A DNA stretch of 64,000 nt from a virus, in IMG/VR virus record IMGVR_UViG_3300042090_002000, positions 1-64,000 of that record. The stretch is one strand, 5' to 3'. Each line of letters opens with the position of its first letter. Within the stretch, counting starts at the first letter, position 1. This document shows positions 1 to 64,000 of this stretch, piece by piece. The notes beneath the pieces are model-generated. The model ran no database searches, was not told where the DNA came from, and saw nothing but the letters and a program-made list of their open reading frames with translations. Made by a program: the position numbers and the translations under genes.

Positions 1-2
1 GG

Positions 3-1730
3 TATCCACAAGGCCCGAACGGCTTGATTGTTGCTGACGGTGCCGTGGGATTTCAACTGAACGTCGACGCGACGGTCATTGCCGCTCCGTACGGTTTTGT
101 GTCGGGTTCGATTGAAGTAGTCTTTCAGTTCAATGCCGCTGGACAGATTCAACCGAATACGGGCGCGGCGGCCCAGATTTATAGCAACGCGGAATTGAAT
201 CCGCAAAACAGCGTGGGGCTGGGCACCTACTATCTCGTCACGTTCTATGACGCGAACGGTGCGCGGATCAACAAAGTTCCGATGTGGTGGCAGTTTCCCG
301 AATCTAGTGGGGCGACAGTCGATATCAGTAAGGTGACCCCGATATCGACGGTGGGAGGCAATATCATATTCTATCCAACAGATTTTGGCGGCACAGGTAC
401 GGTGACCAGCGTCGCGTTCGTCGGCGACGGAACTGTCTTGTCCGCAACTCCTTCGACGCCTGTGACAACGTCGGGTGATCTCATCGCGACTCTGTTGACG
501 CAGAACGCGAATACAATTCTTGCAGGGCCGACAACCGGTGCAGCAGCGGCTCCGACATTCCGCGCGCTTGTCGCAGCGGATATTCCGTCCGTCACTGTGC
601 CGTGGAATAGCATTGCAAATGCAACCGGGGTTTTGACTTTAGCGAACTCCACTTTTGGGACCACATTTAATCACACGTCTGCTGTTACATGGGAGTGGGC
701 AAACACTACTGCCTCGACCAGCGGAGCGAGTCAAAATTCTCCCATTCTTGTTCTGGCAGGTACCTACTGGAATGGATCGGCCAGCGCAGTGGATGATTGG
801 TCGATAGAAGTAGGGATTGCGAACGGCACAAACGGCGCATCTGTACTCGCGTTTACGCACTCCGGTTCGGGCAGTACTGCAAATGAGGTGGCTATCACGA
901 ACGCGAATGCAACAATCAGTGGGAATCTAACTGTCGGAGCCACGATTGTCGCTTCGCAAGTTGCTGCTGCGTTTGCCCAAGATGGATCAGGCATCACATA
1001 CCCCATCACGTCGGTGGCTACTTCTGTGGGATCGACGGCGGTTTATCAGGCCACTATTCCTGCAGGATCGGGGCTGACGGCAGGCATGCGAGTTACGGTG
1101 GCAGGTTTTGTGACACACACAAGCAATAACGGGTATTTCATTTTGGCGAGTGCCAACACTACGTCAATGACGCTCTACAATGCGTCAGCGGTATCCGAAA
1201 CTCATGTGGCCACGGGTGCGGTGGACGAGGGTTTCATCAACCAAGCGGGTTTTGCGGCCAACTTGGGCGTGGCGGCTATTTTCTCTATTGAGGGGACCGC
1301 CTATACGACTGAAGCAGGTTTCGAGGCATTGCCGGGCGGGCCTGCGATCACATTGAATTGCAAAGGCGATGCCGAAGATGCGGCGTATTTGCGCATATTG
1401 AATATCGGTAGCACCGGCGTTCATGGCTTGGAGATTGGCGCAATTGTTGATGGTACTGGCTTGAACCCGATCACGATTCAATTGGGTGATGTGAACGCAG
1501 GAGCGGCGGCAGTGATCATCAACGCGCCTCTTATGTTGAGCGGAGCAACACCAACTGGAACTACAGGGCAGTTGAGTTTTGGAACGACCGCTGGGATTGG
1601 AAATGGGTCTGCTACAAATATGCAGGCTCCGGCGCAAAACACAGGTACGGGTCCTGCTTCTCTTACGGCGGTTAAGTGGCTTGAACTTGATATCGCCGGG
1701 ACGAAATATTGGTATCCGCTGTTTCAGTAA
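3..1730 (+). CDS. Tail fibre / receptor-binding protein, 5' end outside window
   Basis: The reading frame is open to the left edge, so the N-terminus lies outside the window. The first ~110 visible residues closely match the N-terminus of the next gene (motifs LNVD, YYLVTFYDANGARIN, MWWQF), so this is probably a virion-attachment domain shared by two fibres. A segment around nt 400-590 has the Gly/Thr/Ser-rich pattern TVTSVAFVGDG...ILAGPTTG...FRALVAADIPS that is common in phage fibre shafts. The rest is low-complexity beta-type sequence. A fibre role is inferred from composition and from its place next to other virion genes. The receptor is unknown. Confidence 0.7.
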   Translation, partial: YPQGPNGLIVADGAVGFQLNVDATVIAAPYGFVSGSIEVVFQFNAAGQIQPNTGAAAQIYSNAELNPQNSVGLGTYYLVTFYDANGARINKVPMWWQFPESSGATVDISKVTPISTVGGNIIFYPTDFGGTGTVTSVAFVGDGTVLSATPSTPVTTSGDLIATLLTQNANTILAGPTTGAAAAPTFRALVAADIPSVTVPWNSIANATGVLTLANSTFGTTFNHTSAVTWEWANTTASTSGASQNSPILVLAGTYWNGSASAVDDWSIEVGIANGTNGASVLAFTHSGSGSTANEVAITNANATISGNLTVGATIVASQVAAAFAQDGSGITYPITSVATSVGSTAVYQATIPAGSGLTAGMRVTVAGFVTHTSNNGYFILASANTTSMTLYNASAVSETHVATGAVDEGFINQAGFAANLGVAAIFSIEGTAYTTEAGFEALPGGPAITLNCKGDAEDAAYLRILNIGSTGVHGLEIGAIVDGTGLNPITIQLGDVNAGAAAVIINAPLMLSGATPTGTTGQLSFGTTAGIGNGSATNMQAPAQNTGTGPASLTAVKWLELDIAGTKYWYPLFQ

Positions 1731-1738
1731 GGTGATTT

Positions 1739-4354
1739 GTGATTACTCTGATAAATGGCAATGTACAAACTCCGGCGAGTCTGATCGTCCCGAATGGATC
1801 GATGACTCTGCAGTTGAATGTCGACGGAACCGTGATTGCGGCTCCGTATGGCATTGTGTTGGCCAATGAGCCTGTGTTGTTTCAATTTGACTCCACGGGA
1901 AACCTTCAGTCTGGCGCACAGATTTATAGCAACGCCGAATTGCAGCCGCAGAATTCGAATGGGCTGGGTACTTACTATCTCGTCACGTTCTATGACGCGA
2001 ACGGCGCTCGCATAAACAAGAATCCCATGTGGTGGCAGTTCACGGAACCTGCCAACTCCACTGTCAACATCAGCGCCATGACGCCATATATGGTCGCGGG
2101 CGGGAACATTATCTATTACCCGATTCCGGTGGGTGGCGACGGAACTGTTACGAGTGTCGCTTTTGTGGGTGATGGCACTATTTTTTCCACAACTCCTTCG
2201 ACCCCAGTGACGAGTGCGGGCGATATTGGGCCTACGCTGCTTACACAAAGCGCGAATACTTTTTTGGCGGGGCCGACATCGGGTGCTGCGGCTGATCCGA
2301 CATTTCGGGCGATTACCGCATCGGATATTTCTGGATTGGTGCCGGGGAGCAGCAACGATATCATTTATAACGAGAGCGGTGCGCTGGCGGCGAATAGCGC
2401 ATTTACCTTTACCCCAAGCACTTTTGCATTTCAGGTTTCGAACGGCGCAGTTGGGACGGCATATATCGGGGCGCTGGATTCTGTACTGGGAAATGTAAGT
2501 TTCCCTCCGGTGAATTTGGGAATCTCCGCGTCAACGGTAATTAACCGGATTGCTGTAGCGAACCAATTGACTGCGACCGGGAGTCCGTACATCGGGTTAG
2601 GCGTCATCAATCAAGATAACTTTGCGAATGATTCAACAGGCGGGATTACAGGATTATTGGTTGACGCGATCTCTAATAACTCCACGACGGTGGGGTATAA
2701 CTCCACGATTTTTCCTAGCGGGATAAATGGAGCATATATTCTCGCTACGCATATTGGAAGCGGCAATCTGACCGGAACAAATTTCGGAGTCGTGGCCTTA
2801 ACTTGTCGGGCGGCGGTTTTTACCAACACGACTGTTTCATCGGTCTGTTCTATCGTGGCTGATACCGGGCATGTGGCCGGAACTACAGTCGGTAAAGCAA
2901 CTGCGATTTGGATTCCCGGTTACACTGATGCCGGAGGGTCCATTGGTGTTGCTCAGGCAATTTATGTCGGACCCTATACGGCGACCGATATCACAACGGC
3001 ATGGGGTTTATATATTGACGGAGTTGCCACTCCGAATTTCTTCGGCGGCAATTCCACGCTGCAGGCTGTACAGATTTCAAACTTGACCGCCGCTACTTCA
3101 GGCGCGAATCAATCATCGCCGCTGGAATTGATTTCTGGGCAGTACTGGACAGGCACGGTGACCGCGACGGATGGGTGGACTTTCCAAGATGTGTTGGGGA
3201 CTGGAGCAAATCCAACCAGTAAGTTGGCGCTAGTGCATTCGGGATCGACGGGTGTGATCGCTTTGCAACTCCCTGCTGCGGCGTCTATCGAATTCGGTAC
3301 CGATACTGGACTTTCGCGCGCCTCTGCAGGTATAGTCGATGTCGGGAATGGGACGCCGGGCGACGCTTCTGGCACGATGAACGCGGCACAGTATAACGTG
3401 GCGGGTGTGCAGATCGCGGCATCAAATCTTTCCAATGGGACAACTGGTACGGGAGCAATCGTACTAGCGGCGTCACCGGCATTGACTGGGGCCCCGGCGA
3501 TAGCGGCAGCAACAGCCACTACACCCGCCACATCGGACAATAGCACTAATGTAGCGACAACGGCATATGTGCAGGCGCAGGGGTATGTTCCAAACGGGTC
3601 GTTTGTAATTGCCGGAATTGTGGTGCCGAACCCTAAACTAATCGGCTCATCTTTCGCTGTGACAGCGGGCAATAATGATGTCTATACGGTGCCTGCGAAT
3701 CGTCGCGCAATTTGGTATGGGACATGGATTGCAAATAACACCGGCACAACAGGCTCGTGGTATGCGTGTTTGAAAATCAGCGGGACCTACTATCAGATTC
3801 AACCATCACAATCTCTGACTGGGGGCGGGGCTACGCCCGGAAGTGTCAATACAGGAACGACAGATGCTTTTGCAATGATATTGGAGGCCGGACAATCCCT
3901 TTCATGGGTGGTTGCGACCAGCGGGGCTGGATACATATGGACCTCGATTTTAGAATTCGATAACACATCTCCGGTATCGCAGATTTTTATTCCTGCTTTA
4001 GTGACCGGCAACAACACCATTGCCACCGCACCTACAGGGAAACATATTACTATTTTGAATACTGCACAAGTAGTTGTAAACCAAGGGACGATTGCTGCTC
4101 AGAGTTTGTTTATATATAATAAATCAGGGTCGAGCATTACAGGAAACACTCTCACCATCACACCGAACGGTGGGTCAAACATAGTCATTGCGGCCACATT
4201 TACATCGAGTTCTTCGTCAGTTGGTGCAACTACGGTGGCCACAACCATAACGGCTCCCGGCCCTTTTACACTGAATGCGGGAGACTCTTTAATTCTTTCG
4301 GCAGGAACCGTCGCAGGCAGCGCATATTTGTGGGGATACCAACTGACGTATTAA
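1739..4354 (+). CDS. Tail fibre protein, paralogue of the upstream fibre
   Basis: This 871-residue protein starts with GTG, 8 bases after the upstream stop, with AAGGTGA as ribosome site. Residues 1-150 are a paralogous copy of the upstream protein's N-terminal domain. It also has the shaft-type TVTSVAFVGDG and LAGPT...FRAITASDIS segments and a TNVATTAYVQAQ segment near residue 600, common in phage fibre stalks. The last ~230 residues (from about IVVPNPKL) look like one or two beta-sandwich tip domains. Two fibres with the same base but different tips suggest alternative receptor specificities (inference). Confidence 0.7.
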   Translation: MITLINGNVQTPASLIVPNGSMTLQLNVDGTVIAAPYGIVLANEPVLFQFDSTGNLQSGAQIYSNAELQPQNSNGLGTYYLVTFYDANGARINKNPMWWQFTEPANSTVNISAMTPYMVAGGNIIYYPIPVGGDGTVTSVAFVGDGTIFSTTPSTPVTSAGDIGPTLLTQSANTFLAGPTSGAAADPTFRAITASDISGLVPGSSNDIIYNESGALAANSAFTFTPSTFAFQVSNGAVGTAYIGALDSVLGNVSFPPVNLGISASTVINRIAVANQLTATGSPYIGLGVINQDNFANDSTGGITGLLVDAISNNSTTVGYNSTIFPSGINGAYILATHIGSGNLTGTNFGVVALTCRAAVFTNTTVSSVCSIVADTGHVAGTTVGKATAIWIPGYTDAGGSIGVAQAIYVGPYTATDITTAWGLYIDGVATPNFFGGNSTLQAVQISNLTAATSGANQSSPLELISGQYWTGTVTATDGWTFQDVLGTGANPTSKLALVHSGSTGVIALQLPAAASIEFGTDTGLSRASAGIVDVGNGTPGDASGTMNAAQYNVAGVQIAASNLSNGTTGTGAIVLAASPALTGAPAIAAATATTPATSDNSTNVATTAYVQAQGYVPNGSFVIAGIVVPNPKLIGSSFAVTAGNNDVYTVPANRRAIWYGTWIANNTGTTGSWYACLKISGTYYQIQPSQSLTGGGATPGSVNTGTTDAFAMILEAGQSLSWVVATSGAGYIWTSILEFDNTSPVSQIFIPALVTGNNTIATAPTGKHITILNTAQVVVNQGTIAAQSLFIYNKSGSSITGNTLTITPNGGSNIVIAATFTSSSSSVGATTVATTITAPGPFTLNAGDSLILSAGTVAGSAYLWGYQLTY

Positions 4355-4370
4355 AGCGTCCGGAGTTGAG

Positions 4371-4580
4371 ATGAATAAAATCGGCAAATTCTTTTTGGTA
4401 GTATTTACCATGGCTGGGGCAGTCCTGACTATGGAACATACGATGTATTTTTTGACGAACCCTCCCGGGATTGAGCAATGGCGCTCACTCTGCGACGTGG
4501 CCGGATCGGCGTCTCTTCTTGTGATGGCATCTCTCGCGCTCACATATCTGCGGAAACAAGACTTCTCAAACCATAAGTAG
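4371..4580 (+). CDS. Small protein with two membrane segments
   Basis: This 69-residue protein has hydrophobic stretches at about residues 7-25 and 44-60 and a charged tail (RKQDFSNHK). Size and topology resemble a small class II holin, but there is no diagnostic motif and the nearest clear lysis gene is 22 kb away. It follows the fibre genes with a GAGTTGAG ribosome site. Its last codons overlap a late-type promoter motif, so the gene end and the next promoter share sequence. Confidence 0.5.
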   Translation: MNKIGKFFLVVFTMAGAVLTMEHTMYFLTNPPGIEQWRSLCDVAGSASLLVMASLALTYLRKQDFSNHK

Positions 4581-4584
4581 AGGG
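4560..4584 (+). promoter_or_regulatory. Late-type promoter motif (copy 1)
   Basis: GACTTC-N6-CATAAGTAG followed by AGGG. It lies upstream of the 1625-residue virion protein gene. It is one of ten to eleven copies, all on the plus strand and almost all in front of virion genes. The spacing is too short for sigma70. Confidence 0.6.
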
Positions 4585-4695
4585 TTCTTCCCTCTTCAAA
4601 TATATGAACTTGCGCCGCTCGAATGAGAGGGAGAAAACTATCTCCTGAAACACGAGCAAAGATGTCTGCTTCGCATCAAAAACAGGATCAAACAT

Positions 4696-7600
4696 ATGGC
4701 TCGTAAAATCAGTCAACAAGACCCTGCGCTCGCCATTGAATTTTTTTTATCGGGCTTCTACACCCACAGGTCGCAGCTATTCGCACCCTTCAAAGGTGTG
4801 GGCGTAAACGTCATTTCGTTCCATGACCCCGTGATTGACGGGCACAACATGGAAGACACCGATCTATACGAGTGGACGCGCCGGGCCGGGTACTCGATCT
4901 TCTGTCCTATTGCTTTGCCCGATGGGGAAGTCGTCAATCAATACTACTCTTCTCGAAATTTGAACGGCACTGTGTTGCCGTGGGTGGACACGACTCGTCG
5001 GATCGCGCTGTTCTCTTCGACCAGTCTTACAACCGTTTTGAATAAGACGACGACTGCGCAGGGGTATGTCACAACCATTGGAAACATGACCTATCTTTCT
5101 GATGGTGCTTCTGCCGATCTTATGAAATTCGACGGCACGAATTTAAGCGTGTGGGGGCTTGCGGCTCCGACGACAATCCCTACGTCGACCGGGCTGGGAT
5201 TTTGGCAACCGGATACGCACTTCAGTTTGGGAAATTCAATTCAAGATACGAACGGAAACGTGGAATCGGTTTCTGCGATTCTTGTTCCGAATGGTGCCAT
5301 TGAGTCGCCAACGGCATTTTACAACCTCGCACTCGCGGGCAGCACCGGATCAGGCTGGACCGGTACGATTGGTCCCGGCGGAACAGTTTCGAATACCGTG
5401 TCGGTGACGCCGGGATATACCGACTATGTGTTTTTCGGAAATTGTAATTTGGGTGTTCCATCAGGCGCAACGATTTTAGGCGTGGTGATCAGCATTCCGA
5501 AAGAAATTTTGGGTGGCACTGCGGTTGATGAATCTGTGAAGCTGGTAATTGGCGGAGCCGTGGCCGGTGTAGAACACGCCTCTGCGACGCCATGGAACAC
5601 ATTGTCGTTGACGAGCACCACATACGGAACTCCGACAGATAACTGGGGTGGTTTGACTCCTTCGCAGGCGAATACAAATGGTGCGGGTGGGTTTGGTTTC
5701 GCCATTGCAGCCGATGTGCTCAGCACAACGAACTTCAATCTGATACAGAGCAACACGGCAAATAATATAGAAGCATCGACCACCCTCTGCGCGTTCAACA
5801 ATCCGGTGCAAGCAGGCAATACACTGGTGGTTTGTTACGCAGGATTCAATCAATCATTCGTCTCGATTCATGACACACTGGGCACCACATACACTTTAGC
5901 CGCCACATCGATAAATGGGGAAATGACTCTGCTCTGTTTTGTGGGCCATGTCGCCTCCGGCGGCCCTAACACGGTCACAGCATCGGTCAATAATCTCCAC
6001 TTCAATTCTTTCACGGCACTCAATATCCATGAGTTCAGCGGCATCGTTTCAGTCTCACCTATCGAAGTCACGGGCACACATAATTCCTTGCCCGCTCCGA
6101 ATCAATCTCCGTTTAATACCGGAACCGTGACGACGGCGAATGCGACTGACCTGTTATTTTCTATGGTGCAGGGCGGTACTGGCATCACACAACCCGCCGC
6201 GTATACATATGCGACGCAAAATGTGGTGAATGATACTCCGGGCAGTTTTATTACGACCATTGGGACCGCTTTTGCAGCACCGGGGGTAACTGGAACATTC
6301 TCACCAGAGTGGAGTGAAGGAAGCACGGGTTTGACTGTGGCACTTAAATCTGCGCAAACAGCCACAGCCGTTATTGGGGCAGGTAGTCCCAATCTTCCGA
6401 TTGTGACGATCTATTACAAATTGCCTTCGGGTGTTGGTCCCGGCTACTCAGGAAATACGGAACCGATCTGGCCGGTGAATCTTGGCACCAGTGTGAACGA
6501 TGGTGGTCTTGCGTGGACGAACTATGGTGCAGCGGCGGTGTGGTACCCCCTTACGAACTATCCGACACCCATCGTGATTTTGGATACGAACGGATTTTTG
6601 CAACTCGCAACAGCAGTTGCGAATCCTGTTCAGCCGTGGGCCAGTGGCACCACTTACGCAGTGGGCAATGTGGTCACATTCGGGGGAAATTTCTGGATTT
6701 CCACTGTCAACTCCAACACGGGAATTGCGCCGAATGCGAACTACAGTGTGGCGGTGACATCTGGCAGCACAGTGACGACGACCGCTTATTGGGCGCTCGC
6801 AAACAACCCAGTGCAGACAGGTTCGATTGCGCCGGTGTGGAATACCACTATTGGCGGCACGACAGTTGACGGCAGCTACACATGGACGAACATCGGGCAA
6901 GGTTCACAACTCGCAGTCACGGGATATGCCTACGTCTATGCTTTCCGCACGATCTATGGGCACTTGACGACCGCGAGTCCGTACAGCAACAACACAGGTG
7001 CAATTCTGGGACCGTTGAACGGAAGCATCTCTGGGTATTCAATCACCAGCGACGTGGTGACTTTCTTTGGAAGCAACAACTTCATTCCGGGGAACGTGTT
7101 CACGGTGCAGGGGCTGACGACTGGCGTGTATTTGAACGAGCAAGTGTTCACGGTTATCTCTGCGACCGACTCGCAGATTTTCCCGCTGACTTCGGTTGCG
7201 GTGAGTGCAGATGTTCTTACAATTCAAGCAATCAACAATCTTGTGGCAGGCCAGCAGGTGACGTTCAGTAGCGTCGGCACCGCGACGTTCTTGAATGGTG
7301 TGACCGTCACCGTGTTGTCCGGTGGTTTATCTGGTACGCAGTTCGAAGCGAATTTCACGCACACGAACTATGGGCCGACCGCCGATACGGGCGACGTGCT
7401 TTTGAACGGAAGTTGGACCGCGACATTCACTCACGCAGATACAGGTGGGCTAGTCGCTGACGCTGGGCAGGCTCTCCCGCTGATATCAACGGTGACGGGG
7501 ACAGGAACGGGCTCTCCGCTCTGTAATTCCGTGGCGAACATTACCGGGTTATCCGTGACAGACAACCTCGTGACGCTGATCGCCAGCAATAATTTTCAGC

Positions 7601-9573
7601 CGGGGATTTGGGTCACCATCGCGGGATTGACGACCGCGACGTATCTCAACGATCAACAATTTCAGGTGATCTCTGTCGACCAATTAGTCGGCACGCAGAA
7701 CACCCAGTTTCAAATTTTCTTTGAGACCGCGAACTCTGTTTTCACGGCGGATTCCGGCACAGCCACATTCAACGCGGTGGAGATTTATCGCACGTCGGAT
7801 GGCGGCGGTCAGTATTTGTTCGACGGCGCTGTGACGAATCCCGGCGCATTCCTGCCGTGGACCTTTGATGATTTCGTGCCCGATGCCGATCTCGATGTAG
7901 ATTTGGAAGCGGCACTGGACGATCAGAATGATCCCCCTCCGGGCGGCCCGGGCTCGACGATCACCACAACCGTGGGTACGATCTCTGCGTACTGGAATGG
8001 GCGTATCTGGTTGGTGGTGGGCAACTATGTTTATTTCGATGCGGGACCGGATTGCACAAACGGCATCCCTGAAGAATCATGGCCCCCGGGAAATCGATTC
8101 CAATTCGCAGGGCCGGTGATTGGGTTGGAGCCGATGCAAAGCGGAGCCGGGCTGATTGTTTACTTGGCCGACCGCGTCAACGTGATTTTGGGTGGACCAG
8201 AAACGATCAGTTTCTATCCCGATGATTTCTTGACCAATTTTGGTATTGCGAATCCGAACGCGGTGTTCAAAGATGGCTCCATGCTGGGCCAGTTCACCAC
8301 ACAGGCGTACTACACGGAATTGTCTGGGCGAGAGCGGCAGGAGATCGGCGAACACATCGCGGATTATTTGTCGGAGAATTTCACCCCGGCGAAGACGTAC
8401 GTCACGATGCACCGTAATGGACTCGATGTCGGAGTCTTCGTCAGCAACGGTGTGGATCAGATCGTGCGGTACGGGACAAACATCGGGGCATGGAGTGTTC
8501 CGGCGTATCCGATTTTTGGTGCGGGTGCGTTGAATTCGGTGGAGACTTCAGTTGGAATTTACAGCTTGATGACGGCATCGCCGACTGGTGGTGTGACGGG
8601 CGCAACAGCGGCGCTCAACCCCGGTTCTGGAGTTTCGGTGACGGGCACTGGCATCGCGTGGCTCAACCCCGGCAACATTACGGCGGGGAGCCCGACAAGT
8701 TATGCGACAGTGACATTCGCTGGCGCTGCTGCCGCTTCGCAGATTTTGCGCGCTGCTGCCTACGCACTCTCGACACTACCGTCGACCGCAGTTGTGCAAG
8801 GTATTCAAGTTGCGATCACCGGAAAGCAATCTGAGATTCTAGGTGATCTTTCTTTCACTATCGCCCCAACAAACGCGGTTGCTGGGGCCACGACGCACAC
8901 GGGGTCTTTTGGGACTTCGAATACTACGGTGGTTTTTGGTAGCGCCACGGACACATGGAACATGCCTGCATGGATGATTCCGACGAATTTGGTGAACGGC
9001 GCTTTGAGTTTTGATATTACCGCAAAATACACTGCAGCCAGCACACCGGAGATGTTCATATCCGAAGTGCAGGTGACGATCACATATCAGAATCCGGGCA
9101 ACTATCTTTATGCGCGCGATATCAACTCATGGGGCGATTGCGGCGGCTTCGGCCTGAACAACGGCACGCCGTACACGGACTGCGACATTGTGTTGGGTAG
9201 CATAACGCTGACTCAGCCGGGGGCACGGTTGATGTCTCTGCAGCACATCGTTGGATATTTCGATGCGGTTGGAAATCTTGGCACGCAGGACAACGGCGGC
9301 TCATCATATCCAGAAGTTTGGGTGATGCCCAATGAAATTTCGGATACGAAGGGAATTGGATTTATTCAATTACCTGATGTGACTCAAGAGCCGCCGGTCG
9401 GGCAGAACATCCCGTCGCAATCTCTTCTCGCTTTGCGCTGGCCAGTGAACATGATGAACTCGACGCTCGCCAGCCAACTGATGCACCATTTGCAAGTGCG
9501 AATTCTGTTCAACCCGGAAAATGCGCCGAACACGATCAAGGCGCTCGCATTTATGGAGAGTCAAGAAACTTGA
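4696..9573 (+). CDS. Very large virion protein, tail or baseplate type
   Basis: At 1625 residues this is the largest product in the window. The first ~150 residues are mixed alpha/beta. The remainder is long Thr/Ser/Gly/Val-rich beta-type sequence. Around nt 7030-7780 there are three to four copies of a ~60-residue unit (forms of SDVVTFFGSNNFIPGNVFTVQGL and FTHADTG). A related unit occurs in the gene at 49493. No enzymatic motif was recognised. A tail-tube extension or tail-side receptor protein is the best guess from size, composition and location between fibres and ejection proteins. Confidence 0.55.
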   Translation: MARKISQQDPALAIEFFLSGFYTHRSQLFAPFKGVGVNVISFHDPVIDGHNMEDTDLYEWTRRAGYSIFCPIALPDGEVVNQYYSSRNLNGTVLPWVDTTRRIALFSSTSLTTVLNKTTTAQGYVTTIGNMTYLSDGASADLMKFDGTNLSVWGLAAPTTIPTSTGLGFWQPDTHFSLGNSIQDTNGNVESVSAILVPNGAIESPTAFYNLALAGSTGSGWTGTIGPGGTVSNTVSVTPGYTDYVFFGNCNLGVPSGATILGVVISIPKEILGGTAVDESVKLVIGGAVAGVEHASATPWNTLSLTSTTYGTPTDNWGGLTPSQANTNGAGGFGFAIAADVLSTTNFNLIQSNTANNIEASTTLCAFNNPVQAGNTLVVCYAGFNQSFVSIHDTLGTTYTLAATSINGEMTLLCFVGHVASGGPNTVTASVNNLHFNSFTALNIHEFSGIVSVSPIEVTGTHNSLPAPNQSPFNTGTVTTANATDLLFSMVQGGTGITQPAAYTYATQNVVNDTPGSFITTIGTAFAAPGVTGTFSPEWSEGSTGLTVALKSAQTATAVIGAGSPNLPIVTIYYKLPSGVGPGYSGNTEPIWPVNLGTSVNDGGLAWTNYGAAAVWYPLTNYPTPIVILDTNGFLQLATAVANPVQPWASGTTYAVGNVVTFGGNFWISTVNSNTGIAPNANYSVAVTSGSTVTTTAYWALANNPVQTGSIAPVWNTTIGGTTVDGSYTWTNIGQGSQLAVTGYAYVYAFRTIYGHLTTASPYSNNTGAILGPLNGSISGYSITSDVVTFFGSNNFIPGNVFTVQGLTTGVYLNEQVFTVISATDSQIFPLTSVAVSADVLTIQAINNLVAGQQVTFSSVGTATFLNGVTVTVLSGGLSGTQFEANFTHTNYGPTADTGDVLLNGSWTATFTHADTGGLVADAGQALPLISTVTGTGTGSPLCNSVANITGLSVTDNLVTLIASNNFQPGIWVTIAGLTTATYLNDQQFQVISVDQLVGTQNTQFQIFFETANSVFTADSGTATFNAVEIYRTSDGGGQYLFDGAVTNPGAFLPWTFDDFVPDADLDVDLEAALDDQNDPPPGGPGSTITTTVGTISAYWNGRIWLVVGNYVYFDAGPDCTNGIPEESWPPGNRFQFAGPVIGLEPMQSGAGLIVYLADRVNVILGGPETISFYPDDFLTNFGIANPNAVFKDGSMLGQFTTQAYYTELSGRERQEIGEHIADYLSENFTPAKTYVTMHRNGLDVGVFVSNGVDQIVRYGTNIGAWSVPAYPIFGAGALNSVETSVGIYSLMTASPTGGVTGATAALNPGSGVSVTGTGIAWLNPGNITAGSPTSYATVTFAGAAAASQILRAAAYALSTLPSTAVVQGIQVAITGKQSEILGDLSFTIAPTNAVAGATTHTGSFGTSNTTVVFGSATDTWNMPAWMIPTNLVNGALSFDITAKYTAASTPEMFISEVQVTITYQNPGNYLYARDINSWGDCGGFGLNNGTPYTDCDIVLGSITLTQPGARLMSLQHIVGYFDAVGNLGTQDNGGSSYPEVWVMPNEISDTKGIGFIQLPDVTQEPPVGQNIPSQSLLALRWPVNMMNSTLASQLMHHLQVRILFNPENAPNTIKALAFMESQET

Positions 9574-9588
9574 TGGCTTACATTTTAC

Positions 9589-9611
9589 GACTTTCTATGC
9601 TATAGTATCGG
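9589..9611 (+). promoter_or_regulatory. Late-type promoter motif (copy 2, divergent)
   Basis: GACTTT-N6-TATAGTATCGG is a weaker match, just upstream of the GIY-YIG endonuclease gene. The first half and the spacing are conserved. The second half differs from CATAAGTAG. Confidence 0.4.
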
Positions 9612-9625
9612 CATAGGAGATCGCC

Positions 9626-10186
9626 ATGTTTGTCTATGTGATTGTTTGCAGTGAGACGCAGAAGATTTATATCGGGCAGCATAAGCGGGATGACTTGCGC
9701 CACTACCTGCAGCAGAAGTGGTACGAGGCACATAACAATGTGAAACGGCGGTCGCATTTATATGCGGCGATGCGACGACACTCACGCGAGACGTGGAGCA
9801 TTCATTCTTTGGTTTCTGGGATTGAGACGCGGGCGGAAGTTGATGCGCTAGAAAAACATTTTATTCGGGCATTGAATACGCAACACCCTGAAGTTGGGTA
9901 CAACATTTGTGCAGGCGGAGAGGGGTTTGCGGGGGAGTTTACACCTGAACATCGCGCAAAACTTCGGGCTGCGATTGCGAATCGTGATCCAGCGGCGGAG
10001 GCGGAGCGGCGAAAACAAATCAGCGAAAAAATGAGTGTCATCATGCTTGGCAACACACATTATCGGGGGAACATTAAATCGTTGTGTAAATACGGACACC
10101 CGATCACAGAGCAGTACGGGAAAAGATTTTGTTTAACCTGCAGTCGAATTCAGTCGCGGGATTGGTATCGCGCTAGAAAGGCATAA
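9626..10186 (+). CDS. GIY-YIG homing endonuclease
   Basis: This 186-residue protein has the GIY-YIG core at its N-terminus: FVYVIV at residues 2-7, KIYIGQ at about 13-18, and the downstream E and NICAGGEG elements that complete the fold. The C-terminus carries a zinc-finger-like CKYGHPI...FCLTC segment of the kind that binds DNA in free-standing homing nucleases. It sits alone between a large virion gene and the next virion gene, behind its own late-type promoter. That fits a mobile intergenic endonuclease, not a phage housekeeping function. Confidence 0.85.
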   Translation: MFVYVIVCSETQKIYIGQHKRDDLRHYLQQKWYEAHNNVKRRSHLYAAMRRHSRETWSIHSLVSGIETRAEVDALEKHFIRALNTQHPEVGYNICAGGEGFAGEFTPEHRAKLRAAIANRDPAAEAERRKQISEKMSVIMLGNTHYRGNIKSLCKYGHPITEQYGKRFCLTCSRIQSRDWYRARKA

Positions 10187-10189
10187 ACA

Positions 10190-10666
10190 ATGAATCAACA
10201 GGACACAATCGTCACGCCGCATCCGGGCAAGGTTCCCAGTACGCCGATTTTGTGGCCGGTCGATCAACACAAGTCGAACCAGATTCAGCAGACCAAAGGA
10301 TCGGCGAAGCCGCTGAGTACCAGCGTGCGCCCGACCACGCAACCGAACCAATCGCGCGTCTCGCCGCGCACGACCCCGAAGCCAGTCAACACTGTGCGGG
10401 TGGTGACGAAGCCAGCGGTGAACGGACAAAAAACCATTACGGTTCAGTTCAATCACCCGGGCGGAGATCAATATTTCGCCGGGGCCAACGTCTATTTGAA
10501 AAAGGGAAAGGGCCAGCCCGCGCAAGTCGCGAGCGGAGCCAAATCCCCGTTGTCGTTTACTGTGCCCGTTAGCACGGCTCCGCATACGATAGTGATCACG
10601 AGTGTAGGGAATTGGGGAGAAACTCCTGTCTTGTCAAGCCCGTCGGCGCGAGTTCGGTTGCAGTAA
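10190..10666 (+). CDS. Small virion-associated protein with Ig/FN-like domain
   Basis: 158 residues. The first ~65 are Pro/Thr/Gln-rich and probably disordered. Residues 65-158 alternate hydrophobic and polar residues as in an immunoglobulin-like or fibronectin-III-like sandwich (VRVVTKPAV...ITVQF...HTIVITSVG). No catalytic motif. Its place at the head of the internal-protein block suggests a virion or assembly role (inference). Confidence 0.5.
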   Translation: MNQQDTIVTPHPGKVPSTPILWPVDQHKSNQIQQTKGSAKPLSTSVRPTTQPNQSRVSPRTTPKPVNTVRVVTKPAVNGQKTITVQFNHPGGDQYFAGANVYLKKGKGQPAQVASGAKSPLSFTVPVSTAPHTIVITSVGNWGETPVLSSPSARVRLQ

Positions 10667-10671
10667 ATTAA

Positions 10672-10693
10672 GACTTCTCGTGTCATAAGTAAG
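10672..10693 (+). promoter_or_regulatory. Late-type promoter motif (copy 3)
   Basis: TTAA then GACTTC-N6-CATAAGTAAG, 10 bases before the ATG at 10703. Strong match to the consensus. Confidence 0.65.
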
Positions 10694-10702
10694 GGGCAAA
10701 CC

Positions 10703-11134
10703 ATGAGCGTGTGGGAGTTTAGGTTAGCTGGGCCTGATGATGCTGCAGCGTTTAGCAAATGGATCGGGGAAAACCAACAGATTCCCGATGCGGATAAGTT
10801 GGCTGCGCTGAAGACCAACAATCCGACCATTTTGTGGTTTGTGGAAACAAAGGATGGCGTTGCCCAGACTTTTGCGCCGGTCTATTTGCAGTTTGCGGTG
10901 CCGCATCTGGGATTCAATCCCGATGCTGATTCGCGAGACATCGCAGAAGGAATGCAGCGGCTAACAGACGGGATCGCCGGTTTTGCGGTCCAGTTTGGTA
11001 TTCGCGAGATCGTCACGCTCAGCGAAGAAAAATTGCCGATGGCGCGCTGGGCCATGAAGCATGATTTCGATTTGGAAAAACGGCAGACTCTGAAATTGAA
11101 TTTGAACAAAGTAATGGCGGGTGAGGTAAAGTAA
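10703..11134 (+). CDS. GNAT-like protein, internal virion protein candidate
   Basis: 143 residues with a pattern like the acyl-CoA N-acyltransferase fold: WEFRLAGPDDAAAFSKWI at the start, then a central strand region and a late helix. Podoviruses of the T7 group encode a GNAT-like protein ahead of their internal core proteins, and the gene order here is the same. No clear acetyl-CoA loop (Q/RxxGxG/A) is seen, so enzymatic activity is doubtful. It is the first gene behind a strong late-type promoter. Confidence 0.5.
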   Translation: MSVWEFRLAGPDDAAAFSKWIGENQQIPDADKLAALKTNNPTILWFVETKDGVAQTFAPVYLQFAVPHLGFNPDADSRDIAEGMQRLTDGIAGFAVQFGIREIVTLSEEKLPMARWAMKHDFDLEKRQTLKLNLNKVMAGEVK

Positions 11135-11135
11135 A

Positions 11136-11834
11136 ATGTGTTGCTCTGGTGGAGAAGTTAGCGCAACTGACGAGGCACTGCAGCAATCGCAAGCCGCGAT
11201 GACGAATACGTTGAATAGCGATTATTCGACGACGTTCTCAGAGCAACAGCAGTTGTTGGCAAACCAGCAGGCCCGGTTGAGTGCGATTGCAGCAAACCCG
11301 ATGGGGTACACGACCGCCCAGTTGCATGACGCAACGACTAACATTAACGAGAACACCGCAACGGCAGCCAAGCAGGCGCTGGGTGCGGCAGCCGCATATT
11401 CGGCGGGACATGGCGCGGCAGATGTGGGCAGCGGGGTTGCGGGACAGATGGCGGCTGGAATTGAATCCGGCGCGGCTCAAAGCAAAGCCATGCAGTTGTC
11501 GCAGTTGAGCCAGCAAAACGAGGCCATGAAGCAAAACAATTTTTGGAACGCTATCGGTGGCTTGAACAGCGTCGGTAGTGAACTGGGCGGTCAAGGCGGC
11601 ACAGCAATCGGTGGCGCAGGAACGGCGGCCAACTCTTCGGTGGGCGCAGGTAGCGGCGCGTTGGCGGCGCAGCAGGCAGGATGGCAAGACGTGGCCGGAG
11701 TAATTGGTGCGGTCGGCAGTCTTGGAATGGCAGGTGCTGCCATAGGCAAGGATTTTAGCGGCGGGGGCAGCACCCCCGGCACGTTCACTGGCGCGACGAA
11801 CAACAACCCGTATTTTACGGGAGACACAGACTGA
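11136..11834 (+). CDS. Internal virion (ejection) protein, small Ala/Gly-rich type
   Basis: This 232-residue protein starts MCCSGG. A long helical Ala/Gln/Ser segment (residues 10-140) is followed by a Gly/Ala-rich hydrophobic stretch (residues 140-205, with GAVGSLGMAGAAIG) that could insert in a membrane. Length, composition and position resemble internal core proteins of podoviruses that are ejected with the DNA. The ATG follows the upstream stop by one base. The function is inferred from context. Confidence 0.55.
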   Translation: MCCSGGEVSATDEALQQSQAAMTNTLNSDYSTTFSEQQQLLANQQARLSAIAANPMGYTTAQLHDATTNINENTATAAKQALGAAAAYSAGHGAADVGSGVAGQMAAGIESGAAQSKAMQLSQLSQQNEAMKQNNFWNAIGGLNSVGSELGGQGGTAIGGAGTAANSSVGAGSGALAAQQAGWQDVAGVIGAVGSLGMAGAAIGKDFSGGGSTPGTFTGATNNNPYFTGDTD

Positions 11835-11844
11835 GGATTTTTCC

Positions 11845-12564
11845 ATGCCCGACAAAGTATCATTGCAGAACGATTATTCGAAACTGAACGAGGCGCTGAT
11901 CAAGCTGTTTGATGAATCGGGTGTGCGCCGCGCGTTCACGATCCCTTATATCGACGGGCAGTCCATGGCGGATCATATTTCCGCAGTGGGCCAGATCGGT
12001 GCGCAGCACGGTGGGATGACAAACAATTTGCTTACCTCCGCGCATCATTCGGAAGGTAAGGGTTACGGATCGGGCGAAGGACATACGGTAGGGCATCCCA
12101 GCGAGAAGCTGCGGACAACCACAATCCCCAAGAACGACGAGAATGCAAAAGCAGCCATCGCGGCATGCCAAAAATATTTTGATGACATTGGGTTTTTGAT
12201 TGGTGACGACGACCCTTCGCTAGTGACGGCGAACAGCCAACTGAAATTGCTGAAGAAATTTAATGGGGCTGGGATGACGCTATTTGATTTTGGCGTGATG
12301 CTGATTCAAATCGCACTTCCTCCGACGCAGGCCGCTGCGAAGCGGCATTCGCAGGCGCAGCACGGGCGAGTCCATCCGAAATTGACAGCCCCGCAGCAAT
12401 CGGGCGGGGGATCGGCGGATCAGCAGGCTCCCCAAGAGGGGCAGGATCAAGAGGAATCAGGGCAAGGTGAGGCTCCCGCAGGCGGGGAGGCCCCGGAAGG
12501 TCAAGCGGCGGCTCCAGAGGCTCCAGCAGCCCCGCAAAGCGAAGAACAGGCACAAGGACAATAA
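11845..12564 (+). CDS. Unknown protein of the ejection block with disordered tail
   Basis: 239 residues. About 170 ordered residues are followed by a tail made almost only of Gln, Glu, Gly, Ala and Pro. No family was recognised. GAGGA precedes the ATG by about 8 bases. Its position between two ejection-type proteins suggests a packaged or assembly protein. Confidence 0.5.
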   Translation: MPDKVSLQNDYSKLNEALIKLFDESGVRRAFTIPYIDGQSMADHISAVGQIGAQHGGMTNNLLTSAHHSEGKGYGSGEGHTVGHPSEKLRTTTIPKNDENAKAAIAACQKYFDDIGFLIGDDDPSLVTANSQLKLLKKFNGAGMTLFDFGVMLIQIALPPTQAAAKRHSQAQHGRVHPKLTAPQQSGGGSADQQAPQEGQDQEESGQGEAPAGGEAPEGQAAAPEAPAAPQSEEQAQGQ

Positions 12565-12567
12565 GTC

Positions 12568-14520
12568 ATGGCTGACCCGACAACGCAACCCACATCTACT
12601 CCCGTTACCGCAGCGCAACCCAGTGCGGCACCGGCGACCCCGGCGGCTCAACCCGCCGCTGCAGTCGCTCCGGCGTCTGCTCCGGCTGCCGCTTCGGCTC
12701 CGGCGGATACGACAGGAACTCCTGCCGCTGCTCCTGCTGCGGCTGCGGCACCAGCCGCTGCTCCTGCTGCGGCTGCGGCACCAGCCGCTGCCCCGGCCAA
12801 CGTGGGCGGCCATTCAAAACTGCTGGCAATGATACAGGGTTTGTCTGTGGGCCTTTCTGCTGCCGGAACATCTCTGGGAACACATGGTCGAGAGGGCGGC
12901 GCGCCAGAGGTTCAGGAATTTTATCAGAAGCAAGAACAGGGAAAACAACAGGCCGCGCAAGCTGCGCAGGCGCTAAAGAGTCAGCAACTGCAGAACCAGT
13001 TGACCAGCGCGCAAACCAACGAGGCGAATTTTCGTGTCCGCCAGATGCAGGGATCGTTTCATGACGAACAGGCGAAAACACATTTCGAACGAGTGAACGC
13101 GGAACAGGGTACGATTGGGCAGGCACAGGATATTCGAACGAAGGCGCTTCAGGATTTTACGGCAACCGGTGACATCGGGGCCTATCAGAAGACGCTTTCA
13201 CAATTGGATGCGGCAGGTGGTAGTGCGGCTCCGGCAGATCAGGGTGGGGCTCCAGCGGCTCCCGGGACAACTCCGGCAGGAACTCCTGCAGGTGCGGCTC
13301 CGGCTGCGCCTGTACAAGCGCCGGGTGCTCCGGTAGCGGGTGCGGCACCAGTAATTCCTCCGCAAGCGAAAGCGGTTTGGCAGAATTCCGTGGATTCGGC
13401 GGCATCTGCGTATCCGAACGATCCGCAGATTAAACAATACGCGCAGACGTTGACTGATCCGACCGCATCACCGATGCAGTTGGCTGCAGCGGCGAATGGC
13501 GCGAAGAACAGAATGGCGGCATTGGACGCGGGCACAGAGTCACGCACAAAGCAGGAAGCGGCTTTGGCGAACAGCCCGATCTCGAAGTTGTCGACGGCGG
13601 AAGCACTGGCTAATCCCGGGGCACAGGCCGCAATTCAGGCGAAGATTGATGATCCTACTACGAGCCGGGAAGATGTGTTGCGTCTGCGCGCATTGCTGCC
13701 GCAGGCGGCAGTGGCTCAAAATAATGCGGCAAATCTCAAAGCGAGGGAAGCCCGTTTGGTGCAGATTGCGAATGCGGGCGATCCGAAATTAGCAGGACGT
13801 ATGCTGGCAGATCGAACTTTGACTCTCGCCGAATTGAAAACCCGATTTACAAGGCCGGAAGATATCGAGACTGCTGTTGCAGCGGCTCAGAAAATCGATC
13901 CAAATTACAAACCAGCCATTGCAGATCGCGAAGCTGATCAAGCAGGGAGTGCTGAAAATACTCGCTTCTTTGGAAACACGGATTCTCTATTGGTCAAGGG
14001 TGGTTCGCTGGATCAATTGCAGCAGGCATATAAAAATTTGGGGAATACTGCGATCCCTGCAATCAACGATCTTGAAAATCTGCGCAAGGCCGCATTGGGT
14101 AGTGGCCCGATTGCGGACGCTTATGCGGCGCAGTTGGGTGTCGCCGACGATCTGGCGAAAGTTATCTCTGGCACAGGCGCAGGTTCCGATAAATCGCGCC
14201 AAGATGTTTTGAATATCATGAAGGCTGATCTATCTCCCGCAGGGCAGGCGGCATCAATCAACCGTCTTCGGGCAGTCGTGGAGTCGCAGCGAAATGGCCG
14301 CATTGGTATCAACCCGTACATGAAAGAACGCTTTCCTGATCCGTCTACGTTGCAAGAAACTCCGGGTGTGGCGGGAACACAGCGAGCCCCGCAGACAAAG
14401 GCTCCCAGCGGCAAAGCGGTGAGTTTAGCTGCGGCGCGTGCGCTCCCCATTAATAAGGGCAAGACTGACGCGGAAATTCGAGCACATATTCAGGCTCACG
14501 GATATCAGGTAGGAGAATAA
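12568..14520 (+). CDS. Internal virion (ejection) protein with Ala/Pro repeat
   Basis: 650 residues. The first ~75 are a low-complexity Ala/Pro stretch, including a tandem AAPAAAPAAAA unit encoded by a near-perfect 45-base DNA repeat at about 12720-12795. Residues ~100-215 form a Gln/Glu/Lys-rich coiled coil. A second Ala/Pro/Gly linker at ~230-270 separates it from a helical C-terminal part. No lytic or protease motif was recognised. The composition is typical of proteins threaded through the portal. Confidence 0.5.
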   Translation: MADPTTQPTSTPVTAAQPSAAPATPAAQPAAAVAPASAPAAASAPADTTGTPAAAPAAAAAPAAAPAAAAAPAAAPANVGGHSKLLAMIQGLSVGLSAAGTSLGTHGREGGAPEVQEFYQKQEQGKQQAAQAAQALKSQQLQNQLTSAQTNEANFRVRQMQGSFHDEQAKTHFERVNAEQGTIGQAQDIRTKALQDFTATGDIGAYQKTLSQLDAAGGSAAPADQGGAPAAPGTTPAGTPAGAAPAAPVQAPGAPVAGAAPVIPPQAKAVWQNSVDSAASAYPNDPQIKQYAQTLTDPTASPMQLAAAANGAKNRMAALDAGTESRTKQEAALANSPISKLSTAEALANPGAQAAIQAKIDDPTTSREDVLRLRALLPQAAVAQNNAANLKAREARLVQIANAGDPKLAGRMLADRTLTLAELKTRFTRPEDIETAVAAAQKIDPNYKPAIADREADQAGSAENTRFFGNTDSLLVKGGSLDQLQQAYKNLGNTAIPAINDLENLRKAALGSGPIADAYAAQLGVADDLAKVISGTGAGSDKSRQDVLNIMKADLSPAGQAASINRLRAVVESQRNGRIGINPYMKERFPDPSTLQETPGVAGTQRAPQTKAPSGKAVSLAAARALPINKGKTDAEIRAHIQAHGYQVGE

Positions 14521-14521
14521 A

Positions 14522-16261
14522 ATGCCGCCTCAAACATCAGCGGCTGCTGATCCGTACGCGAGCATCGCCACTCCGATTCCGGCTGCGGCTCCTGTAGCGG
14601 CTCCGACTGCACCATCGGCAGGAGACTCTGCCGATCCGTACGCTTCAATCGCTCAGCCTATCGCAGATACCACAACCACAACGCCACCTCCAGATCAATC
14701 ATGGCTGGAACGGGGCGCGAATGCGATTGGAGAAACCGGCGCGCATGTTGCGACAGGGTTTGCTAAAGGTATGGGAGACACAGTTTCTGGCGTCTCTCAT
14801 CTGATCAATAAAATTCCGGTTGTCGGTGAAACCCTTGCGCCATCGCAGGGAATTTCTGCGCTCGATAAAGTCGACACGACCCACGGCACGGCGGAAGCGG
14901 CAGGCAAGGGGTTGGAAGGGATTGCGGAATTTGCAACGGGCGATGAATTGATGGAGGGTTTGTCGAAAGGCGTAAAACTAGTTGCGCTTGCGAAAAAATA
15001 CCCGGCGGTTGCCGAAGCGTTGGATTTGGCAACACGCCATCCATGGCTTGCGAATATGATCACGAAAGGTGGCAAGGGTGCGGTTGTTGGAGGTGTTGAA
15101 GGTGCTGTGAAGGGCGCGCAGGAAGGGAATGTAACAAAAGGCGCGACTACTGGGGCACTGCTGGGCGGCGCGACTGGCGCAATTGAAGGCGGCGTTGACG
15201 CGGCGCGCGTAGCGAAAGCCTCGAAGCTGAACGTCAACCCGTATCGCAATGCCAGCAAGATCGAGCCCGCCATAGACGAGGCGGTAGCGAAAGCAGGCTT
15301 GCCCGCAGGAACACAGGGCGTGACGGAACAGGCGGCTGCGGAAGCAAACGCGGCGGCTAAGACAGAGGCGCAGGCGGCTACTCAACGCAATGTTGATCAG
15401 ACGCTTCAGGATATTACCCAACAGCATTCGACGACGCATGGTTTACCGGCTCCGAAGGCTGGGACGGCATCTCGCGATCTTCTGCAGAATAATGGAAACG
15501 CTCTCATCAATTCGGCAAAGAGCGACTATGCGGTTTTGGATAAATACACCGATGGGAAATTTACAAATGTCGCCAAAGAATTAAAAAACGCACAGGTCGA
15601 GCGTACGATGAATGCAGGCAAAACAGGCTTTGACGCGGACACTCTTGATACGAATGTCACGCGCGCTCAAATGAAATTAGATCAATTGTTTGACGACGCC
15701 GTGGCGAAAGGTATGCCGAAAGACGTGGCAGATACAGCCAAAGCGAAATTCACCGCTGGTAATGCGACGCTGGATATTGCGCACGATGTACGCATGGCGA
15801 ACAAGATTGCAGGCGACACCACTGCGAATGCCGGAGAGCGGATAACGAACCTGAGTGCGCTGGAGAACCGATGGCAGGCCCAGTACGATAGCGGACGACT
15901 TCAGCAGGCGCTAGGCGGCGAACAGCAAGCCACCGAAGCCATGAAGGCGCTTTCTTCTGCCCGTGCCACGGCGGAATTGACGGCGCAGATGCCGCCGACA
16001 GAGACGCAGGCGTTGCGTCAATTGATCGCGGACCACACCACCACAACCAAGGTGGGAGCCAAAACAAATTGGGGCGCGCTACGCGATGACTTCAGCAAGA
16101 TGTCTGATCGCGGCGCACGATTCTCTGACGTTGCGAAAGTGGAGAAATTCATTAACGATCAGGCCGCCACACAGAATTTGAAAAAGTGGGCGCTCCGCAC
16201 GGCAGTTTCTGCGCCGGTAGTTGGCGGTGGAGTTGCTGCCTATGAGAAATACGGGCACTAA
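14522..16261 (+). CDS. Internal virion (ejection) protein with Gly-rich membrane segment
   Basis: 579 residues. The start shows two copies of a DPYASIA(T/Q)PI motif (residues ~10-45). A Gly/Ala-rich hydrophobic stretch lies at ~175-235 (GGKGAVVGGVEGAVKG, GALLGGATGAIEGG), then a long helical region up to the C-terminus, where another Gly/Val segment occurs. This layout suits a protein that inserts in or crosses the host envelope during ejection. It is the last gene of the block. Its final four bases overlap a convergent minus-strand micro-gene. Confidence 0.5.
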   Translation: MPPQTSAAADPYASIATPIPAAAPVAAPTAPSAGDSADPYASIAQPIADTTTTTPPPDQSWLERGANAIGETGAHVATGFAKGMGDTVSGVSHLINKIPVVGETLAPSQGISALDKVDTTHGTAEAAGKGLEGIAEFATGDELMEGLSKGVKLVALAKKYPAVAEALDLATRHPWLANMITKGGKGAVVGGVEGAVKGAQEGNVTKGATTGALLGGATGAIEGGVDAARVAKASKLNVNPYRNASKIEPAIDEAVAKAGLPAGTQGVTEQAAAEANAAAKTEAQAATQRNVDQTLQDITQQHSTTHGLPAPKAGTASRDLLQNNGNALINSAKSDYAVLDKYTDGKFTNVAKELKNAQVERTMNAGKTGFDADTLDTNVTRAQMKLDQLFDDAVAKGMPKDVADTAKAKFTAGNATLDIAHDVRMANKIAGDTTANAGERITNLSALENRWQAQYDSGRLQQALGGEQQATEAMKALSSARATAELTAQMPPTETQALRQLIADHTTTTKVGAKTNWGALRDDFSKMSDRGARFSDVAKVEKFINDQAATQNLKKWALRTAVSAPVVGGGVAAYEKYGH

Positions 16262-16359
16262 AATAGTTGGTGGTAAATGTGGTGTATGCAGACCACTATC
16301 CATGCCACGAGCGCCAAGGTTCCCAGCACAATCCCGGCGAATTCCAATTTATAGAGCAT
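16258..16359 (-). CDS. 33-residue single-pass membrane peptide
   Basis: This minus-strand frame is MLYKLEFAGIVLGTLALVAW... with one hydrophobic segment (residues ~8-24) and a His-rich end (CIHHIYHQLF). Its ATG overlaps the end of the upstream 57-residue gene in another frame, suggesting translational coupling. The function is unknown. Confidence 0.45.
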   Translation of the reverse strand: MLYKLEFAGIVLGTLALVAWIVVCIHHIYHQLF

Positions 16360-16522
16360 CGGGATTAACACTCAGGATCGCAACTTCCGCGCCCTCGTTG
16401 GCTGGATCGGCGGCAAGAAAACGGTTCTCGAACTCTTCCGCGAAATCCCACTCTGCATCGTTGAATAGCGCGGTCTTGATCATCAGGGCCTCATCCACTG
16501 TCAATTCAATCTTTCGCTTCAT
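16349..16522 (-). CDS. 57-residue acidic small protein
   Basis: The frame MKRKIELTVDEALMIKTALF... is preceded by AGGAGTTACC, a good ribosome site. It lies 31 bases downstream of a sigma70-like promoter with a GTAC inverted repeat. It is predicted to be mostly helical, with no recognised family. The gene overlaps the 3' end of the HNH gene in a different frame, which suggests that the HNH gene arrived next to an existing small gene. Confidence 0.6.
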   Translation of the reverse strand: MKRKIELTVDEALMIKTALFNDAEWDFAEEFENRFLAADPANEGAEVAILSVNPDAL

Positions 16523-17150
16523 GGTAACTCCTATGGGTTGAGTTGCAGGGTGAGAATACCGCGAACGCGGAATTTGTGCAATGGTACGAAAGTACTGTTT
16601 TTAATTGGGCTCTGAGCCGGTCGTTTTCTTGTTCTAAAGCTAAAGGATTGCAGCGCGCGTGTGTAAATCCATATATTTCGCCAGTTTCGTGATTATGATG
16701 TAGGTGTGGCGTTGTTGATTTGGATAAAAGGCTCCATGAGATGGGTTGCTGACATCGAACACACTCTGGTGCGGACATCATCTGGCGGATTATATTATGT
16801 GGAGTACTAAGGGCCATAGCCGTATATCCCTTGCGATATGCGCTTTTTTGACTGTTGAGCAGAATACTAGACACGCGACACATGAATCCTCGCACACTCC
16901 GGCAAGCAAATTGATTGTTGGATCGCGATTTGGGGAGAATCCCAACGCACCCACACGGAAAGCGGTGCATATCTCCTGCGATTTGCGAATTTCTAGGAGA
17001 GACCCCACCAAATCGTCGGGTGTACGCCCGCGCGGCTAATATGCAAGATTTACATTGGGTAGTGTGATTATCGCAGGTTTTTATGTTTCTGTAGAAGTGT
17101 TTGAGAACCTTTCGTTTATTGCATCGGGTGCATATTTTTGTTTTGGGCAC
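16506..17150 (-). CDS. HNH endonuclease, endonuclease VII type
   Basis: 214 residues from a GTG start. The N-terminus has a Cys-rich ICTRCNKRK...CKSC finger. The C-terminal half has the HNH core, CVRCQQ...LHHNHETGEIYGF..ARCNPLAL, with the His-Asn-His and CxxC pairs typical of phage recombination endonuclease VII relatives. It is the only one of the twelve mobile endonucleases on the minus strand. Its 3' end contains the promoter and start of the downstream small gene. Confidence 0.8.
   Translation of the reverse strand: MPKTKICTRCNKRKVLKHFYRNIKTCDNHTTQCKSCILAARAYTRRFGGVSPRNSQIAGDMHRFPCGCVGILPKSRSNNQFACRSVRGFMCRVSSILLNSQKSAYRKGYTAMALSTPHNIIRQMMSAPECVRCQQPISWSLLSKSTTPHLHHNHETGEIYGFTHARCNPLALEQENDRLRAQLKTVLSYHCTNSAFAVFSPCNSTHRSYHEAKD
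16553..16596 (-). promoter_or_regulatory. Sigma70-like promoter with GTAC inverted-repeat operator (site e)
   Basis: On the minus strand: -35 TTGCAC (16576-16581), 17-base spacer, -10 TATTCT (16553-16558). Directly upstream of the -35 is AGTAC-TTTC-GTACC (16583-16596). Transcription would run left into the two small genes. Confidence 0.6.
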
Positions 17151-17210
17151 AAGACACCTATAAAATAGATGGTATCATACCCCACTATGAGAAAGCAAGA
17201 ACTCGTTTCT

Positions 17211-17231
17211 GACTTTTGCTACTATAAGTAG
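17211..17231 (+). promoter_or_regulatory. Late-type promoter motif (copy 4)
   Basis: GACTTT-N6-TATAAGTAG followed by GATAGG. It lies 15 bases before the ATG at 17246. Confidence 0.6.
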
Positions 17232-17245
17232 GATAGGTGACGGGC

Positions 17246-17452
17246 ATGGACACTACCGCTTGGCCCAAAGTTTGCCCCGGATGTCTGTCAAAACACGAAG
17301 ACATTCGAGGGATGATTTATGCTGACGGTACTGCTGTTGGTGCTCGTTGTGAAAATGCTTGGCATAAAGGTCCCGGGTATGTGCCGGAAACGCTGAATCT
17401 GACAGACGACGACCGCGTATTCTTGCGGCAGAATCGGATTCGATCTTATTAA
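17246..17452 (+). CDS. 68-residue protein with CxxC
   Basis: The ATG at 17246 is chosen over the in-frame GTG at 17237 because AGGTGA sits 5 bases before it. The protein starts MDTTAWPKVCPGCLSKHEDI, and the CPGC pair plus a later Cys may bind zinc. The rest is charged. It is the first gene behind a late-type promoter and is followed by a membrane protein. The function is unknown. Confidence 0.6.
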   Translation: MDTTAWPKVCPGCLSKHEDIRGMIYADGTAVGARCENAWHKGPGYVPETLNLTDDDRVFLRQNRIRSY

Positions 17453-17460
17453 GGTGATTT

Positions 17461-17796
17461 ATGATTTCCCCGCAACAGATCGAAACAGTGCAGTGGGTGG
17501 ACACCGCGATTCGCATTATTGGCTGGCCGACAGTTTTAGGTATCGTGGTGTGGGTTGTGCGTAAGTGGGACGCCGGGCAGCGCGAATTGAAAGAGTTGCA
17601 CGTCAATGGCCGGGTGGCGGTCGAGACGATGAATTTGGTCAAGGCCGAAGTCGATACGATCAAGAATAACCACCTCGCACATCTTCAGACAGGCATCGAG
17701 CAGTTGGCGGGTAGTAACGACAAGGCCGTCGAAGTGCTCCAAGACATCAAAGCCGGAATCGGAATCCTAGTTGATCGCACCCCGCGAAAAGGTTAA
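17461..17796 (+). CDS. Membrane-anchored coiled-coil protein, lysis candidate
   Basis: 111 residues with one N-terminal membrane segment (about residues 18-34, IIGWPTVLGIVVWVV) followed by a long helical region rich in Lys, Glu and Asn. One membrane segment plus a coiled coil is the layout of inner-membrane spanins and of some holins. There is no sequence proof. It has its own ribosome site (AAGGTGA) and overlaps the end of the convergent NusG-like gene by four bases. Confidence 0.5.
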   Translation: MISPQQIETVQWVDTAIRIIGWPTVLGIVVWVVRKWDAGQRELKELHVNGRVAVETMNLVKAEVDTIKNNHLAHLQTGIEQLAGSNDKAVEVLQDIKAGIGILVDRTPRKG

Positions 17797-19181
17797 CTGA
17801 GTCGCAGACCCCAGAATTTTCGGTCAAGCATCGGCACGTTCGAAAGCCGCTTCACGCAAGAGGGATCGGCAGTCACGATAAATTTCTTGCCCGTGGGGAA
17901 ACTTACTTCGATTGTCAGTTCATCAGTGCTGGCGTTCATCTTTGTCACAGTCCCGCAATAACGAGCAGCAGGCCCAGTAAGAATTTCCACGAAATCTTGC
18001 AGATGCACTACTGGAAGTGGAGGGGCGTTAGATTTTTTCATCATTTCCTGAATGTCTGCGTGCGGCACAGTTACGGCCTGCACGAAATTCCCTTCGCCGT
18101 CGCAGAGAGATGCGATCTCAGAAATACCGCGTACGCGGAGCAGTCCACGTACAAGCGGTTGGCGCGAACAACGGGCAAAGATGTAGCCGAATGCGAGTTC
18201 GCCATCGTCGGTGACCGGTGCGAATATCTGCGCGGGATTTTTGCGGAATAGCTTCTTACCTTGATCGCGCAGAGCCGGGGCGATCTGCAGCATTCTGTGG
18301 TCTGATGAAATTTCCAGCATGCACCATGGCGTGTCTTGCAGATGACCTACAGGCCCGAACGAAAGGATCGGCGAGTTATCGGCAGGCGGCGCGTCGAAGC
18401 GGAAGACTTTGGCGCGATTCAGCCGGGCCAGATATCGCTTGCCCAGCCCCGCGCCGGTGAGTGACGCTTGGTGGGTGATGCTGCGCAGGTACGCGCCGAC
18501 CGCCACAGCCTTGACATCTTTGTCCGCCAGAAGCCGCTTGATCGCGGGCCGGAAAATTTTGCGGATCATGGGTACCGGTGTGTGGAATTTTTCCGCGACT
18601 ATGGCGTAGCTGCGGGATTCGGCATACGCGAAGATCATATCGGTTAAACTACCATGCGGGGTGGTCTCTAATTTAGCTTTGCGGAGAATAGGGCGGATAA
18701 TCTCCGCATCAGGTGCGGTGCCGATTAAGATCATAGAGCCGATGCTTTGCTCGATGATTCGGAGATTTTGCCAGACGCGGGTTTGAATGCAGCCGTGGGT
18801 TTTGCCGATGAATGTTTGAGACTTTTCGAGCAGGTAGTATTCAATGAAGAACTCCGCAAACTCTGGGCGCAGGTGAGCGAGCAGTGGCGCAAGTTTATTA
18901 GGATAGTCGTGGGCGAACGCTTTGAAGTCGATTAGGCTGCTGTTTTCGGGAAGCGCCTCCGCGCTCAACAGTGGATCAACTTCTTTACGGCGGAATGCTT
19001 CGAGGCTGGCCGCTTCGGACACATGGGTCATATAGTCGTGAATCCCGTGCGTCCGCTCATTGTGGGCGCGGCGTTTTATCTTGCTATGGGCTCCGCAATT
19101 GAAACTGCCGCGAGCCCGGCCATAACTGCGCCTGCCAAGATTATGCGCCAGAGTTCTCCAACCACACGATTTAATCTTCAT
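17793..19181 (-). CDS. NusG-like (NGN + KOW) protein with N-terminal helix-turn-helix extension
   Basis: 462 residues. The C-terminal ~180 match the NusG/RfaH layout: an NGN-like stretch (WCMLEISSDHRM...IFAPV...FGYIFARC...VRGLLRVRGI, about residues 285-385), then a KOW-like end (DFVEILTGPAARYCGTVTKM, about 400-455). The N-terminal ~260 residues hold two HTH-like segments (KSQTFIGKTHGCIQTRVWQN and RSYAIVAEKFHTPVPMIRKI). NusG proteins bind RNA polymerase and act in elongation or antitermination. A phage version could reprogram host RNA polymerase (inference). The start overlaps the upstream protease gene by 11 bases. A shorter start near residue 51 is possible. Confidence 0.65.
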   Translation of the reverse strand: MKIKSCGWRTLAHNLGRRSYGRARGSFNCGAHSKIKRRAHNERTHGIHDYMTHVSEAASLEAFRRKEVDPLLSAEALPENSSLIDFKAFAHDYPNKLAPLLAHLRPEFAEFFIEYYLLEKSQTFIGKTHGCIQTRVWQNLRIIEQSIGSMILIGTAPDAEIIRPILRKAKLETTPHGSLTDMIFAYAESRSYAIVAEKFHTPVPMIRKIFRPAIKRLLADKDVKAVAVGAYLRSITHQASLTGAGLGKRYLARLNRAKVFRFDAPPADNSPILSFGPVGHLQDTPWCMLEISSDHRMLQIAPALRDQGKKLFRKNPAQIFAPVTDDGELAFGYIFARCSRQPLVRGLLRVRGISEIASLCDGEGNFVQAVTVPHADIQEMMKKSNAPPLPVVHLQDFVEILTGPAARYCGTVTKMNASTDELTIEVSFPTGKKFIVTADPSCVKRLSNVPMLDRKFWGLRLS

Positions 19182-19491
19182 GGATTTTTTTAAGCCCCCT
19201 GATGTTTTTGCGAGCGAGTCGCAGGTAGCGTCGCACTAAAATCTCAAATAGCGCGCCGTGGTTGAGTTCTGGTTCAGCAACGTGAAGCATTTCGTGGATT
19301 AATGTTTTGTCGTAACCTTTGTCGCGTTTGTTCAACACGATGATCGGTTTCGCGAACGGCACCGCATGAACAGTCATGCCGTAGTCGGTGGGAAGGGTTT
19401 CGTTGTCTACAAACTTCAACACGCCGGGTTCAGGAAGCCGGTCGTGCCAAATCAACGTGTTGACTCGTTTGTACGCCGTCGCCAGCCTCAT
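19171..19491 (-). CDS. SprT-like zinc metalloprotease
   Basis: 106 residues with the zincin signature H66-E67-M-L-H70 and a third His ligand candidate at 78 (NHGALF), as in SprT-like proteins. This is shorter than bacterial SprT (about 165) and lacks the C-terminal zinc ribbon, as is common in phage versions. It could cleave DNA-bound or misfolded proteins (family knowledge; the substrate is unknown). It is probably translated together with the NusG-like gene, which overlaps its 3' end. Confidence 0.7.
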   Translation of the reverse strand: MRLATAYKRVNTLIWHDRLPEPGVLKFVDNETLPTDYGMTVHAVPFAKPIIVLNKRDKGYDKTLIHEMLHVAEPELNHGALFEILVRRYLRLARKNIRGLKKIHED

Positions 19492-19533
19492 GGGGTGCTC
19501 CCAAAAGAAGGGTACCCCAACGACTAGAAGTTG

Positions 19534-19860
19534 TCAATCTTTTTTCTCCCAGCAATCGTGAATCGTGTTGACATACCCTCGCGCGATCAGGTCGCGTTCA
19601 AGTTCCGCTATATCCATTTGGGCATATTGCATTTGTGCGTAATACTCCCGTGAAAACAAACGCACAGGCACTGACCGCTCTGCCCAGTGGCGTTGAATCG
19701 CGTCGCGGAACTGTTTTTCGCGCACGTTCCCGGCCCAGCCTTGTTCATCTGTCCGCTGTTCGACACGTTCGTGCCAGTCGCGCACTTTGCCGGGCAGGCC
19801 CGGCGGGAATAAAATTGAAAGAAGCCAATTCATAAAACTCTCCTCAGTCGCTTTGGCCAT
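19534..19860 (-). CDS. 108-residue protein, function unknown
   Basis: The second ATG (19860) is chosen because GGAGGATGTC precedes it. A short hydrophobic stretch (MNWLLSILFPPGLPG) near the N-terminus could be amphipathic or membrane-associated. The rest is charged and helical. It is the first gene of the operon that continues to the SprT-like and NusG-like genes. Confidence 0.55.
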   Translation of the reverse strand: MAKATEESFMNWLLSILFPPGLPGKVRDWHERVEQRTDEQGWAGNVREKQFRDAIQRHWAERSVPVRLFSREYYAQMQYAQMDIAELERDLIARGYVNTIHDCWEKKD

Positions 19861-19878
19861 GACATCCTCCATGACGCG

Positions 19879-19928
19879 AGAATAGCAGGATTTGGTTTTG
19901 ATTGCAATAGACCGCAGGTACTAGTACT
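19879..19928 (-). promoter_or_regulatory. Sigma70-like promoter with GTAC repeat (site f)
   Basis: Minus strand: TTGCAA (19902-19907), 17-base spacer, TATTCT (19879-19884). An AGTACTAGTACC element lies at 19917-19928, nine bases upstream of the -35. It drives the protease and NusG-like operon. Confidence 0.6.
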
Positions 19929-19944
19929 GCATGGTTTTAATTAA

Positions 19945-19965
19945 GACTTTCGGTTACCAAATAGG
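19945..19965 (+). promoter_or_regulatory. Late-type promoter motif (copy 5, variant)
   Basis: TTAA then GACTTT-N6-CCAAATAGG, followed by GAGG, which also serves as ribosome site for the next gene. Confidence 0.55.
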
Positions 19966-19978
19966 GAGGATTTTTCCT

Positions 19979-20260
19979 ATGTCACACACAATCGCATTGA
20001 GTTGGACTGCAAGCACTGACGCAGTTCAAGGCTACAATGTTTATGAAGGAACCGCCGCCGGAAATGAGTCATCGACGCCGGTGAATGGAACAACACTGAT
20101 CACGGGAACCACTTACACTGTGACGGTTGCAGGGCCGGGGGTGTACAGCTTTGTGGTCAAGTCGGTCGAGAACGGTGCAGATTCCGTCAACTCGAACGAA
20201 GTGATCGCAACTGTACCTCCGTTTCCCCCAACCGGACTCACTGTGGGAGCGATTAATTAA
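19979..20260 (+). CDS. Fibronectin type III-like virion protein
   Basis: 93 residues. The ATG at 19979 is used because AGGGAGG lies about 9 bases upstream and the region before it is promoter. The sequence has the FN3 pattern: ALSWTASTDAVQGYNVYEG, TYTVTVAGPGVYSFVVKSV, then a Pro-rich end. Phages often use such domains to decorate tails or capsids. It lies directly before the tailspike gene. Confidence 0.65.
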   Translation: MSHTIALSWTASTDAVQGYNVYEGTAAGNESSTPVNGTTLITGTTYTVTVAGPGVYSFVVKSVENGADSVNSNEVIATVPPFPPTGLTVGAIN

Positions 20261-20315
20261 TTCCCTATGGTCCGCGTGGTATTCAGTAACACACATGTTT
20301 TAGGGAGATGCTGCC

Positions 20316-21794
20316 ATGGCGACATACTATATTTCGTACTCTGCAGGTTCCGATAGCAACAACGGATTGTCGAAAACAACGCCGTGGCAGCGTCACCCAT
20401 ACATGCGCAAATTTGCAGGCAAGTACACGCACGCTGCAGGTGACGTTTTTATTTTCAAGATGGGTGATAGCTGGCCGAACGCTTGCTTCGATATGGTGAT
20501 CGGCGCAGGCGGAACGAGCAGCACTCCTGATCAGTACACCTTCGATCCGACGTGGGGCACAAATCCCGGGACAGTTGGTAACACCGGGCAGACAGTCGGG
20601 GCTTACCAGTTCACCGCAGGCGGAGCCGCCATATCCGGCGGCGACGGATACAACAAATTTATTTTCAACGATGATGTGAACTACGTGACGTTCAATGGAA
20701 TCGAGTTCACGGGCATGGTGTGGACCGGGTCGCCCGCGTTCGGGAATCCGGCGATGATCGACTTGCAGCAGAGCACCAACGTGATTATCTCGAATTGCTA
20801 TTTTCACGGGTGGGCGCACTCCAACACAACATCGGACGCGCTGCTCTGTGTGCTGGGAAACGGGAACTCGCCGTACAACGCAGGCTGTCGCGTGACGGGC
20901 TGCGTATTCGATGGATTGAATTCCGGCGGCCCGGGCATCTCTGACAGCGGGTCGGCCACGTTTGCGATTCCTCTGTCCGACAACAACATCATTCGGAATA
21001 TGTCCAACGGACTTCTGTTGAATGCCAACGGAGTGGCCCATGACAATCTGATCGGGCCGATCAACCAGTCTTTCGATTCCACGAATCATGAGAATTGCAT
21101 TGAGCCCATCGACATGATCCCCGGGGGAACGTCGACGGTTTATATTTATAACAACGTGATTCATGACGCAACAGCCGCGATGATTTTGTGCCAAGGTGCG
21201 GCTCCGAACAATGGCGCGGAGATCGACTACGTTTGGAATAACGTGTTTTACGTGGGGACGGATGCCAATCCACCGATCCCACTGCAGTTCGATTCTATAT
21301 CCACGAACATGGCGAACTGTCAAGTCCACGCATGGAACAACACCATCGTGGGCGGCGCAGGTGCGTGCATGCGTACTGTCAGTCGCGGCAATGGAAATTT
21401 CGGAGTGCTGGATATTCAGAATAACCACTGCATCTCCGACACGGCAGCGCCCGGGGGCATCATCGAATTGGGCGTGACAGGTACCACCCTGAAAAATAAC
21501 AACAACGTCCTGCAGACGCAGAAGGCAGCGGCTGCGCAGGGATACAGCAACACAGAGAAATTTTTCTACAGTCCGACTGCGGGCGGCGCAACGATTGGTG
21601 CGGGCGCGAACCTAGAAAGTCTGGCGACCGGCGCACTGGCTTCGTTGGCGCAGGACACAGGATACGCCGGAGAGCGCACTACTGTTGCCCGACCGACAAG
21701 TGGGGCGTGGGATGCTGGCGCATATCAATTCGCGGCGGGTACAGGTACCGCACCAACACCGCCGACAAATCTTGAAATTGAGAACGTCGCTTAA
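20316..21794 (+). CDS. Right-handed beta-helix tailspike-like protein
   Basis: 492 residues. The N-terminus YYISYSAGSDSNNGLSKTTPWQ is the usual entry of parallel beta-helix proteins. The middle shows many N-x-(I/V)-x-N rungs (NVIISNCYFHGW, NIIRNMSNGLLLN, TVYIYNNVIHD) as in pectate-lyase-like folds. Such proteins bind or cut surface polysaccharide. The catalytic residues cannot be assigned from sequence. A short Pro/Thr-rich linker ends it. The tmRNA promoter starts 7 bases after the stop. Confidence 0.7.
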   Translation: MATYYISYSAGSDSNNGLSKTTPWQRHPYMRKFAGKYTHAAGDVFIFKMGDSWPNACFDMVIGAGGTSSTPDQYTFDPTWGTNPGTVGNTGQTVGAYQFTAGGAAISGGDGYNKFIFNDDVNYVTFNGIEFTGMVWTGSPAFGNPAMIDLQQSTNVIISNCYFHGWAHSNTTSDALLCVLGNGNSPYNAGCRVTGCVFDGLNSGGPGISDSGSATFAIPLSDNNIIRNMSNGLLLNANGVAHDNLIGPINQSFDSTNHENCIEPIDMIPGGTSTVYIYNNVIHDATAAMILCQGAAPNNGAEIDYVWNNVFYVGTDANPPIPLQFDSISTNMANCQVHAWNNTIVGGAGACMRTVSRGNGNFGVLDIQNNHCISDTAAPGGIIELGVTGTTLKNNNNVLQTQKAAAAQGYSNTEKFFYSPTAGGATIGAGANLESLATGALASLAQDTGYAGERTTVARPTSGAWDAGAYQFAAGTGTAPTPPTNLEIENVA

Positions 21795-21801
21795 AAAGGC
21801 T

Positions 21802-21830
21802 TGACACCTTTTCGTGGATGTAGTAGGATC
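21802..21830 (+). promoter_or_regulatory. Sigma70 promoter of the tmRNA gene
   Basis: TTGACA (21802-21807), 17-base spacer, TAGGAT (21825-21830). Near consensus and correctly placed to start transcription at about 21837. Confidence 0.8.
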
Positions 21831-22125
21831 GCGGTGTCGGACCTACTCACGGGGATGCCACCGCCATCAGGACGTGCATAACGACCGGATGGCAAGCGTA
21901 CCGTTAACTGCGACTTGAAGGTGTCTCCCTGAGTAGGCCTGACTGGTGGAGGTGAAATGGTTCCACTGGGATGTTCGTCGGTCACTGAACCAAGCCATGC
22001 ATGCATGAAACTCATCCGGTCTGCTGCCGAACATCCCAGTGGGGCCGTTTCGCTCCGAAAGTTACGCTCGTAGAAAGGTCATGACTGCCTAAGTGGAAGG
22101 GAGTTCAACTCTCCCCCGATCCACC

Positions 22126-22187
22126 CGATGAGTGATGCGCCATGGGTTTCGTGAAACCCGCCATCTGTTTGTGATCACTCATTCGGT
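22126..22187 (+). other. Intervening spacer of the permuted tmRNA precursor
   Basis: 62 bases between the two mature pieces. GATGAGTGAT (22127-22136) pairs with ATCACTCATT (22174-22183), and an inner hairpin GGGTTTC-GT-GAAACCC sits at 22144-22159. The spacer would be removed by tRNA-type processing at the ends of the acceptor stem. Confidence 0.75.
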
Positions 22188-22276
22188 GGGTCGGACGGGT
22201 TTCGACACATAGGTCGAGAAGTGACGCTAGTTCGAGTCGAAGTGAACGCGACGTAATCGCGTATCAAACGATAGAC

Positions 22277-22360
22277 GCCAAAACTAAAATGGCTAAGGTC
22301 CTTGCGTTCCCAGCAATGCGAACTGTGGCTCCGGCCCGACAGTTTGCGCTGGCTGCGTAA
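22277..22360 (+). other. tmRNA tag reading frame, 27 codons
   Basis: The resume codon is GCC at 22277, preceded by ATAGAC, similar to the TAGTC before the resume codon of E. coli tmRNA. The tag begins AKTKMAK and ends ARQFALAA before TAA (22358-22360). The ALAA end is the classic degradation signal. Most bacterial tags have 8-20 residues, so 27 is long. Confidence 0.8.
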
Positions 22361-22366
22361 GAGCCG

Positions 22367-22406
22367 CCCGGGAGTGGCCGAAAGCTGCTCCCGGGATTTT
22401 AATTTT
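22367..22406 (+). terminator. Rho-independent terminator of the tmRNA
   Basis: CCCGGGAG (22367-22374) pairs with CTCCCGGG (22388-22395), followed by ATTTTAATTTT. Confidence 0.75.
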
Positions 22407-22907
22407 ATGACAAAAAGTCTTGCAAAACAGAAAGAGTACCGCGACCGGCGAACTGCTGCCGGAATTTGCGTTGCTTGTGGTGGGTTATTATCAAGGAAGA
22501 CCGTGATTTGTGCATCGTGTCAAGAAACACGCAATACGTATCGTCGTACTCGTCGAGCAGATCGCAAGAAAAAAGGGTTGTGTCCAGAATGTGGTGAGGT
22601 TGCTCCTAATGGGCGCACATACTGTTTGGATTGTGTTTTTCTGCATAGACTGGATTTATTAAAATTATCGCCTGAAGAGACGGAGCGAGCCGTTAAGGCA
22701 TGGAATTCATTTCAGGGCGCATGCGAGTGTTGTGGGACTACTCAACCGCCAAAGCGGGGCTGGTTTATGGATCACGATCACAAAGCGAAAAAATTTCGAG
22801 GGATTATATGTCAATTTTGTAATACAGGATTAGGGTATTTTTTCGACGATGTGACCAAACTTCACGCCGCAATCGAATATATAAAAAGGAGTCAAAATCG
22901 TGCCTAG
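22407..22907 (+). CDS. HNH endonuclease, endonuclease VII type
   Basis: 166 residues. The ATG at 22407 comes right after the tmRNA terminator; longer in-frame starts would lie inside the tmRNA. Two N-terminal Cys-rich fingers (CVACGG...CASC and CPECGE...CLDC) precede the nuclease core CECCGTTQ...WFMDHDHKAKKFRGIICQFCNTGLG. Its insertion just behind the tmRNA suits a mobile endonuclease that avoids disrupting the gene. Confidence 0.82.
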   Translation: MTKSLAKQKEYRDRRTAAGICVACGGLLSRKTVICASCQETRNTYRRTRRADRKKKGLCPECGEVAPNGRTYCLDCVFLHRLDLLKLSPEETERAVKAWNSFQGACECCGTTQPPKRGWFMDHDHKAKKFRGIICQFCNTGLGYFFDDVTKLHAAIEYIKRSQNRA

Positions 22908-23133
22908 TCATCGTTTCGAGGGCTTTACGCCGGTTACTGATAGCACGCACATGGATGGGTACAAGTATGATCCGGTGGGAAAAAAACTCACGGTGCGATT
23001 CAAGAACGGTTACGTTTACGAGGCCAGCGGCGTGTCGTCGGAGACGCATCAAGCATTCGTGTCTGCGCCATCACAGGGCACGCACTGGCATTGGGTCATC
23101 AAGGATAATCACAACATCACACGGGTAAAGTAG
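22900..23133 (+). CDS. KTSC domain protein
   Basis: 77 residues from a GTG with AAGGAG 8 bases upstream. The central part (YDPVGKKLTVRFKNGYVYEASGV...VSAPSQGTHWHWVI) follows the KTSC domain pattern seen in small phage and bacterial proteins of unknown role. It overlaps the end of the HNH gene by 8 bases. Confidence 0.65.
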   Translation: MPSHRFEGFTPVTDSTHMDGYKYDPVGKKLTVRFKNGYVYEASGVSSETHQAFVSAPSQGTHWHWVIKDNHNITRVK

Positions 23134-23353
23134 GGCGTTCGTTCTCGAACGGCGCGAAACCATCCATTGTTATGTCTATATCGGCATCGGCGGCGTCATG
23201 ACACTCTTCGTGCATACGCCAATTTTGAAATTCGCTCTCCCACATCCCGACAAACTGATAGTGAACCTCTCCCGCCGGAATGGATTGGCCACACCACGCG
23301 CAGCGATAGTTTTTCATTGCCCGTGGGTGTGACGATCTTCCGAAGTCGCTCAT
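23117..23353 (-). CDS. Small zinc-finger-like protein
   Basis: 78 residues with CAWCGQSIPAGEVHY and a later HEEC, a plausible four-ligand zinc site. The start overlaps the stop of the upstream gene (ATGA type). It is the last gene of the minus-strand operon that starts at the recombinase. Function unknown. Confidence 0.6.
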   Translation of the reverse strand: MSDFGRSSHPRAMKNYRCAWCGQSIPAGEVHYQFVGMWESEFQNWRMHEECHDAADADIDITMDGFAPFENERPTLPV

Positions 23354-23562
23354 CAGTCGTTCTCCGGGCGCGCGAGTTCTCCGTAGATAACGGTTGGCTC
23401 TGGTGGTTGTGCCGGACGGTAGAATGGCAAGCTGGCGCGGAACGAGTAGACCACCATTTGATCCCCTTCCAAACTAGAGAGCATCTTCGCCAGTCGTCTG
23501 CGCATGTCATGCACAGAGACGAGAGTTCCTTCACAATCCACATTGATGTTCAGTTGAGCCAT
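23353..23562 (-). CDS. 69-residue operon protein, function unknown
   Basis: The sequence MAQLNINVDCEGTLVSVHD... is mixed alpha/beta with no recognised family. It is followed by an ATGA overlap with the next gene and lies 8 bases downstream of the GHKL ATPase stop, so it is probably co-translated. Confidence 0.55.
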   Translation of the reverse strand: MAQLNINVDCEGTLVSVHDMRRRLAKMLSSLEGDQMVVYSFRASLPFYRPAQPPEPTVIYGELARPEND

Positions 23563-23569
23563 ATTCTCC

Positions 23570-24589
23570 TCATTCCATTGATTTGATGATGTCCGAAAGT
23601 TCTTGCCGACCTGCAGAAGTCAGAGAATAACCCCACCGTTTCTCGAATTGCTTCAGACGCTCAACCGGCGACTCGTGATTCGGAATGAACCATGAGCCCA
23701 CGCGCGTCAGAAGGTCTTTCACTTTTTCGGGCACGAGAACCCACTTGACCCCGGCGACCGTGGCACGCTTGATTTCTTCCTGTGTGGTTACGGGCACCGC
23801 GTCATATCCATTACGCGCCACATAATAGTTGTAGTGGCGATTCACGAAGTCCGATCCGGCATAGGTATGCGACGAGACGTACTCGACATCCGGGGCTCCA
23901 GCCTCCATCAGTTCGGAACAACGCTCATCATGGCCGCGCAGAATCCAAAGCTGCGAAGTCTCCCATGCGAGATCGAAGCCGTCGACCATGCCGCGATCCC
24001 TGTCGAGTTTGATTCGTCCCGGGCGAAACGCATAGCCGCATTTGAATCCCTTGACCGTTGCCACGTAGAGGCCGCCCACGTAGATGCGCCCGCGCTGCGC
24101 CGGTTCATCCAGAATCATATTAGGAGCGTCGGGTGTGAAGATGTTCGGGGTGATTGTTCTCCACGTCTCTTCGGAGATGTCAGAAATGTAGAAGTGAACA
24201 CCTGTGATTGATTTGGCTGCCATGACGTGGACGCACAGCACAGTTGCGTCGAAGGTGATATCGTGTTCCAGTTTGGCTATCCAGATGGTGTCGCCGGTGT
24301 GGATGACGACTTTATATTTCATGCGGGTGAGGGCAAGTAACGCGATCTTGTACCCCTCGCCGAATTTGCCGCGCTTGGATAGATCATCTCGTTTTGACGA
24401 TGTACCCAGCACGAGCGACGACGGCGTGAGTTGGCCGGTTGCGGACGAAATCTCGATGCGTTTTGCGGCGGGGTTGTATTGGATCGAGGCCCCGCCTTCG
24501 TCGAGGGCGTTCTGGTAAATTTCGCGCACGGCTTCCCAGAGGCCCCAGTGAGCGCAGTACGTCTCCGCGATAGGAAGCGTATACTTCAC
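23570..24589 (-). CDS. GHKL-family ATPase
   Basis: 339 residues. The N-terminal third shows a Bergerat ATP-binding fold: the N-box E23-x-x-Q-N27-A-L-D-E (residues 19-31) and a glycine lid G74-K-F-G-E-G-Y-K. The middle G1 box (usually DxGxG) is only loosely kept (SATGQ, about 49-53). The rest has no histidine-kinase, MutL or gyrase partner domain that I recognise. Family members couple ATP-driven dimerisation to various tasks. Here the partners are the recombinase and an acidic zinc protein. The start overlaps the upstream stop (ATGA). Confidence 0.7.
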   Translation of the reverse strand: MKYTLPIAETYCAHWGLWEAVREIYQNALDEGGASIQYNPAAKRIEISSATGQLTPSSLVLGTSSKRDDLSKRGKFGEGYKIALLALTRMKYKVVIHTGDTIWIAKLEHDITFDATVLCVHVMAAKSITGVHFYISDISEETWRTITPNIFTPDAPNMILDEPAQRGRIYVGGLYVATVKGFKCGYAFRPGRIKLDRDRGMVDGFDLAWETSQLWILRGHDERCSELMEAGAPDVEYVSSHTYAGSDFVNRHYNYYVARNGYDAVPVTTQEEIKRATVAGVKWVLVPEKVKDLLTRVGSWFIPNHESPVERLKQFEKRWGYSLTSAGRQELSDIIKSME

Positions 24590-25152
24590 AGTGAGAATTC
24601 TCCCATGACGTTCTCCGCCAGATCGCGGGCTTGTTCGAGTAGATCATCATCTTCCGCCGGTGAGTCGGCTTCGGAATCTTCCGGCACATCGGAGTCGGTT
24701 GACGACTCTTCGAGCCCGCGAACTTCTTGCGCCGCGTTGTTGAGGGTGTCGACGTATTCCGTGAGCCCGTCGATTTTTTCTTGGATATTTGATCCCTGAT
24801 CCCCTTCCTGAAAGCCTTGGGGCAGGTTGTCGAAAGATTCCTGATATTCGTCGCGGACGCTTTCGATATCGCTGGCTGTCTCTTCGAGAGCCACGGCGAT
24901 ATCTTCGATGGTGATCTTCTCTTCGGCGATCCGGTCTTCGAGGGACTCGTTTGCAGCGTACGCGCTGGACATTTTGGAACCTGTTAGCTCGCTCTGCCGG
25001 GGGTGATGATCTTTACACCGAATCTGTTTTGCGCCCCGGAAGCCAACGGCGAAATAAAAATATTTGTCGCCGGGCTGGATCACTGCTTGGCAGCGTCCGC
25101 ACTTGATTTCGTTACCGGCTTTCGACTTTTTTGCTTCGAAACATTTAGCCAC
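24586..25152 (-). CDS. Acidic coiled-coil protein with N-terminal zinc motif
   Basis: 188 residues. An N-terminal CGRCQAVIQPGDKYFYFAVG...CKDHH segment looks like a zinc knuckle. It is followed by a Glu-rich coiled coil and an extremely acidic tail (SSTDSDVPEDSEADSPAEDDD). Such acidic tails occur in DNA mimics and in partners of DNA-binding proteins (inference). It is translationally coupled to the GHKL gene. Confidence 0.6.
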   Translation of the reverse strand: MAKCFEAKKSKAGNEIKCGRCQAVIQPGDKYFYFAVGFRGAKQIRCKDHHPRQSELTGSKMSSAYAANESLEDRIAEEKITIEDIAVALEETASDIESVRDEYQESFDNLPQGFQEGDQGSNIQEKIDGLTEYVDTLNNAAQEVRGLEESSTDSDVPEDSEADSPAEDDDLLEQARDLAENVMGEFSL

Positions 25153-25194
25153 GTTTCACCTCGCTGGGAAGAGTCCCATAGATTTACTTTTGTG

Positions 25195-25752
25195 TCAAGC
25201 AAAAACTAGACTGTTCATCGCGTCTTGCGCAAGCACATTATCATTCTCGCGAAGATATACGAAAGCCGACGCAGCGGATTTGTGTGCCAGAAACTCAGTG
25301 ACTGCGCCGATGCGTTGTGTTGCGTCGAAGATGGCCATCGCGGCGCTGTGGCGGAACATGTGCGAGTGCGCGAAGCTGGTGTGGATTCCCGCAAGCACGC
25401 ATGCCTTCTCAATCATCGCGTTGAAGTAGTCGCGCGACAGGCCGTCGAAGAGTCGCGAGGTACGCTTGATCTGAGCCATGGTGATCATTGGCGTCATATC
25501 GAATGCCGGGTCGTCGCAGATATGGAGCGCCCGCACGACTTTCTTGCCGCGCTTTGCCGCCGGAACCAAGATCACCCACTTACCGTCGATCTGACAAACA
25601 TCTTCGCCGCAGAGAGACAACATTTGCGAGACGCGGGTCCCCGTAAAAAACATCGTCAACATGGCCATGTGGTGCAGGCGGCTTTTGAGTGTGTCTGCAT
25701 CGTACGCGGCCCGGAAGACTTTCGCAAGATCACTGATCGGCAGATATTCCAT
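25195..25752 (-). CDS. Tyrosine recombinase (integrase), catalytic domain only
   Basis: 185 residues, about half the usual integrase length. The active-site set is visible: R40 (GTRVSQML), a Lys around 67-71, H131-x-x-R134 (SHMFRH), H157 and nucleophile Y166 (FVYLRE). The arm-binding and core-binding N-terminal domains are missing. It could integrate the genome or resolve multimers like a minimal Xer enzyme. It is the first gene of a minus-strand operon with a GTAC-operator promoter just upstream. No att site was identified. Confidence 0.8.
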   Translation of the reverse strand: MEYLPISDLAKVFRAAYDADTLKSRLHHMAMLTMFFTGTRVSQMLSLCGEDVCQIDGKWVILVPAAKRGKKVVRALHICDDPAFDMTPMITMAQIKRTSRLFDGLSRDYFNAMIEKACVLAGIHTSFAHSHMFRHSAAMAIFDATQRIGAVTEFLAHKSAASAFVYLRENDNVLAQDAMNSLVFA

Positions 25753-25776
25753 GTCCGCTATCTCCTCTCTACGCGA

Positions 25777-26010
25777 TCAGAATAGCAAGAACCTAATCCT
25801 ATTTGCAATGGTACTTTCGGTTCGTTTTTGCGATGGTACTTCAACTTCGAGATTGATGGCGGCCTCAACCATTCGCATGGTGTTGCGCAGGCCGCAGGTG
25901 CAGAACTCCGTCATTTCGATTTCACAACTTGCGCGATGCTCCCGAAAAGCGGCGAGGACGTTGATTACTTGTTCGAGTTTTTCAATCTTCACTTCGGCGG
26001 TCACTTTCAT
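25777..26010 (-). CDS. 77-residue helical protein with CxC
   Basis: The start is taken at MKVTAEVKIEKLEQVINV, with GGGAGCACCT as ribosome site. A coiled-coil start is followed by EFCTCGLRNTMRMVEAA. Its ATG overlaps the TGA of the upstream 26-residue membrane peptide, ending a chain of four coupled genes. Function unknown. Confidence 0.55.
   Translation of the reverse strand: MKVTAEVKIEKLEQVINVLAAFREHRASCEIEMTEFCTCGLRNTMRMVEAAINLEVEVPSQKRTESTIANRIRFLLF
25779..25823 (-). promoter_or_regulatory. Sigma70-like promoter with degenerate GTAC repeat (site d)
   Basis: Minus strand: TTGCAA (25803-25808), 18-base spacer, TATTCT (25779-25784). The upstream element GAACC-GAAA-GTACC (25810-25823) keeps only one perfect half. 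It drives the recombinase operon and lies inside the end of the upstream small gene. Confidence 0.5.
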
Positions 26011-26087
26011 AGGTGCTCCCTTGGAGTGCTGATCACGACACCAATCAGCACCAGCATTACGAATGTGCAAATCCAGAAACCGATCAT
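26007..26087 (-). CDS. 26-residue membrane peptide
   Basis: MIGFWICTFVMLVLIGVVIS plus a short polar end is almost entirely one membrane segment. ATGA overlaps occur at both ends. In a cassette with a lytic transglycosylase it could assist holin function (inference). Confidence 0.45.
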   Translation of the reverse strand: MIGFWICTFVMLVLIGVVISTPREHL

Positions 26088-26233
26088 ATAATTCGGACCG
26101 CGATCATGATACCTGTCGCGGATACCCAGTACAAGGTTCGCTTCCAATCCCCCTGCAGCGCGTAGCCGACGACCGCCATCACGTCGACGCCGATACCGAT
26201 GTTCACGGCGATCTGGCCCCAGTTGCGATGCAC
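26084..26233 (-). CDS. 49-residue membrane protein, holin candidate
   Basis: The GTG start has GGGAGG 5 bases upstream and overlaps the TAG of the transglycosylase gene by one base. Two hydrophobic segments (IAVNIGIGVDVMAVVGYAL and WVSATGIMIAVRII) with a short charged turn suit a small holin. The role is inferred from its place next to the lysin. Confidence 0.5.
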   Translation of the reverse strand: MHRNWGQIAVNIGIGVDVMAVVGYALQGDWKRTLYWVSATGIMIAVRII

Positions 26234-26820
26234 TATCGCCTCCCAGCCAGCGCGAGAATCTTCGGGACGTAGAAGTCATCGCACGTCGCGCAGCCCACGC
26301 CGTCACCTTGGTAGCGCCGGACGCCTTCGAGCGTGCCGTATTGTTTGATGAGGCTCCCCAGAATTGTGGCCCCGGCATGCAGGTTGTCGGCAGGATTGAG
26401 CAGGTTTGTCTTGCCCGCAAAGTCGAATTTATCTTTCCAGACTTTCGCGCGAACTTGCGTCAAGCCGATAGCGCCCCGATTGCTCACGGCCATGGGATCG
26501 CAGGATGACTCGACTGCGACAAGTGCCGCGAGGATACGCGGATCGGTGTTTGAGGCGATGGCTTCGGCTGCAATATCATTGATCAACTTCGGGTCTGCAT
26601 CTGCGCAGCCTTGCGAGCGACCGAACACGCGGGCAACATCGAGAGACGCGGCGAACTGTTTTGTCTGGTACATCGGCTGGTCAGCGGCAGCCGCATGAAT
26701 AATGGGAGCCATCGGGCGTACGTGTGGATCAGTTTTCGCGGCATAGAAGACGATGCTGCCCAACATCACCAGAATCATTGGAAGTGCAATTGCGCGAGCC
26801 GTGCTTTTTGAGAGTGTCAT
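26233..26820 (-). CDS. Lytic transglycosylase (SLT type), membrane-anchored
   Basis: 195 residues from the ATG behind GGAGGAAACA. Residues 9-27 form an N-terminal membrane anchor or signal-arrest segment. The C-terminal part has the SLT pattern: catalytic Glu104 in ALVAVESSCDP, then GAIGLTQVRAKVW, NPADNLHAG and a final YQGDG. It cleaves peptidoglycan with 1,6-anhydro product formation (family knowledge) and is probably the phage endolysin. Small membrane proteins follow in the same operon. Confidence 0.78.
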   Translation of the reverse strand: MTLSKSTARAIALPMILVMLGSIVFYAAKTDPHVRPMAPIIHAAAADQPMYQTKQFAASLDVARVFGRSQGCADADPKLINDIAAEAIASNTDPRILAALVAVESSCDPMAVSNRGAIGLTQVRAKVWKDKFDFAGKTNLLNPADNLHAGATILGSLIKQYGTLEGVRRYQGDGVGCATCDDFYVPKILALAGRR

Positions 26821-26837
26821 TGTTTCCTCCGGCACGC

Positions 26838-26881
26838 ATAATCTCATGATTGCGACTAGAACACAATGGTACGAACGTACC
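26838..26881 (-). promoter_or_regulatory. Sigma70-like promoter with GTAC inverted repeat (site c)
   Basis: Minus strand: TTGTGT (26861-26866), 17-base spacer, GATTAT (26838-26843). The perfect inverted repeat GGTAC-GTTC-GTACC (26868-26881) abuts the -35. It drives the lysis cassette. Confidence 0.55.
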
Positions 26882-26920
26882 AGTACCAAAATTTCGCTTG
26901 ACAGAAAATCCAGATATGAT

Positions 26921-27030
26921 AAAGTGGCTGCACGGTGGCTCGACTGAGCCCGGCAGCACCACCCTGTAGCCAGCATGGCCGGGGAGGCAGGCACCGGGCT
27001 CCAGCGGCCTTCGTGGGGAAGCCACTAATC
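26921..27030 (+). ncRNA. Possible structured RNA or leader element
   Basis: GC-rich segment with nested pairing: AGTGGCT (26923-26929) with AGCCACT about 90 bases later, a GGCTC-GACT-GAGCC hairpin inside GGTGG/CCACC, and GGCC/GGCC plus GGAG/CTCC arms. A TTGACA lies at 26898-26903, but no good -10 at normal spacing. There is no reading frame. It could be an RNA gene or the leader of the following plus-strand operon. Confidence 0.4.
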
Positions 27031-27076
27031 TAATGAACTCCAATGGATCGCTGCTTCCTTAATTCGAGGAGACAAT

Positions 27077-27220
27077 GTGGATATGTTAGATTGGGGTCTT
27101 TTGTTGGGCGGTATCTGGCTCTTAGGGGCCGCAGTGCTGGCGTTGCTGATTGGGCCGGTGATGCGCGAAGACAAATATCTTTTCGGTTTCTGCATTCGGA
27201 GGGATCGTGACGATTCCTAA
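27077..27220 (+). CDS. 47-residue membrane protein
   Basis: The GTG at 27077 is 5 bases after GAGGAG; an ATG two codons later is the alternative. One hydrophobic segment (LLLGGIWLLGAAVLALLIGPV) and a basic end. It overlaps the start of the next gene by 14 bases. Confidence 0.5.
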   Translation: MDMLDWGLLLGGIWLLGAAVLALLIGPVMREDKYLFGFCIRRDRDDS

Positions 27221-27392
27221 GTTCGAGCCGGGCGATCTGAATTCTATTATGGCGTGGTATCTGACGGGCAAGGTTACCATGTCTCAACTGTGTGATGAAT
27301 TGAACGCCCGCCTGCAAGAAAAAGCGGAACGCGAACACGACGCAGCGTTGGCCGACGCGCGCCGACGAGGTTTCCGACCCAATTGTTATTAG
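27207..27392 (+). CDS. 61-residue protein, function unknown
   Basis: GTG start with CGGAGG 5 bases upstream. The protein is mostly helical and charged (ELNARLQEKAEREHDAALADARRRG). It is part of a tight plus-strand operon. Confidence 0.5.
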   Translation: MTIPKFEPGDLNSIMAWYLTGKVTMSQLCDELNARLQEKAEREHDAALADARRRGFRPNCY

Positions 27393-27403
27393 AGGAGAGT
27401 GTT

Positions 27404-27994
27404 ATGAGCGATCAATGCCAAAGCTGCGGCTCGTACCAGAATCTGAAAATTTGTGCGCTGTGCGCCGCCTCGCTGATCTGTGATCGCTGTCGTGGGCATC
27501 ACGAGTTCGGCTGCAAGGAAGCCCAAGAAAAGAAGGCGCGCGGACAGGGAAAAACTGTGCGCGAGATCGGGCGGTCCGACGTAGTGATTCCGCCGATGGC
27601 TGGTCGACAGATTCAATCTCCAGAAGCAACTCGTCCCGGCAATATGAATCCCGGGATTGGCGAGACGAGGCAGCTATCCGTTTCAGCACGGTTGCCGGAA
27701 CCAATCAAGGTTGCAAGTCAGATTCAGGACCCGGTCGACGAGACCGCGCAGAATGAGGCATTCAACGCGGCGATGGATGTCGCGCGGCAACTGCAGATCG
27801 ATATCGCGGCGAGCATGATCGGCGCGGAAGTTGTCTTGCCCGCTGGACCGGAGCCGGATGTCGACGAAATCAACATGCAGATCGCGGAAGCGGTCGCCGC
27901 TGATGATGGGATGCCACTGCCAAATTTCGAAGAGATTGATGCTGTGATTGCAGAAGCTGAACAGGCTGCAGCGTCCAGCACGAACGAGAATTGA
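27404..27994 (+). CDS. Zinc-binding protein with acidic helical tail
   Basis: 196 residues from the ATG behind AGAGGAG. The first ~40 residues hold eight Cys/His in CQSCG...ICALCA...CDRCRGHHEFGC, a B-box-like double zinc arrangement. A Pro/Arg linker leads to an acidic helical C-terminal half. The role is unknown; zinc fingers of this kind bind protein or nucleic acid. Confidence 0.6.
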   Translation: MSDQCQSCGSYQNLKICALCAASLICDRCRGHHEFGCKEAQEKKARGQGKTVREIGRSDVVIPPMAGRQIQSPEATRPGNMNPGIGETRQLSVSARLPEPIKVASQIQDPVDETAQNEAFNAAMDVARQLQIDIAASMIGAEVVLPAGPEPDVDEINMQIAEAVAADDGMPLPNFEEIDAVIAEAEQAAASSTNEN

Positions 27995-28075
27995 GTCGAA
28001 CCAGACGAGGAGTGAAATCCAAGCGGCATATGTTTGGCTCAAGAGTTTTTGTTAAATCTACGTTTGGAGGAAACA

Positions 28076-28792
28076 ATGAGAGGCCGTAAACTTCTGAGCA
28101 TTTTATTTTTGATGATGGCGCTTCTGTTCGTGATCCCGGTGCATGCGCAGACGCGCGTGCTGCTGGGTGTGAACGGCGGGCAAGATTTTGACAACTCGAA
28201 CGTCGGCGGCACGCTGGGCTTCGAAGTTCCGTTCCTGCATCATTACGAGTTGGATTTGACCGACACATTCTCGCCGATTGAGTCCCACGTTTCGCTGGGC
28301 GGTGGGCGCGCTAATATCGTGAGTGCAGGCGGCCATATTTGGTTGACGAAGTCGTTCGGTCTCGTCGGTAGCGCGGAAGATTCTGCGTACAACGTGACGA
28401 AGGTTTCGAAGGATGACGACTACGCGCTGGGCGGCTTCGCATGGCGCGGGCTCGTTGGTGGCGCGCCAACGCGCTTCCAGCTTCAGTTCATAGACGAGTT
28501 CAACAACGGCATCAACTCGACCGGGCTTGAGACTCCGCATCTGCAGGGCGTCGACTTCGGATTTACGATGCGCTTCGGCTGCGTCAGTTTCTTCTGTGTC
28601 CGCAACTCCGAAGACTTTGTTGCTGGGGCTGTCAAAACCCAATCAAATCCCGCCTGTGATGGAACATACGGGATTACGGGGGGACCAAATGGTGGGCCTT
28701 GCCCTCGTGCTACGGCCTTTGGTGGAGGGGTAACAGGCTCTGTGGTTTTTGAGTTTCCGCGCCATCGCGCTATTGAAAATGATGCCTTCTAA
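28076..28792 (+). CDS. Secreted outer-membrane-like beta-barrel protein
   Basis: 238 residues from the ATG behind GGAGGAAACA. A clear signal peptide (RGRKLLSILFLMMALLFVIPVHAQ) is cut after AHAQ-like residues. The following ~160 residues alternate as amphipathic strands (VLLGVNGGQDF, GGTLGFEVPF, HYELDLTDTF), like a small outer-membrane barrel, and the protein ends in an aromatic (DAF). Barrels encoded by phages can alter the host surface or block other phages. That role is inferred. Confidence 0.6.
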   Translation: MRGRKLLSILFLMMALLFVIPVHAQTRVLLGVNGGQDFDNSNVGGTLGFEVPFLHHYELDLTDTFSPIESHVSLGGGRANIVSAGGHIWLTKSFGLVGSAEDSAYNVTKVSKDDDYALGGFAWRGLVGGAPTRFQLQFIDEFNNGINSTGLETPHLQGVDFGFTMRFGCVSFFCVRNSEDFVAGAVKTQSNPACDGTYGITGGPNGGPCPRATAFGGGVTGSVVFEFPRHRAIENDAF

Positions 28793-29360
28793 GATCACTC
28801 GCGCGCATAACTATCAAGACTGGACAGGGCGGGTTGTAGGCCACGTCACGGTGTTGGAACGCGGACCCAATGACGCACACGGGTCCGCGCAGTGGTGGGT
28901 CAAGAACGCTCTGAATGTGAATCCCGACGAAGCATATTTGCTGCCACGGCGCACACTTTGGCGAAAGTGTACTGGACGGCGTCCGCGAGTGGGAGACGGT
29001 TTTCAAAAGAAACATGCGGCGGTCTATCGGTCGGTCATAAACCATTTCAAGTGGATTTATAATCCACACAACCCGGCAAGGTATCACGGGTACAAAGGAA
29101 TGCCCGCATACAGTCCATGGAATCCGGCAGGCGGGCCGTTGGCCATCGCAAAAGCCGTGCGGGCCATTCTTACGGAGATCGGTGATAAACCGGGACGAGA
29201 CTACAATCTACACATCATTGACAAACGTGTGGGGTTCTGGCCCGGGAATCTGATGTGGATTCCGGTAGTAGAGCACAAGCGGGCAGAGTTATTGAACCGA
29301 TTGATTGAAGAGAACCGTCGGCTGCGGAAAGAAATTGCGGTTTTGCGAGGTGATCAGTGA
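28779..29360 (+). CDS. HNH endonuclease-like protein
   Basis: About 193 residues; ATG at 28779 or 28782, overlapping the barrel gene end. An N-terminal AP2-like strand region (VVGHVTVLERGPNDAHGSAQWWV) is followed by a His/Asn-rich core (FKWIYNPHNPARYHGYKGM, WPGNLMWIPVVEHKRAELLNRL) that matches phage HNH proteins with a DNA-binding front domain. A C-terminal coiled coil ends it. It is probably another mobile nuclease inserted at a gene junction. Confidence 0.6.
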   Translation: MMPSKITRAHNYQDWTGRVVGHVTVLERGPNDAHGSAQWWVKNALNVNPDEAYLLPRRTLWRKCTGRRPRVGDGFQKKHAAVYRSVINHFKWIYNPHNPARYHGYKGMPAYSPWNPAGGPLAIAKAVRAILTEIGDKPGRDYNLHIIDKRVGFWPGNLMWIPVVEHKRAELLNRLIEENRRLRKEIAVLRGDQ

Positions 29361-29722
29361 GCGCGCTACCTTTTTCTGAGAGAACAACGTCTTCCGTAGC
29401 GGTTTTCGCGTGCATCTTCATTGCTTCGCCGCAGGGCGCGCAGTCTTTGTCACCATCTGTGCCGTTGCTGAGCGCGCTGGCTCTGGAGTACGCGCAGCTT
29501 ACGAACATATACCCCACGCTCATACACCAAGACGTTGCGAACCAGCAAGTGAAGCTGCAGGCTGCGATCACGTCGGCAATCGCCATAGTCACGTCGCTGG
29601 TCACAACTCTGCTGAATATGACGGCCACCGGCGACAATCTTTTTGTGCTGGAACATTACCAGATCGTCGCGACAAACGCACTGACGAATCTAAAAGCGGC
29701 GCTGGTTGTCGGAACGGAGTAG
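29357..29722 (+). CDS. 121-residue protein, function unknown
   Basis: GTG start overlapping the previous stop (GTGA). Hydrophobic N-terminal residues (SVAVFACIFIAS) could be a weak signal or anchor. The rest is Ala/Leu/Thr-rich and helical. No family was recognised. Confidence 0.5.
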   Translation: MSALPFSERTTSSVAVFACIFIASPQGAQSLSPSVPLLSALALEYAQLTNIYPTLIHQDVANQQVKLQAAITSAIAIVTSLVTTLLNMTATGDNLFVLEHYQIVATNALTNLKAALVVGTE

Positions 29723-29725
29723 GGG

Positions 29726-30076
29726 ATGAACGCCACGACAGGTTCTATCTGCCCGCACTGCAACTATCATGTGTTCCTGAGTGAGCGTGAGATTTTTCTG
29801 AACGTATGTTATGTGTGCCGTCGGTATGGCCTGTTATTGGGCCGCTGGCCAAATCCATTGGAGGCAAAAAACATGGTAATCCAATTGACAGACGAACAAA
29901 TTTCTCGCGTGTTGTTTTTATGCAATTTGATCGGAGCCATCTACTATTCGGTGCCACAGCCGCCGAAGGGTGTCGGCATGGCCGCGACCTCTGATCTCGA
30001 AATTGCCAAGATCGTTCGTGCCAGCCTTGAACACGAGAACGACGCCCTGCTTGAACTTGGCGCGCTGCTACGGTAA
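29726..30076 (+). CDS. Zinc-ribbon protein
   Basis: 116 residues. CPHCNYH and CYVCRRYG about 20 residues apart form a likely zinc ribbon. The C-terminal part is helical with a conserved-looking LEHENDALLELG. TAATG overlap with the next gene. Confidence 0.55.
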   Translation: MNATTGSICPHCNYHVFLSEREIFLNVCYVCRRYGLLLGRWPNPLEAKNMVIQLTDEQISRVLFLCNLIGAIYYSVPQPPKGVGMAATSDLEIAKIVRASLEHENDALLELGALLR

Positions 30077-30330
30077 TGCTGTGTTCTTCAGGCAAGGTTC
30101 TTTATGGCAATCAGGCCGCAGCATGGAATGCGGCGGCGGTCTGCATTTCGAAGGGGGTTTTGTCGGACATGCAGATTTACGTCTGTCCGTTTTGTAGACA
30201 CTATCATTTGCGAACGGCTAAGGTACAATTGCATGAATGGTGGTGGCGGCCCGCGTCTTGGGTAATGCGCCCAAAGATTCGGAACTGGTTTCGTCAACGA
30301 GGCACTATTGATCAATGGGATAACGATTGA
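30076..30330 (+). CDS. 84-residue Cys/Trp-rich protein
   Basis: The ATG overlaps the previous stop (TAATG). It contains CPFCRHYHLRTAK and a Trp-rich basic end. Function unknown. Confidence 0.5.
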   Translation: MLCSSGKVLYGNQAAAWNAAAVCISKGVLSDMQIYVCPFCRHYHLRTAKVQLHEWWWRPASWVMRPKIRNWFRQRGTIDQWDND

Positions 30331-30340
30331 CATGTTTTGC

Positions 30341-30370
30341 TTGACAAACCACCCACGATAGTGCAGTATA
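30341..30370 (+). promoter_or_regulatory. Possible sigma70 promoter
   Basis: TTGACA (30341-30346), 18-base spacer, AGTATA (30365-30370), ahead of the gene at 30389, whose ribosome site is GAGAGGAGA. Confidence 0.4.
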
Positions 30371-30388
30371 TCTGAGAGGAGAACATAT

Positions 30389-30631
30389 ATGTTTCAGTTT
30401 TTCAAGGATGTGTGGGAGGCTGTCCGTGAGTGTCGAATCACTCATGAACAGATTTTGTGGGAAGACGCTGTGAAGCAATTTCTGCTGAACGATGGTGCGG
30501 ACTGGCCGGGCGGTGATGAAATGAAGATTGCGCTGGGAGAGACCATCTATATGATGAGACTGCATGAGTCACCCTGCAAAGAGCGGGCGCTGGCGCGCTC
30601 GAACCTGTCATACAGGTGGGTGCTTGGATGA
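30389..30631 (+). CDS. 80-residue protein sharing a motif with the scaffold protein
   Basis: The segment FLLNDGADWPGGDEMKIALG resembles QFLQGAGADWPGGDKNREIL in the scaffold-like protein at 58141. This suggests a common small binding module in an early and a late protein. Otherwise no family. Confidence 0.55.
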   Translation: MFQFFKDVWEAVRECRITHEQILWEDAVKQFLLNDGADWPGGDEMKIALGETIYMMRLHESPCKERALARSNLSYRWVLG

Positions 30632-30842
30632 TTGTGGCGATCACGACTGTCTCGCATTCCGCGATGCGGCATACGAGTTGCTGGCTGCAGTCGATCTCGC
30701 GAAAACTCGCTCTCTAAAAAACCCCATCACAAGGGATGAGTTGCGCGAGGAACTTACGAAAGCTGGTCGATCTTTTGATGGTCGCGTCACGAATGGGAGC
30801 TTGGCGGCACAGATGCGCGTGCTTGAAACGCGCCCAGTTTGA
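30564..30842 (+). CDS. Small possible winged-helix protein, start uncertain
   Basis: The open frame runs from 30564, but the first 20 codons overlap the previous gene. A TTG at 30624 is an alternative start. The C-terminal part (ITRDELREELTKAGRSFDG...LAAQMRVLETRPV) has a helix-turn-helix-like pattern. Confidence in the coding call is moderate. Confidence 0.4.
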   Translation: MSHPAKSGRWRARTCHTGGCLDDCGDHDCLAFRDAAYELLAAVDLAKTRSLKNPITRDELREELTKAGRSFDGRVTNGSLAAQMRVLETRPV

Positions 30843-31069
30843 AGGCTCATCCCACCCAAAAAATTCAATGAGAAAAATTGAAAAGTGAATTTCCTTTTTT
30901 ACTTTTTTCAAAACGGACTTATCTCCTTGAAATTTCCCGGCGTGGTTCAGTACCGGTACTCCTGCACGTCGAGGGCCGTTTTTTCGCAAGCATTTTCAGG
31001 GCCAATCCGCAAATCCTTGATTCGGCGCATGTTAGCCCAAATGCGCCCGCGCGCCCGCTCCGCCGGGCT

Positions 31070-31432
31070 TCAAACCGCGTTTAGACAGACTCCCAGAGCG
31101 GGCGGAATTCGCGAGGATACCGGGTGCGGCGCGTACTTCGGCGCGCGTCTGGGCTTCCAGCCCATACCGCTAGGTTTCGATGCGCCTAGCAGGCTGCAAA
31201 CGCGAAATGCCACCCCGCCGGGCTGCTGGGAGTCCGCCGGGCCATTGTATCGAGTCCAATCATCTGTGCCCGAAAAATCGGGAGTCTGGGTTTCGCAGTC
31301 TTCCGCATGGGCTCGATCAATTGAAAACGGGGATGTCGCATGCTGGGAGTACTCCCCTAAATCCGATGTGTCTGGGCTTTCATCACACTGTGAAATGATT
31401 TGTACTGATATGATGCGTTTGCCGTTTTTCAT
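31070..31432 (-). CDS. 120-residue protein with DTSDLGEY motif
   Basis: The minus-strand frame starts MKNGKRIISVQIISQCDESPDTSDLGEYS and continues FSIDRAHAED, a pattern I associate with small phage proteins of unknown function. The ribosome site is weak. Frames on the plus strand here look like shadows. The tail of the protein is low in obvious structure. Confidence 0.4.
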   Translation of the reverse strand: MKNGKRIISVQIISQCDESPDTSDLGEYSQHATSPFSIDRAHAEDCETQTPDFSGTDDWTRYNGPADSQQPGGVAFRVCSLLGASKPSGMGWKPRRAPKYAPHPVSSRIPPALGVCLNAV

Positions 31433-31510
31433 GGCGCGTCTGTCCCTTCTTAGTCGAATTGGAGCGGGTGTGCTCCGCAAGGGACTCCAGAGAGTCCGAT
31501 GCGCAGAACA

Positions 31511-31954
31511 TCACGCGGGGTTAATTTCTTTGCCCGTTTCCACAGAATAGACGGGGTACGGCGCGCGGGTCTCTTCGAACCAATCATGGCCCAGACAAAA
31601 AGTTTTGATTCCATCGGGCATGGGGTTATCAAGGTTACCCGCGCCGGGCACGCACGGGGAGCAAAATTGCGCAAACGTGTAGTATGGGGATTTGATAACG
31701 AAGACATCACTATCAAGACAGTCGCATAATTGGTAACCCCCGGATTCATAGGAAAAGCCTAGCAATTCATCTGAGAATACCTCGGATGAATCAAGGTACA
31801 TTTTACAGGATTCGCAAGCGTAATCTGCACACGCGTGTCGATCACTATCATACCCGTAATGTTTTTCTTCCTCGAATGTTACCGCGTTATTGCCACAGTA
31901 CGGACAGTGTGGAGTCCCATAATCTTGCTCGAATGTGTCCATGCATTCCGCCAT
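31511..31954 (-). CDS. Cys-rich zinc-binding protein
   Basis: 147 residues with CPYCGNNAV, CADYACESCKMYLD, CDC and CSPC pairs that can hold two zinc ions. Acidic throughout. It is part of the minus-strand cluster of early-type genes. No enzymatic motif. Confidence 0.55.
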   Translation of the reverse strand: MAECMDTFEQDYGTPHCPYCGNNAVTFEEEKHYGYDSDRHACADYACESCKMYLDSSEVFSDELLGFSYESGGYQLCDCLDSDVFVIKSPYYTFAQFCSPCVPGAGNLDNPMPDGIKTFCLGHDWFEETRAPYPVYSVETGKEINPA

Positions 31955-31971
31955 GATGGAATGCAGAGAGA

Positions 31972-32148
31972 TTACCCCGTAGCGGATACCGCTTGCTGTG
32001 TCAATATTGCTCTGGCCCCGGCCATAATCAATTCCAGCATATGCCGTGTTAGGTACCCCGTTAGATTAGATGTGTGCTCCGCGATTGGCACGGAAGGGTC
32101 CGCACCGCACGCGCAACACACTAGGTTAATTGTGATTCTCAGCTTCAA
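31972..32148 (-). CDS. 58-residue Cys-containing small protein
   Basis: Frame from a TTG inside the end of the pentapeptide-repeat gene: MKLRITINLVCCACGADPSV, then a helical end. It overlaps the upstream gene by 23 bases. The TTG start is inferred. Confidence 0.4.
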   Translation of the reverse strand: MKLRITINLVCCACGADPSVPIAEHTSNLTGYLTRHMLELIMAGARAILTQQAVSATG

Positions 32149-32929
32149 TCCGCGTAAGATAAAAATGAATTCCACCTGCGCATTCTTGCCAGCGATCATT
32201 ACACCATTTATCACAGGTGACCGTCTGTCCTTTGGTATAGGTTACGGATGAGTCATGTTGAGATATTCCTATGGTAGCGCCGAATACCTCTACAACGCGA
32301 ACCGATTGGGCGCGGCATTTTCGGCTGGTTGCGTTAGAGCGGGGAGTTTTTGCGGAGATTAACAATTTGACAATAACATTGTTTCGGCATTTTTTCCACC
32401 CAATGATTACCCCTTCGGGCAAAATGTTAGATTGTGCATCAGCAAGAGCGGAAATATTTTTCGCGCCGTACAGGTTCGCGCGGTTCAGGTTCGCGTCGCT
32501 CAGGTCCGCGCGGCTCAGGTTCGCGCCGATCAGGTCCGCGCCGTACAGGTTCGCGCGGTTCAGGTTCGCGTCGCTCAGGTCCGCGCGGCTCAGGTTCGCG
32601 CCGATCAGGTCCGCGCGGCTCAGGTTCGCGCCGATCAGGTCCGCGTCGCTCAGGTCCGCGCGGCTCAGGTTCGCGCCGATCAGGTCCGCGCGGCTCAGGT
32701 TCGCGCCGATCAGGTCCGCGCCGATCAGGTTCGCGCCGTTCAGGTTCGCGTCGCTCAGGTCCGCGTCGCTCAGGTCCGCGCCGATCAGGTTCGCGCCGAT
32801 CAGGTTCGCGCCGTTCAGGTTCGCGCCGTTCAGGTTCGCGCTAGATTTGATTGCTTCTATCAATAGATCTTTAATTGTGGTAACTGCCGCTGAAAAAACA
32901 ATGGTTCCATAAACATTTTGTAAATCCAT
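32126..32929 (-). CDS. Pentapeptide-repeat protein with conserved C-terminal domain
   Basis: 267 residues from the ATG behind AGAGGAC. Residues ~30-155 are about 25 pentapeptide units of the A(N/D)L type (ANLIG, ADLSD, ANLNG), a right-handed quadrilateral beta-helix. The C-terminal part (IIGWKKCRNNVIVKLLI...SRKCRAQSVRVVEVFG...VTCDKWCNDRWQECAGGIHFYL) matches a domain that recurs in phage pentapeptide proteins of unknown function. Some pentapeptide proteins mimic DNA; that role is not shown here. Confidence 0.75.
   Translation of the reverse strand: MDLQNVYGTIVFSAAVTTIKDLLIEAIKSSANLNGANLNGANLIGANLIGADLSDADLSDANLNGANLIGADLIGANLSRADLIGANLSRADLSDADLIGANLSRADLIGANLSRADLSDANLNRANLYGADLIGANLSRADLSDANLNRANLYGAKNISALADAQSNILPEGVIIGWKKCRNNVIVKLLISAKTPRSNATSRKCRAQSVRVVEVFGATIGISQHDSSVTYTKGQTVTCDKWCNDRWQECAGGIHFYLTRIEAENHN
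32463..32843 (-). repeat. 15-base tandem repeats coding the pentapeptide array
   Basis: Plus-strand units TCAGGTTCGCGCCGA, TCAGGTCCGCGCGGC and similar repeat about 25 times with few changes. The near-identity at DNA level suggests recent expansion by slippage or unequal recombination. Confidence 0.85.
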
Positions 32930-33000
32930 TTGGTGTCCTCTTTTCTGAAACGCCGTGCGTTTCGGGAAACCCTCATAGACTGAGGGAAACCCGGAAAGCA

Positions 33001-34020
33001 TTACGCTTCCGTTTCTTCACAGTCCGCCGGTATATTCAAGGCTTCCAATTCGGGCGCGATGCGTTCAATTTCCGAATAGGGGATGACATGGCATCCGGCA
33101 TGTAGAGTCCCGTCTGCATCGATTCGATCAATCGGATAGTGGACCAAATGCAGAGTGTGGCCGTTCCGCACATACGGGACTTGCTTCGCCATAACGGCGC
33201 GCACGAATCGCAACCCGCGCGCCGCGTGTTCAATCGGCACCTGTGCGCCGAGCGAAGTTTCGACAACGGATGTTTGCGCCGTTTCTCCATATGCAATGCG
33301 GAGCATTACCGGGAGTCCGCCTAGACAGCTTGAAACGTGCGCGCCGTTTCGCCATTCTTGCGCACATTCCGCCCTGCGTTTCTCACGCGCGATATTTTCC
33401 TGCTTGGTTTGTTCCGCACGTTCGGCGGATTTTTTCGCCTCTCTAGCCTTGACCGCTTCCAATTCTTTGGAGTCCAGAGCGGGCACAACTGGCAAGGCGG
33501 GTAGTGCAAGCCCGAAAAACTGAGCGTATGCGGTCACTTCCGAAACGAGTTTTTCTGCCGTGTCGTGTGCCCATTGTTTGTTCCAAGACGAGCGGGCGCG
33601 CGCCGAAGTGACTATTTCCGTTTCGATACGCTTCAGGTAGTCCGCGATATTTTCATCATGGCGGAATTTCGCTGGCCCGTTGTTAGAAACCATAACATTA
33701 GGGACATGGAAGCGGATAGTAGATTCTGGAATAGCGGAGCGGACCGCCGATTGATGCCCGGAAGTGGTAACGCTGTATGATGCCGTGTTTATCGTGACCG
33801 CAGTCCGGCCCGCTTCGTTTGTGACGTGGTGTGCGATTGGGAAGTGTGAGCCATATGAAAAAATGGTTTCATTTTCGAAGTACAGCGAACGATTCGAATT
33901 GCGCCCGCTCGCCTGTGTCTTGTGGAACCACAGGTGCGGAATTTCGCCAGATGCGAATACTTGCTTTCCGCGCGGGCTTGCTACCGGGGGATTCTCTGAT
34001 CGTCTACGCTTTATGCTCAT
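33001..34020 (-). CDS. 339-residue conserved phage protein, function unknown
   Basis: The N-terminal half (GEIPHLWFHKTQASGRNSNRSLYFENETIFSYG..FPIAHHV...SYSVTTSGHQSAVRSAIP) is a pattern I know from other phage genomes without a known role. The middle is a Lys/Glu/Arg coiled coil, and the C-terminus is a compact alpha/beta part. It has no catalytic motif I can name. Confidence 0.6.
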   Translation of the reverse strand: MSIKRRRSENPPVASPRGKQVFASGEIPHLWFHKTQASGRNSNRSLYFENETIFSYGSHFPIAHHVTNEAGRTAVTINTASYSVTTSGHQSAVRSAIPESTIRFHVPNVMVSNNGPAKFRHDENIADYLKRIETEIVTSARARSSWNKQWAHDTAEKLVSEVTAYAQFFGLALPALPVVPALDSKELEAVKAREAKKSAERAEQTKQENIAREKRRAECAQEWRNGAHVSSCLGGLPVMLRIAYGETAQTSVVETSLGAQVPIEHAARGLRFVRAVMAKQVPYVRNGHTLHLVHYPIDRIDADGTLHAGCHVIPYSEIERIAPELEALNIPADCEETEA

Positions 34021-34066
34021 TGTTCATTTGCTCCGATGTGAATTTTTACTCTCAGCTACCAGCAAT

Positions 34067-34273
34067 TCAAATGCCAAGCACATGATTTGTATCATCGAAC
34101 GCAACGCGCGAGGATTCTACCCATAACTGGCCCTGCCCGTCTACGGGCGTCACCTGAAAGTCTGTGCGCCCGAATGTAACGCGCACGTCCATGACTGTGA
34201 CGCGCACGCGCAAAGTCTGAATGGTTAAGAGTCCCGTTTTGCCAATGTTAACGGCCATCTCACGTACGCTCAC
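34067..34273 (-). CDS. 68-residue beta-rich protein
   Basis: The GTG start shares its G with the TAG stop of the upstream gene. Valine-rich strands (LRVRVTVMDVRVTFGRTDFQVTPVDG) suggest a small beta-barrel or OB-like fold. Function unknown. Confidence 0.5.
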   Translation of the reverse strand: MSVREMAVNIGKTGLLTIQTLRVRVTVMDVRVTFGRTDFQVTPVDGQGQLWVESSRVAFDDTNHVLGI

Positions 34274-34590
34274 TATCGCACCGCCTTGGAGAATTTTTTG
34301 GGAACGCGAAACCCGAAAAGCGTACGCGGCATAACTGGCCCATGCGCAATGTTGGCCAGCATGATAAACGGCAGGCCGGTAAAGACAAGCCCAAGGCATA
34401 GCGCCGCGCGGACTGTGAAACGCGGGCGCGCGATAGGCGCGGAAGGAATCGCTGATAGGGTTTCCGCTTCGTCCATCTCGCACGCGGCGCGGAACAAATC
34501 CAACGCGCGATTAGGTTCCGTTTGAATCAAGTCTATTGCGTGGCGAGTGATAAAATCCTTGCGCCGTTCCGTTCCCTTATAGGTGTCCAT
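34273..34590 (-). CDS. 105-residue protein with one membrane segment
   Basis: Start MDTYKGTERRKDFITRH. A hydrophobic stretch FTVRAALCLGLVFTGLPFIML lies near the C-terminus. Its ATG overlaps the TAA of the preceding 24-residue peptide. Confidence 0.5.
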   Translation of the reverse strand: MDTYKGTERRKDFITRHAIDLIQTEPNRALDLFRAACEMDEAETLSAIPSAPIARPRFTVRAALCLGLVFTGLPFIMLANIAHGPVMPRTLFGFRVPKKFSKAVR

Positions 34591-34664
34591 TAGATAAGCT
34601 CCAATCCTTTGAGTATGCAGAACAAAAACCAACTGATTGCCGCACCGATGAGAATGTATTCCAT
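34590..34664 (-). CDS. 24-residue membrane peptide
   Basis: MEYILIGAAISWFLFCILKG plus LELI. GGAG lies upstream, and the stop overlaps the start of the next gene. It is the first product behind promoter site a. Confidence 0.4.
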   Translation of the reverse strand: MEYILIGAAISWFLFCILKGLELI

Positions 34665-34701
34665 GTTGCTTGTGCTCCCTTGCGTTTCTTATTACTCTAC
34701 C

Positions 34702-34745
34702 AGTATAAGTATGTGGCTAATGAAACGCAATAGTACCAAGGTACT
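34702..34745 (-). promoter_or_regulatory. Sigma70-like promoter with GTAC inverted repeat (site a)
   Basis: Minus strand: TTGCGT (34725-34730), 17-base spacer, TATACT (34702-34707). The inverted repeat AGTACC-TT-GGTACT lies at 34732-34745, next to the -35. Confidence 0.65.
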
Positions 34746-34760
34746 GATTTTTAGCCTAAC

Positions 34761-35078
34761 TTAGTCCGGCAAACTCTCGATTGCATCCCAGACGAGGGTA
34801 ACAATCCCTTCCGCGTTGCTGGCCACCCATCGCAGATGTTCGGCGCGGGCTTCCGCGTCTACTATGGCGTTTTGAATGGACACGCGCAAGGCGCGGGCGG
34901 GCGCGGATTCGTACTCTTTTTCTGTGACCGTCTGACACTGCCCGAAGGATTCATCCAATGCGTGCTTTAGATTCCACATACGGGACATATCATGCCGGGC
35001 GCATTTGATGGCCACTTCTAGCGCGCGGATAATCTGCTCGCCTTGCCTTGCTGATTTGATTCTAATGGGATTGCTCAT
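34761..35078 (-). CDS. 105-residue helical protein
   Basis: The sequence (MSNPIRIKSARQGEQIIRALEVAIKC...) is predicted all-helical, with a Glu/Ala-rich middle. The ribosome site GGGAGAAAAAG precedes the ATG. No family recognised. Confidence 0.55.
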   Translation of the reverse strand: MSNPIRIKSARQGEQIIRALEVAIKCARHDMSRMWNLKHALDESFGQCQTVTEKEYESAPARALRVSIQNAIVDAEARAEHLRWVASNAEGIVTLVWDAIESLPD

Positions 35079-35127
35079 TATCTTTTTCTCCCGATTTGAT
35101 TTTACTCTCTGCTACCGGGCGCGCGTG

Positions 35128-35304
35128 CTAGACCGCTTGAAGATTCGATGTGTGAATTTGAACGGACCGATTCGTCCCATCCCACAAAACGCGGACATAT
35201 ACATACCATTGCGCGTATCCGCCGGTATCAATGGCCGTGACTGTCCCCCGTTTTTCAGGGTAGAGCGGATGACAAACTCGCGCACCTAGTTGGAATTTTC
35301 GCAT
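35128..35304 (-). CDS. 58-residue small beta protein
   Basis: Start at MRKFQLGARVCHPLYPEKRGTVTAI, a KOW/SH3-like strand pattern (GARV...GTVTAID...YVYVRVLWDG). The GAGAGGGAA ribosome site also forms the poly-GA tract before it. Confidence 0.5.
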   Translation of the reverse strand: MRKFQLGARVCHPLYPEKRGTVTAIDTGGYAQWYVYVRVLWDGTNRSVQIHTSNLQAV

Positions 35305-35338
35305 CGTATTTTCCCTCTCTCTCTCTCTCTGGGCGGTC

Positions 35339-35533
35339 TTAAACCCGCTCCGCATAGTTGGCCGCTAGGTATTGGTAGGTTTCGGATTCGCGCATCTCAT
35401 TGCAAATCGTTGACGAAAAATTGCACGGGCCCAGACGGCAGAGCAGGCGGTACCCCCTGCTCCATTGTCCCCCGTGATAATCCATTAGAAAAACGGCCAA
35501 TTCAGAGTAATTTTCCTTCCGAATTTTTCGCAT
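35339..35533 (-). CDS. 64-residue protein
   Basis: Start MRKIRKENYSELAVFLMDYHGG after GAAAGGAAAC. Contains several Cys and Tyr. Function unknown. A second short frame overlaps its start and was not called. Confidence 0.45.
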   Translation of the reverse strand: MRKIRKENYSELAVFLMDYHGGQWSRGYRLLCRLGPCNFSSTICNEMRESETYQYLAANYAERV

Positions 35534-35638
35534 ATCGTTTCCTTTCTTCGTGCGGTCCGCTTTCCAGTTGGTCCGCTCCGATTGCATTCAAAATGCGCGC
35601 TTCGAATTCAAACCGCATCCCGCCACAGTTGGACAGGG

Positions 35639-35779
35639 TTAATACTTGACACATGGCGGGCCGGTATATTGGTTGCGCCCGCAGTATGGACAGATAGCTA
35701 CCGCTTGCCGGGCTTGTTCGGCACGTTTCGCGATCGCAGAGAAGAGGGTTTCCAATGCTTGATAGATTCGAATTTTCAT
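35639..35779 (-). CDS. 46-residue zinc-ribbon peptide
   Basis: MKIRIYQALETLFSAIAKRA... then ICPYCGRNQYTGPPCVKY. GGAG lies 8 bases upstream, and the ATG overlaps the TGA of the preceding gene. Confidence 0.5.
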   Translation of the reverse strand: MKIRIYQALETLFSAIAKRAEQARQAVAICPYCGRNQYTGPPCVKY

Positions 35780-36009
35780 GGTTTCATCTCCTCAGTGTCG
35801 GGCAGGTTGTGCCGTTGATAGGTTAAGCCAATGCGCTCCGCTTGTGGGGGCCGATTGCCATTAGCCCATATAACATCTGAGTTTCCGGCCCTATAGCCCG
35901 TCAAGTAATCGAAGGCATAAATGCCAACTACACCTACCGGGCCGGGTTCATACTTCCGCTCTCTATGGGCTTTGGCATCCGCATACCCCGCTTGCCATGC
36001 TGCGTTCAT
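35776..36009 (-). CDS. 77-residue protein with repeated GYxAG/GYADA motif
   Basis: WQAGYADAKAHRERKYEPG and YDYL-like FDYLTGYRAGNSDVIW form a pattern common in small phage proteins. GAGGATAC lies before the ATG. First gene behind promoter site b. Confidence 0.55.
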   Translation of the reverse strand: MNAAWQAGYADAKAHRERKYEPGPVGVVGIYAFDYLTGYRAGNSDVIWANGNRPPQAERIGLTYQRHNLPDTEEMKP

Positions 36010-36045
36010 TTTTGTATCCTCTCAATTGGCGTTCCTATTACTCTG

Positions 36046-36225
36046 CTAGTGTACGTTTGCCTGTAATGAATTGCAATAGTACTTTGGTACTGATTTTCGA
36101 TAGTACTCGCTGGCCCAGCGCATCGCGCGGTCCGCGTTCCATAGGGGATGCCGGGCGCGCTGGGAATGTCGCGCTATCGAAGCCACGCGCCGCGCCACAG
36201 TTGGGCACACAAGGTTAATCCTCAT
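36046..36225 (-). CDS. Possible 59-residue small protein
   Basis: Frame MRINLVCPTVARRVASIARH..., then RHPLWNADRAMRWASEYYRKS. Its end overlaps promoter site b, so coding status is doubtful. Confidence 0.3.
   Translation of the reverse strand: MRINLVCPTVARRVASIARHSQRARHPLWNADRAMRWASEYYRKSVPKYYCNSLQANVH
36048..36091 (-). promoter_or_regulatory. Sigma70-like promoter with GTAC inverted repeat (site b)
   Basis: Minus strand: TTGCAA (36071-36076), 17-base spacer, TACACT (36048-36053). The inverted repeat AGTACC-AA-AGTACT lies at 36078-36091. Confidence 0.6.
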
Positions 36226-36255
36226 GCCCGCACAGACAGAGTTAGTAGAGAGCAC

Positions 36256-36769
36256 AGGACAGGTACAGCAGATAGGTTAGGGTAAAGGGATAGGTGAATG
36301 GGTTTGTGAGTGTGGCTAGGCTGCTATTCGCAGTGCGGGCCATTTGTGGCAGGTGTTGCGAGTCTGTGGGACAGACTACCGTGCGTTTGTCGCACGGCGG
36401 ACCGATAGTGCGGACTCATACCGGTATCGGTGGGATGCGCCGTGGTGCGCACGACACCACATAGCTATAGACGGGTTTGCACTGCGATAGCAGGTGCGGC
36501 GTGTAATTTTTGCGTGGTGCGGCATGATGCGGAGTTCCACACTTTTGTGTCTAAATGATACAAAATTGTGTCTTTTTTGCCTATGAAAATCCATATATTT
36601 CCGAAATCACCTATGATTTTTCATATATTCTATGGTTTTTCATAGATTGCGTGGTTTGCTAAGTCTTCTATCATCATGAAACTATTACAATTCTCTTTTT
36701 TGTCGTACTTTTGTGGGAATACATCGGCACAAACTAATAGACTTAGCGTTTCATAAACAGAGGGGATTT
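36256..36769. other. Non-coding divergent region, AT-rich, origin or switch candidate
   Basis: No convincing gene. The left part is of mixed composition. From about 36535 it is AT-rich with repeated palindromes. It separates the minus-strand early genes from the plus-strand genes. A replication origin or early control region is possible, but not shown. Confidence 0.4.
36582..36644. repeat. Three TATG-N6-CATA palindromes
   Basis: The copies lie at 36582-36595, 36612-36625 and 36631-36644, each within a wider shared CTATG...CATA(T/G)ATT context. The inner six bases are A/T-rich. They could be iterons or operators. Confidence 0.6.
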
Positions 36770-37096
36770 ATGAGAGCGAAATGTTTGCACACCGTTGACC
36801 GCGTTCCCGATTCCAAGGGCGCGATGATATGCCCGCAATGTCGGAGCATTTGGCGTAGACAGCGCCGCAATCAAAAGACAGGCTTTGCGGCGATATGGGA
36901 TGCCCAGCACGGCCTGTGCGCGTTCTGCGGGCTTTTGTTGGCCGACAATCGCACCACGCATCGAGACCATAATCATGTGACCGGTGCAACGCGCGGGCTT
37001 GTGCATAGTGAATGTAATCAGATGATTGGCAGGATTGAGAATGCTGTGGCGCAAGTCGGATGGGCTCGCATCAAGGCATACATCGGGCGCGCATAG
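36770..37096 (+). CDS. HNH endonuclease, endonuclease VII type
   Basis: 108 residues from the ATG behind AGAGGGG. An N-terminal zinc pair (CLHTVDR...CPQCRS) is followed by CAFCGLLLADN...HRDHNHVTGATRGLVHSECNQMIG, the endonuclease VII core. It is short for the family but complete in the catalytic part. Confidence 0.78.
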   Translation: MRAKCLHTVDRVPDSKGAMICPQCRSIWRRQRRNQKTGFAAIWDAQHGLCAFCGLLLADNRTTHRDHNHVTGATRGLVHSECNQMIGRIENAVAQVGWARIKAYIGRA

Positions 37097-37324
37097 ACTT
37101 TGCTCGCTGCTCCACCCAGCGCCCGCGTTGCGTGTTCGATGTGTACTGATTACAAAGCACTTAGTGATGGCTATTCGATTGCAGGGCGGAGTTTGGCAGG
37201 GAAATTGCAGGGGGTCCCTTGGGGTACTAGTACGGGATAAAAACGCCCCAAGGTCCCCGGGTGCCCAGCGTAGCTTGACTACACCCCCCTTACACATACA
37301 CTTACAGTCGGTTACATTTTTTCC
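37097..37324. other. Non-coding region with hairpin
   Basis: About 230 bases between the HNH gene and the promoter at 37325. It holds the 37217-37253 hairpin and C-rich sequence. No gene seen. Confidence 0.5.
37217..37253. promoter_or_regulatory. Hairpin enclosing a GTACTAGTAC element
   Basis: CCTTGGGG (37217-37224) pairs with CCCCAAGG (37246-37253). The loop holds GTACTAGTAC (37224-37233), the same core as at site f (19917-19928). It could be an operator or an attenuator. There is no T-run for a standard terminator. Confidence 0.4.
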
Positions 37325-37353
37325 TTGACAATTTCCGCAGGGACCCGCATAAT
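37325..37353 (+). promoter_or_regulatory. Sigma70 promoter of the plus-strand early operon
   Basis: TTGACA (37325-37330), 17-base spacer, CATAAT (37348-37353). It drives the long run of small genes from 37414 onward. Confidence 0.7.
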
Positions 37354-37413
37354 CCCACATGTTGCATGGGTCCCATCTGAAGGGTCCCATCTCGCACCGT
37401 AAGGAGCACGCAC

Positions 37414-37689
37414 ATGATCAGAAGATTCTTGGATTGGCTGGAAACATGGGCATTCGATGAAGACAACATCTTCATTGGATGCGGGAAGATTTTATTGATT
37501 TGCACTATCGTGATTGCGATCATCGCTGTTCCGTTGGTCATTTGGGATGACAGTCGGCCCTCGTTCACTCTGCAGAAAAGGGAATGGTCCTGCACAGAGT
37601 CGCATGAAGAGTGGCGCGATGTTCCGATGGGCCGAACAGTGGTACCACAAGTCGTTTCGGTGTGTGACAACTATCGTCGAGTGAGGTGA
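37414..37689 (+). CDS. 91-residue membrane protein
   Basis: TAAGGAG precedes the ATG. One membrane segment (ILLICTIVIAIIAVPLVIW, residues ~26-44) is followed by a Cys-containing external part (WSCTESHEEW, VCDNYRRV). Small proteins of this layout are frequent in phage early regions. Function unknown. Confidence 0.55.
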   Translation: MIRRFLDWLETWAFDEDNIFIGCGKILLICTIVIAIIAVPLVIWDDSRPSFTLQKREWSCTESHEEWRDVPMGRTVVPQVVSVCDNYRRVR

Positions 37690-37692
37690 TCT

Positions 37693-37890
37693 ATGCATAT
37701 TGGGAGTAATCTCAACGCCCCGGCGCAAGTTTTGGCTGCGCGCTTGCAGGTTTTATATAACGATCAAAATAATGCCAAGCAGACTTTGATGGACCAAGAG
37801 AAGCGACTTGCAAAGATCAATGCCGAAATTGAGGGAACGAATCGAGCGATCAAAATTTTGAATGATGCGTCTCATCAGGAGAAACCATGA
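37693..37890 (+). CDS. 65-residue coiled-coil protein
   Basis: Almost fully helical: NDQNNAKQTLMDQEKRLAKI and similar. Overlaps the next gene by 4 bases. Confidence 0.5.
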   Translation: MHIGSNLNAPAQVLAARLQVLYNDQNNAKQTLMDQEKRLAKINAEIEGTNRAIKILNDASHQEKP

Positions 37891-38060
37891 ACGACGTGGC
37901 GGTGTTCAACGCGGAAGATGGCCTGTGGTATAAGCAAGGCACCAATTATGGTGGCGTGAAGGCGGCCACTTACCCCGACGCTGTCGAACAACTCTACGGC
38001 CATGCTCCGGTGATCCCACCGGTCAAGCGCGAGGCCCGGCGAAAGGAAGAGGCAGCATGA
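37887..38060 (+). CDS. 57-residue protein
   Basis: Frame MNDVAVFNAEDGLWYKQGTN..., with CAGGAGAAACC upstream and ATGA overlap with the next gene. Function unknown. Confidence 0.55.
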   Translation: MNDVAVFNAEDGLWYKQGTNYGGVKAATYPDAVEQLYGHAPVIPPVKREARRKEEAA

Positions 38061-38422
38061 AAGTTTATTACGCACACTGCATGGCGCTCTACAACACCCC
38101 GCAGGAACGCCGCGATCTGGAAACACTGGCGGCGATGGGCTTCGAGGTTGTCAACCCCAACTCTCCGTGGATCGAAGCGGAGATGGCGAAACTGACGCCG
38201 GACGCGCGCATGTTTTGGTTCGAGCGTTTCGCGGACGAGTGTGACGCTATCGCGTTTCGCGGTCTACCTTCGTCGGACAAGATTCCTTCTGGCGTCGCGA
38301 CGGAAATTAATTGGTTCTACCGCCGCCAGAAACCAGTGATCGAATTGCCGTCGCTGGCGGGAGCGCGCGTCATGACTCTCGAAGATACGCGAATCTATTT
38401 GCGAGAGGTAGGACAGCGATGA
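38057..38422 (+). CDS. Nucleoside 2-deoxyribosyltransferase-like (DUF4406-like) protein
   Basis: 121 residues. The start MKVYYAHCMALYNTPQERRDLETLAAMGFEVVNP and the later CDAIAFRGLPSSDKIPSGVATEI follow the small Rossmann-like fold of deoxyribosyltransferase relatives, with Tyr near the start and a Gly-containing loop. It could act on nucleotides or NAD-like molecules. Activity is not proven from sequence. It is coupled on both sides by ATGA overlaps. Confidence 0.6.
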   Translation: MKVYYAHCMALYNTPQERRDLETLAAMGFEVVNPNSPWIEAEMAKLTPDARMFWFERFADECDAIAFRGLPSSDKIPSGVATEINWFYRRQKPVIELPSLAGARVMTLEDTRIYLREVGQR

Positions 38423-38787
38423 CGCCGGAAGAAATTCAACGTAATCCTGATAGCGACGCCCTCATCTTCTGGCTCAAAGAGATCGCGTATCAACTCGCGG
38501 TTATGAATGAGCGAAATGCGCCGCCTGCGAACAATGTTGTCTGGCCCGGGACAACTACCTCAATGCAGCCCGGCGAGACTTTCGAAGTCAAAATTACTTC
38601 AGTGGGTACCGAAGAACCGATTCACGACTGCCGCTGGCACACGTCGCCAGAACCTGTCGATGACCGATGTAGGGGTGTAGCATTCCGCCTTAACACGTCG
38701 GCGTATGAATTTCCCCCTTGTATTCACATGCCCATGGGTGGTAGAGTGCAATGCGCCGTCTGCTACAAGATGAAAGGGCACGCATGA
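38419..38787 (+). CDS. 122-residue protein with C-terminal Cys pair
   Basis: Start at the ATGA overlap (MTPEEIQRNPDSDALIFWLK). N-terminal helix, central beta region, C-terminal CAVCYKMKGHA. Function unknown. Confidence 0.5.
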   Translation: MTPEEIQRNPDSDALIFWLKEIAYQLAVMNERNAPPANNVVWPGTTTSMQPGETFEVKITSVGTEEPIHDCRWHTSPEPVDDRCRGVAFRLNTSAYEFPPCIHMPMGGRVQCAVCYKMKGHA

Positions 38788-39134
38788 TTTTGTTTCTCCA
38801 GTCGGAAACGCTTTGGTCGATCCTCTGCAGCCCGGCGCATTGGATCGCGGAGATCGTGATTACCGTTCTCATTGACGGCGTGCTGCTGGGTTTATTCTGG
38901 CCAGTGGTTCGCAACTGCTGGCTGGTGTGGCGCGGACAGGATTGGGCCAAACGGGTACGTGCGACTGACGAACAGATGCTGTATAATTTTAAGAACAGTG
39001 CAGTCTCAACGCATTGCGACAAGCCGCGCGTGCATCTCGATACGTCGGTCGACATCTGCACCGGCTGCGGTGATGTGAAAGTTGCGCCCAGCCGAAAATC
39101 TATGGACACGTACGGAGCGAGAAATGATTACTAA
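38784..39134 (+). CDS. 116-residue membrane protein with zinc-like tail
   Basis: ATGA overlap start. Hydrophobic segments at residues ~3-15 and 18-40 (WIAEIVITVLIDGVLLGLFW) precede a soluble part with CDKPR...CTGCGDV. Function unknown. Confidence 0.5.
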   Translation: MILFLQSETLWSILCSPAHWIAEIVITVLIDGVLLGLFWPVVRNCWLVWRGQDWAKRVRATDEQMLYNFKNSAVSTHCDKPRVHLDTSVDICTGCGDVKVAPSRKSMDTYGARNDY

Positions 39135-39333
39135 GCTGCTGGTTTACTTCTTTAGCAAGACTGAACCCATCGAGATCGTATCGACGCCGGACAAGAACAT
39201 CGTCAATGCGTGCGAGCGTGGGTCGTTCTACACGGTGTTGTTCAGCAACGACGAGTCGTACGCATTTCCGATCCAGCACATCTACCGCATCAAGACATTT
39301 CGCGCAAAGAACTTTCCGCCGGTTCGTTCGTGA
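39124..39333 (+). CDS. 69-residue protein
   Basis: Starts inside the previous gene end (MITKLLVYFFSKTEPIEIVS). Mostly beta, function unknown. The following 85 bases hold only very short frames. Confidence 0.5.
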   Translation: MITKLLVYFFSKTEPIEIVSTPDKNIVNACERGSFYTVLFSNDESYAFPIQHIYRIKTFRAKNFPPVRS

Positions 39334-39417
39334 CATCGGCGTTACTCATTGTTACAAAAGTGACTTTTCATTTCCAAGCATGCGCCGATTCCTGATGGAG
39401 TTGGCGGGAGCAAGCCA

Positions 39418-39831
39418 GTGAGCAGACTGCGCGAGTTATTTAATTGCGGGTGGTTCAAATCACAACCCCAAGGCATTGAGAAGCCCGCACCCACATTTGC
39501 CGATCTTCAGCAACACCTGAGCGTGAATCAGTACCTGCGCGATTCGCTGGCCGAAGCCAACGTCACCATCGCCCAGTTATCGTTTCTATTGTCCGCCGCT
39601 CCGATGATCGACATGTTCCCTTACGATTGGACTGGACAAACGCGCATGGCTACGGTACAATCCCCCTTCGCGTACGTTCATCCCAAAACACTGGCTCCGT
39701 TCGTGCAGGGCAACCCGCCCAGCCGGTGGTACAGTTTCTCCGGGTCGCGGACGAAATGGATTCCCATGTCGAGCATGCCGGAGGGCCGGGTGATCTTCTC
39801 CCCGTCATCAATTCCGGGGGTAACAGTCTGA
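39418..39831 (+). CDS. 137-residue protein, function unknown
   Basis: GTG start. A helical N-terminal third is followed by a Pro/Ser-rich part. The stop overlaps the next ATG (TGATG). Confidence 0.45.
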   Translation: MSRLRELFNCGWFKSQPQGIEKPAPTFADLQQHLSVNQYLRDSLAEANVTIAQLSFLLSAAPMIDMFPYDWTGQTRMATVQSPFAYVHPKTLAPFVQGNPPSRWYSFSGSRTKWIPMSSMPEGRVIFSPSSIPGVTV

Positions 39832-40046
39832 TGTGGCACGGACCACTTTTCGTGAGTAAGCGCCGCGATCCTGTGTTCTCTGCGGTGTTGAAATCGGATG
39901 TGGTGTTCGAGAACAACTACATCTATGATGAGCGACAAGTGTTGATCGAGGCTATTGAGAAATGGCTGGCAACACCAGCGGAGCAATGGATTGTATGCGG
40001 CGATCAAAATATCGTATCGTGGTCGACGGTGAGTCATACTTTGTGA
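39831..40046 (+). CDS. 71-residue protein, function unknown
   Basis: MWHGPLFVSKRRDPVFSAVL...; mixed fold. Overlaps the following gene in another frame. Confidence 0.45.
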   Translation: MWHGPLFVSKRRDPVFSAVLKSDVVFENNYIYDERQVLIEAIEKWLATPAEQWIVCGDQNIVSWSTVSHTL

Positions 40047-40168
40047 CAGAGCGCCCCGGCTATTTGAAAGCGGATTTGGATGGATTCGGCGGCTGGACTT
40101 CCGTCTGGTCCGACACCGTTCCTAATCTCATGCGACGCATTCGGCAGGCGCGACGAGGCGGACAATGA
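39986..40168 (+). CDS. 60-residue basic protein
   Basis: Start at ATG 39986 or 39995 (MDCMRRSKYRIVVDGESYFV). Basic C-terminus (RRIRQARRGGQ). Overlaps the previous gene by about 60 bases and the next by four. Confidence 0.4.
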   Translation: MDCMRRSKYRIVVDGESYFVTERPGYLKADLDGFGGWTSVWSDTVPNLMRRIRQARRGGQ

Positions 40169-40422
40169 TCATCCATAAGTACGGCACCGTGACCTTGCGG
40201 GAGGGATTACCGCCGCTGGTCGAGAACTGGAACGTCGAGCGCGAGCCGGAAGACCCGACCGACGCCACGGACGAACAGTTGCTGCTGGGCTTCGCTATCA
40301 CATGGGCGAAAGAAAGATTTCAGGCTGCAGTCAACATGGCCGTTCTGGATGTATTCCGCCAGCGCGCGGCTAAGCAGGCCGCCGACAAAGCGGCTTCAAA
40401 TCCGACAACGAAGGGGAATTAA
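40165..40422 (+). CDS. 85-residue helical protein
   Basis: ATGA overlap start. The C-terminal half is Ala/Lys/Gln helical. Function unknown. Confidence 0.5.
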   Translation: MIIHKYGTVTLREGLPPLVENWNVEREPEDPTDATDEQLLLGFAITWAKERFQAAVNMAVLDVFRQRAAKQAADKAASNPTTKGN

Positions 40423-40423
40423 A

Positions 40424-40666
40424 ATGGCATTCAAAACCGGCGATATAGTACAACTGAAAAGCGGCGGTCCGGCGATGACGGTTGAACAGGTCGTGAACAG
40501 AACCGTTGACGCAGTTTGGTTCTTCAAGGGTGAGCGTCGCAGAACAATGTTTCACGAAGACACACTGATGCGGCTGCCTTCGCTCAATGGCGGCCTTGTC
40601 CCTGCGGAGAGTGCCGACCTGTACAAAAAGGCGCAGGAGCAGGCTGACCAACAGCCATCTTTCTAA
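40424..40666 (+). CDS. YodC-like small protein
   Basis: 80 residues. MAFKTGDIVQLKSGGPAMTVEQV, then VWFFKGERRRTMFHEDTL, follows the YodC/DUF2158 pattern, a small SH3-like fold of unknown role. TAATG overlap with the next gene. Confidence 0.65.
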   Translation: MAFKTGDIVQLKSGGPAMTVEQVVNRTVDAVWFFKGERRRTMFHEDTLMRLPSLNGGLVPAESADLYKKAQEQADQQPSF

Positions 40667-40971
40667 TGAAATACATCGTGCGGCTCAACCCGAAGGCGAT
40701 CAATCCGCTGACGCACAAACTCACTTTGGCACGCCTTTGGGAAGTTGAGCAGTGCGAGAGTACAGGCCGCAGCGGACGGGTCGACAGCGAGAAAGTTATC
40801 TGGCACTGCGCGGACGTGAGGATCGACGACAAACCGATCCGCGAGTTGTTCACCTTGCCCGCGCCCGGCAGCACAGAGCCTTGGAAGGTTGAGTGTCACG
40901 GAATTGTAGTTCGAGGCCAAGACAACGCGATTGAAATACACACGGGAGCCCACGATGCGAGCGGCAATTAA
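40666..40971 (+). CDS. 101-residue protein, function unknown
   Basis: Start MKYIVRLNPKAINPLTHKL. Mixed alpha/beta, no family recognised. Confidence 0.5.
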   Translation: MKYIVRLNPKAINPLTHKLTLARLWEVEQCESTGRSGRVDSEKVIWHCADVRIDDKPIRELFTLPAPGSTEPWKVECHGIVVRGQDNAIEIHTGAHDASGN

Positions 40972-41191
40972 GCGATTAAAACTACGGATTCGAAAGTGGC
41001 CGAAGCGGTGTTTAGCACTGCTGGACAAAGTGATTGTTATTCGATTGCCTAAACGACATGCCGATTTCGTTAAGGCCGCTGCACTGATTGATCGTATCTG
41101 CCCGAATGCGTCCCCTACGGAGATCATGGTCACATGGCGCGATATAATGTTGCGGCGTGGGAAGTGCGGAAGTGATGAATTTCGGAAGTGA
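40955..41191 (+). CDS. 78-residue basic protein
   Basis: Start at MRAAIKRLKLRIRKWPKRC, very basic, maybe nucleic-acid binding. Its last codons lie in a 16-base tandem duplication that also forms the start of the next gene. Confidence 0.45.
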   Translation: MRAAIKRLKLRIRKWPKRCLALLDKVIVIRLPKRHADFVKAAALIDRICPNASPTEIMVTWRDIMLRRGKCGSDEFRK

Positions 41192-41199
41192 TGAATTTC
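41168..41199 (+). repeat. 16-base tandem duplication at gene overlap
   Basis: GGAAGTGATGAATTTC occurs twice in a row. It contains the end of one gene and the start of the next. Confidence 0.8.
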
Positions 41200-41492
41200 G
41201 GAAGGCTTTGGATACCTCGTGGGATAACAGTTTGCAGGGGGATTGGTGGTATAAGCGTTTCGGACGTTCAATTCACAACGCGGGCGTGGCAGAGACCATC
41301 GCTGCGCATATGCAACACTTTCAAACGGAAGAACAGATCGCGCAAGCCGAAAATCAATCGAGAGATCGAGTGCGAGGGTCTGCCGCGCGCGCCTTGTATT
41401 TTGAGATGCAGAAGGTTCCGGCGAATATTCGTCCTCAAGTCATTCAAGGCGTTTTGGAAGAACTGGACCGGCGCAGTCAAACAGGAGCGTAA
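41175..41492 (+). CDS. 105-residue helical protein
   Basis: Start taken at MNFGSDEFRKALDTSWDNSL in the first repeat copy; a second ATG occurs in the next copy. Mostly helical, function unknown. Confidence 0.5.
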   Translation: MNFGSDEFRKALDTSWDNSLQGDWWYKRFGRSIHNAGVAETIAAHMQHFQTEEQIAQAENQSRDRVRGSAARALYFEMQKVPANIRPQVIQGVLEELDRRSQTGA

Positions 41493-41493
41493 C

Positions 41494-41814
41494 ATGTTTG
41501 GGGCACTTGCACGGATGGCGAAAGCCGATATTCGTAAGGCGCGTGATGCCTACAACGGGTTGGGTATAGTGGCCTCATTCTTCTCGTTCTTGCAGGGCCG
41601 CGCCACAGCGTTCGCCATCATCTTCACGGTTTGTGGTCTGATTGGATTCTTCAAAAAGTACGATCTCACGTCGTATGCGCTGTTCGTTGGCGCAATTTTT
41701 ACCGGCGTAGTCGGGCACAGTTTGAAGGAAGATTATTTTGAGTATCGGCATCGCGTTTTGGATTTGCAGCAAACCCCGCCAGCGCCAACACCGCCAGCGG
41801 CATCTGACAAGTGA
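41494..41814 (+). CDS. 106-residue protein with two membrane segments
   Basis: ACAGGAG lies 8 bases before the ATG. Hydrophobic segments FAIIFTVCGLIGFF and YALFVGAIFTGVVG are separated by a short basic turn. A holin-like topology is possible, but the operon context is early. The C-terminus is Pro/Ala-rich. Confidence 0.5.
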   Translation: MFGALARMAKADIRKARDAYNGLGIVASFFSFLQGRATAFAIIFTVCGLIGFFKKYDLTSYALFVGAIFTGVVGHSLKEDYFEYRHRVLDLQQTPPAPTPPAASDK

Positions 41815-41822
41815 GGTGCTTT

Positions 41823-42176
41823 ATGAAGAGACTGTTCGGTCTGATGTTGGTGGCAGTACTGCTATTTCGGGCCGGATCGGTGACCGGAGTGATCGGTCAG
41901 ACCGTGCCTGAAGTGAAAAAGATCACGCATTTTCTCGCGTTTGATCTTGACAAGCAGGATTTTGCGCCATACGATAGTACGGAAGAGAAACAGATTTACG
42001 TGGTGACGCCGGAAGGTATTCAGCCGGGGGTTGTCGTCGGCGAGTCAGATGATAGCAAGGGTGTGTTGGTAGTATGGCCTGAACTGGCGACCAAAATATT
42101 GCACAAGGGTGCGCCGGATGATCCTCTCGCGACTCCTGCAGAACCAACAGAGCCGTTGAAACAAACGGAGAAGTAA
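41823..42176 (+). CDS. Secreted or lipid-free periplasmic protein
   Basis: 117 residues with a signal peptide (MKRLFGLMLVAVLLFRAGS). The mature part is acidic with beta strands and a Pro/Glu/Thr tail. Export suggests a role in the envelope of the infected cell (inference). Confidence 0.5.
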   Translation: MKRLFGLMLVAVLLFRAGSVTGVIGQTVPEVKKITHFLAFDLDKQDFAPYDSTEEKQIYVVTPEGIQPGVVVGESDDSKGVLVVWPELATKILHKGAPDDPLATPAEPTEPLKQTEK

Positions 42177-42503
42177 ATGACATTCGAGAACATCAATCGG
42201 TCGTGGGAAGCGCCAGTAGGATTCGAGTTTGATGGCGTGTGGCCATCTGGCGCTTTCTTGAAAGTTGTTTTCCGGCGGGTAGACGAATGCTCGCAGGTGA
42301 CGCGGAAATTCTCCCTGATCGAAATTTACATCAACGATATGGGGCGCGAAGTGTTCCGCACTGACCACACAGAAACGTACTATTCTGATCCGCCAGCACC
42401 GCCTGCTTGCGAGCCGGTTCGTTCGTGGTTTCGATTTAAGGCGGCATTCGAATTGGTCCTACTGGGCCTACAGGAGATGGGAAAATGTCTCAGCAAGTCC
42501 TAA
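42177..42503 (+). CDS. 108-residue protein, function unknown
   Basis: ATG directly after the previous stop (TAAATG). Beta-rich middle (FLKVVFRRVDE, FSLIEIYIND) and a Pro-rich region. Overlaps the next gene by 19 bases. Confidence 0.5.
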   Translation: MTFENINRSWEAPVGFEFDGVWPSGAFLKVVFRRVDECSQVTRKFSLIEIYINDMGREVFRTDHTETYYSDPPAPPACEPVRSWFRFKAAFELVLLGLQEMGKCLSKS

Positions 42504-42784
42504 GCCAAAAGATTGAACGCACCTGCGAAGGGTGCGGAGTGACAGTCGTATTCGAAATGGTCAACCCGACGGATGACGCAGTCACCGCCATGACCCGCTG
42601 GTACACCATCGTGCGGGAAATCGCGGATTCTGCGACCGGACGATTCCAGAAGCTGATGGTGCAAGCCTGCTCGCTGCCTTGCGTCAACGTCGCCGCACTA
42701 AAGTTGGAAGTGATTCCTTCGAATGCCCCGGACGACATTGATTTGAGCGCGTTGCGGCAATCCAGCGATCCATCTGCGAACTAA
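42485..42784 (+). CDS. 99-residue Cys-containing protein
   Basis: ERTCEGCGVTVVFEM plus CSLPC suggests a zinc site. It precedes the GroEL gene by 10 bases. Confidence 0.5.
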   Translation: MSQQVLSQKIERTCEGCGVTVVFEMVNPTDDAVTAMTRWYTIVREIADSATGRFQKLMVQACSLPCVNVAALKLEVIPSNAPDDIDLSALRQSSDPSAN

Positions 42785-42794
42785 CGAGGAGACC

Positions 42795-44393
42795 ATGAGC
42801 AAACACACTCAGTACGGCGCGGACGCGCGAGACGCGATCCTGCGTGGCGTGGATTTCCTTGTTGACGCTGTTGCATTGACTGAAGGGCCGCGTGGAAGAA
42901 ATGTCATCATGGGGCAACGCGCGTTGGGTCAAACGCCGAAAGTTTCGCGCGACGGCGTGACCGTTGCGAACTATGTCGATCCGGTTGACCCCACTGAACA
43001 GATGGGCGCTGATCTGATCCGCGAGGCTTGCCAGAAAACCGACAACGTCGTTGGCGACGGCACGACCTGCACGGCTGTTCTTGCCCGCGCTATGATTCAC
43101 GCTGGCTTTGATTTGATCACCAAGGGTGCGAACCCTTTGGCCATGGAGCGCGGCATTCATAAGGCCACGGCGCTTGTGATTGACCGGCTGCGCAAGATGG
43201 CTGTAGAAGTCTCCGGGGACAAAGTCTTTCAAGTTGCCACGGTGTCTGCGCACGGGGACACGGAGATCGGATGGCTTGTCGCGGAGGCTGTTGAGAAAGC
43301 GGGCAAGGATGGAATTGTGACGGCGGAACCATCCGTGACAGCGAAGACGTTTGTTGAGAACGCGCCCGGGCTGGAGTTGGAAAAATCGAATCTGCTTTCG
43401 CCGGTGTTCATCACGCACCCAGAGGAAATGAAAGCGGAGTTGCCGAATTGTCGCATCCTGTTGTGGGAAGGTGTGATCTCGTCTGCCAAGGCGGTTGTGC
43501 CGATCTTGTCGCAAGTCAAGGCCGATAACACCCCGCTGCTGATCATTGCCGGAGGATACGAGGCCGAAGCATTGGCGTGCATCATCAAGAACAAGGCCGC
43601 GTTGGCGCTGCCAGTGAACGCAGTGCGCATGGAAGCCTACGGTGACCGGCGCAAGGAAGTGATGCGCGATATTGCCGCGCTAGTCGGCGGCACCGCGTAC
43701 ACGGAAGACATGGGAATGAAAATCGAAACGGTCGATCTGAAAAAGCTGGGTGTGGCGCGCAAGGTTGTCACCACCATGGCCAAAACGCAGATCATCGACG
43801 GCAAGGGCAGCCAAGTGGAATTGGCCGGGCGCATTGCCCATATCCGTACCGCTATCGAAGCGGCGGCTCCGGCGGAGCAACCCCCGCTGAAAACGCGACT
43901 GGCGGCGCTGCTGGGCGGCATCACGATCATCAAAGTGGGCGGCACGACCGTCACGGAGATGGAAGAGAAGCGCGACCGTGTTGTCGATGCACTATCGGCG
44001 GCGAAGGCTGCGGTTGAGTCTGGCGTGGTCGCGGGCGGTGGCACTGCCATCTTCAATGCGGCATTTGGATTGAGTGAACGTACTCCACCCGTAGCGAGCG
44101 AAGAGGGACCCGGATTTTCTGTTGTGGCCAGCGCAGGGCGCGCGGTGGTCCGGCAGATCGCAGAGAACGCGGGCGTCAACGCGAACGAGATAATCGGTAC
44201 TCTTTTATCAAGTCATGAGGGGCTGGGCTACAATGCGGTGACCGGAGAATTTGAAAATTTGGTTAACGCAGGAATTATCGATCCCGTGAAAGTTGTGATC
44301 GAAGCCCTGAAGAACGCGGCAGCGGTGGCTTGCAGCATCCTCACCATGGGAGCCACGGTGAGCGAAATTAAACAGGAGAAACAAAATGGATAG
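42795..44393 (+). CDS. groL: Chaperonin GroEL (Cpn60)
   Basis: 532 residues, close to the ~548 of bacterial GroEL. It folds proteins in an ATP-driven ring with GroES. Conserved elements include LTEGPRGRNVI-type N-terminus, DGVTVANYVD, the nucleotide loop VGDGTT at residue ~87, apical-domain motifs and the late VVAGGGTA ATP-site glycines. It lacks a Gly-Gly-Met tail. GAGGAGACC precedes the ATG. A phage copy probably serves its own capsid or large virion proteins, which may be too large or too abundant for the host system (inference). Confidence 0.93.
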   Translation: MSKHTQYGADARDAILRGVDFLVDAVALTEGPRGRNVIMGQRALGQTPKVSRDGVTVANYVDPVDPTEQMGADLIREACQKTDNVVGDGTTCTAVLARAMIHAGFDLITKGANPLAMERGIHKATALVIDRLRKMAVEVSGDKVFQVATVSAHGDTEIGWLVAEAVEKAGKDGIVTAEPSVTAKTFVENAPGLELEKSNLLSPVFITHPEEMKAELPNCRILLWEGVISSAKAVVPILSQVKADNTPLLIIAGGYEAEALACIIKNKAALALPVNAVRMEAYGDRRKEVMRDIAALVGGTAYTEDMGMKIETVDLKKLGVARKVVTTMAKTQIIDGKGSQVELAGRIAHIRTAIEAAAPAEQPPLKTRLAALLGGITIIKVGGTTVTEMEEKRDRVVDALSAAKAAVESGVVAGGGTAIFNAAFGLSERTPPVASEEGPGFSVVASAGRAVVRQIAENAGVNANEIIGTLLSSHEGLGYNAVTGEFENLVNAGIIDPVKVVIEALKNAAAVACSILTMGATVSEIKQEKQNG

Positions 44394-44592
44394 GCTAGGA
44401 TTCGGCGACAATAAAATTCCAAATGTTCGCCCCGGGCAGACTGTGTACTTCTGGTCAGTTTTATTGCCCAGCGGCGAAGAACTACAGATAGTAACGCAGC
44501 GGCCTATTCCAACTGATGTGTGCGATGACATCAACTCCCGCGAAATCCTTGCGGCGCAAATATATCCCCGGAGGCTAGACGCCAATGTCTAA
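44386..44592 (+). CDS. 68-residue protein between GroEL and GroES
   Basis: ATG with CAGGAG upstream, overlapping the GroEL end. Beta-type (GQTVYFWSVLLPSGEELQIV). Coupled to GroES by an 8-base overlap. Function unknown; perhaps a chaperonin accessory. Confidence 0.5.
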   Translation: MDRLGFGDNKIPNVRPGQTVYFWSVLLPSGEELQIVTQRPIPTDVCDDINSREILAAQIYPRRLDANV

Positions 44593-44866
44593 GACTCGAT
44601 TAGAACCAATGGGTGATTATTTATTGGTGACGGACAATAAGAGAACCACCACTCTGGATGGGATCGAATTGCCGGACAACGTCAGGCAACAGGAGATGTG
44701 CTTTGGATTTGTGGTGGCAGTTGGCCCGCTTTGTGGTACACTAAAACAGCAGGATCGCATCTGCTACGGACCCTACGCGGGAAAGACGGTGGCACTCGAT
44801 GGATTCGAATTTAGACTTTTGCGAGAAGGTCAAGTTGAAGGGCGGCTCATCACCGCAGACGAATAG
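44585..44866 (+). CDS. groS: Co-chaperonin GroES-like protein
   Basis: 93 residues, near the family length of ~97. The core matches Cpn10: LEPMGDYLLV, a mobile-loop region TTTLDGIELPDN, then GFVVAVGPL, YGPYAGKTV and EFRLLREGQVEG. It should cap the adjacent GroEL. The mobile loop is divergent, which may suit the phage GroEL specifically (inference). Its 3' end overlaps the following HNH gene by 68 bases. Confidence 0.85.
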   Translation: MSKTRLEPMGDYLLVTDNKRTTTLDGIELPDNVRQQEMCFGFVVAVGPLCGTLKQQDRICYGPYAGKTVALDGFEFRLLREGQVEGRLITADE

Positions 44867-45359
44867 GTGCGCCAATCCTTTGTGTTCTAATGGGGTGGTG
44901 CCAAATAAATATCACCCAACTAGGACAAAATATTGCACGCCTGTTTGTCGCATGCAACATCGTAATAGAGTGTTTGGACAACAGGATCGAGAAAAATGGA
45001 AACGTGATCATCCAGAAAACTACAAGGCATCCATGAGTCGGCGCAAACAAAAAGAAAAAGATGATCCAGAAACCAAATTGGTTCGGTCTCGCGCAAATCG
45101 TGATAGTAAATGCAAAAAGGCGTATGGAATTACGCTGGAACAAAAAGAACAGCGGATTGCGGCCCAAGATTTTCGATGTGCAAATCCGGGTTGTCGTTCC
45201 ACTGATCCCCATGGAAAGGGTTGGGTTTCGGATCATTCGCACAAGACAGGAAAGTTGCGCGGTGAACTTTGCAACTGCTGTAATGTGGCGCTTGGGATGG
45301 TACACGATGATCTTGTAGTTCTAGACGGGCTGATGAGGTATTTAAGATTTTATGAATAA
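44799..45359 (+). CDS. HNH endonuclease, endonuclease VII type
   Basis: 186 residues if the ATG inside GroES is used; a later start is possible. A zinc-finger front (CANPLCSN...YCTPVC), a basic linker, then ITLEQKEQRIAAQDFRCANPGC...WVSDHSHKTGKLRGELCNCCNVALG. Complete endonuclease VII core. It sits between GroES and the small-terminase-like gene. Confidence 0.82.
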   Translation: MDSNLDFCEKVKLKGGSSPQTNRCANPLCSNGVVPNKYHPTRTKYCTPVCRMQHRNRVFGQQDREKWKRDHPENYKASMSRRKQKEKDDPETKLVRSRANRDSKCKKAYGITLEQKEQRIAAQDFRCANPGCRSTDPHGKGWVSDHSHKTGKLRGELCNCCNVALGMVHDDLVVLDGLMRYLRFYE

Positions 45360-45858
45360 CGAATTGAGACGAAAGCTAACTTTGGATGAAGTTATGGAGA
45401 CGCCTGAATATCGCGCGCTCACACCCAAACAACAGCTTTTTTGTGCAACTTATATTGCCGGAGGATTGGCCACGGGGGTTTATGATCGCCTCGACGCGAC
45501 GCAGAAGGCGTACGTCTGCAAAGACGCGGAATCGGTGCGCGTGATGTCCTACGCGATGATGGGAAACATCCGGGTGATCGAAGCGTTGAATAGGCATTTC
45601 AATACAGATCCAGTCGAAGAGTTTTTGCAAGAGGTGTCCCGCGCCATTCACAATCGTCGGCTCTCTATTGCGCAGGTGCAGGCCCTGAAGATCAAGGCTG
45701 ACCTATTGGGATACGCCGCAAAGCTGCCCGGCGCGACGCCTAATGTTCCGTCCGCCAGCGCCATGATGGACGCGGCCAAGAATCCGCGCAAAGCCAAGAG
45801 CAAACCTTCCGCCCGCAAACCAACCCCCGCCAAAATCAACCACGATTACGAATTTTAA
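45352..45858 (+). CDS. Terminase small subunit-like protein
   Basis: 168 residues. LTPKQQLFCATYIAGG, ATQKAYVCKDAESVRVMSYAMM and NIRVIEALNRHF follow the phage small-terminase pattern, with a DNA-recognition helix-turn-helix in the N-terminal half. The C-terminus is Lys/Pro/Ala-rich. It would recognise packaging sites for the large terminase at 52418. It overlaps the HNH gene by 8 bases. Confidence 0.65.
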   Translation: MNNELRRKLTLDEVMETPEYRALTPKQQLFCATYIAGGLATGVYDRLDATQKAYVCKDAESVRVMSYAMMGNIRVIEALNRHFNTDPVEEFLQEVSRAIHNRRLSIAQVQALKIKADLLGYAAKLPGATPNVPSASAMMDAAKNPRKAKSKPSARKPTPAKINHDYEF

Positions 45859-45883
45859 GACTTTCCTTTTCTCAAATAGGGGA
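45859..45883 (+). promoter_or_regulatory. Late-type promoter motif (copy 6, variant)
   Basis: TTTTAA then GACTTT-N6-CTCAAATAG and GGGAG, directly upstream of an HNH gene and the following virion genes. Confidence 0.55.
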
Positions 45884-45891
45884 GTCTTGTT

Positions 45892-46293
45892 GTGAACACA
45901 TCCCATCCATATTCTAAGAAAAAAGCGAAGTATGATAAACAGTGGCGACAAAATCATAAGCCTGAGCGGATTGCTTATCGAAAAGCGTATGATCCTCTTT
46001 GGCGCACCACTGCGGCTGGTCGCTGGTCTATTTTTAGAGCCCGCGCAAAACAGCGAAAGTTGCGAGTGGGTATATCTCTAGAAGAATTTCTAGGTCTTGC
46101 GCCCGATCCCTGTTTTTATTGTGGCAGAGACCGCAGCGATACATGGGGACTGGACCGGATTGATAGTGCTGGGGAATACACGCTGAATAATGTGCGTCCA
46201 TGTTGTCGAACCTGCAACTTAGCAAAAAACGATATGACTGTGGAAGAGTTTAGAACATGGGCCACTGCTTTGGCAAGACACTGGAATTTATGA
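45892..46293 (+). CDS. HNH endonuclease (classical)
   Basis: 133 residues from a GTG start behind GGGGAG. Basic N-terminal half, then CFYCGRDRSDTWGLDRIDS, GEYTLNNVRPCCRTCNLAKNDM, the classical HNH with its two CxxC zinc pairs. It lies between a late-type promoter and the virion genes. Confidence 0.82.
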   Translation: MNTSHPYSKKKAKYDKQWRQNHKPERIAYRKAYDPLWRTTAAGRWSIFRARAKQRKLRVGISLEEFLGLAPDPCFYCGRDRSDTWGLDRIDSAGEYTLNNVRPCCRTCNLAKNDMTVEEFRTWATALARHWNL

Positions 46294-46314
46294 CTTTTTG
46301 TTCACAAGTATGGA
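46292..46314 (+). promoter_or_regulatory. Possible late-type promoter motif (copy 7, one base shorter)
   Basis: GACTTT-N5-CACAAGTATGG. Weaker and overlaps the ATG of the next gene. Confidence 0.35.
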
Positions 46315-46621
46315 CTTCACTATACCCGGAACGGATATGCTGGGACAGCCGCGTCATGGGTCGATCTATGACGAGACTGGGACTCCCGAATCTGGATACG
46401 GCGAATGCGGGCCGTACCATTGTGAAGATTGCGTTCACAAGCCCGCGCCGGATGAACCTTATTGTATCCACCCGCGCGTGGTTGACGATTTTTGTATGCA
46501 GGATAAGTTGGTTATGATCGGCGGACGACCGGCTATCAAGATCAATCTGGAGCATGGGTGCTGCCGTTTCGTACGACCCCCTGCTGAGAAATGTGAGGAT
46601 CACGAACATGGCAACAATTGA
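46310..46621 (+). CDS. 103-residue Cys-rich protein
   Basis: Start at MDFTIPGTDMLGQPRHGSIY. Contains CGPYHCEDCVHKP...YCIHPRVVDDFC...CCRF, a likely zinc site typical of small phage proteins. Overlaps the next gene start. Confidence 0.55.
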   Translation: MDFTIPGTDMLGQPRHGSIYDETGTPESGYGECGPYHCEDCVHKPAPDEPYCIHPRVVDDFCMQDKLVMIGGRPAIKINLEHGCCRFVRPPAEKCEDHEHGNN

Positions 46622-46859
46622 AGATTCCATCGCGCAGTTGCAATCTGAAGTGGCGGATTTGAAAGCACAGGTTGCTGAACTTCAAAATCATCTAGGTGCG
46701 CAACAGATCGGACTCGAATCCGCGCAGAATACTCTTCACGATCATGCGCAGCAAATCGCCGCGATTGCCGCGACACCAGCAGCAAAGCCAATTAATATCG
46801 TGACGAAGCCTTTGGGAGAAGTTCCTTCCCGCAGTCCGCTACAACCACTGGCGAGGTAA
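46608..46859 (+). CDS. 83-residue coiled-coil protein
   Basis: Start MATIEDSIAQLQSEVADLKA. Strong heptads over the first 50 residues, then an Ala/Pro tail. Probably oligomeric; function unknown. Confidence 0.5.
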   Translation: MATIEDSIAQLQSEVADLKAQVAELQNHLGAQQIGLESAQNTLHDHAQQIAAIAATPAAKPINIVTKPLGEVPSRSPLQPLAR

Positions 46860-46863
46860 TGTC

Positions 46864-47028
46864 GTGGCCGACATGTCTAAAGCACAGGCGTTTCATGAAG
46901 TCTATGCAAAGACGCCAAAGACGGTCACGGCCACAGGCAAGACTGGTGAAGCGAGGCGGAAGATGATGATCGCTGTTGCGCTCAGCAAGGCGGGGCTCTC
47001 GAAGCCCGGGAAGAACCACAAGGGGTAA
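46864..47028 (+). CDS. 54-residue basic protein with SKPGK-type end
   Basis: GTG start. The C-terminal KAGLSKPGKNHKG resembles segments in the small genes at 48169 and 48818 (LKKPGQGHKP, LSKPGKTASA). A family of small basic head proteins is possible. Confidence 0.45.
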   Translation: MADMSKAQAFHEVYAKTPKTVTATGKTGEARRKMMIAVALSKAGLSKPGKNHKG

Positions 47029-47033
47029 TTGAC

Positions 47034-48164
47034 ATGCGTACCCATATGCACACATTTTCGTCGGGTGGCGGCTCTGGAAGCGGCTCGTCCTCTTCGGTCA
47101 TGTCCGAAGTTTCCGCGGCGTCTGTTGCGACTCGTGCGATTGGCACCGTTTATCAAAACACAACAGGCAAGCCTTTGCTTGTGAGCGTAGCCGCGCAAAA
47201 TAGCGGCACCAATGGATGTATTACCGCGAACACCGGCGCAACATCATCTCCCGCAACTCCAGTTGCGCAAATGTCGGGACAGCAAAACGGCGATGGTTTG
47301 ACGAACTTGCAGTTTTTTGTACTCCTCGGAAATTATTACGAAGTGGTGGCGACAAACGGCACACAAACGCTTTTGATCTGGCGCGAATACGAACTTGCTT
47401 CTGGCACGTTCCTTGACAGCGGAGATATCGTTGGGACTCGTGTTTCTGGCACGATCTATCAGAACACTGGTGCGACTACGTTGTTTGTGGTGGCCCAATC
47501 GAACACTCTATCGACAGGCGATGAGATTAATTGCGTGTGCGATGGGAATGCGTCTCCGACTACAGTCGTGGATCAGCAAGTTATTTCAACCTACGGTGCT
47601 TACGGCGGCCCGCTCGCGATTTACTCCATGTTTCCTGTGCCTGCTGGGTATTATTACAAAGTTACGGTTACCACAAGTGGGTCGGGTGTTTTGGCACACT
47701 GGCATGAATACTCATGGGCTGTTCCTTGCTTGCAGTCTTTGAATTTACTTGGAGCTAATCCCGGGTCACTTCCAGCTACTGGCCAGCCCTATTCTGCGGG
47801 ACCTTATGCCCCGACAGTTCCACGAACACTCTTCGGTCCGACTGGTATTTCTACCCCATCGTTGGAGTCGAACGGCACAACGACTCAATGGGAGAACGCT
47901 TTCGGACTTCAGTCATGGCAAAATGGTTCAAAAATGACTTGGGTTGCAGTCATCAGTCAAGTGGCTGTTGGCGGCAACGCGGCTGCAATCTTGTCGGACA
48001 ATGGAATCCCTGCGTATCGGCCTGTGACGCTGGTCGGGGCGGGAAACGGTCTCTCTAAAACGCTGCGCGCGCCGGTGCTGCCAAATCAGTTTTACACATA
48101 CTGGGATTATTCATCATCCAACAACATCACAGGAATCGCGTGGATTGAGTACACGCTGGGGTAA
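47034..48164 (+). CDS. Virion protein with repeated beta domains
   Basis: 376 residues. Two clear copies of a ~90-residue beta domain (RAIGTVYQNTTGKPLLVSV...LIWREYEL and RVSGTIYQNTGATTLFVVA...AHWHEYSW) and a more distant third at the end (KMTWVAVISQV...GIAWIEYTLG). The N-terminus is a Gly/Ser linker. Such modules are typical of head fibres or tail decoration. Confidence 0.6.
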   Translation: MRTHMHTFSSGGGSGSGSSSSVMSEVSAASVATRAIGTVYQNTTGKPLLVSVAAQNSGTNGCITANTGATSSPATPVAQMSGQQNGDGLTNLQFFVLLGNYYEVVATNGTQTLLIWREYELASGTFLDSGDIVGTRVSGTIYQNTGATTLFVVAQSNTLSTGDEINCVCDGNASPTTVVDQQVISTYGAYGGPLAIYSMFPVPAGYYYKVTVTTSGSGVLAHWHEYSWAVPCLQSLNLLGANPGSLPATGQPYSAGPYAPTVPRTLFGPTGISTPSLESNGTTTQWENAFGLQSWQNGSKMTWVAVISQVAVGGNAAAILSDNGIPAYRPVTLVGAGNGLSKTLRAPVLPNQFYTYWDYSSSNNITGIAWIEYTLG

Positions 48165-48168
48165 GCAT

Positions 48169-48372
48169 ATGGCACACGATATTCACGGTGCATTGGCGGG
48201 ATTAAAGAAGCCCGGCCAAGGCCACAAACCGAAGGGAGCCCACGGGCGCGCGGCAGTTCACGCGCTGGGGCGTACGAAGACCACGGGGAATTTTGCTAAG
48301 ATCGAGAAGGCCAAAGGTAAGGGCGCGGCAATCGCGGCCTACCAAAACGCGCTAAAGGCGCACAAGGGGTAA
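48169..48372 (+). CDS. 67-residue basic protein
   Basis: Start MAHDIHGALAGLKKPGQGHK. Lys/Ala/Gly-rich. Shares the KKPG-type segment with two neighbours. Confidence 0.45.
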   Translation: MAHDIHGALAGLKKPGQGHKPKGAHGRAAVHALGRTKTTGNFAKIEKAKGKGAAIAAYQNALKAHKG

Positions 48373-48376
48373 TACC

Positions 48377-48766
48377 ATGCCGCAGTCCAATGATCCAGTT
48401 GCCAAGGCGCTGGCCGGAGCCAAGGCCACACTCGCACACGCGAACGCTACATTCCCAAGCTCAGGAGCCCCGAAAGCTGCAGCTACGCCTGCCCCAGCAG
48501 TGGCTCCAAAAAAGGCTTCGATGAGTATCGGCGAGCCCGAAAAAGGGACCGCGAACGAATTGAAATCGAAAGCTGAAATGGTCGGCAAAGCCAAGACTGC
48601 GCTGGGTGATGCTCCCAAGATGCACAAGGGTGGCCCGGTAAAGAAAAGCGGAACCTACCAACTGCAGGCCGGGGAACACGTCCTCACCGCTCCTGAAGCC
48701 AAGACGGCCCGCAAACATGCGCTGATGATGTCCGGTATGAAGTCGCTCGCCAAGGCCGCGAAGTAA
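48377..48766 (+). CDS. Small head-region protein with MHKGGPVKKSGTYQLQAGE motif
   Basis: 129 residues. Ala/Pro/Lys-rich first half, then the MHKGGPV...YQLQAGEHVL motif seen in small phage proteins coded near head genes. Possibly a packaged or decoration protein. Confidence 0.5.
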   Translation: MPQSNDPVAKALAGAKATLAHANATFPSSGAPKAAATPAPAVAPKKASMSIGEPEKGTANELKSKAEMVGKAKTALGDAPKMHKGGPVKKSGTYQLQAGEHVLTAPEAKTARKHALMMSGMKSLAKAAK

Positions 48767-48783
48767 TCTTGCCCGCAAATTAA

Positions 48784-48804
48784 GACTTCGGTTTCCATAA
48801 GTAG
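48784..48804 (+). promoter_or_regulatory. Late-type promoter motif (copy 8)
   Basis: TTAA then GACTTC-N6-CATAAGTAG, followed by GAG. Strong match. Confidence 0.65.
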
Positions 48805-48817
48805 GAGACTATTGGTC

Positions 48818-49099
48818 ATGGCAAAAGATATGGGGAAGGCTCTCTCTGGGCTCTCGAAGCCCGGCAAGACAGCGTCCGCCAAGCGCGGTACCGCGACTAT
48901 GACTATCGAGGCGATGCCTGCCAAACCGAAGACTTTTACAGATACGAATCTGGATGGCCGGTCGGCTCCGGGCGCGGCTACTGGCGAACAAACCATCGCA
49001 CCGAAGGCCAAACCGGGCGGATCGATCAAACCGGAAATGAACGCGACACCGAAGATGGGCGCGGGGTTTAAGGCCGCATCTGCGATTACAAAAGCATAA
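48818..49099 (+). CDS. 93-residue basic protein
   Basis: MAKDMGKALSGLSKPGKTAS...; Lys/Ala/Pro/Thr-rich and probably disordered. A TTG at 48812 is an alternative start. Confidence 0.45.
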   Translation: MAKDMGKALSGLSKPGKTASAKRGTATMTIEAMPAKPKTFTDTNLDGRSAPGAATGEQTIAPKAKPGGSIKPEMNATPKMGAGFKAASAITKA

Positions 49100-49113
49100 G
49101 AGAGGAAATTCCC

Positions 49114-49470
49114 ATGGTTGCCAAAGGATCACCCAAACCAGTTGTGACAGGCCGCAAAGGTAACGTCGGAGGGGTTTCTACCCCCGGGCGTCGCGGCGAT
49201 CATAAAGCCGCGATGATGGCGGGTATCAAGAATCTTGTTGCGCCGGGGCCGGGAACGGTCAAGACCGCGAAAATTTCGAACCTGTTGCGCAAAGACACGA
49301 ACCCCAAAATTGATGCGGGAAATGTGAAACCTGCGACCGGCACTTCGAAGCCTGCCGCTGGATCACCAAAAGATTTATCGCGTGGCTCTGGCCATGCTGG
49401 CGTCCATATGGGCGTAGGGACCGATCCTGCCACGAAACGGGATTCCGCGAGCGTCGCGAAGCCGAACTAA
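49114..49470 (+). CDS. 118-residue basic low-complexity protein
   Basis: MVAKGSPKPVVTGRKGNVGG... with Gly, Lys, Pro and Ser throughout. AGAGGAAATT precedes the ATG. May be a packaged DNA-associated protein (inference from charge). Confidence 0.45.
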   Translation: MVAKGSPKPVVTGRKGNVGGVSTPGRRGDHKAAMMAGIKNLVAPGPGTVKTAKISNLLRKDTNPKIDAGNVKPATGTSKPAAGSPKDLSRGSGHAGVHMGVGTDPATKRDSASVAKPN

Positions 49471-49492
49471 GATTTGAAGAGGGGATTTTACA

Positions 49493-50164
49493 ATGGGAAC
49501 ACCACGAACTCTTGGAGCCGTCACGATCTCTTCCTCGCCGATCCCGGCGATGTTGGCGGCATCGGGTTACACAGGCACAGTTATTGCCGCAGCTTCGTTT
49601 ACGATTACGAACGGAATTGCGACGATTTTCTTGGGCAGCACTCTGCCGACTGATGGATACAACGGACCGAATGGATACCCCACTTCGAATCCGACCACAC
49701 ACTCTGCGTTTGATATTTATGGTGGCGTCAGCGGACACAACAACGCCGGAGGCAACAATCAAGGCGGTAATGCAGCGGGCGGCCAGCAAGTTTGTTTGTG
49801 GGGTTTTGCAACAGCCACATATTTTAACGGATGCACGATCATTGTTCTTGATTGCAACCCGGCAACGAAATCATTTCGGTTTTATTTCAATCACGCGAAT
49901 GTCGCGAACACAGCGGACACCGGCAATACTGCGCCGACACCCAAGCAGTCGTACCGTGCTATTCGTATTGAGTGCAGCCAGACTATTGGCACCGACTTTA
50001 TTTACGTCGGCGATCTGAACGTATCCTCTTCGCGCTATATCGCGGCGCTGTCTTTGGCCGGTCAGATTGCGATTGAGATTTCGTCAGACAACTTGCGCGC
50101 AGATCGCATCATGCTCGCAAGCACTAGTACGTCGGACACGGCGCAGGTTTCTGTGATCTATTAA
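49493..50164 (+). CDS. Virion protein, beta-type
   Basis: 223 residues. The part ATYFNGCTIIVLDCNPATKSFRFYFNHANV resembles the repeated unit of the giant protein at 4696. It suggests shared adhesion or structural modules. RBS GAGGGG. Confidence 0.5.
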   Translation: MGTPRTLGAVTISSSPIPAMLAASGYTGTVIAAASFTITNGIATIFLGSTLPTDGYNGPNGYPTSNPTTHSAFDIYGGVSGHNNAGGNNQGGNAAGGQQVCLWGFATATYFNGCTIIVLDCNPATKSFRFYFNHANVANTADTGNTAPTPKQSYRAIRIECSQTIGTDFIYVGDLNVSSSRYIAALSLAGQIAIEISSDNLRADRIMLASTSTSDTAQVSVIY

Positions 50165-50173
50165 AGGTGACGG

Positions 50174-50344
50174 ATGCCTCTGATACCGGAAATTGAATTT
50201 ATTTTTCATCCACCAACGCCACCACCGCCATCCTCGGGAAAAGTGGTTGTGGTGAAGTATGGAACGAATCGATTCACGCCCCGGGTTATGTCTCCGCAGA
50301 CGGCGGAAATTGATACGGGACAGGATAATGGAACGAAGTCGTAA
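50174..50344 (+). CDS. 56-residue Pro-rich peptide
   Basis: MPLIPEIEFIFHPPTPPPPS... then a beta end. AGGTGA lies 5 bases before the ATG. Function unknown. Confidence 0.4.
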   Translation: MPLIPEIEFIFHPPTPPPPSSGKVVVVKYGTNRFTPRVMSPQTAEIDTGQDNGTKS

Positions 50345-50359
50345 ATTGGAGACTTAATC

Positions 50360-52111
50360 ATGTCGAATAATTATGTGCAGGTCCCTCCCAACAGTACTGG
50401 AGTGAAGCTGCAGACTTTTGAAAATACGATTGGTGGAAACGCTGTTGATGCTGAAGCTGTCTCTCTTGTAGACACTGCAGGTGCGTCGATACTTGGAACG
50501 GCGGGTTCTGCTAATGCAGATGTGCTAACAGTGCAGGGTATCACTGGAGCCACTGCTATTCCCATTACTGGAGCCAATGCTGCTGGAACTCAAGTCTCTC
50601 TCGCTACTCCGGTTTTAATAGCCGGAGGAGACGGTACAGATATTCGTACACTGTTGACCACCAGTAATGGTTCGCCCATTGTGGTAGGTGCGGGTAGCGC
50701 AGGAACTCCCAGTGGCGGTGTTATCACTGTTCAAGGTGTTACGAGTGGAACAGCTTTAAATACACAGGGTTTGGGAACTGCTGGTACATCTACAGGTGGT
50801 GTGCTGTCAGTTCAAGGTGTTTCCGGCGGAACCGCTGTTCCAGTCTCTGGAACTATCAGCACGATCACAAATCCAGTGACTGTAGTTGGTGATGCCGCGA
50901 ATGGTGCGGCTGTTGCGGGTAATCCGGTTCTTGTAGCTGGATCAGATGGAACTGACGCTCGTACTTTGGCAACTAATACATCCGGTCAAGCAGTTGTTGT
51001 GGGCGCTGGAACCGCAGGCTCTGCATCCGGCGGTGTTCTAACTGTTCAGGGCAGCGCTTCAGGCACTGCTATTCCTGTCGCTAACACTCCGGCATCCGGT
51101 GCGATTTTTGAAGTCTCTCCGACCACGGCTGCGAACACGACGACCAATCCGTTCTTTAATGCTGCGGGGACATTAGCTGAATCCACCGCAGCGTGGACGA
51201 GTGCGACGACTGTTAACACTGCGCTGCAAGTAAATACTGCAGGGTATACTACAATCGTTGTGACTTTGAGTCAGGGAACTACACTTACGGGCGGTGTAGT
51301 GACATTTGAAGCATCAGACACTACGGCATTTACAAACGCATATCCTGTCACTGCTATACAACTCGGATTAACTTCTGCGACGCCTACTTTAACATATACA
51401 CTAACAGCTTCTAGTAACGTATCTTTTGCTATACCTACAGCAGCCTGGGCAGCTGTAAGAGTTCGATTATCTACAGTCATTTCAGGCACAGGAACAGTTA
51501 ATATCGGAATGACGGCATCAGCTGCTCAAGATGGTGCAATTGTACAGGTAATACCGCTTCTAGTAAACACGAAAGTTAGTTCAGGTACATCTGCTACTGC
51601 AATTGCTGATAACCTAGCTAATGTCGATATTTTTCAATCTTCTACAAATCAAATTTTCGGTCTATATGTTGCTGATTCTGTCTATGGCGGTGCATTCAGT
51701 GGTACGGCCAACACCGCGCTCCAAGGTTGGAGTAAAGAACGTACTCCGACAGTCTTCAAAACGGTTCAAGCAACTGCGTCAGGTAACACTGCTGTCTGGA
51801 CTCCCGGTACAGGAAATAAGTTTCGTTTACTAAAGTTGTTTGTTGAAGTCACAGATAACGCATCATTGGCTTCCGGTGGAGTTCTGACGATCAACTTCCA
51901 AGATGCTACAACCTCAATTAACATTTCGTTCGATGTCTTTGTTCCAAGTACTGCTGTTACTACAGTTATTGGAGATGGACTTGAACAAGAGTTAGATTTG
52001 GGTAAGTTCGGAATTCTATCGGCAGCCGCTAATAATGCCTTAAATGTTAACTTATCCTCTGCCCTAGCTACGGGAAATGTCCGAGTTATCGCAATGGGAA
52101 CTGAGGAATAG
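50360..52111 (+). CDS. Virion protein with repeated GG(V)LxVQG modules
   Basis: 583 residues. The N-terminal half repeats a unit of type GTAG(S/T)xxGGVLTVQG...GTA(I/V)PV. The C-terminal half is a beta-rich globular part. Third codon positions are clearly more A/T-rich than in its neighbours, suggesting separate origin. Probably a head or tail decoration or adhesion protein. Confidence 0.55.
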   Translation: MSNNYVQVPPNSTGVKLQTFENTIGGNAVDAEAVSLVDTAGASILGTAGSANADVLTVQGITGATAIPITGANAAGTQVSLATPVLIAGGDGTDIRTLLTTSNGSPIVVGAGSAGTPSGGVITVQGVTSGTALNTQGLGTAGTSTGGVLSVQGVSGGTAVPVSGTISTITNPVTVVGDAANGAAVAGNPVLVAGSDGTDARTLATNTSGQAVVVGAGTAGSASGGVLTVQGSASGTAIPVANTPASGAIFEVSPTTAANTTTNPFFNAAGTLAESTAAWTSATTVNTALQVNTAGYTTIVVTLSQGTTLTGGVVTFEASDTTAFTNAYPVTAIQLGLTSATPTLTYTLTASSNVSFAIPTAAWAAVRVRLSTVISGTGTVNIGMTASAAQDGAIVQVIPLLVNTKVSSGTSATAIADNLANVDIFQSSTNQIFGLYVADSVYGGAFSGTANTALQGWSKERTPTVFKTVQATASGNTAVWTPGTGNKFRLLKLFVEVTDNASLASGGVLTINFQDATTSINISFDVFVPSTAVTTVIGDGLEQELDLGKFGILSAAANNALNVNLSSALATGNVRVIAMGTEE

Positions 52112-52113
52112 TC

Positions 52114-52392
52114 ATGGCTGCAACACACACGTATGATGTCACAACAGCCAGTTATGTTGGCGATGTATGCACTATTGTAGGAACGGTCGATACAATTCCG
52201 TCAACGGGGCCTATAGCTGTCACCGTTGTACTAAATTATTCAGCAGTTACGCAAGCATGGGCCATTAGCGTGGCAAACGTAGAGGCATTAGTCGGTCGGG
52301 CTATGCTGAACGCCGCAGTTGCGAATGGGCTCCCGAATCCGAACCCACCGGCGACCGCGACGCAATTGCCGACAGGTTCATTCACGCTGTAG
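52114..52392 (+). CDS. 92-residue virion-region protein
   Basis: MAATHTYDVTTASYVGDVCT..., beta-type, directly after the previous gene. Function unknown. Confidence 0.5.
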   Translation: MAATHTYDVTTASYVGDVCTIVGTVDTIPSTGPIAVTVVLNYSAVTQAWAISVANVEALVGRAMLNAAVANGLPNPNPPATATQLPTGSFTL

Positions 52393-52417
52393 GGTAACAA
52401 CATCGGGGAGCAGCCCC

Positions 52418-54367
52418 ATGGACAATCCAGCAACATTCGATTTCGATTCAGACATACCGCTCATCAAAAAATACCGCGAGTCCGTAGACCTTACGAACTT
52501 CCCCAAATGCTTTCTACAGGTATTCAATGATAACTGGGATCAGAAGACCCGCGACCGTTGGTATGCGGATCGATTCAAGTGTCTGAAGTACCATCTCTAT
52601 TTGGCCGGGTTCGCCGAAGAAACAAAAGACGGCGCTCCTGATCTTCCGCCGACGTACGTGCCGATCCTTGGCATGGACTTCCAGAAAAATCCTCATGAGC
52701 GTCTGTTCGCCCAGTATCTGCTGAAGCGACCCGGCGAGAACATTGTCTTGTCCGATCTCGATACGCTCACTAAGAAACGCATGATTCTGTGGCCTCGCGG
52801 TCTGTTCAAAACATCGTCGATCATCGTCGAGATTGTGCAAGACATTCTCAACTATCCGAACATCCGTATTTGCTTTTTGACCGGCGGAGACAACTTAGCA
52901 AAGCGTCAACTCTCGCGCGTGCGCCGCGTGTTCGAACGCCCCACTAAGCGATTCAAACTATTGTTCCCTGAGTTCTGTTTGGTGAGCAGGCCGCTGAAAA
53001 AACGTGGAAAGAAAAAATCGGAAGACGGTCTCGAAGATGTTGATGATATCGAGTACGATGATGTGACGCCGAAGTTTGGTACGGCGCACGAGTTCACTGT
53101 TCCGGCGCGGACAAACGACACTTTTGCTGAGCCGACGTTCGCGATTTCCACAGCGAAATCAGTTAAGGCCGGATCGCACTTTGACATGATCTTCATTGAC
53201 GACCTTGTGAACGATCAAAACTACCGCAGCGTCAAACTGCTGGAGAAGTGCTATCAGGACTATCTCGACATATGTCCGTTGCTGGAGCCCGCCGGATTCA
53301 TGATCATCACCGGAACGCGGTATTCATTCGGCGACACGTACGAGCGGTTGCAGGAGATGGCCAAGCAGGAAGAGAAAGAGCGCGGGCGCACGATTTGGAA
53401 ATTCTCTATTCGCGATTGCTGGAGCATGGGTTGCCAGAACTGCGTTCACACCGACGCGTATCATGATTACAGCATCAATGTGCTGGAGCCACCTTGCGTT
53501 GACCTGAATTGCAAGTGCCCGGGGTTTAAGGCGCGTGGAGATAAGGGCGTGCTGTTCCCGATGACCCGCACGCATGATGGACGTGAGATCGGGCACACTG
53601 TAGAATTCCTTGAGAATGCTCGACTGCAGTTGGGCGCGGAGTTTTTCGCGAACCAATATGAGAACAAACCAATCGCGACAGGCACCCAGACGTTCACAGA
53701 GGCGTTGCTGGGGAGACAAACGCTGCACCATGATGAGCAGTTGCCCACTTTTCATCAGGCGCGAACCTACGTCATCGGTGATCTGGCGTACGTGGGGCAG
53801 GAAGGGCGCGACTACTCCGTCATTTTCATTGTCCGCGTGTTCCAAGGGCAGATTTTTGTGGTCGATTGTTTCTTCGGGAACTGGGATTCGAACGCGGTCG
53901 CCGAAAATACGTTCCGAATTTTAATGAAACACCGCCCGGAGAAACTTTTTTACGAAAAATTCAATGGTTGGGAGGCATACAACAACGTCATCACGGCCTA
54001 CTGCAAGGAAAAAGGGCTTGATTCTGTGCCGCTGGAGTGGCTGAAAGGCTCGCAAGCGAACAACGCGAAGCTGATTCGGATTGGGGCCGCGAAGGGACCG
54101 CTGCAGCAACGGCGGCTTTGGTTGTTTGCCCTCATGCCGGGGTACTCAATCCTGTCAAACCAGCTTATTAAGTGGCCAAAGTTGGGGCGACACGATGATT
54201 TTGCGGACTGTCTGGGCATGGTGGTGGCCGCGCCAACGGGATACGAACAACAAAACCCACCGCAGATAGAAAATCCTCTGCATTGGCTCAATAGGTTACA
54301 CCAAGTCCAGCCCCTTGACGACTCCTACGGAGATTCTGGCTGCGGCACGGGCATCAATTGCGGGTAG
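52418..54367 (+). CDS. terL: Terminase large subunit
   Basis: 649 residues from the ATG behind GGGGAG. DNA-packaging motor. Walker A-like ILWPRGLFKTSS at ~123-134, Walker B FDMIFIDDL at ~255-263, then the C-terminal nuclease with GDLAYVGQEGRDYSVIF (~454-470) and HDDFADCLG (~592-600) metal ligands. A Cys-rich insertion (CWSMGCQNC...PPCVDLNCKC, ~334-370) between the domains is unusual and could bind zinc. Matches phage packaging ATPases of the N4 or related groups in architecture. Confidence 0.88.
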   Translation: MDNPATFDFDSDIPLIKKYRESVDLTNFPKCFLQVFNDNWDQKTRDRWYADRFKCLKYHLYLAGFAEETKDGAPDLPPTYVPILGMDFQKNPHERLFAQYLLKRPGENIVLSDLDTLTKKRMILWPRGLFKTSSIIVEIVQDILNYPNIRICFLTGGDNLAKRQLSRVRRVFERPTKRFKLLFPEFCLVSRPLKKRGKKKSEDGLEDVDDIEYDDVTPKFGTAHEFTVPARTNDTFAEPTFAISTAKSVKAGSHFDMIFIDDLVNDQNYRSVKLLEKCYQDYLDICPLLEPAGFMIITGTRYSFGDTYERLQEMAKQEEKERGRTIWKFSIRDCWSMGCQNCVHTDAYHDYSINVLEPPCVDLNCKCPGFKARGDKGVLFPMTRTHDGREIGHTVEFLENARLQLGAEFFANQYENKPIATGTQTFTEALLGRQTLHHDEQLPTFHQARTYVIGDLAYVGQEGRDYSVIFIVRVFQGQIFVVDCFFGNWDSNAVAENTFRILMKHRPEKLFYEKFNGWEAYNNVITAYCKEKGLDSVPLEWLKGSQANNAKLIRIGAAKGPLQQRRLWLFALMPGYSILSNQLIKWPKLGRHDDFADCLGMVVAAPTGYEQQNPPQIENPLHWLNRLHQVQPLDDSYGDSGCGTGINCG

Positions 54368-54390
54368 TCCAGTTTTAAGTTCAACTTTAA

Positions 54391-54411
54391 GACTTCTTTC
54401 ATCATAAGTAG
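54391..54411 (+). promoter_or_regulatory. Late-type promoter motif (copy 9)
   Basis: TTTAA then GACTTC-N6-CATAAGTAG and AGG, 10 bases before the GIY-YIG ATG. Strong match. Confidence 0.65.
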
Positions 54412-54420
54412 AGGTGTACG

Positions 54421-54939
54421 ATGGCGTCTTTTTACGCATATCTATGGCTCCGTGAAGATCGGACGCCTTACTATGCGGGCAAAGGATGCGGCAATCGTGC
54501 GTTTATCAAAGGAATTGGACACCGGCAGTACCCGCCGGAGGATCGTTCCCGTATTCTCATATTTCCGACTGTATCTGAGGCCGCCGCATTTGCATTAGAG
54601 CGCGCGCTGATTCGCTTTTTTGGTCGTAAAGATCGGTCTGCCGGATGTTTACGCAACGTCACGAACGGTGGTGAGGGGATTAGCGGTTACAAGCATCGCC
54701 CAGAAGCGCGCATGCGCATGGCGCAGTCCCGCATCGGCAATACATGCGGCGTCGGGTCGGTGCGATCCGACGAGTTTAAACAAAATCTTTCCGCGCTGCA
54801 TCAAGGGCGCAAATGGTCGGCGGACGCGATTGCAAAAAGAGTGGCTACACGCCGCGCAAGAGGCGGTTTTGCCTTATCCGCTGAATCACGAGCGAAGGAA
54901 TCGCTTACGAAATTTCTGAAAACGGTTGCGTGGGGATAA
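54421..54939 (+). CDS. GIY-YIG homing endonuclease
   Basis: 172 residues. Core YAYLWLREDRTPYYAGKGCGNRAF (GIY-YIG variant YAY-YYAG), the catalytic-type E in FALERALIRFFG, and NVTNGGEGISG. The C-terminal half has DNA-binding NUMOD3-like segments (HRPEARMRMAQSRIG, HQGRKWSADAIAKRV). It separates terminase and portal genes behind a late-type promoter. Confidence 0.85.
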   Translation: MASFYAYLWLREDRTPYYAGKGCGNRAFIKGIGHRQYPPEDRSRILIFPTVSEAAAFALERALIRFFGRKDRSAGCLRNVTNGGEGISGYKHRPEARMRMAQSRIGNTCGVGSVRSDEFKQNLSALHQGRKWSADAIAKRVATRRARGGFALSAESRAKESLTKFLKTVAWG

Positions 54940-54940
54940 T

Positions 54941-57175
54941 ATGGCTGACGGGAACAACTCCGATATCAAAAAAACCACCCATTTTGAAAACATGGGACAG
55001 ATGTCAATTCAAGAACTCCCCGGAGCCGTGCCTTACGGAGAGACTGCACTTCCGATTGGACAAACAGAGGTCGCTTTTGAGGATCAAAGCCGGTCAGATT
55101 TAAGCCTTATGAAAGAGGCAAATCTGAACCGCGAGGAATCAGAGAGTTTCATCGCCACTCGCGGGTTGATCGGACGTTGGAACACTGCCGAATTGATGTT
55201 GCGGGCATGGGTGGAGCCGGTTAAGTGGAAGGGTAGCGAGCAGTTCCGATCTCATCTTGGAATTCCTCTCGTCGCGGAGCAATTTTACAGCATTCACAGC
55301 GTTGTGAACCAGACTTTGTTCGGGGGATACAAAATTTTTCAGGTCGACCCGACTTCTGGCACCGATATAAAGTGTGCCGAAGCGCAACAGGCGATTTTGA
55401 ACGCACAGTTGAAGACGTGCGGTTACAAAGGCGTGTCCGCGAAGACGGAATTCCGCGAGATCACATACGACGGACTTTTTTACGGCTTCGGTGTTGCCCA
55501 TTACGGTTGGACGAAGATCAAAAAGACCACGATTAAGCGCGTGCAGAAGATGCACATGCAGACAATCTCTGTTAACGGAAATTTGGTGCAGATTCCGGTC
55601 GCTGAAGACGAAGATGATATCGAGGAAGTGCCCCACATCGTTGAAATCAATCAACCGAAACTCGAACATGTGCCGATTCGCCGCGCGCGTTACGCGCCGG
55701 ACCTTCGCCGGGCTGATCCGCGCGTTGCGGAGTGGTTCGGACGCATAATTTATTGCACTGGATACGATCTCGATGCGTTGCGGAACACCGCTGGATGGAA
55801 AATTCCGTCACGCGAGGATTTGGTGAAGATCACCACGCCGCAAATGCAGTCACAGTCGGCGACGAACCCACTGGAGACGATGGGATCGAACACAGGCAAC
55901 CCAATTTTTCAGCAAACTACTACGCCGCAGAAGGCGTATCCTGAAAATTACACTGAACGCACACAGCACGATCCGCTGGGCCGCAAATTCGAACTATTCG
56001 ATTACTGGACCGGCTTCAGGCATGTGATCGTGCTCAATAAAGAATACCCGATTCTGAACGAGACGCACAAATTCGGGCGTCCGCCGTTTTTGGGCTTCGC
56101 TTTTCGCAGCGCGCCCGACTCCGCGCATGGTTACGGCATCGCATACTGGCTGACAGACTTCCAGCGCGTGTGCCAAGGCATCATCAACGCTTATTTCGAC
56201 GATTTGAACTTGAATTTGATGGGGACTTACACATCACCCGCTGGGACAAACAACACGGCGCAGGCGCAGTGGATTTTCCCGGGAAAAGTCTTCAAAAACG
56301 ACGGCGCGAACAAGGTCGAAGCCCTTACCCGCAATTCGATTGATGCGAAAGAGCCGTTGACGATCATCGGGCAGATAAAAGCATGGGCTTCCATGATCAG
56401 TGGCGCAGGCCCGGGCACTTTGGGCTCGAATCCCGGCGCGGCTGGGGATATGCGCACTCCCGGTGGCGTCGAAGCGATTACCGGTGGCGAAAACACCAAG
56501 CTATCTGATTTGATCGACGTAATTTCGGAACAAGTGTTCGTTCCGTTCCTCGAATTCTGCATCGACGAGAATCAGAAGCTGAAGCCGTCGCAAATTCGCT
56601 CGATGCTTTCCGAAGCGTTGGGAGATGCGTTCAAAGCGACGCCGCTGGACATCATCAACGGCCAATACAAGGTGGATATTTCCGCCGGAGCGAAACTCGC
56701 GGCGCGCGAAAACATCAACAAGTTGCTGATGCTGCTGTCGTCTATTTTGCAGTCACCCAATACCGTGGAAGCCCTCGCGGTGCAGGCCATGAAGATTGAT
56801 TTCAACGCGATGTACTCCGCGATGTGCGATTCGTTCAACATTCCGTACCGCGAACAAATTTTCGTGGCACAGAACGACGAAGATAAGGCTCGCGCAGCGG
56901 CGGAGACACAACAGGCCGCAATGCAGGGCAAGGCCGGGATCGTGCAATTGCAGGGTCAAGTGAAAAAGGATATCGACAACAACCAGTCTGAAAATCGTAT
57001 GCTATTGGAGACTGGCAAACATACGTTGAAAGAGCAGGGCAAGGGATCGGACCAGCAAAACGATTTGGAACTGCAGCGCGAGAAGGCCGCAGCCCAAACG
57101 CCGGTGGCGCAGGGATTGGACCGCGCGACCAAAGGTGAGTTTGCCTCCCTTGACAAGACGGCGTTCGGACAATAA
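54941..57175 (+). CDS. Portal protein
   Basis: 744 residues, start MADGNNSDIKKTTHFENMG one base after the GIY-YIG stop. It forms the ring through which DNA is packaged and ejected. Large size, the ~SIHSVVNQTLFGGYKIF region, the DPLGRKFELFDYWTGFRHVI clip-like segment and a Gln-rich helical C-terminus suit portals of P22- or N4-like phages. Followed by scaffold and capsid genes. Confidence 0.75.
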   Translation: MADGNNSDIKKTTHFENMGQMSIQELPGAVPYGETALPIGQTEVAFEDQSRSDLSLMKEANLNREESESFIATRGLIGRWNTAELMLRAWVEPVKWKGSEQFRSHLGIPLVAEQFYSIHSVVNQTLFGGYKIFQVDPTSGTDIKCAEAQQAILNAQLKTCGYKGVSAKTEFREITYDGLFYGFGVAHYGWTKIKKTTIKRVQKMHMQTISVNGNLVQIPVAEDEDDIEEVPHIVEINQPKLEHVPIRRARYAPDLRRADPRVAEWFGRIIYCTGYDLDALRNTAGWKIPSREDLVKITTPQMQSQSATNPLETMGSNTGNPIFQQTTTPQKAYPENYTERTQHDPLGRKFELFDYWTGFRHVIVLNKEYPILNETHKFGRPPFLGFAFRSAPDSAHGYGIAYWLTDFQRVCQGIINAYFDDLNLNLMGTYTSPAGTNNTAQAQWIFPGKVFKNDGANKVEALTRNSIDAKEPLTIIGQIKAWASMISGAGPGTLGSNPGAAGDMRTPGGVEAITGGENTKLSDLIDVISEQVFVPFLEFCIDENQKLKPSQIRSMLSEALGDAFKATPLDIINGQYKVDISAGAKLAARENINKLLMLLSSILQSPNTVEALAVQAMKIDFNAMYSAMCDSFNIPYREQIFVAQNDEDKARAAAETQQAAMQGKAGIVQLQGQVKKDIDNNQSENRMLLETGKHTLKEQGKGSDQQNDLELQREKAAAQTPVAQGLDRATKGEFASLDKTAFGQ

Positions 57176-57198
57176 GAAAAAGTAGGGTAATTTTTCTT
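57174..57198 (+). other. Short AT hairpin after the portal gene
   Basis: AAGAAAAA (57174-57181) pairs with TTTTTCTT (57191-57198). Too weak for certain termination. Confidence 0.3.
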
Positions 57199-57211
57199 AG
57201 TGGAGGGAGCA

Positions 57212-57592
57212 ATGAGCAGTCGAGCGGCGTATGACCATGCCAAATATATTCTCAGAAAAGCCATGCCCGGATATAAGGAACAGCGCGCGGCTGCGTTTGC
57301 GCGTTGGGCCGCAAAAGGTGGTCGAGCCCAAATAAAAATCGAAGTTCTCTCGCACTACGGCCCAGACGGGAAACTGCAGTGCTGTTGGCCGGGCTGCGAA
57401 GTCGCCGACATCGACATGCTATCTCTCGATCATGTCCGCAACGATGGCGCGAAAGACAGAAACACGCATCGCGGAGCCGGAGGAGTTGTGCTTTATCAAC
57501 GACTGCTTCGTGCAGGTTTCCCTGACGGATTTCAGACGTTGTGTCATAATCATCAATGGAAGAAAGAATTGATGCGGCGTAGAGGAGAATAA
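57212..57592 (+). CDS. HNH endonuclease-like protein
   Basis: 126 residues. KIEVLSHYGPDGKLQCCWPGCEVADIDMLSLDHVRNDGA, then GFPDGFQTLCHNHQWKKEL, matches a phage HNH-like family with DH and NH residues and Cys pairs. It sits between portal and the next head gene. GGAGGGAG ribosome site. Confidence 0.75.
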   Translation: MSSRAAYDHAKYILRKAMPGYKEQRAAAFARWAAKGGRAQIKIEVLSHYGPDGKLQCCWPGCEVADIDMLSLDHVRNDGAKDRNTHRGAGGVVLYQRLLRAGFPDGFQTLCHNHQWKKELMRRRGE

Positions 57593-57594
57593 GT

Positions 57595-58065
57595 ATGTCC
57601 AGCAATCCAATTCCGGTCGAGCCGGAACGCGCACCATTTGTTCCTACGACTACCCCCGCGATTGATCGTGCAAATCGTTTGATGGGCCTTCGGTCTCACC
57701 CGGGGTACATGGACCTTGTCCGCATCATCAATGAGATTGTGCAAGACTCCGTTGATGCCACGTCGGACTATCCCGGCTGGGATTCCCAGATCATTGTCAT
57801 TTTGAAAGTAAAACAACAGGCGGCTAAGGAATTCCCAATAGCTTTGGCGAAGCGAATCAACCAAGCGATTGAGGAAGGAATTAGCGACGCGCGTACGCAG
57901 GCCGAAGCCCAGATTAATCCACCCAAGTCTGCCGAAGACGCGGTTGATCAAGGTGACTTCGTGCGCCAGCGCGTGCTTCAGAATTTCGAAGAAATGGAGT
58001 CGCGGATCGCCGGGTCTTATGAGGCGAAGCCGGACGATCCCAATCCATACAGCTTCGAACAGTAG
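57595..58065 (+). CDS. 156-residue head-region protein
   Basis: Pro-rich N-terminus, then a helical body (HPGYMDLVRIINEIVQDSVD...). Its place between portal and scaffold suggests a head-assembly role. No family recognised. Confidence 0.5.
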   Translation: MSSNPIPVEPERAPFVPTTTPAIDRANRLMGLRSHPGYMDLVRIINEIVQDSVDATSDYPGWDSQIIVILKVKQQAAKEFPIALAKRINQAIEEGISDARTQAEAQINPPKSAEDAVDQGDFVRQRVLQNFEEMESRIAGSYEAKPDDPNPYSFEQ

Positions 58066-58091
58066 CTGCTGACATCTTATTACATGTTTTT

Positions 58092-58112
58092 GACTTCCTG
58101 TTTCATAAGTGT
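58092..58112 (+). promoter_or_regulatory. Late-type promoter motif (copy 10)
   Basis: TTTTT then GACTTC-N6-CATAAGTGT. It lies before the scaffold-like gene. Confidence 0.6.
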
Positions 58113-58140
58113 ATGTTGATTTTGAATTGAGGAGCATTCG

Positions 58141-59223
58141 ATGAGCACAACTCCGGCACCACTCAACGTTGAGATGAACGAAGAACTGCTGAAAGCGATC
58201 AATGCGTCGCTGGACCCAGAGCAGTTGAAGTCTTCTATTTTGGCTGAAGCCCAGAAACAGCTTGCCGCCAATGAAGCCGCCAACGCAACCCACAAAGCGG
58301 AGCAGGAAGCTGCTGCCGCCCGATTGGCTGAAGCCCAGCGCGCGGCGGCTGCAGAACCCACGCAGTTCAGCCACACAGAGAATATCGCGGGCAAGGATTT
58401 TATCTTTACCGGTGCATCGCAGGCTGAGATCGACTCGCAAGTCGCTGCGGCCTATCGCGTGGCTTTTGCGATTCAGCAACCCACAGAGCAGGCTGAACCA
58501 ACCGTTGACCCTGCGGTCGCGGCTGCTGCTGCGGAAGCTGAAGCTGCCGCAAAGATTGCGCTGCAGGAACAGTTCAGGAACGGTACCATCTCCGCCGAAG
58601 AGTACCTTGAAAAATCAGGCGCGATCAACAACTATCTCGAAAGACAGGGGCTTTCCGTCGAAACCCTCAAAGCCACTGTCGAGCATTCGCAACTGGACCC
58701 ATGGGTTCACGCCACCGATCAGTTCCTGCAAGGCGCTGGTGCGGACTGGCCGGGCGGTGACAAGAATCGCGAAATCTTGGGCCTGCGCATTCAGGCACTG
58801 GGGCTTGTCGACGCCGAAGACAAAGTTGCTGCCATGTCGCAAGCGTGGAATGACATGAAGCGTGACAAGATGTATTTCCCGGCAGGACACCCGCTGGCTG
58901 CTGCAGCGGCTCCTGAAGTCGTGACTGATTCTGCCGCTGCTCCTGTTGTTCCGCCTGCTGCGGTTCCGGCCCCGGTTGTTCCGACGGCTCCGCCAGCGCC
59001 CCCGGCACCGCCCGCTCGCGCCGCCGCATCGTCGTCTTCGCTCTTTGATCGAAGCACCGGCGTCGCTGATTTCGTCGCGCAACCAGACAAAGCCAAACCG
59101 GCAGAGTTTGTCGTGCCCGATAGCGCCACGCCCCAGCAAATCATGGATGCGTACAAAAAGTTTCAAGTTGCAAACGGCCTCGATCCAAACTCTGCGTTCA
59201 TGCAGCAATATCGCGGCAAGTAA
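58141..59223 (+). CDS. Scaffold-like head assembly protein
   Basis: 360 residues. A Glu/Ala/Gln-rich coiled-coil N-terminal part (residues ~15-75) and an acidic Ala-rich middle are followed by a motif QFLQGAGADWPGGDKN (~195-212), shared with the small protein at 30389. A Pro/Ala linker then leads to a C-terminal helix (SATPQQIMDAYKKFQVANGL) like those that bind capsid subunits. Position directly before the capsid gene supports a scaffold. Confidence 0.65.
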   Translation: MSTTPAPLNVEMNEELLKAINASLDPEQLKSSILAEAQKQLAANEAANATHKAEQEAAAARLAEAQRAAAAEPTQFSHTENIAGKDFIFTGASQAEIDSQVAAAYRVAFAIQQPTEQAEPTVDPAVAAAAAEAEAAAKIALQEQFRNGTISAEEYLEKSGAINNYLERQGLSVETLKATVEHSQLDPWVHATDQFLQGAGADWPGGDKNREILGLRIQALGLVDAEDKVAAMSQAWNDMKRDKMYFPAGHPLAAAAAPEVVTDSAAAPVVPPAAVPAPVVPTAPPAPPAPPARAAASSSSLFDRSTGVADFVAQPDKAKPAEFVVPDSATPQQIMDAYKKFQVANGLDPNSAFMQQYRGK

Positions 59224-59260
59224 GCCACCCCTTGGTATTTCTCTCCGTTAGGCGCGTGAA

Positions 59261-59282
59261 GGGGTCGTGAAATAGCGACCCC
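59261..59282 (+). other. GC hairpin between scaffold and promoter
   Basis: GGGGTCG (59261-59267) pairs with CGACCCC (59276-59282). No immediate T-run, so termination is uncertain. Confidence 0.35.
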
Positions 59283-59310
59283 CGCGCAGCCCCTCCCAAA
59301 AAAAGTTTTT

Positions 59311-59331
59311 GACTAACGAATCCATAAGTGT
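59311..59331 (+). promoter_or_regulatory. Late-type promoter motif (copy 11)
   Basis: GACTAA-N6-CATAAGTGT then AGGG. It lies before the HNH and major capsid genes. Confidence 0.6.
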
Positions 59332-59408
59332 AGGGCATTGACGAATGCTTTGCACGGTGCGGAAGGTGCCTATCACACCTTCCAAAACCAACTCTGATAG
59401 GGGGTCTG

Positions 59409-59786
59409 ATGCCAAAACCGATTAGCCGATATCGAGAGACTCGACAACGATATAAGGCGCAAGACCCTGAACGATGGAAGCGATATTCTAGGGAGTATGG
59501 TTGGCGGCATCGGGAAGCCCTTCGAGTTGAAGTATTGACTCAGTACAGCCCGCAACAGATTTTAGGGTGTTCTTGGGCAGATTGTTTTGTAACAGACTCA
59601 GACATGTTGGTTCTTGACCATGTGGCTGATGACGGGGCTCAACAAAGACGGATGTTGAGTTTGCGGGGCTGGAATTTTTATCGGTGGCTCAAAAGCCACA
59701 AATTTCCAGTTGGATATCAAACCCTCTGTTGCAATCATAATCATAAAAAAGAAATGGTTCGGCAAAGAACCCAACGAGTTTCATAG
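59409..59786 (+). CDS. HNH endonuclease-like protein
   Basis: 125 residues, same family as the gene at 57212: VEVLTQYSPQQILGCSWADC...LVLDHVADDGAQQRR...YQTLCCNHNHKKEM. It lies between the late-type promoter and the major capsid gene and is in the same frame as the capsid gene, separated by its own TAG. Confidence 0.78.
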   Translation: MPKPISRYRETRQRYKAQDPERWKRYSREYGWRHREALRVEVLTQYSPQQILGCSWADCFVTDSDMLVLDHVADDGAQQRRMLSLRGWNFYRWLKSHKFPVGYQTLCCNHNHKKEMVRQRTQRVS

Positions 59787-59816
59787 AACCGATTACGGTT
59801 CAAGAGGAGAACGACC

Positions 59817-60812
59817 ATTATTCTACCCCCCGGAGTTCAGAGTACCACACTTGCTGCGTTTCCGCAGATTGCCTATGATCGTCAAGCCATCATGGAATGG
59901 CAATTCAACACACCGTTCCTTGAGGAACTGTGCGATTTTCGTCCTCTGCCGCGTCGGTCTGGCCGGACACTTCAGTTCTACGGACAAACTCCGTACGCTG
60001 CCGCGACCTATGACCTGTCAGAAGGAATTCCGGGTCCGTCGCTCCAGTTGACCCAAGTTTTCAGCGACGCTTTCGCCGACGAATACGGCGACTGGATCGG
60101 CATTTCGAATGTGGCTCAGCAAATGTTCCTCGCGGACATTACGCTGGATGCCAGCCGCAACTTGTCTTATCGCGGCGCGCTGACCAGCAACCTGATCGCG
60201 ATCAACGGCTTTGAAGCCGCTGCTACCGCGCAGGCTTCGGCCCGCATCGATTTGCTCGACAACGAGTTCATGCTGTCCAACACGATCCGCAAGAGCGAGT
60301 CCCAGTTGATGGGCAACGCTGTTCCGGGCCGCGACGGCGGGCTCTACACGTCGGCCATGCACCCGTACGTTGTGTACGACTTCATGTCGGACAACAGCGC
60401 AGGGTCGGCTGTCGACACACTCAAGCGGTCCACCGAAGGCGCGTCGGTTCTCAAGTCCGACATGACTCGCGGCTACACCGTTCTGGAATGGGCCGGTGTT
60501 CGCATTATCCGCACCCAGACCGTGCCGACGTACTCCAACTATCCTTCCGTCGGTAAGACGGGATACGCGACCTATATCGTTGGTCGCGAGGCAATGATGG
60601 CCTCTGAATTGCTGGGCAACCGCGTTCCGCGCAACCCCAGTTTCAAGGTGAACGTCAAGACCTTCGGCGATAACGACATTGATCTCTCGAACCCAATGCT
60701 CCAGACTCGCGCCATCGTGAGTTATGACTGGTTCTTGGGAGTTGTGGCGCGCCCCAACACCAATAATACCGCAGGCTTTAGGCGCGTAAGAGGTGAAGTT
60801 TCAGCGGTTTAA
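59817..60812 (+). CDS. Major capsid protein, N4-gp56 type
   Basis: 331 residues if started at ATT 59817; the first ATG is only at 59892. AGAGGAG ends 7 bases before the ATT, and codons from there (GVQSTTLAAFPQIAYDRQAI) give the conserved front of the family, which the ATG would remove. The body RPLPRRSGRTLQFYG, LSEGIPGPSLQLTQV, DEYGDWIGIS follows the N4-gp56 major capsid pattern (HK97-type fold). It forms the icosahedral shell. Confidence 0.8.
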   Translation: MILPPGVQSTTLAAFPQIAYDRQAIMEWQFNTPFLEELCDFRPLPRRSGRTLQFYGQTPYAAATYDLSEGIPGPSLQLTQVFSDAFADEYGDWIGISNVAQQMFLADITLDASRNLSYRGALTSNLIAINGFEAAATAQASARIDLLDNEFMLSNTIRKSESQLMGNAVPGRDGGLYTSAMHPYVVYDFMSDNSAGSAVDTLKRSTEGASVLKSDMTRGYTVLEWAGVRIIRTQTVPTYSNYPSVGKTGYATYIVGREAMMASELLGNRVPRNPSFKVNVKTFGDNDIDLSNPMLQTRAIVSYDWFLGVVARPNTNNTAGFRRVRGEVSAV

Positions 60813-60831
60813 CGAACTTTGAACTTTTCGC

Positions 60832-60860
60832 TTGACAAGTTTCTTGGTGTTGTTTAGAAT
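60832..60860 (+). promoter_or_regulatory. Sigma70 promoter of an HNH gene
   Basis: TTGACA (60832-60837), 17-base spacer, TAGAAT (60855-60860). Near consensus, 18 bases before the HNH start. Confidence 0.7.
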
Positions 60861-60877
60861 GGGTCTTGGAGGCAATC

Positions 60878-61510
60878 ATGCCATACAAGGACCCACAGAA
60901 ACAAAAAGAATACCAAGAGCGCTGGAAGGCCGCACACCCGGATAAAGTTCGGGAGTATGGACAAGAATCGGAAAAAAGGGAGTCCATTAAGGAAACCCGA
61001 AAACGATACCAGCAAAGCGAAGCGGGAAAAGAAAGTTCAAAACGCAGGCAAGAAAAGTATCGCGGGACCGAAAAGTCAAAAGAACGGTTCAAGCGGTATC
61101 GGGAACGGCACCCCGGCTTAGGACGCGAGAACTGGTATAAAGGCCAGTACGGCGTTACGCCAGAAGAGTTTGAAGCACAGGTTGCGAAGCAAAACAATCT
61201 GTGCCCCATAGGAAACCATCCCTTTGGGCCTCGTGGCAGACAGGCAGATTCACCCTGTCAAGACCACGACCACAGGACCGGCGAGAATCGAGCCATCTTG
61301 TGCAAGAATCACAACTCGATGCTCGGTTTGGCTAACGACTCGGTTGATGATTTAGAATCAGCAATTTCGTACTTGAATTTGTTTAAAAAGGAAAACGACA
61401 ATGTCCAACGCTTCAACAATTCGACGGCAGATCGCGGGAACTCAGCAACTGACGCTGGCTCCTCTTTCTGGAACGACGATCACGACAACTCCGACCGCGT
61501 TCCAACTTAA
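60878..61510 (+). CDS. HNH endonuclease, endonuclease VII type
   Basis: 210 residues from MPYKDPQKQKEYQERW. A long basic helical front is followed by YGVTPEEFEAQVAKQNNLCPIGNHPFG...CQDHDHRTGENRAILCKNHNSMLG. The last ~36 codons overlap the next virion gene in another frame, so the natural end of the domain is earlier. It has its own sigma70 promoter. Confidence 0.8.
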   Translation: MPYKDPQKQKEYQERWKAAHPDKVREYGQESEKRESIKETRKRYQQSEAGKESSKRRQEKYRGTEKSKERFKRYRERHPGLGRENWYKGQYGVTPEEFEAQVAKQNNLCPIGNHPFGPRGRQADSPCQDHDHRTGENRAILCKNHNSMLGLANDSVDDLESAISYLNLFKKENDNVQRFNNSTADRGNSATDAGSSFWNDDHDNSDRVPT

Positions 61511-62024
61511 CAACAACGGGCTGACGCTGACTGGCGGGGGCGTTATTCCTCTGTCCGCCGGTGTGACTGGGCTGTATGCGGGTACTGGACAGGTTCTTTG
61601 GGTCCATGCCGCTGGCCAGTTAACTGGCGGGACGGTTAGCTCCACCACTCTGATCATCAAGCTGTATCAAGTTCCTGCGTCTTTGCTCCCGATTGCCAAT
61701 ACACTCTCTGGCGCACAGACGTTCACGAACTGGAACCTGCTTGCCACGGGACCAACGGGTACGCTGGGCTCCACTGAAACACAAGGGTCGTTCACTCTTG
61801 ACGCATATCTTCAGTTGGATGGCCAAGGAAATTTGGACGGCAACTTCCAGGCCCTGAGTTTGAACAATTTCGGGACTTCGGCAGGCGCGGTGCCTACCAA
61901 GACGACATTGGCCACAGGTTTGGTCGGCGAAGCCGATCTGAACTTCGTGATCGTGGCTGTTCTTGGGGGAACGGAAACCGGCGTCGTGCTGACGCTCGAT
62001 GAATTCTCGCTGAACTACGTGTAA
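61401..62024 (+). CDS. Capsid decoration or minor head protein
   Basis: 207 residues, beta-type, Thr/Gly/Leu-rich. AAGGAAAACGACA lies before the ATG. It is the last gene before the strong terminator and directly downstream of the capsid gene, the usual place of a decoration or head-completion protein. No family recognised. Confidence 0.55.
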   Translation: MSNASTIRRQIAGTQQLTLAPLSGTTITTTPTAFQLNNNGLTLTGGGVIPLSAGVTGLYAGTGQVLWVHAAGQLTGGTVSSTTLIIKLYQVPASLLPIANTLSGAQTFTNWNLLATGPTGTLGSTETQGSFTLDAYLQLDGQGNLDGNFQALSLNNFGTSAGAVPTKTTLATGLVGEADLNFVIVAVLGGTETGVVLTLDEFSLNYV

Positions 62025-62063
62025 TCGTCCGCGAACAACATTTTCGGGCGAAAGCCCAAATCA

Positions 62064-62100
62064 CCCCTTGGGCTGGAAGGCTCAAGGGGTTTTCTTTTTC
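62064..62100 (+). terminator. Rho-independent terminator of the virion gene block
   Basis: CCCCTTG (62064-62070) pairs with CAAGGGG (62083-62089), followed by TTTTCTTTTTC. A smaller hairpin GGGCGAAAGCCC lies just before it. Confidence 0.8.
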
Positions 62101-62180
62101 TTGGGTATTACACCCACGGGCGGCGCGCGGCGGCATGAACAGGCTTCGGTAACCGGGCCGTCGCGCAGACCGTCAAATTT

Positions 62181-62254
62181 AGATCGGTAAGATAGTGGAA
62201 GTCTAGCCGCCTCCAAATCGGCGAGCGGAGGTTCGATTCCTCCCTGATCTGCCA
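62181..62254 (+). tRNA. tRNA-Trp (CCA)
   Basis: Acceptor stem AGATCGG/CTGATCT (one G-T pair), D-arm with TGG, anticodon loop CTCCAAA with anticodon CCA, T-arm GGAGG-TTCGATT-CCTCC and encoded GCCA end. One mismatch closes the anticodon stem. Confidence 0.8.
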
Positions 62255-62256
62255 AC

Positions 62257-62313
62257 GGCGGGACATCAGTCGGGCTTTGAAACCCGGCGTCGGCTAGACC
62301 GACCCCGCCACCA
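62257..62313 (+). ncRNA. tRNA-like element without D-arm (57 nt) with encoded CCA
   Basis: Three perfect helices: acceptor GGCGGG/CCCGCC with A and CCA, an anticodon-like arm GTCGGG-CTTTGAAA-CCCGGC, and a T-arm-like GTCGG-CTAGA-CCGAC. It lacks a D-arm, and the third loop is not a T-loop. It lies 2 bases after tRNA-Trp. Confidence 0.45.
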
Positions 62314-62363
62314 ATTTTGCAAACGCATCGCCGTCGCGTGAATGCAGGAGTTTACGGCGCAGA

Positions 62364-62435
62364 GCGGGCACGCACTTGGGTGTAGTTCGGGCGGCCACCC
62401 GGATGGCGGTTCGAATCCGCGAGAAGCCCGCTCCA
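62364..62435 (+). tRNA. Atypical tRNA or tRNA pseudogene, anticodon unclear
   Basis: Acceptor GCGGGC/GCCCGC followed by T and CCA (an outer AG/CT may extend it). A normal T-arm GCGG-TTCGAAT-CCGC is present but set off by five bases. The central arm TTCGGG/CCCGGA leaves a six-base loop without U33. It may be degenerate. Confidence 0.35.
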
Positions 62436-62481
62436 TTTTTGGGAATTATATAGTTGACTCCCTCATGAAAACAGGAGATTT

Positions 62482-62943
62482 ATGAACGAAACGAAATCAT
62501 TACGACAACATCCCTTTGTGCTGGCATGGATAGCTGAATTCCAGAAAGATCCTTGGCATACTAAGTATCCCGATTGTCGCCGCTGTGGGTTTCCGCACAG
62601 CGATGTTCTGCTTTGCAACGGAGCACCCTTCGGTTGTCTTTACATTGGAGGAGAGCCCTACTCTGTTGATATTTCAAATGTTGCTTGGATGGTGCAGTTC
62701 AGAGAGCAGAGTAGGCCCGGATTTCATCGGCGAGACGATATTTATTTTCAAAGGATGGATGACGGCAGTGTTCGCGTTACATCCTTTTGGCAGTATAACA
62801 ACTGCCCGCAAGAAAAGGTGTGGACAATCCCCAGTTCCGAATGGGCGTCTATAGTAAGTTCGGTGAGTACGGCGGGAGAAACCACTGAATCCTATCAACA
62901 GGCGTTGGAGTTTCACGGCAAATCGAGGGATTCATCTATATAA
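62482..62943 (+). CDS. 153-residue protein, function unknown
   Basis: ATG after AGGAGATTT. CRRCGFPHSDVLLC suggests a zinc site; the rest is mixed alpha/beta (GCLYIGGEPYSVDISNVAWMVQF). No family recognised. It is flanked by tRNA genes. Confidence 0.55.
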   Translation: MNETKSLRQHPFVLAWIAEFQKDPWHTKYPDCRRCGFPHSDVLLCNGAPFGCLYIGGEPYSVDISNVAWMVQFREQSRPGFHRRDDIYFQRMDDGSVRVTSFWQYNNCPQEKVWTIPSSEWASIVSSVSTAGETTESYQQALEFHGKSRDSSI

Positions 62944-62959
62944 TTCCCCCATTTTTTGC

Positions 62960-62988
62960 TTGACGGCATGCCATGAGCGTGCTATGAT
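62960..62988 (+). promoter_or_regulatory. Possible sigma70 promoter near tRNA-Thr
   Basis: TTGACG (62960-62965), 17-base spacer, TATGAT (62983-62988). The tRNA begins only 2 bases after the -10, so transcription would start inside it; the match may be chance. Confidence 0.3.
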
Positions 62989-62990
62989 TC

Positions 62991-63065
62991 GCAGGGCTGG
63001 CTCAATGGCACAGCAGGAGTTTTGTAAACTCCCATTTCGCGGTTCAAGTCCGCGGCCCTGCCCCA
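62991..63065 (+). tRNA. tRNA-Thr (TGT)
   Basis: Acceptor GCAGGGC/GCCCTGC, anticodon arm GGAGT-TTTGTAA-ACTCC with anticodon TGT, T-arm CGCGG-TTCAAGT-CCGCG and encoded CCCA end. Well formed. Confidence 0.88.
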
Positions 63066-63077
63066 GATCGAGGGAGC

Positions 63078-63560
63078 ATGATTCGAGTGAATCTGTTGCG
63101 GCGAGTGAAAGCGATCAAATATCGCGGACACCATAAACGAGACGCGGTAGGGAATGTCGTCTCCCGCGCGGCGGAAACGCGCAGACACCGCCTCGCGCAC
63201 CCCGGGCAGCGAAAAAGATGGGATACAACCTATCGGCAATCGGAAGCTGGGGAAGCCAGCCATCAAAAATATAACGATTCAGAGAAAGGCCAGCGCGCGG
63301 CTCAGAATCAATATCTGCAATGGAAGTATGGTAAAGGATTGGCAGATAAAGCGGAGCAGCATGAAAAACAACAGGGTTTGTGTGGCGTTTGTGGCAAGCC
63401 GCTTTCTGTGAATTTGGATGAATGCCACTGGGACCACAACCATAAAACAGGGGAGCTACGCGACGTGGTGCATCCTCGATGCAACATCGCTATAGGGTTC
63501 ATTGAAAGTGAGTTGTTGACGCCTGTTTTAACGTATTTGAAGAGGCACGATAATGTATGA
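63078..63560 (+). CDS. HNH endonuclease, endonuclease VII type
   Basis: 160 residues. Basic N-terminal half, then QQGLCGVCGKPLSVNLDE, CHWDHNHKTGELRDVVHPRCNIAIG. GAGGGAGC lies just before the ATG. It follows tRNA-Thr by 12 bases and overlaps the next gene by 8. Confidence 0.82.
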   Translation: MIRVNLLRRVKAIKYRGHHKRDAVGNVVSRAAETRRHRLAHPGQRKRWDTTYRQSEAGEASHQKYNDSEKGQRAAQNQYLQWKYGKGLADKAEQHEKQQGLCGVCGKPLSVNLDECHWDHNHKTGELRDVVHPRCNIAIGFIESELLTPVLTYLKRHDNV

Positions 63561-64000
63561 CTTTGATCCAAAGAAACAGCTAATTGCCTACCTTGTAAGA
63601 CATGGCGAGTTAGTCAATATGCGTTGCTGGGATGGGTGGGGTAACTACGAATTATCGGACGAAGGTCACCAGCAGGCCGAACGCGCCGCGCAATGGCTCT
63701 CTTTCGAGCGCATAGGCCGGGTCATCTCCTCCGACGTACCGCGCACCATGCAGACAGCGCAATACCTCATGAACACGGGTTGTGTTCTTTGCCCGTTCCT
63801 CAGTACTGATCCGAATTTGCGCCCATGGAACGTCGCAGGTTTCACAGGCAAGCAAAAGACGCCGGAGCGCATCGCGGAGTTCGCGAAATACATGGTCGAC
63901 CCGACGCTCGTAATTCCCGATGGCGAGAGCCGCCAGCAGTTGGATCAGCGTGTTCAGGTCATCTACCAGTACGCCACGGTGCCTTATAAGGGGTGCCCGA
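63553..64000 (+). CDS. Histidine phosphatase superfamily protein, 3' end outside window
   Basis: The frame starts at ATG 63553 and is open at the right edge (149 codons visible). LVRHGEL is the RHG catalytic motif (His phosphorylated). SSDVPRTMQTAQ and PDGES are the next conserved elements of the phosphoglycerate-mutase-like fold. The substrate cannot be told. Phage versions may act on nucleotides or phosphoproteins. Confidence 0.75.
   Translation, partial: MYDFDPKKQLIAYLVRHGELVNMRCWDGWGNYELSDEGHQQAERAAQWLSFERIGRVISSDVPRTMQTAQYLMNTGCVLCPFLSTDPNLRPWNVAGFTGKQKTPERIAEFAKYMVDPTLVIPDGESRQQLDQRVQVIYQYATVPYKGCP

Follow-up and report, generated by a model that had tools for sequence, protein, structure and literature searches.

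The 64-kb stretch of viral DNA analyzed here (hereafter, the window), which comes from a 77,724-base virus record of a soil-type phage, in all likelihood encodes a phage-borne, circularly permuted (two-piece) tmRNA that has its own promoter and terminator and works as a ribosome rescuer and tagger. The Rfam model of permuted tmRNAs (RF04321, tmRNA_permuted) matches positions 22066-22360 over its whole length (model positions 1-213) with a score of 57.1 bits, above the gathering cut-off of 47 bits, and an E value of 1.9e-8 over 64 kb. ARAGORN finds one tmRNA, of the permuted type, with the tag AKTKMAKVLAFPAMRTVAPARQFALAA. The match to RF04321 bears out the preliminary description, made from the sequence alone, which had read the locus as a complete two-piece tmRNA. 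A match to a known tmRNA model, which that description had set as a check, was thus obtained. Within the clan, the best subtype is the beta-proteobacterial beta_tmRNA (RF01850), for which the scores (29.2 bits in the window and 49-70.7 bits in the relatives described below) are all under the cut-off of 84.

Organization of the predicted two-piece tmRNA gene

All elements of the locus are on the plus strand. A sigma-70-like promoter, TTGACA-17-TAGGAT (21801-21829), agrees with the consensus at 10 of 12 positions, and by reading of the sequences, a TTGACA box followed on the 3' side by an AT-rich hexamer occupies the same position in all six leader-sharing contigs. Transcription probably starts near 21836. 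A leader separates the promoter from the acceptor piece (22061-22125, supported by RF04321 and covariation), which comprises a P2 strand, the T-arm (22099-22115) with the T-stem GGGAG/CTCCC, the acceptor strand CCGATCC (22116-22122) and A-C-C up to 22125. It is followed by an intervening sequence, or spacer, of exactly 62 nt (22126-22187), a hairpin that prolongs the acceptor stem, and by the coding piece (22188-22360, matched by RF04321). The latter begins with the acceptor strand GGGTCGG (22188-22194), all seven bases of which pair with CCGATCC, and continues with the GGTTTCGAC region, the P2 strand CGAGT (22233-22237; five of five outer P2 pairs) and the tag frame called by ARAGORN (22277-22360), which consists of 27 codons (22277-22357) with an ALAA end and the stop codon TAA (22358-22360). 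The intrinsic terminator (22367-22404) has a 12-pair stem (22367-22395; folding z -3.8) and a T-rich tail.

The promoter, the structured 62-base spacer, the pairing of the first seven bases of the coding piece with the acceptor strand, the tag frame and the terminator had all been proposed in the preliminary description and are upheld here, and the parts of the acceptor piece lie just where they had been placed. Two features go beyond that description, namely, a stable leader of about 225 nt and the genomic acceptor end, which reads ACC-C, so that the terminal A of CCA must come after processing, by trimming and CCA addition.

The spacer region reaches -41.5 kcal/mol (z -5.3) when its flanks are included in the fold (22114-22197), a value that none of 200 shuffled sequences equals; for the spacer alone (22126-22187), z is only -1.5. 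The spacer hairpins of six relatives are unrelated in sequence to that of the window, yet 67 of the 68 compared pairs form; in the seventh relative, Tunturi_3, the spacer is only a short hairpin. The spacer is expected to be cut out of the precursor.

Related phages and compensatory changes

Relatives were reached via the phage GroEL and the KTSC protein encoded just downstream of the tmRNA. The same permuted tmRNA gene is present in seven related phages, with RF04321 scores of 63 to 81 bits: six metagenomic contigs of 59-99 kb (G007/L014, G011/L015, G006/L016, G004/L017, G013/L052 and G014/L053) and the cultured Tunturi_3, a podovirus of an acidobacterium (PP885686). The Tunturi_3 gene (L022:38172-38396, about 88172-88396 of PP885686, minus strand) scores 63.3 bits, above the RF04321 cut-off, and has a 29-codon tag; the GenBank record PP885686 carries no tmRNA feature, and a tmRNA goes unmentioned in the Tunturi_3 paper (PMC11924767). 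The terminase, portal and capsid proteins of Tunturi_3 are 24-27% identical to those of the window, so that it is a distant relative of the window phage. The standard tmRNA model RF00023 gives only sub-threshold matches in the relatives, which overlap the permuted gene or tRNAs. No match to the tmRNA locus was obtained in a nucleotide search of 50,697 phage records, and terminase and endonuclease VII queries yielded few or zero relatives. Altogether, the gene is present in 8 of 11 large related records; the other three (G008, G015 and G016; 59-100 kb) contain no RF04321 match above the cut-off, and either the gene is dispensable or these records are incomplete.

To compare the RNA structures, we aligned the eight phage sequences after removing the spacer and fusing the acceptor piece to the coding piece (alignment A3); one N was added to the T-loop of L015 and to that of L016, both six bases long, so that the stem stayed in register. 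The 17 pairs of the acceptor stem, T-stem and outer P2 are standard in 136 of 136 cells. Both sides have changed in 28 cells, compared to a mean of 8.7 after shuffling, and the number drops to 0 or 1 when the partner strand is slid by 1-3 columns; because the eight sequences are related, the counts from shuffling cannot be read as probabilities, but a trivial cause is ruled out by the slid controls. The acceptor stem retains seven of seven pairs in all eight phages, with compensatory changes at three positions, and such changes affect five of five pairs in the T-stem and three of five in the outer P2. RNAalifold applied to A3 adds a long P2, with compensated change in 24 of 38 pairs. The G3-U70 pair, an AlaRS identity pair expected for alanylation (PMC3985003), is invariant in all eight phages. 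The tmRNA at L015:1501-1797 has an irregular T-loop (UGCAAA compared to the usual UUCRANU) and an intact T-stem.

Taken together, the Rfam E value of 1.9e-8 and the compensatory changes in seven relatives exclude chance, and this comparative evidence identifies the window gene as a genuine two-piece tmRNA kept by selection. Comparison of the relatives thus supports both the acceptor pairing and, through conservation of the long frame, the tag that had been predicted from the window sequence. The same observations bear on the possibility that the locus is a remnant of integration, with the phage having once inserted at a host ssrA gene and kept the captured piece. Integration commonly targets tmRNA genes (PMC11915505), and a protein with a tyrosine-recombinase domain is encoded about 3 kb away (25195-25752). 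However, capture of an attachment site would be expected to leave a 3' fragment, whereas the locus is a complete transcription unit in which compensatory change has preserved both pieces across eight divergent phages, and we regard this origin as extremely improbable.

The tag and the proposed function

The tags of the eight phages are 27, 24, 27, 25, 27, 27, 26 and 29 codons long, all with an AA-stop end and a net positive charge, and the tags of the seven contigs, the window included, have in common an LA-K/Q-V-x-x-F core. Among the four 27-codon tags, the numbers of differences at the first, second and third codon positions are 52, 40 and 94, respectively; this excess at the third position fits a translated tag frame.

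SmpB was sought in nine phage records and none was found; therefore, the two-piece tmRNA very probably works with the SmpB of the host. We infer transcription, processing, charging, tagging and a benefit to the phage along the following lines. The precursor would be cleaved on either side of the 62-nt spacer hairpin: RNase P is expected to generate the start of the coding piece, and the acceptor end would be matured by RNase Z or by exonucleases and completed through addition of CCA. RNase P and RNase Z are the enzymes that have been proposed to process permuted tmRNA genes (PMC3985003). The two pieces would be held together via the acceptor stem and P2, and the alanyl-charged RNA, along with host SmpB, would enter ribosomes that have stalled on broken messages, a situation expected to arise often in infected cells. 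The 27-residue basic, hydrophobic tag would then be appended to the unfinished protein, and its ALAA end should send the tagged product to host proteases. The likeliest benefit to the phage would be that ribosomes are kept free, or that the fate of truncated proteins is set, during infection.

Alternatively, the RNA might be made and folded but serve mainly as a decoy of the host tmRNA that titrates SmpB or stalled ribosomes. There is a precedent in mycobacteriophage DS6A, whose tag-less tmRNA form is recorded as an inhibitor of the endogenous tmRNA (cited in PMC11915505), and with no SmpB found in the phages, a decoy would draw on that of the host. A pure decoy, however, would need neither a complete tag frame nor conserved ends nor an excess of third-position change, all of which are seen in the eight phages, and this role is very unlikely compared to that of a functional tmRNA.

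The leader of the acceptor RNA

The acceptor RNA has a strongly structured 5' leader (21836-22060, about 225 nt, between the promoter and P2), with a folding z value of -7.3 and none of 200 shuffled sequences as good. Inverted repeats (I1 and I3) delineate two hairpins, at about 21839-21943 and about 21948-22056, and the motif UGGUGGAGG (TGGTGGAGG; 21944-21952) shows complementarity to the acceptor end UCCACC(A) and resembles a Shine-Dalgarno sequence. A leader of 54 to 302 nt lies between the promoter and P2 in seven of the eight phages, with greatly differing sequences; in Tunturi_3, it is absent. TGGTGGAGG is the only 9-mer, with at most one mismatch, that all seven leaders have in common, and none of 300 shuffled leader sets shares any such 9-mer. 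The leader matches no known Rfam family. The beta_tmRNA model likewise starts about 50 positions 5' of P2, and the leader may be a 5' domain of the acceptor RNA.

Modeling of the isolated acceptor RNA gives predicted probabilities of pairing between the motif and UCCACC(A) of 0.02 to 0.99 across the seven phages: two phages have values near 1, three have values of about 0.4-0.65, and the remaining two, one of them the window (0.18), have low ones. Conceivably, the leader could be a built-in regulator of the tmRNA, in which the motif would pair with UCCACC(A) and compete with the coding piece at UCC, so that the acceptor RNA would be held closed until the coding piece joins or would form a tag-less tRNA-like domain of standard order. 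We consider this mechanism quite unlikely; as far as we know, no phage tmRNA with such a switch has been described.

A different explanation, compatible with a functional tmRNA, is that the Shine-Dalgarno-like motif is not a part of the RNA structure but the ribosome-binding site of a short peptide encoded in the leader, with its ATG at 21957 in the window. Indeed, GGAGG or GGAAGG followed by ATG-GTT-CCA is found in four of the seven phages (the window, L015, L016 and L017). Such an ATG is missing from the other three leaders, however, the putative peptides vary in both length and sequence, and it is GGUGGA (GGTGGA in the DNA) that is exact in seven of seven leaders, compared to six of seven for GGAGG, so that translation from this site also seems unlikely.

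An origin of the leader by duplication of the coding piece of the same phage was also considered but is not supported, the alignment scores being no better than those of shuffled sequences (P 0.18-1.0). Four of the seven leaders resemble the 5' consensus of tmRNAs in general (P at most 0.004, in a post hoc test with a consensus that we built ourselves). A scan of viral contigs for the leader pattern found the known relatives alone, and a second such scan returned 13 stretches, with no Rfam match in the ten new ones. In bacterial contigs, the pattern has nine matches, near the number estimated for chance, and none of the eight contigs scanned for tmRNA (L040 being outside this set) contains one.

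Genomic context

The KTSC-domain protein is encoded just downstream of the tmRNA gene in the window (22900-23133) and in the same place in G004, G006, G011, G013 and G014, and further downstream in G007; this neighborhood is conserved in most relatives. Four window genes encode endonuclease VII domains (PF02945; 22407-22907, 36713-37096, 44799-45359 and 63078-63560), the first directly after the tmRNA, and are possibly mobile, homing-type genes. The divergent GroEL of the window (42795-44393) is about 40% identical to the nearest GenBank phage GroELs and 66-73% identical within the clade. On the minus strand, the window encodes a pentapeptide-repeat protein with a DUF5758 C-terminus (32126-33001) and the short (185 aa) tyrosine-recombinase/integrase domain protein mentioned above; Tunturi_3 has one of the latter too. 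Another Tunturi_3 product, a small protein (PP885686 82469-82807), has an RF-1 (peptidyl hydrolase) domain (PF00472, 36 bits) and is possibly a second, protein-based ribosome rescue factor. The contig end of G013 (L052:1-260) consists of a tandem repeat with GGTCGGACCCGCGAA-type units that resembles Acinetobacter phage repeats.

Comparison with known permuted tmRNAs

Phage-borne two-piece tmRNAs are not new: in 2022, ARAGORN identified 53 permuted tmRNAs among 18,146 phage genomes, 50 of the 53 being marine or aquatic (PMC9004378), and the 2025 tmRNA database holds 79 phage tmRNAs (PMC11915505). The present genes have in common with the permuted tmRNAs of RF04321 and RF01850 the order of acceptor piece, spacer, coding piece and tag, as well as the T-arm, the acceptor stem with G3-U70, and P2. 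They differ in the leader, which is outside the known Rfam families, and in the tags of 24-29 codons, which are uncommon, the most common tag length in the database being 10 (PMC11915505). The locus had initially been described as unusual, and this holds for the length of the tag but not for the occurrence of a permuted tmRNA in a phage.

The marine Methylophilales phage Melnitz (PMC9004378) similarly carries a complete permuted tmRNA on the 3' side of a predicted promoter, but its tag has 14 codons (ANDNYVPVDYALAA) and it has a glutamine riboswitch, whereas no riboswitch match was obtained in the present family, which consists of GroEL-encoding phages distantly related to the soil podovirus Tunturi_3. 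In a sequence search, the matches to the Melnitz tmRNA were confined to four Melnitz records. Tunturi_3 resembles the window phage in having a permuted tmRNA with a long tag but lacks the leader and has a shorter spacer hairpin. Thus, the new points are the non-marine clade of GroEL phages, the long tags and the structured leader of 54-302 nt.

With these findings, the known range of phage-encoded two-piece tmRNAs comes to include a non-marine clade. The long, conserved tags of this clade raise the question whether the phages alter the fate of rescued proteins beyond ribosome recycling, and the leader motif is a specific candidate for tmRNA control. With a cultured acidobacterial member, albeit a distantly related one, the function of the tmRNA is directly testable in a plaque system.
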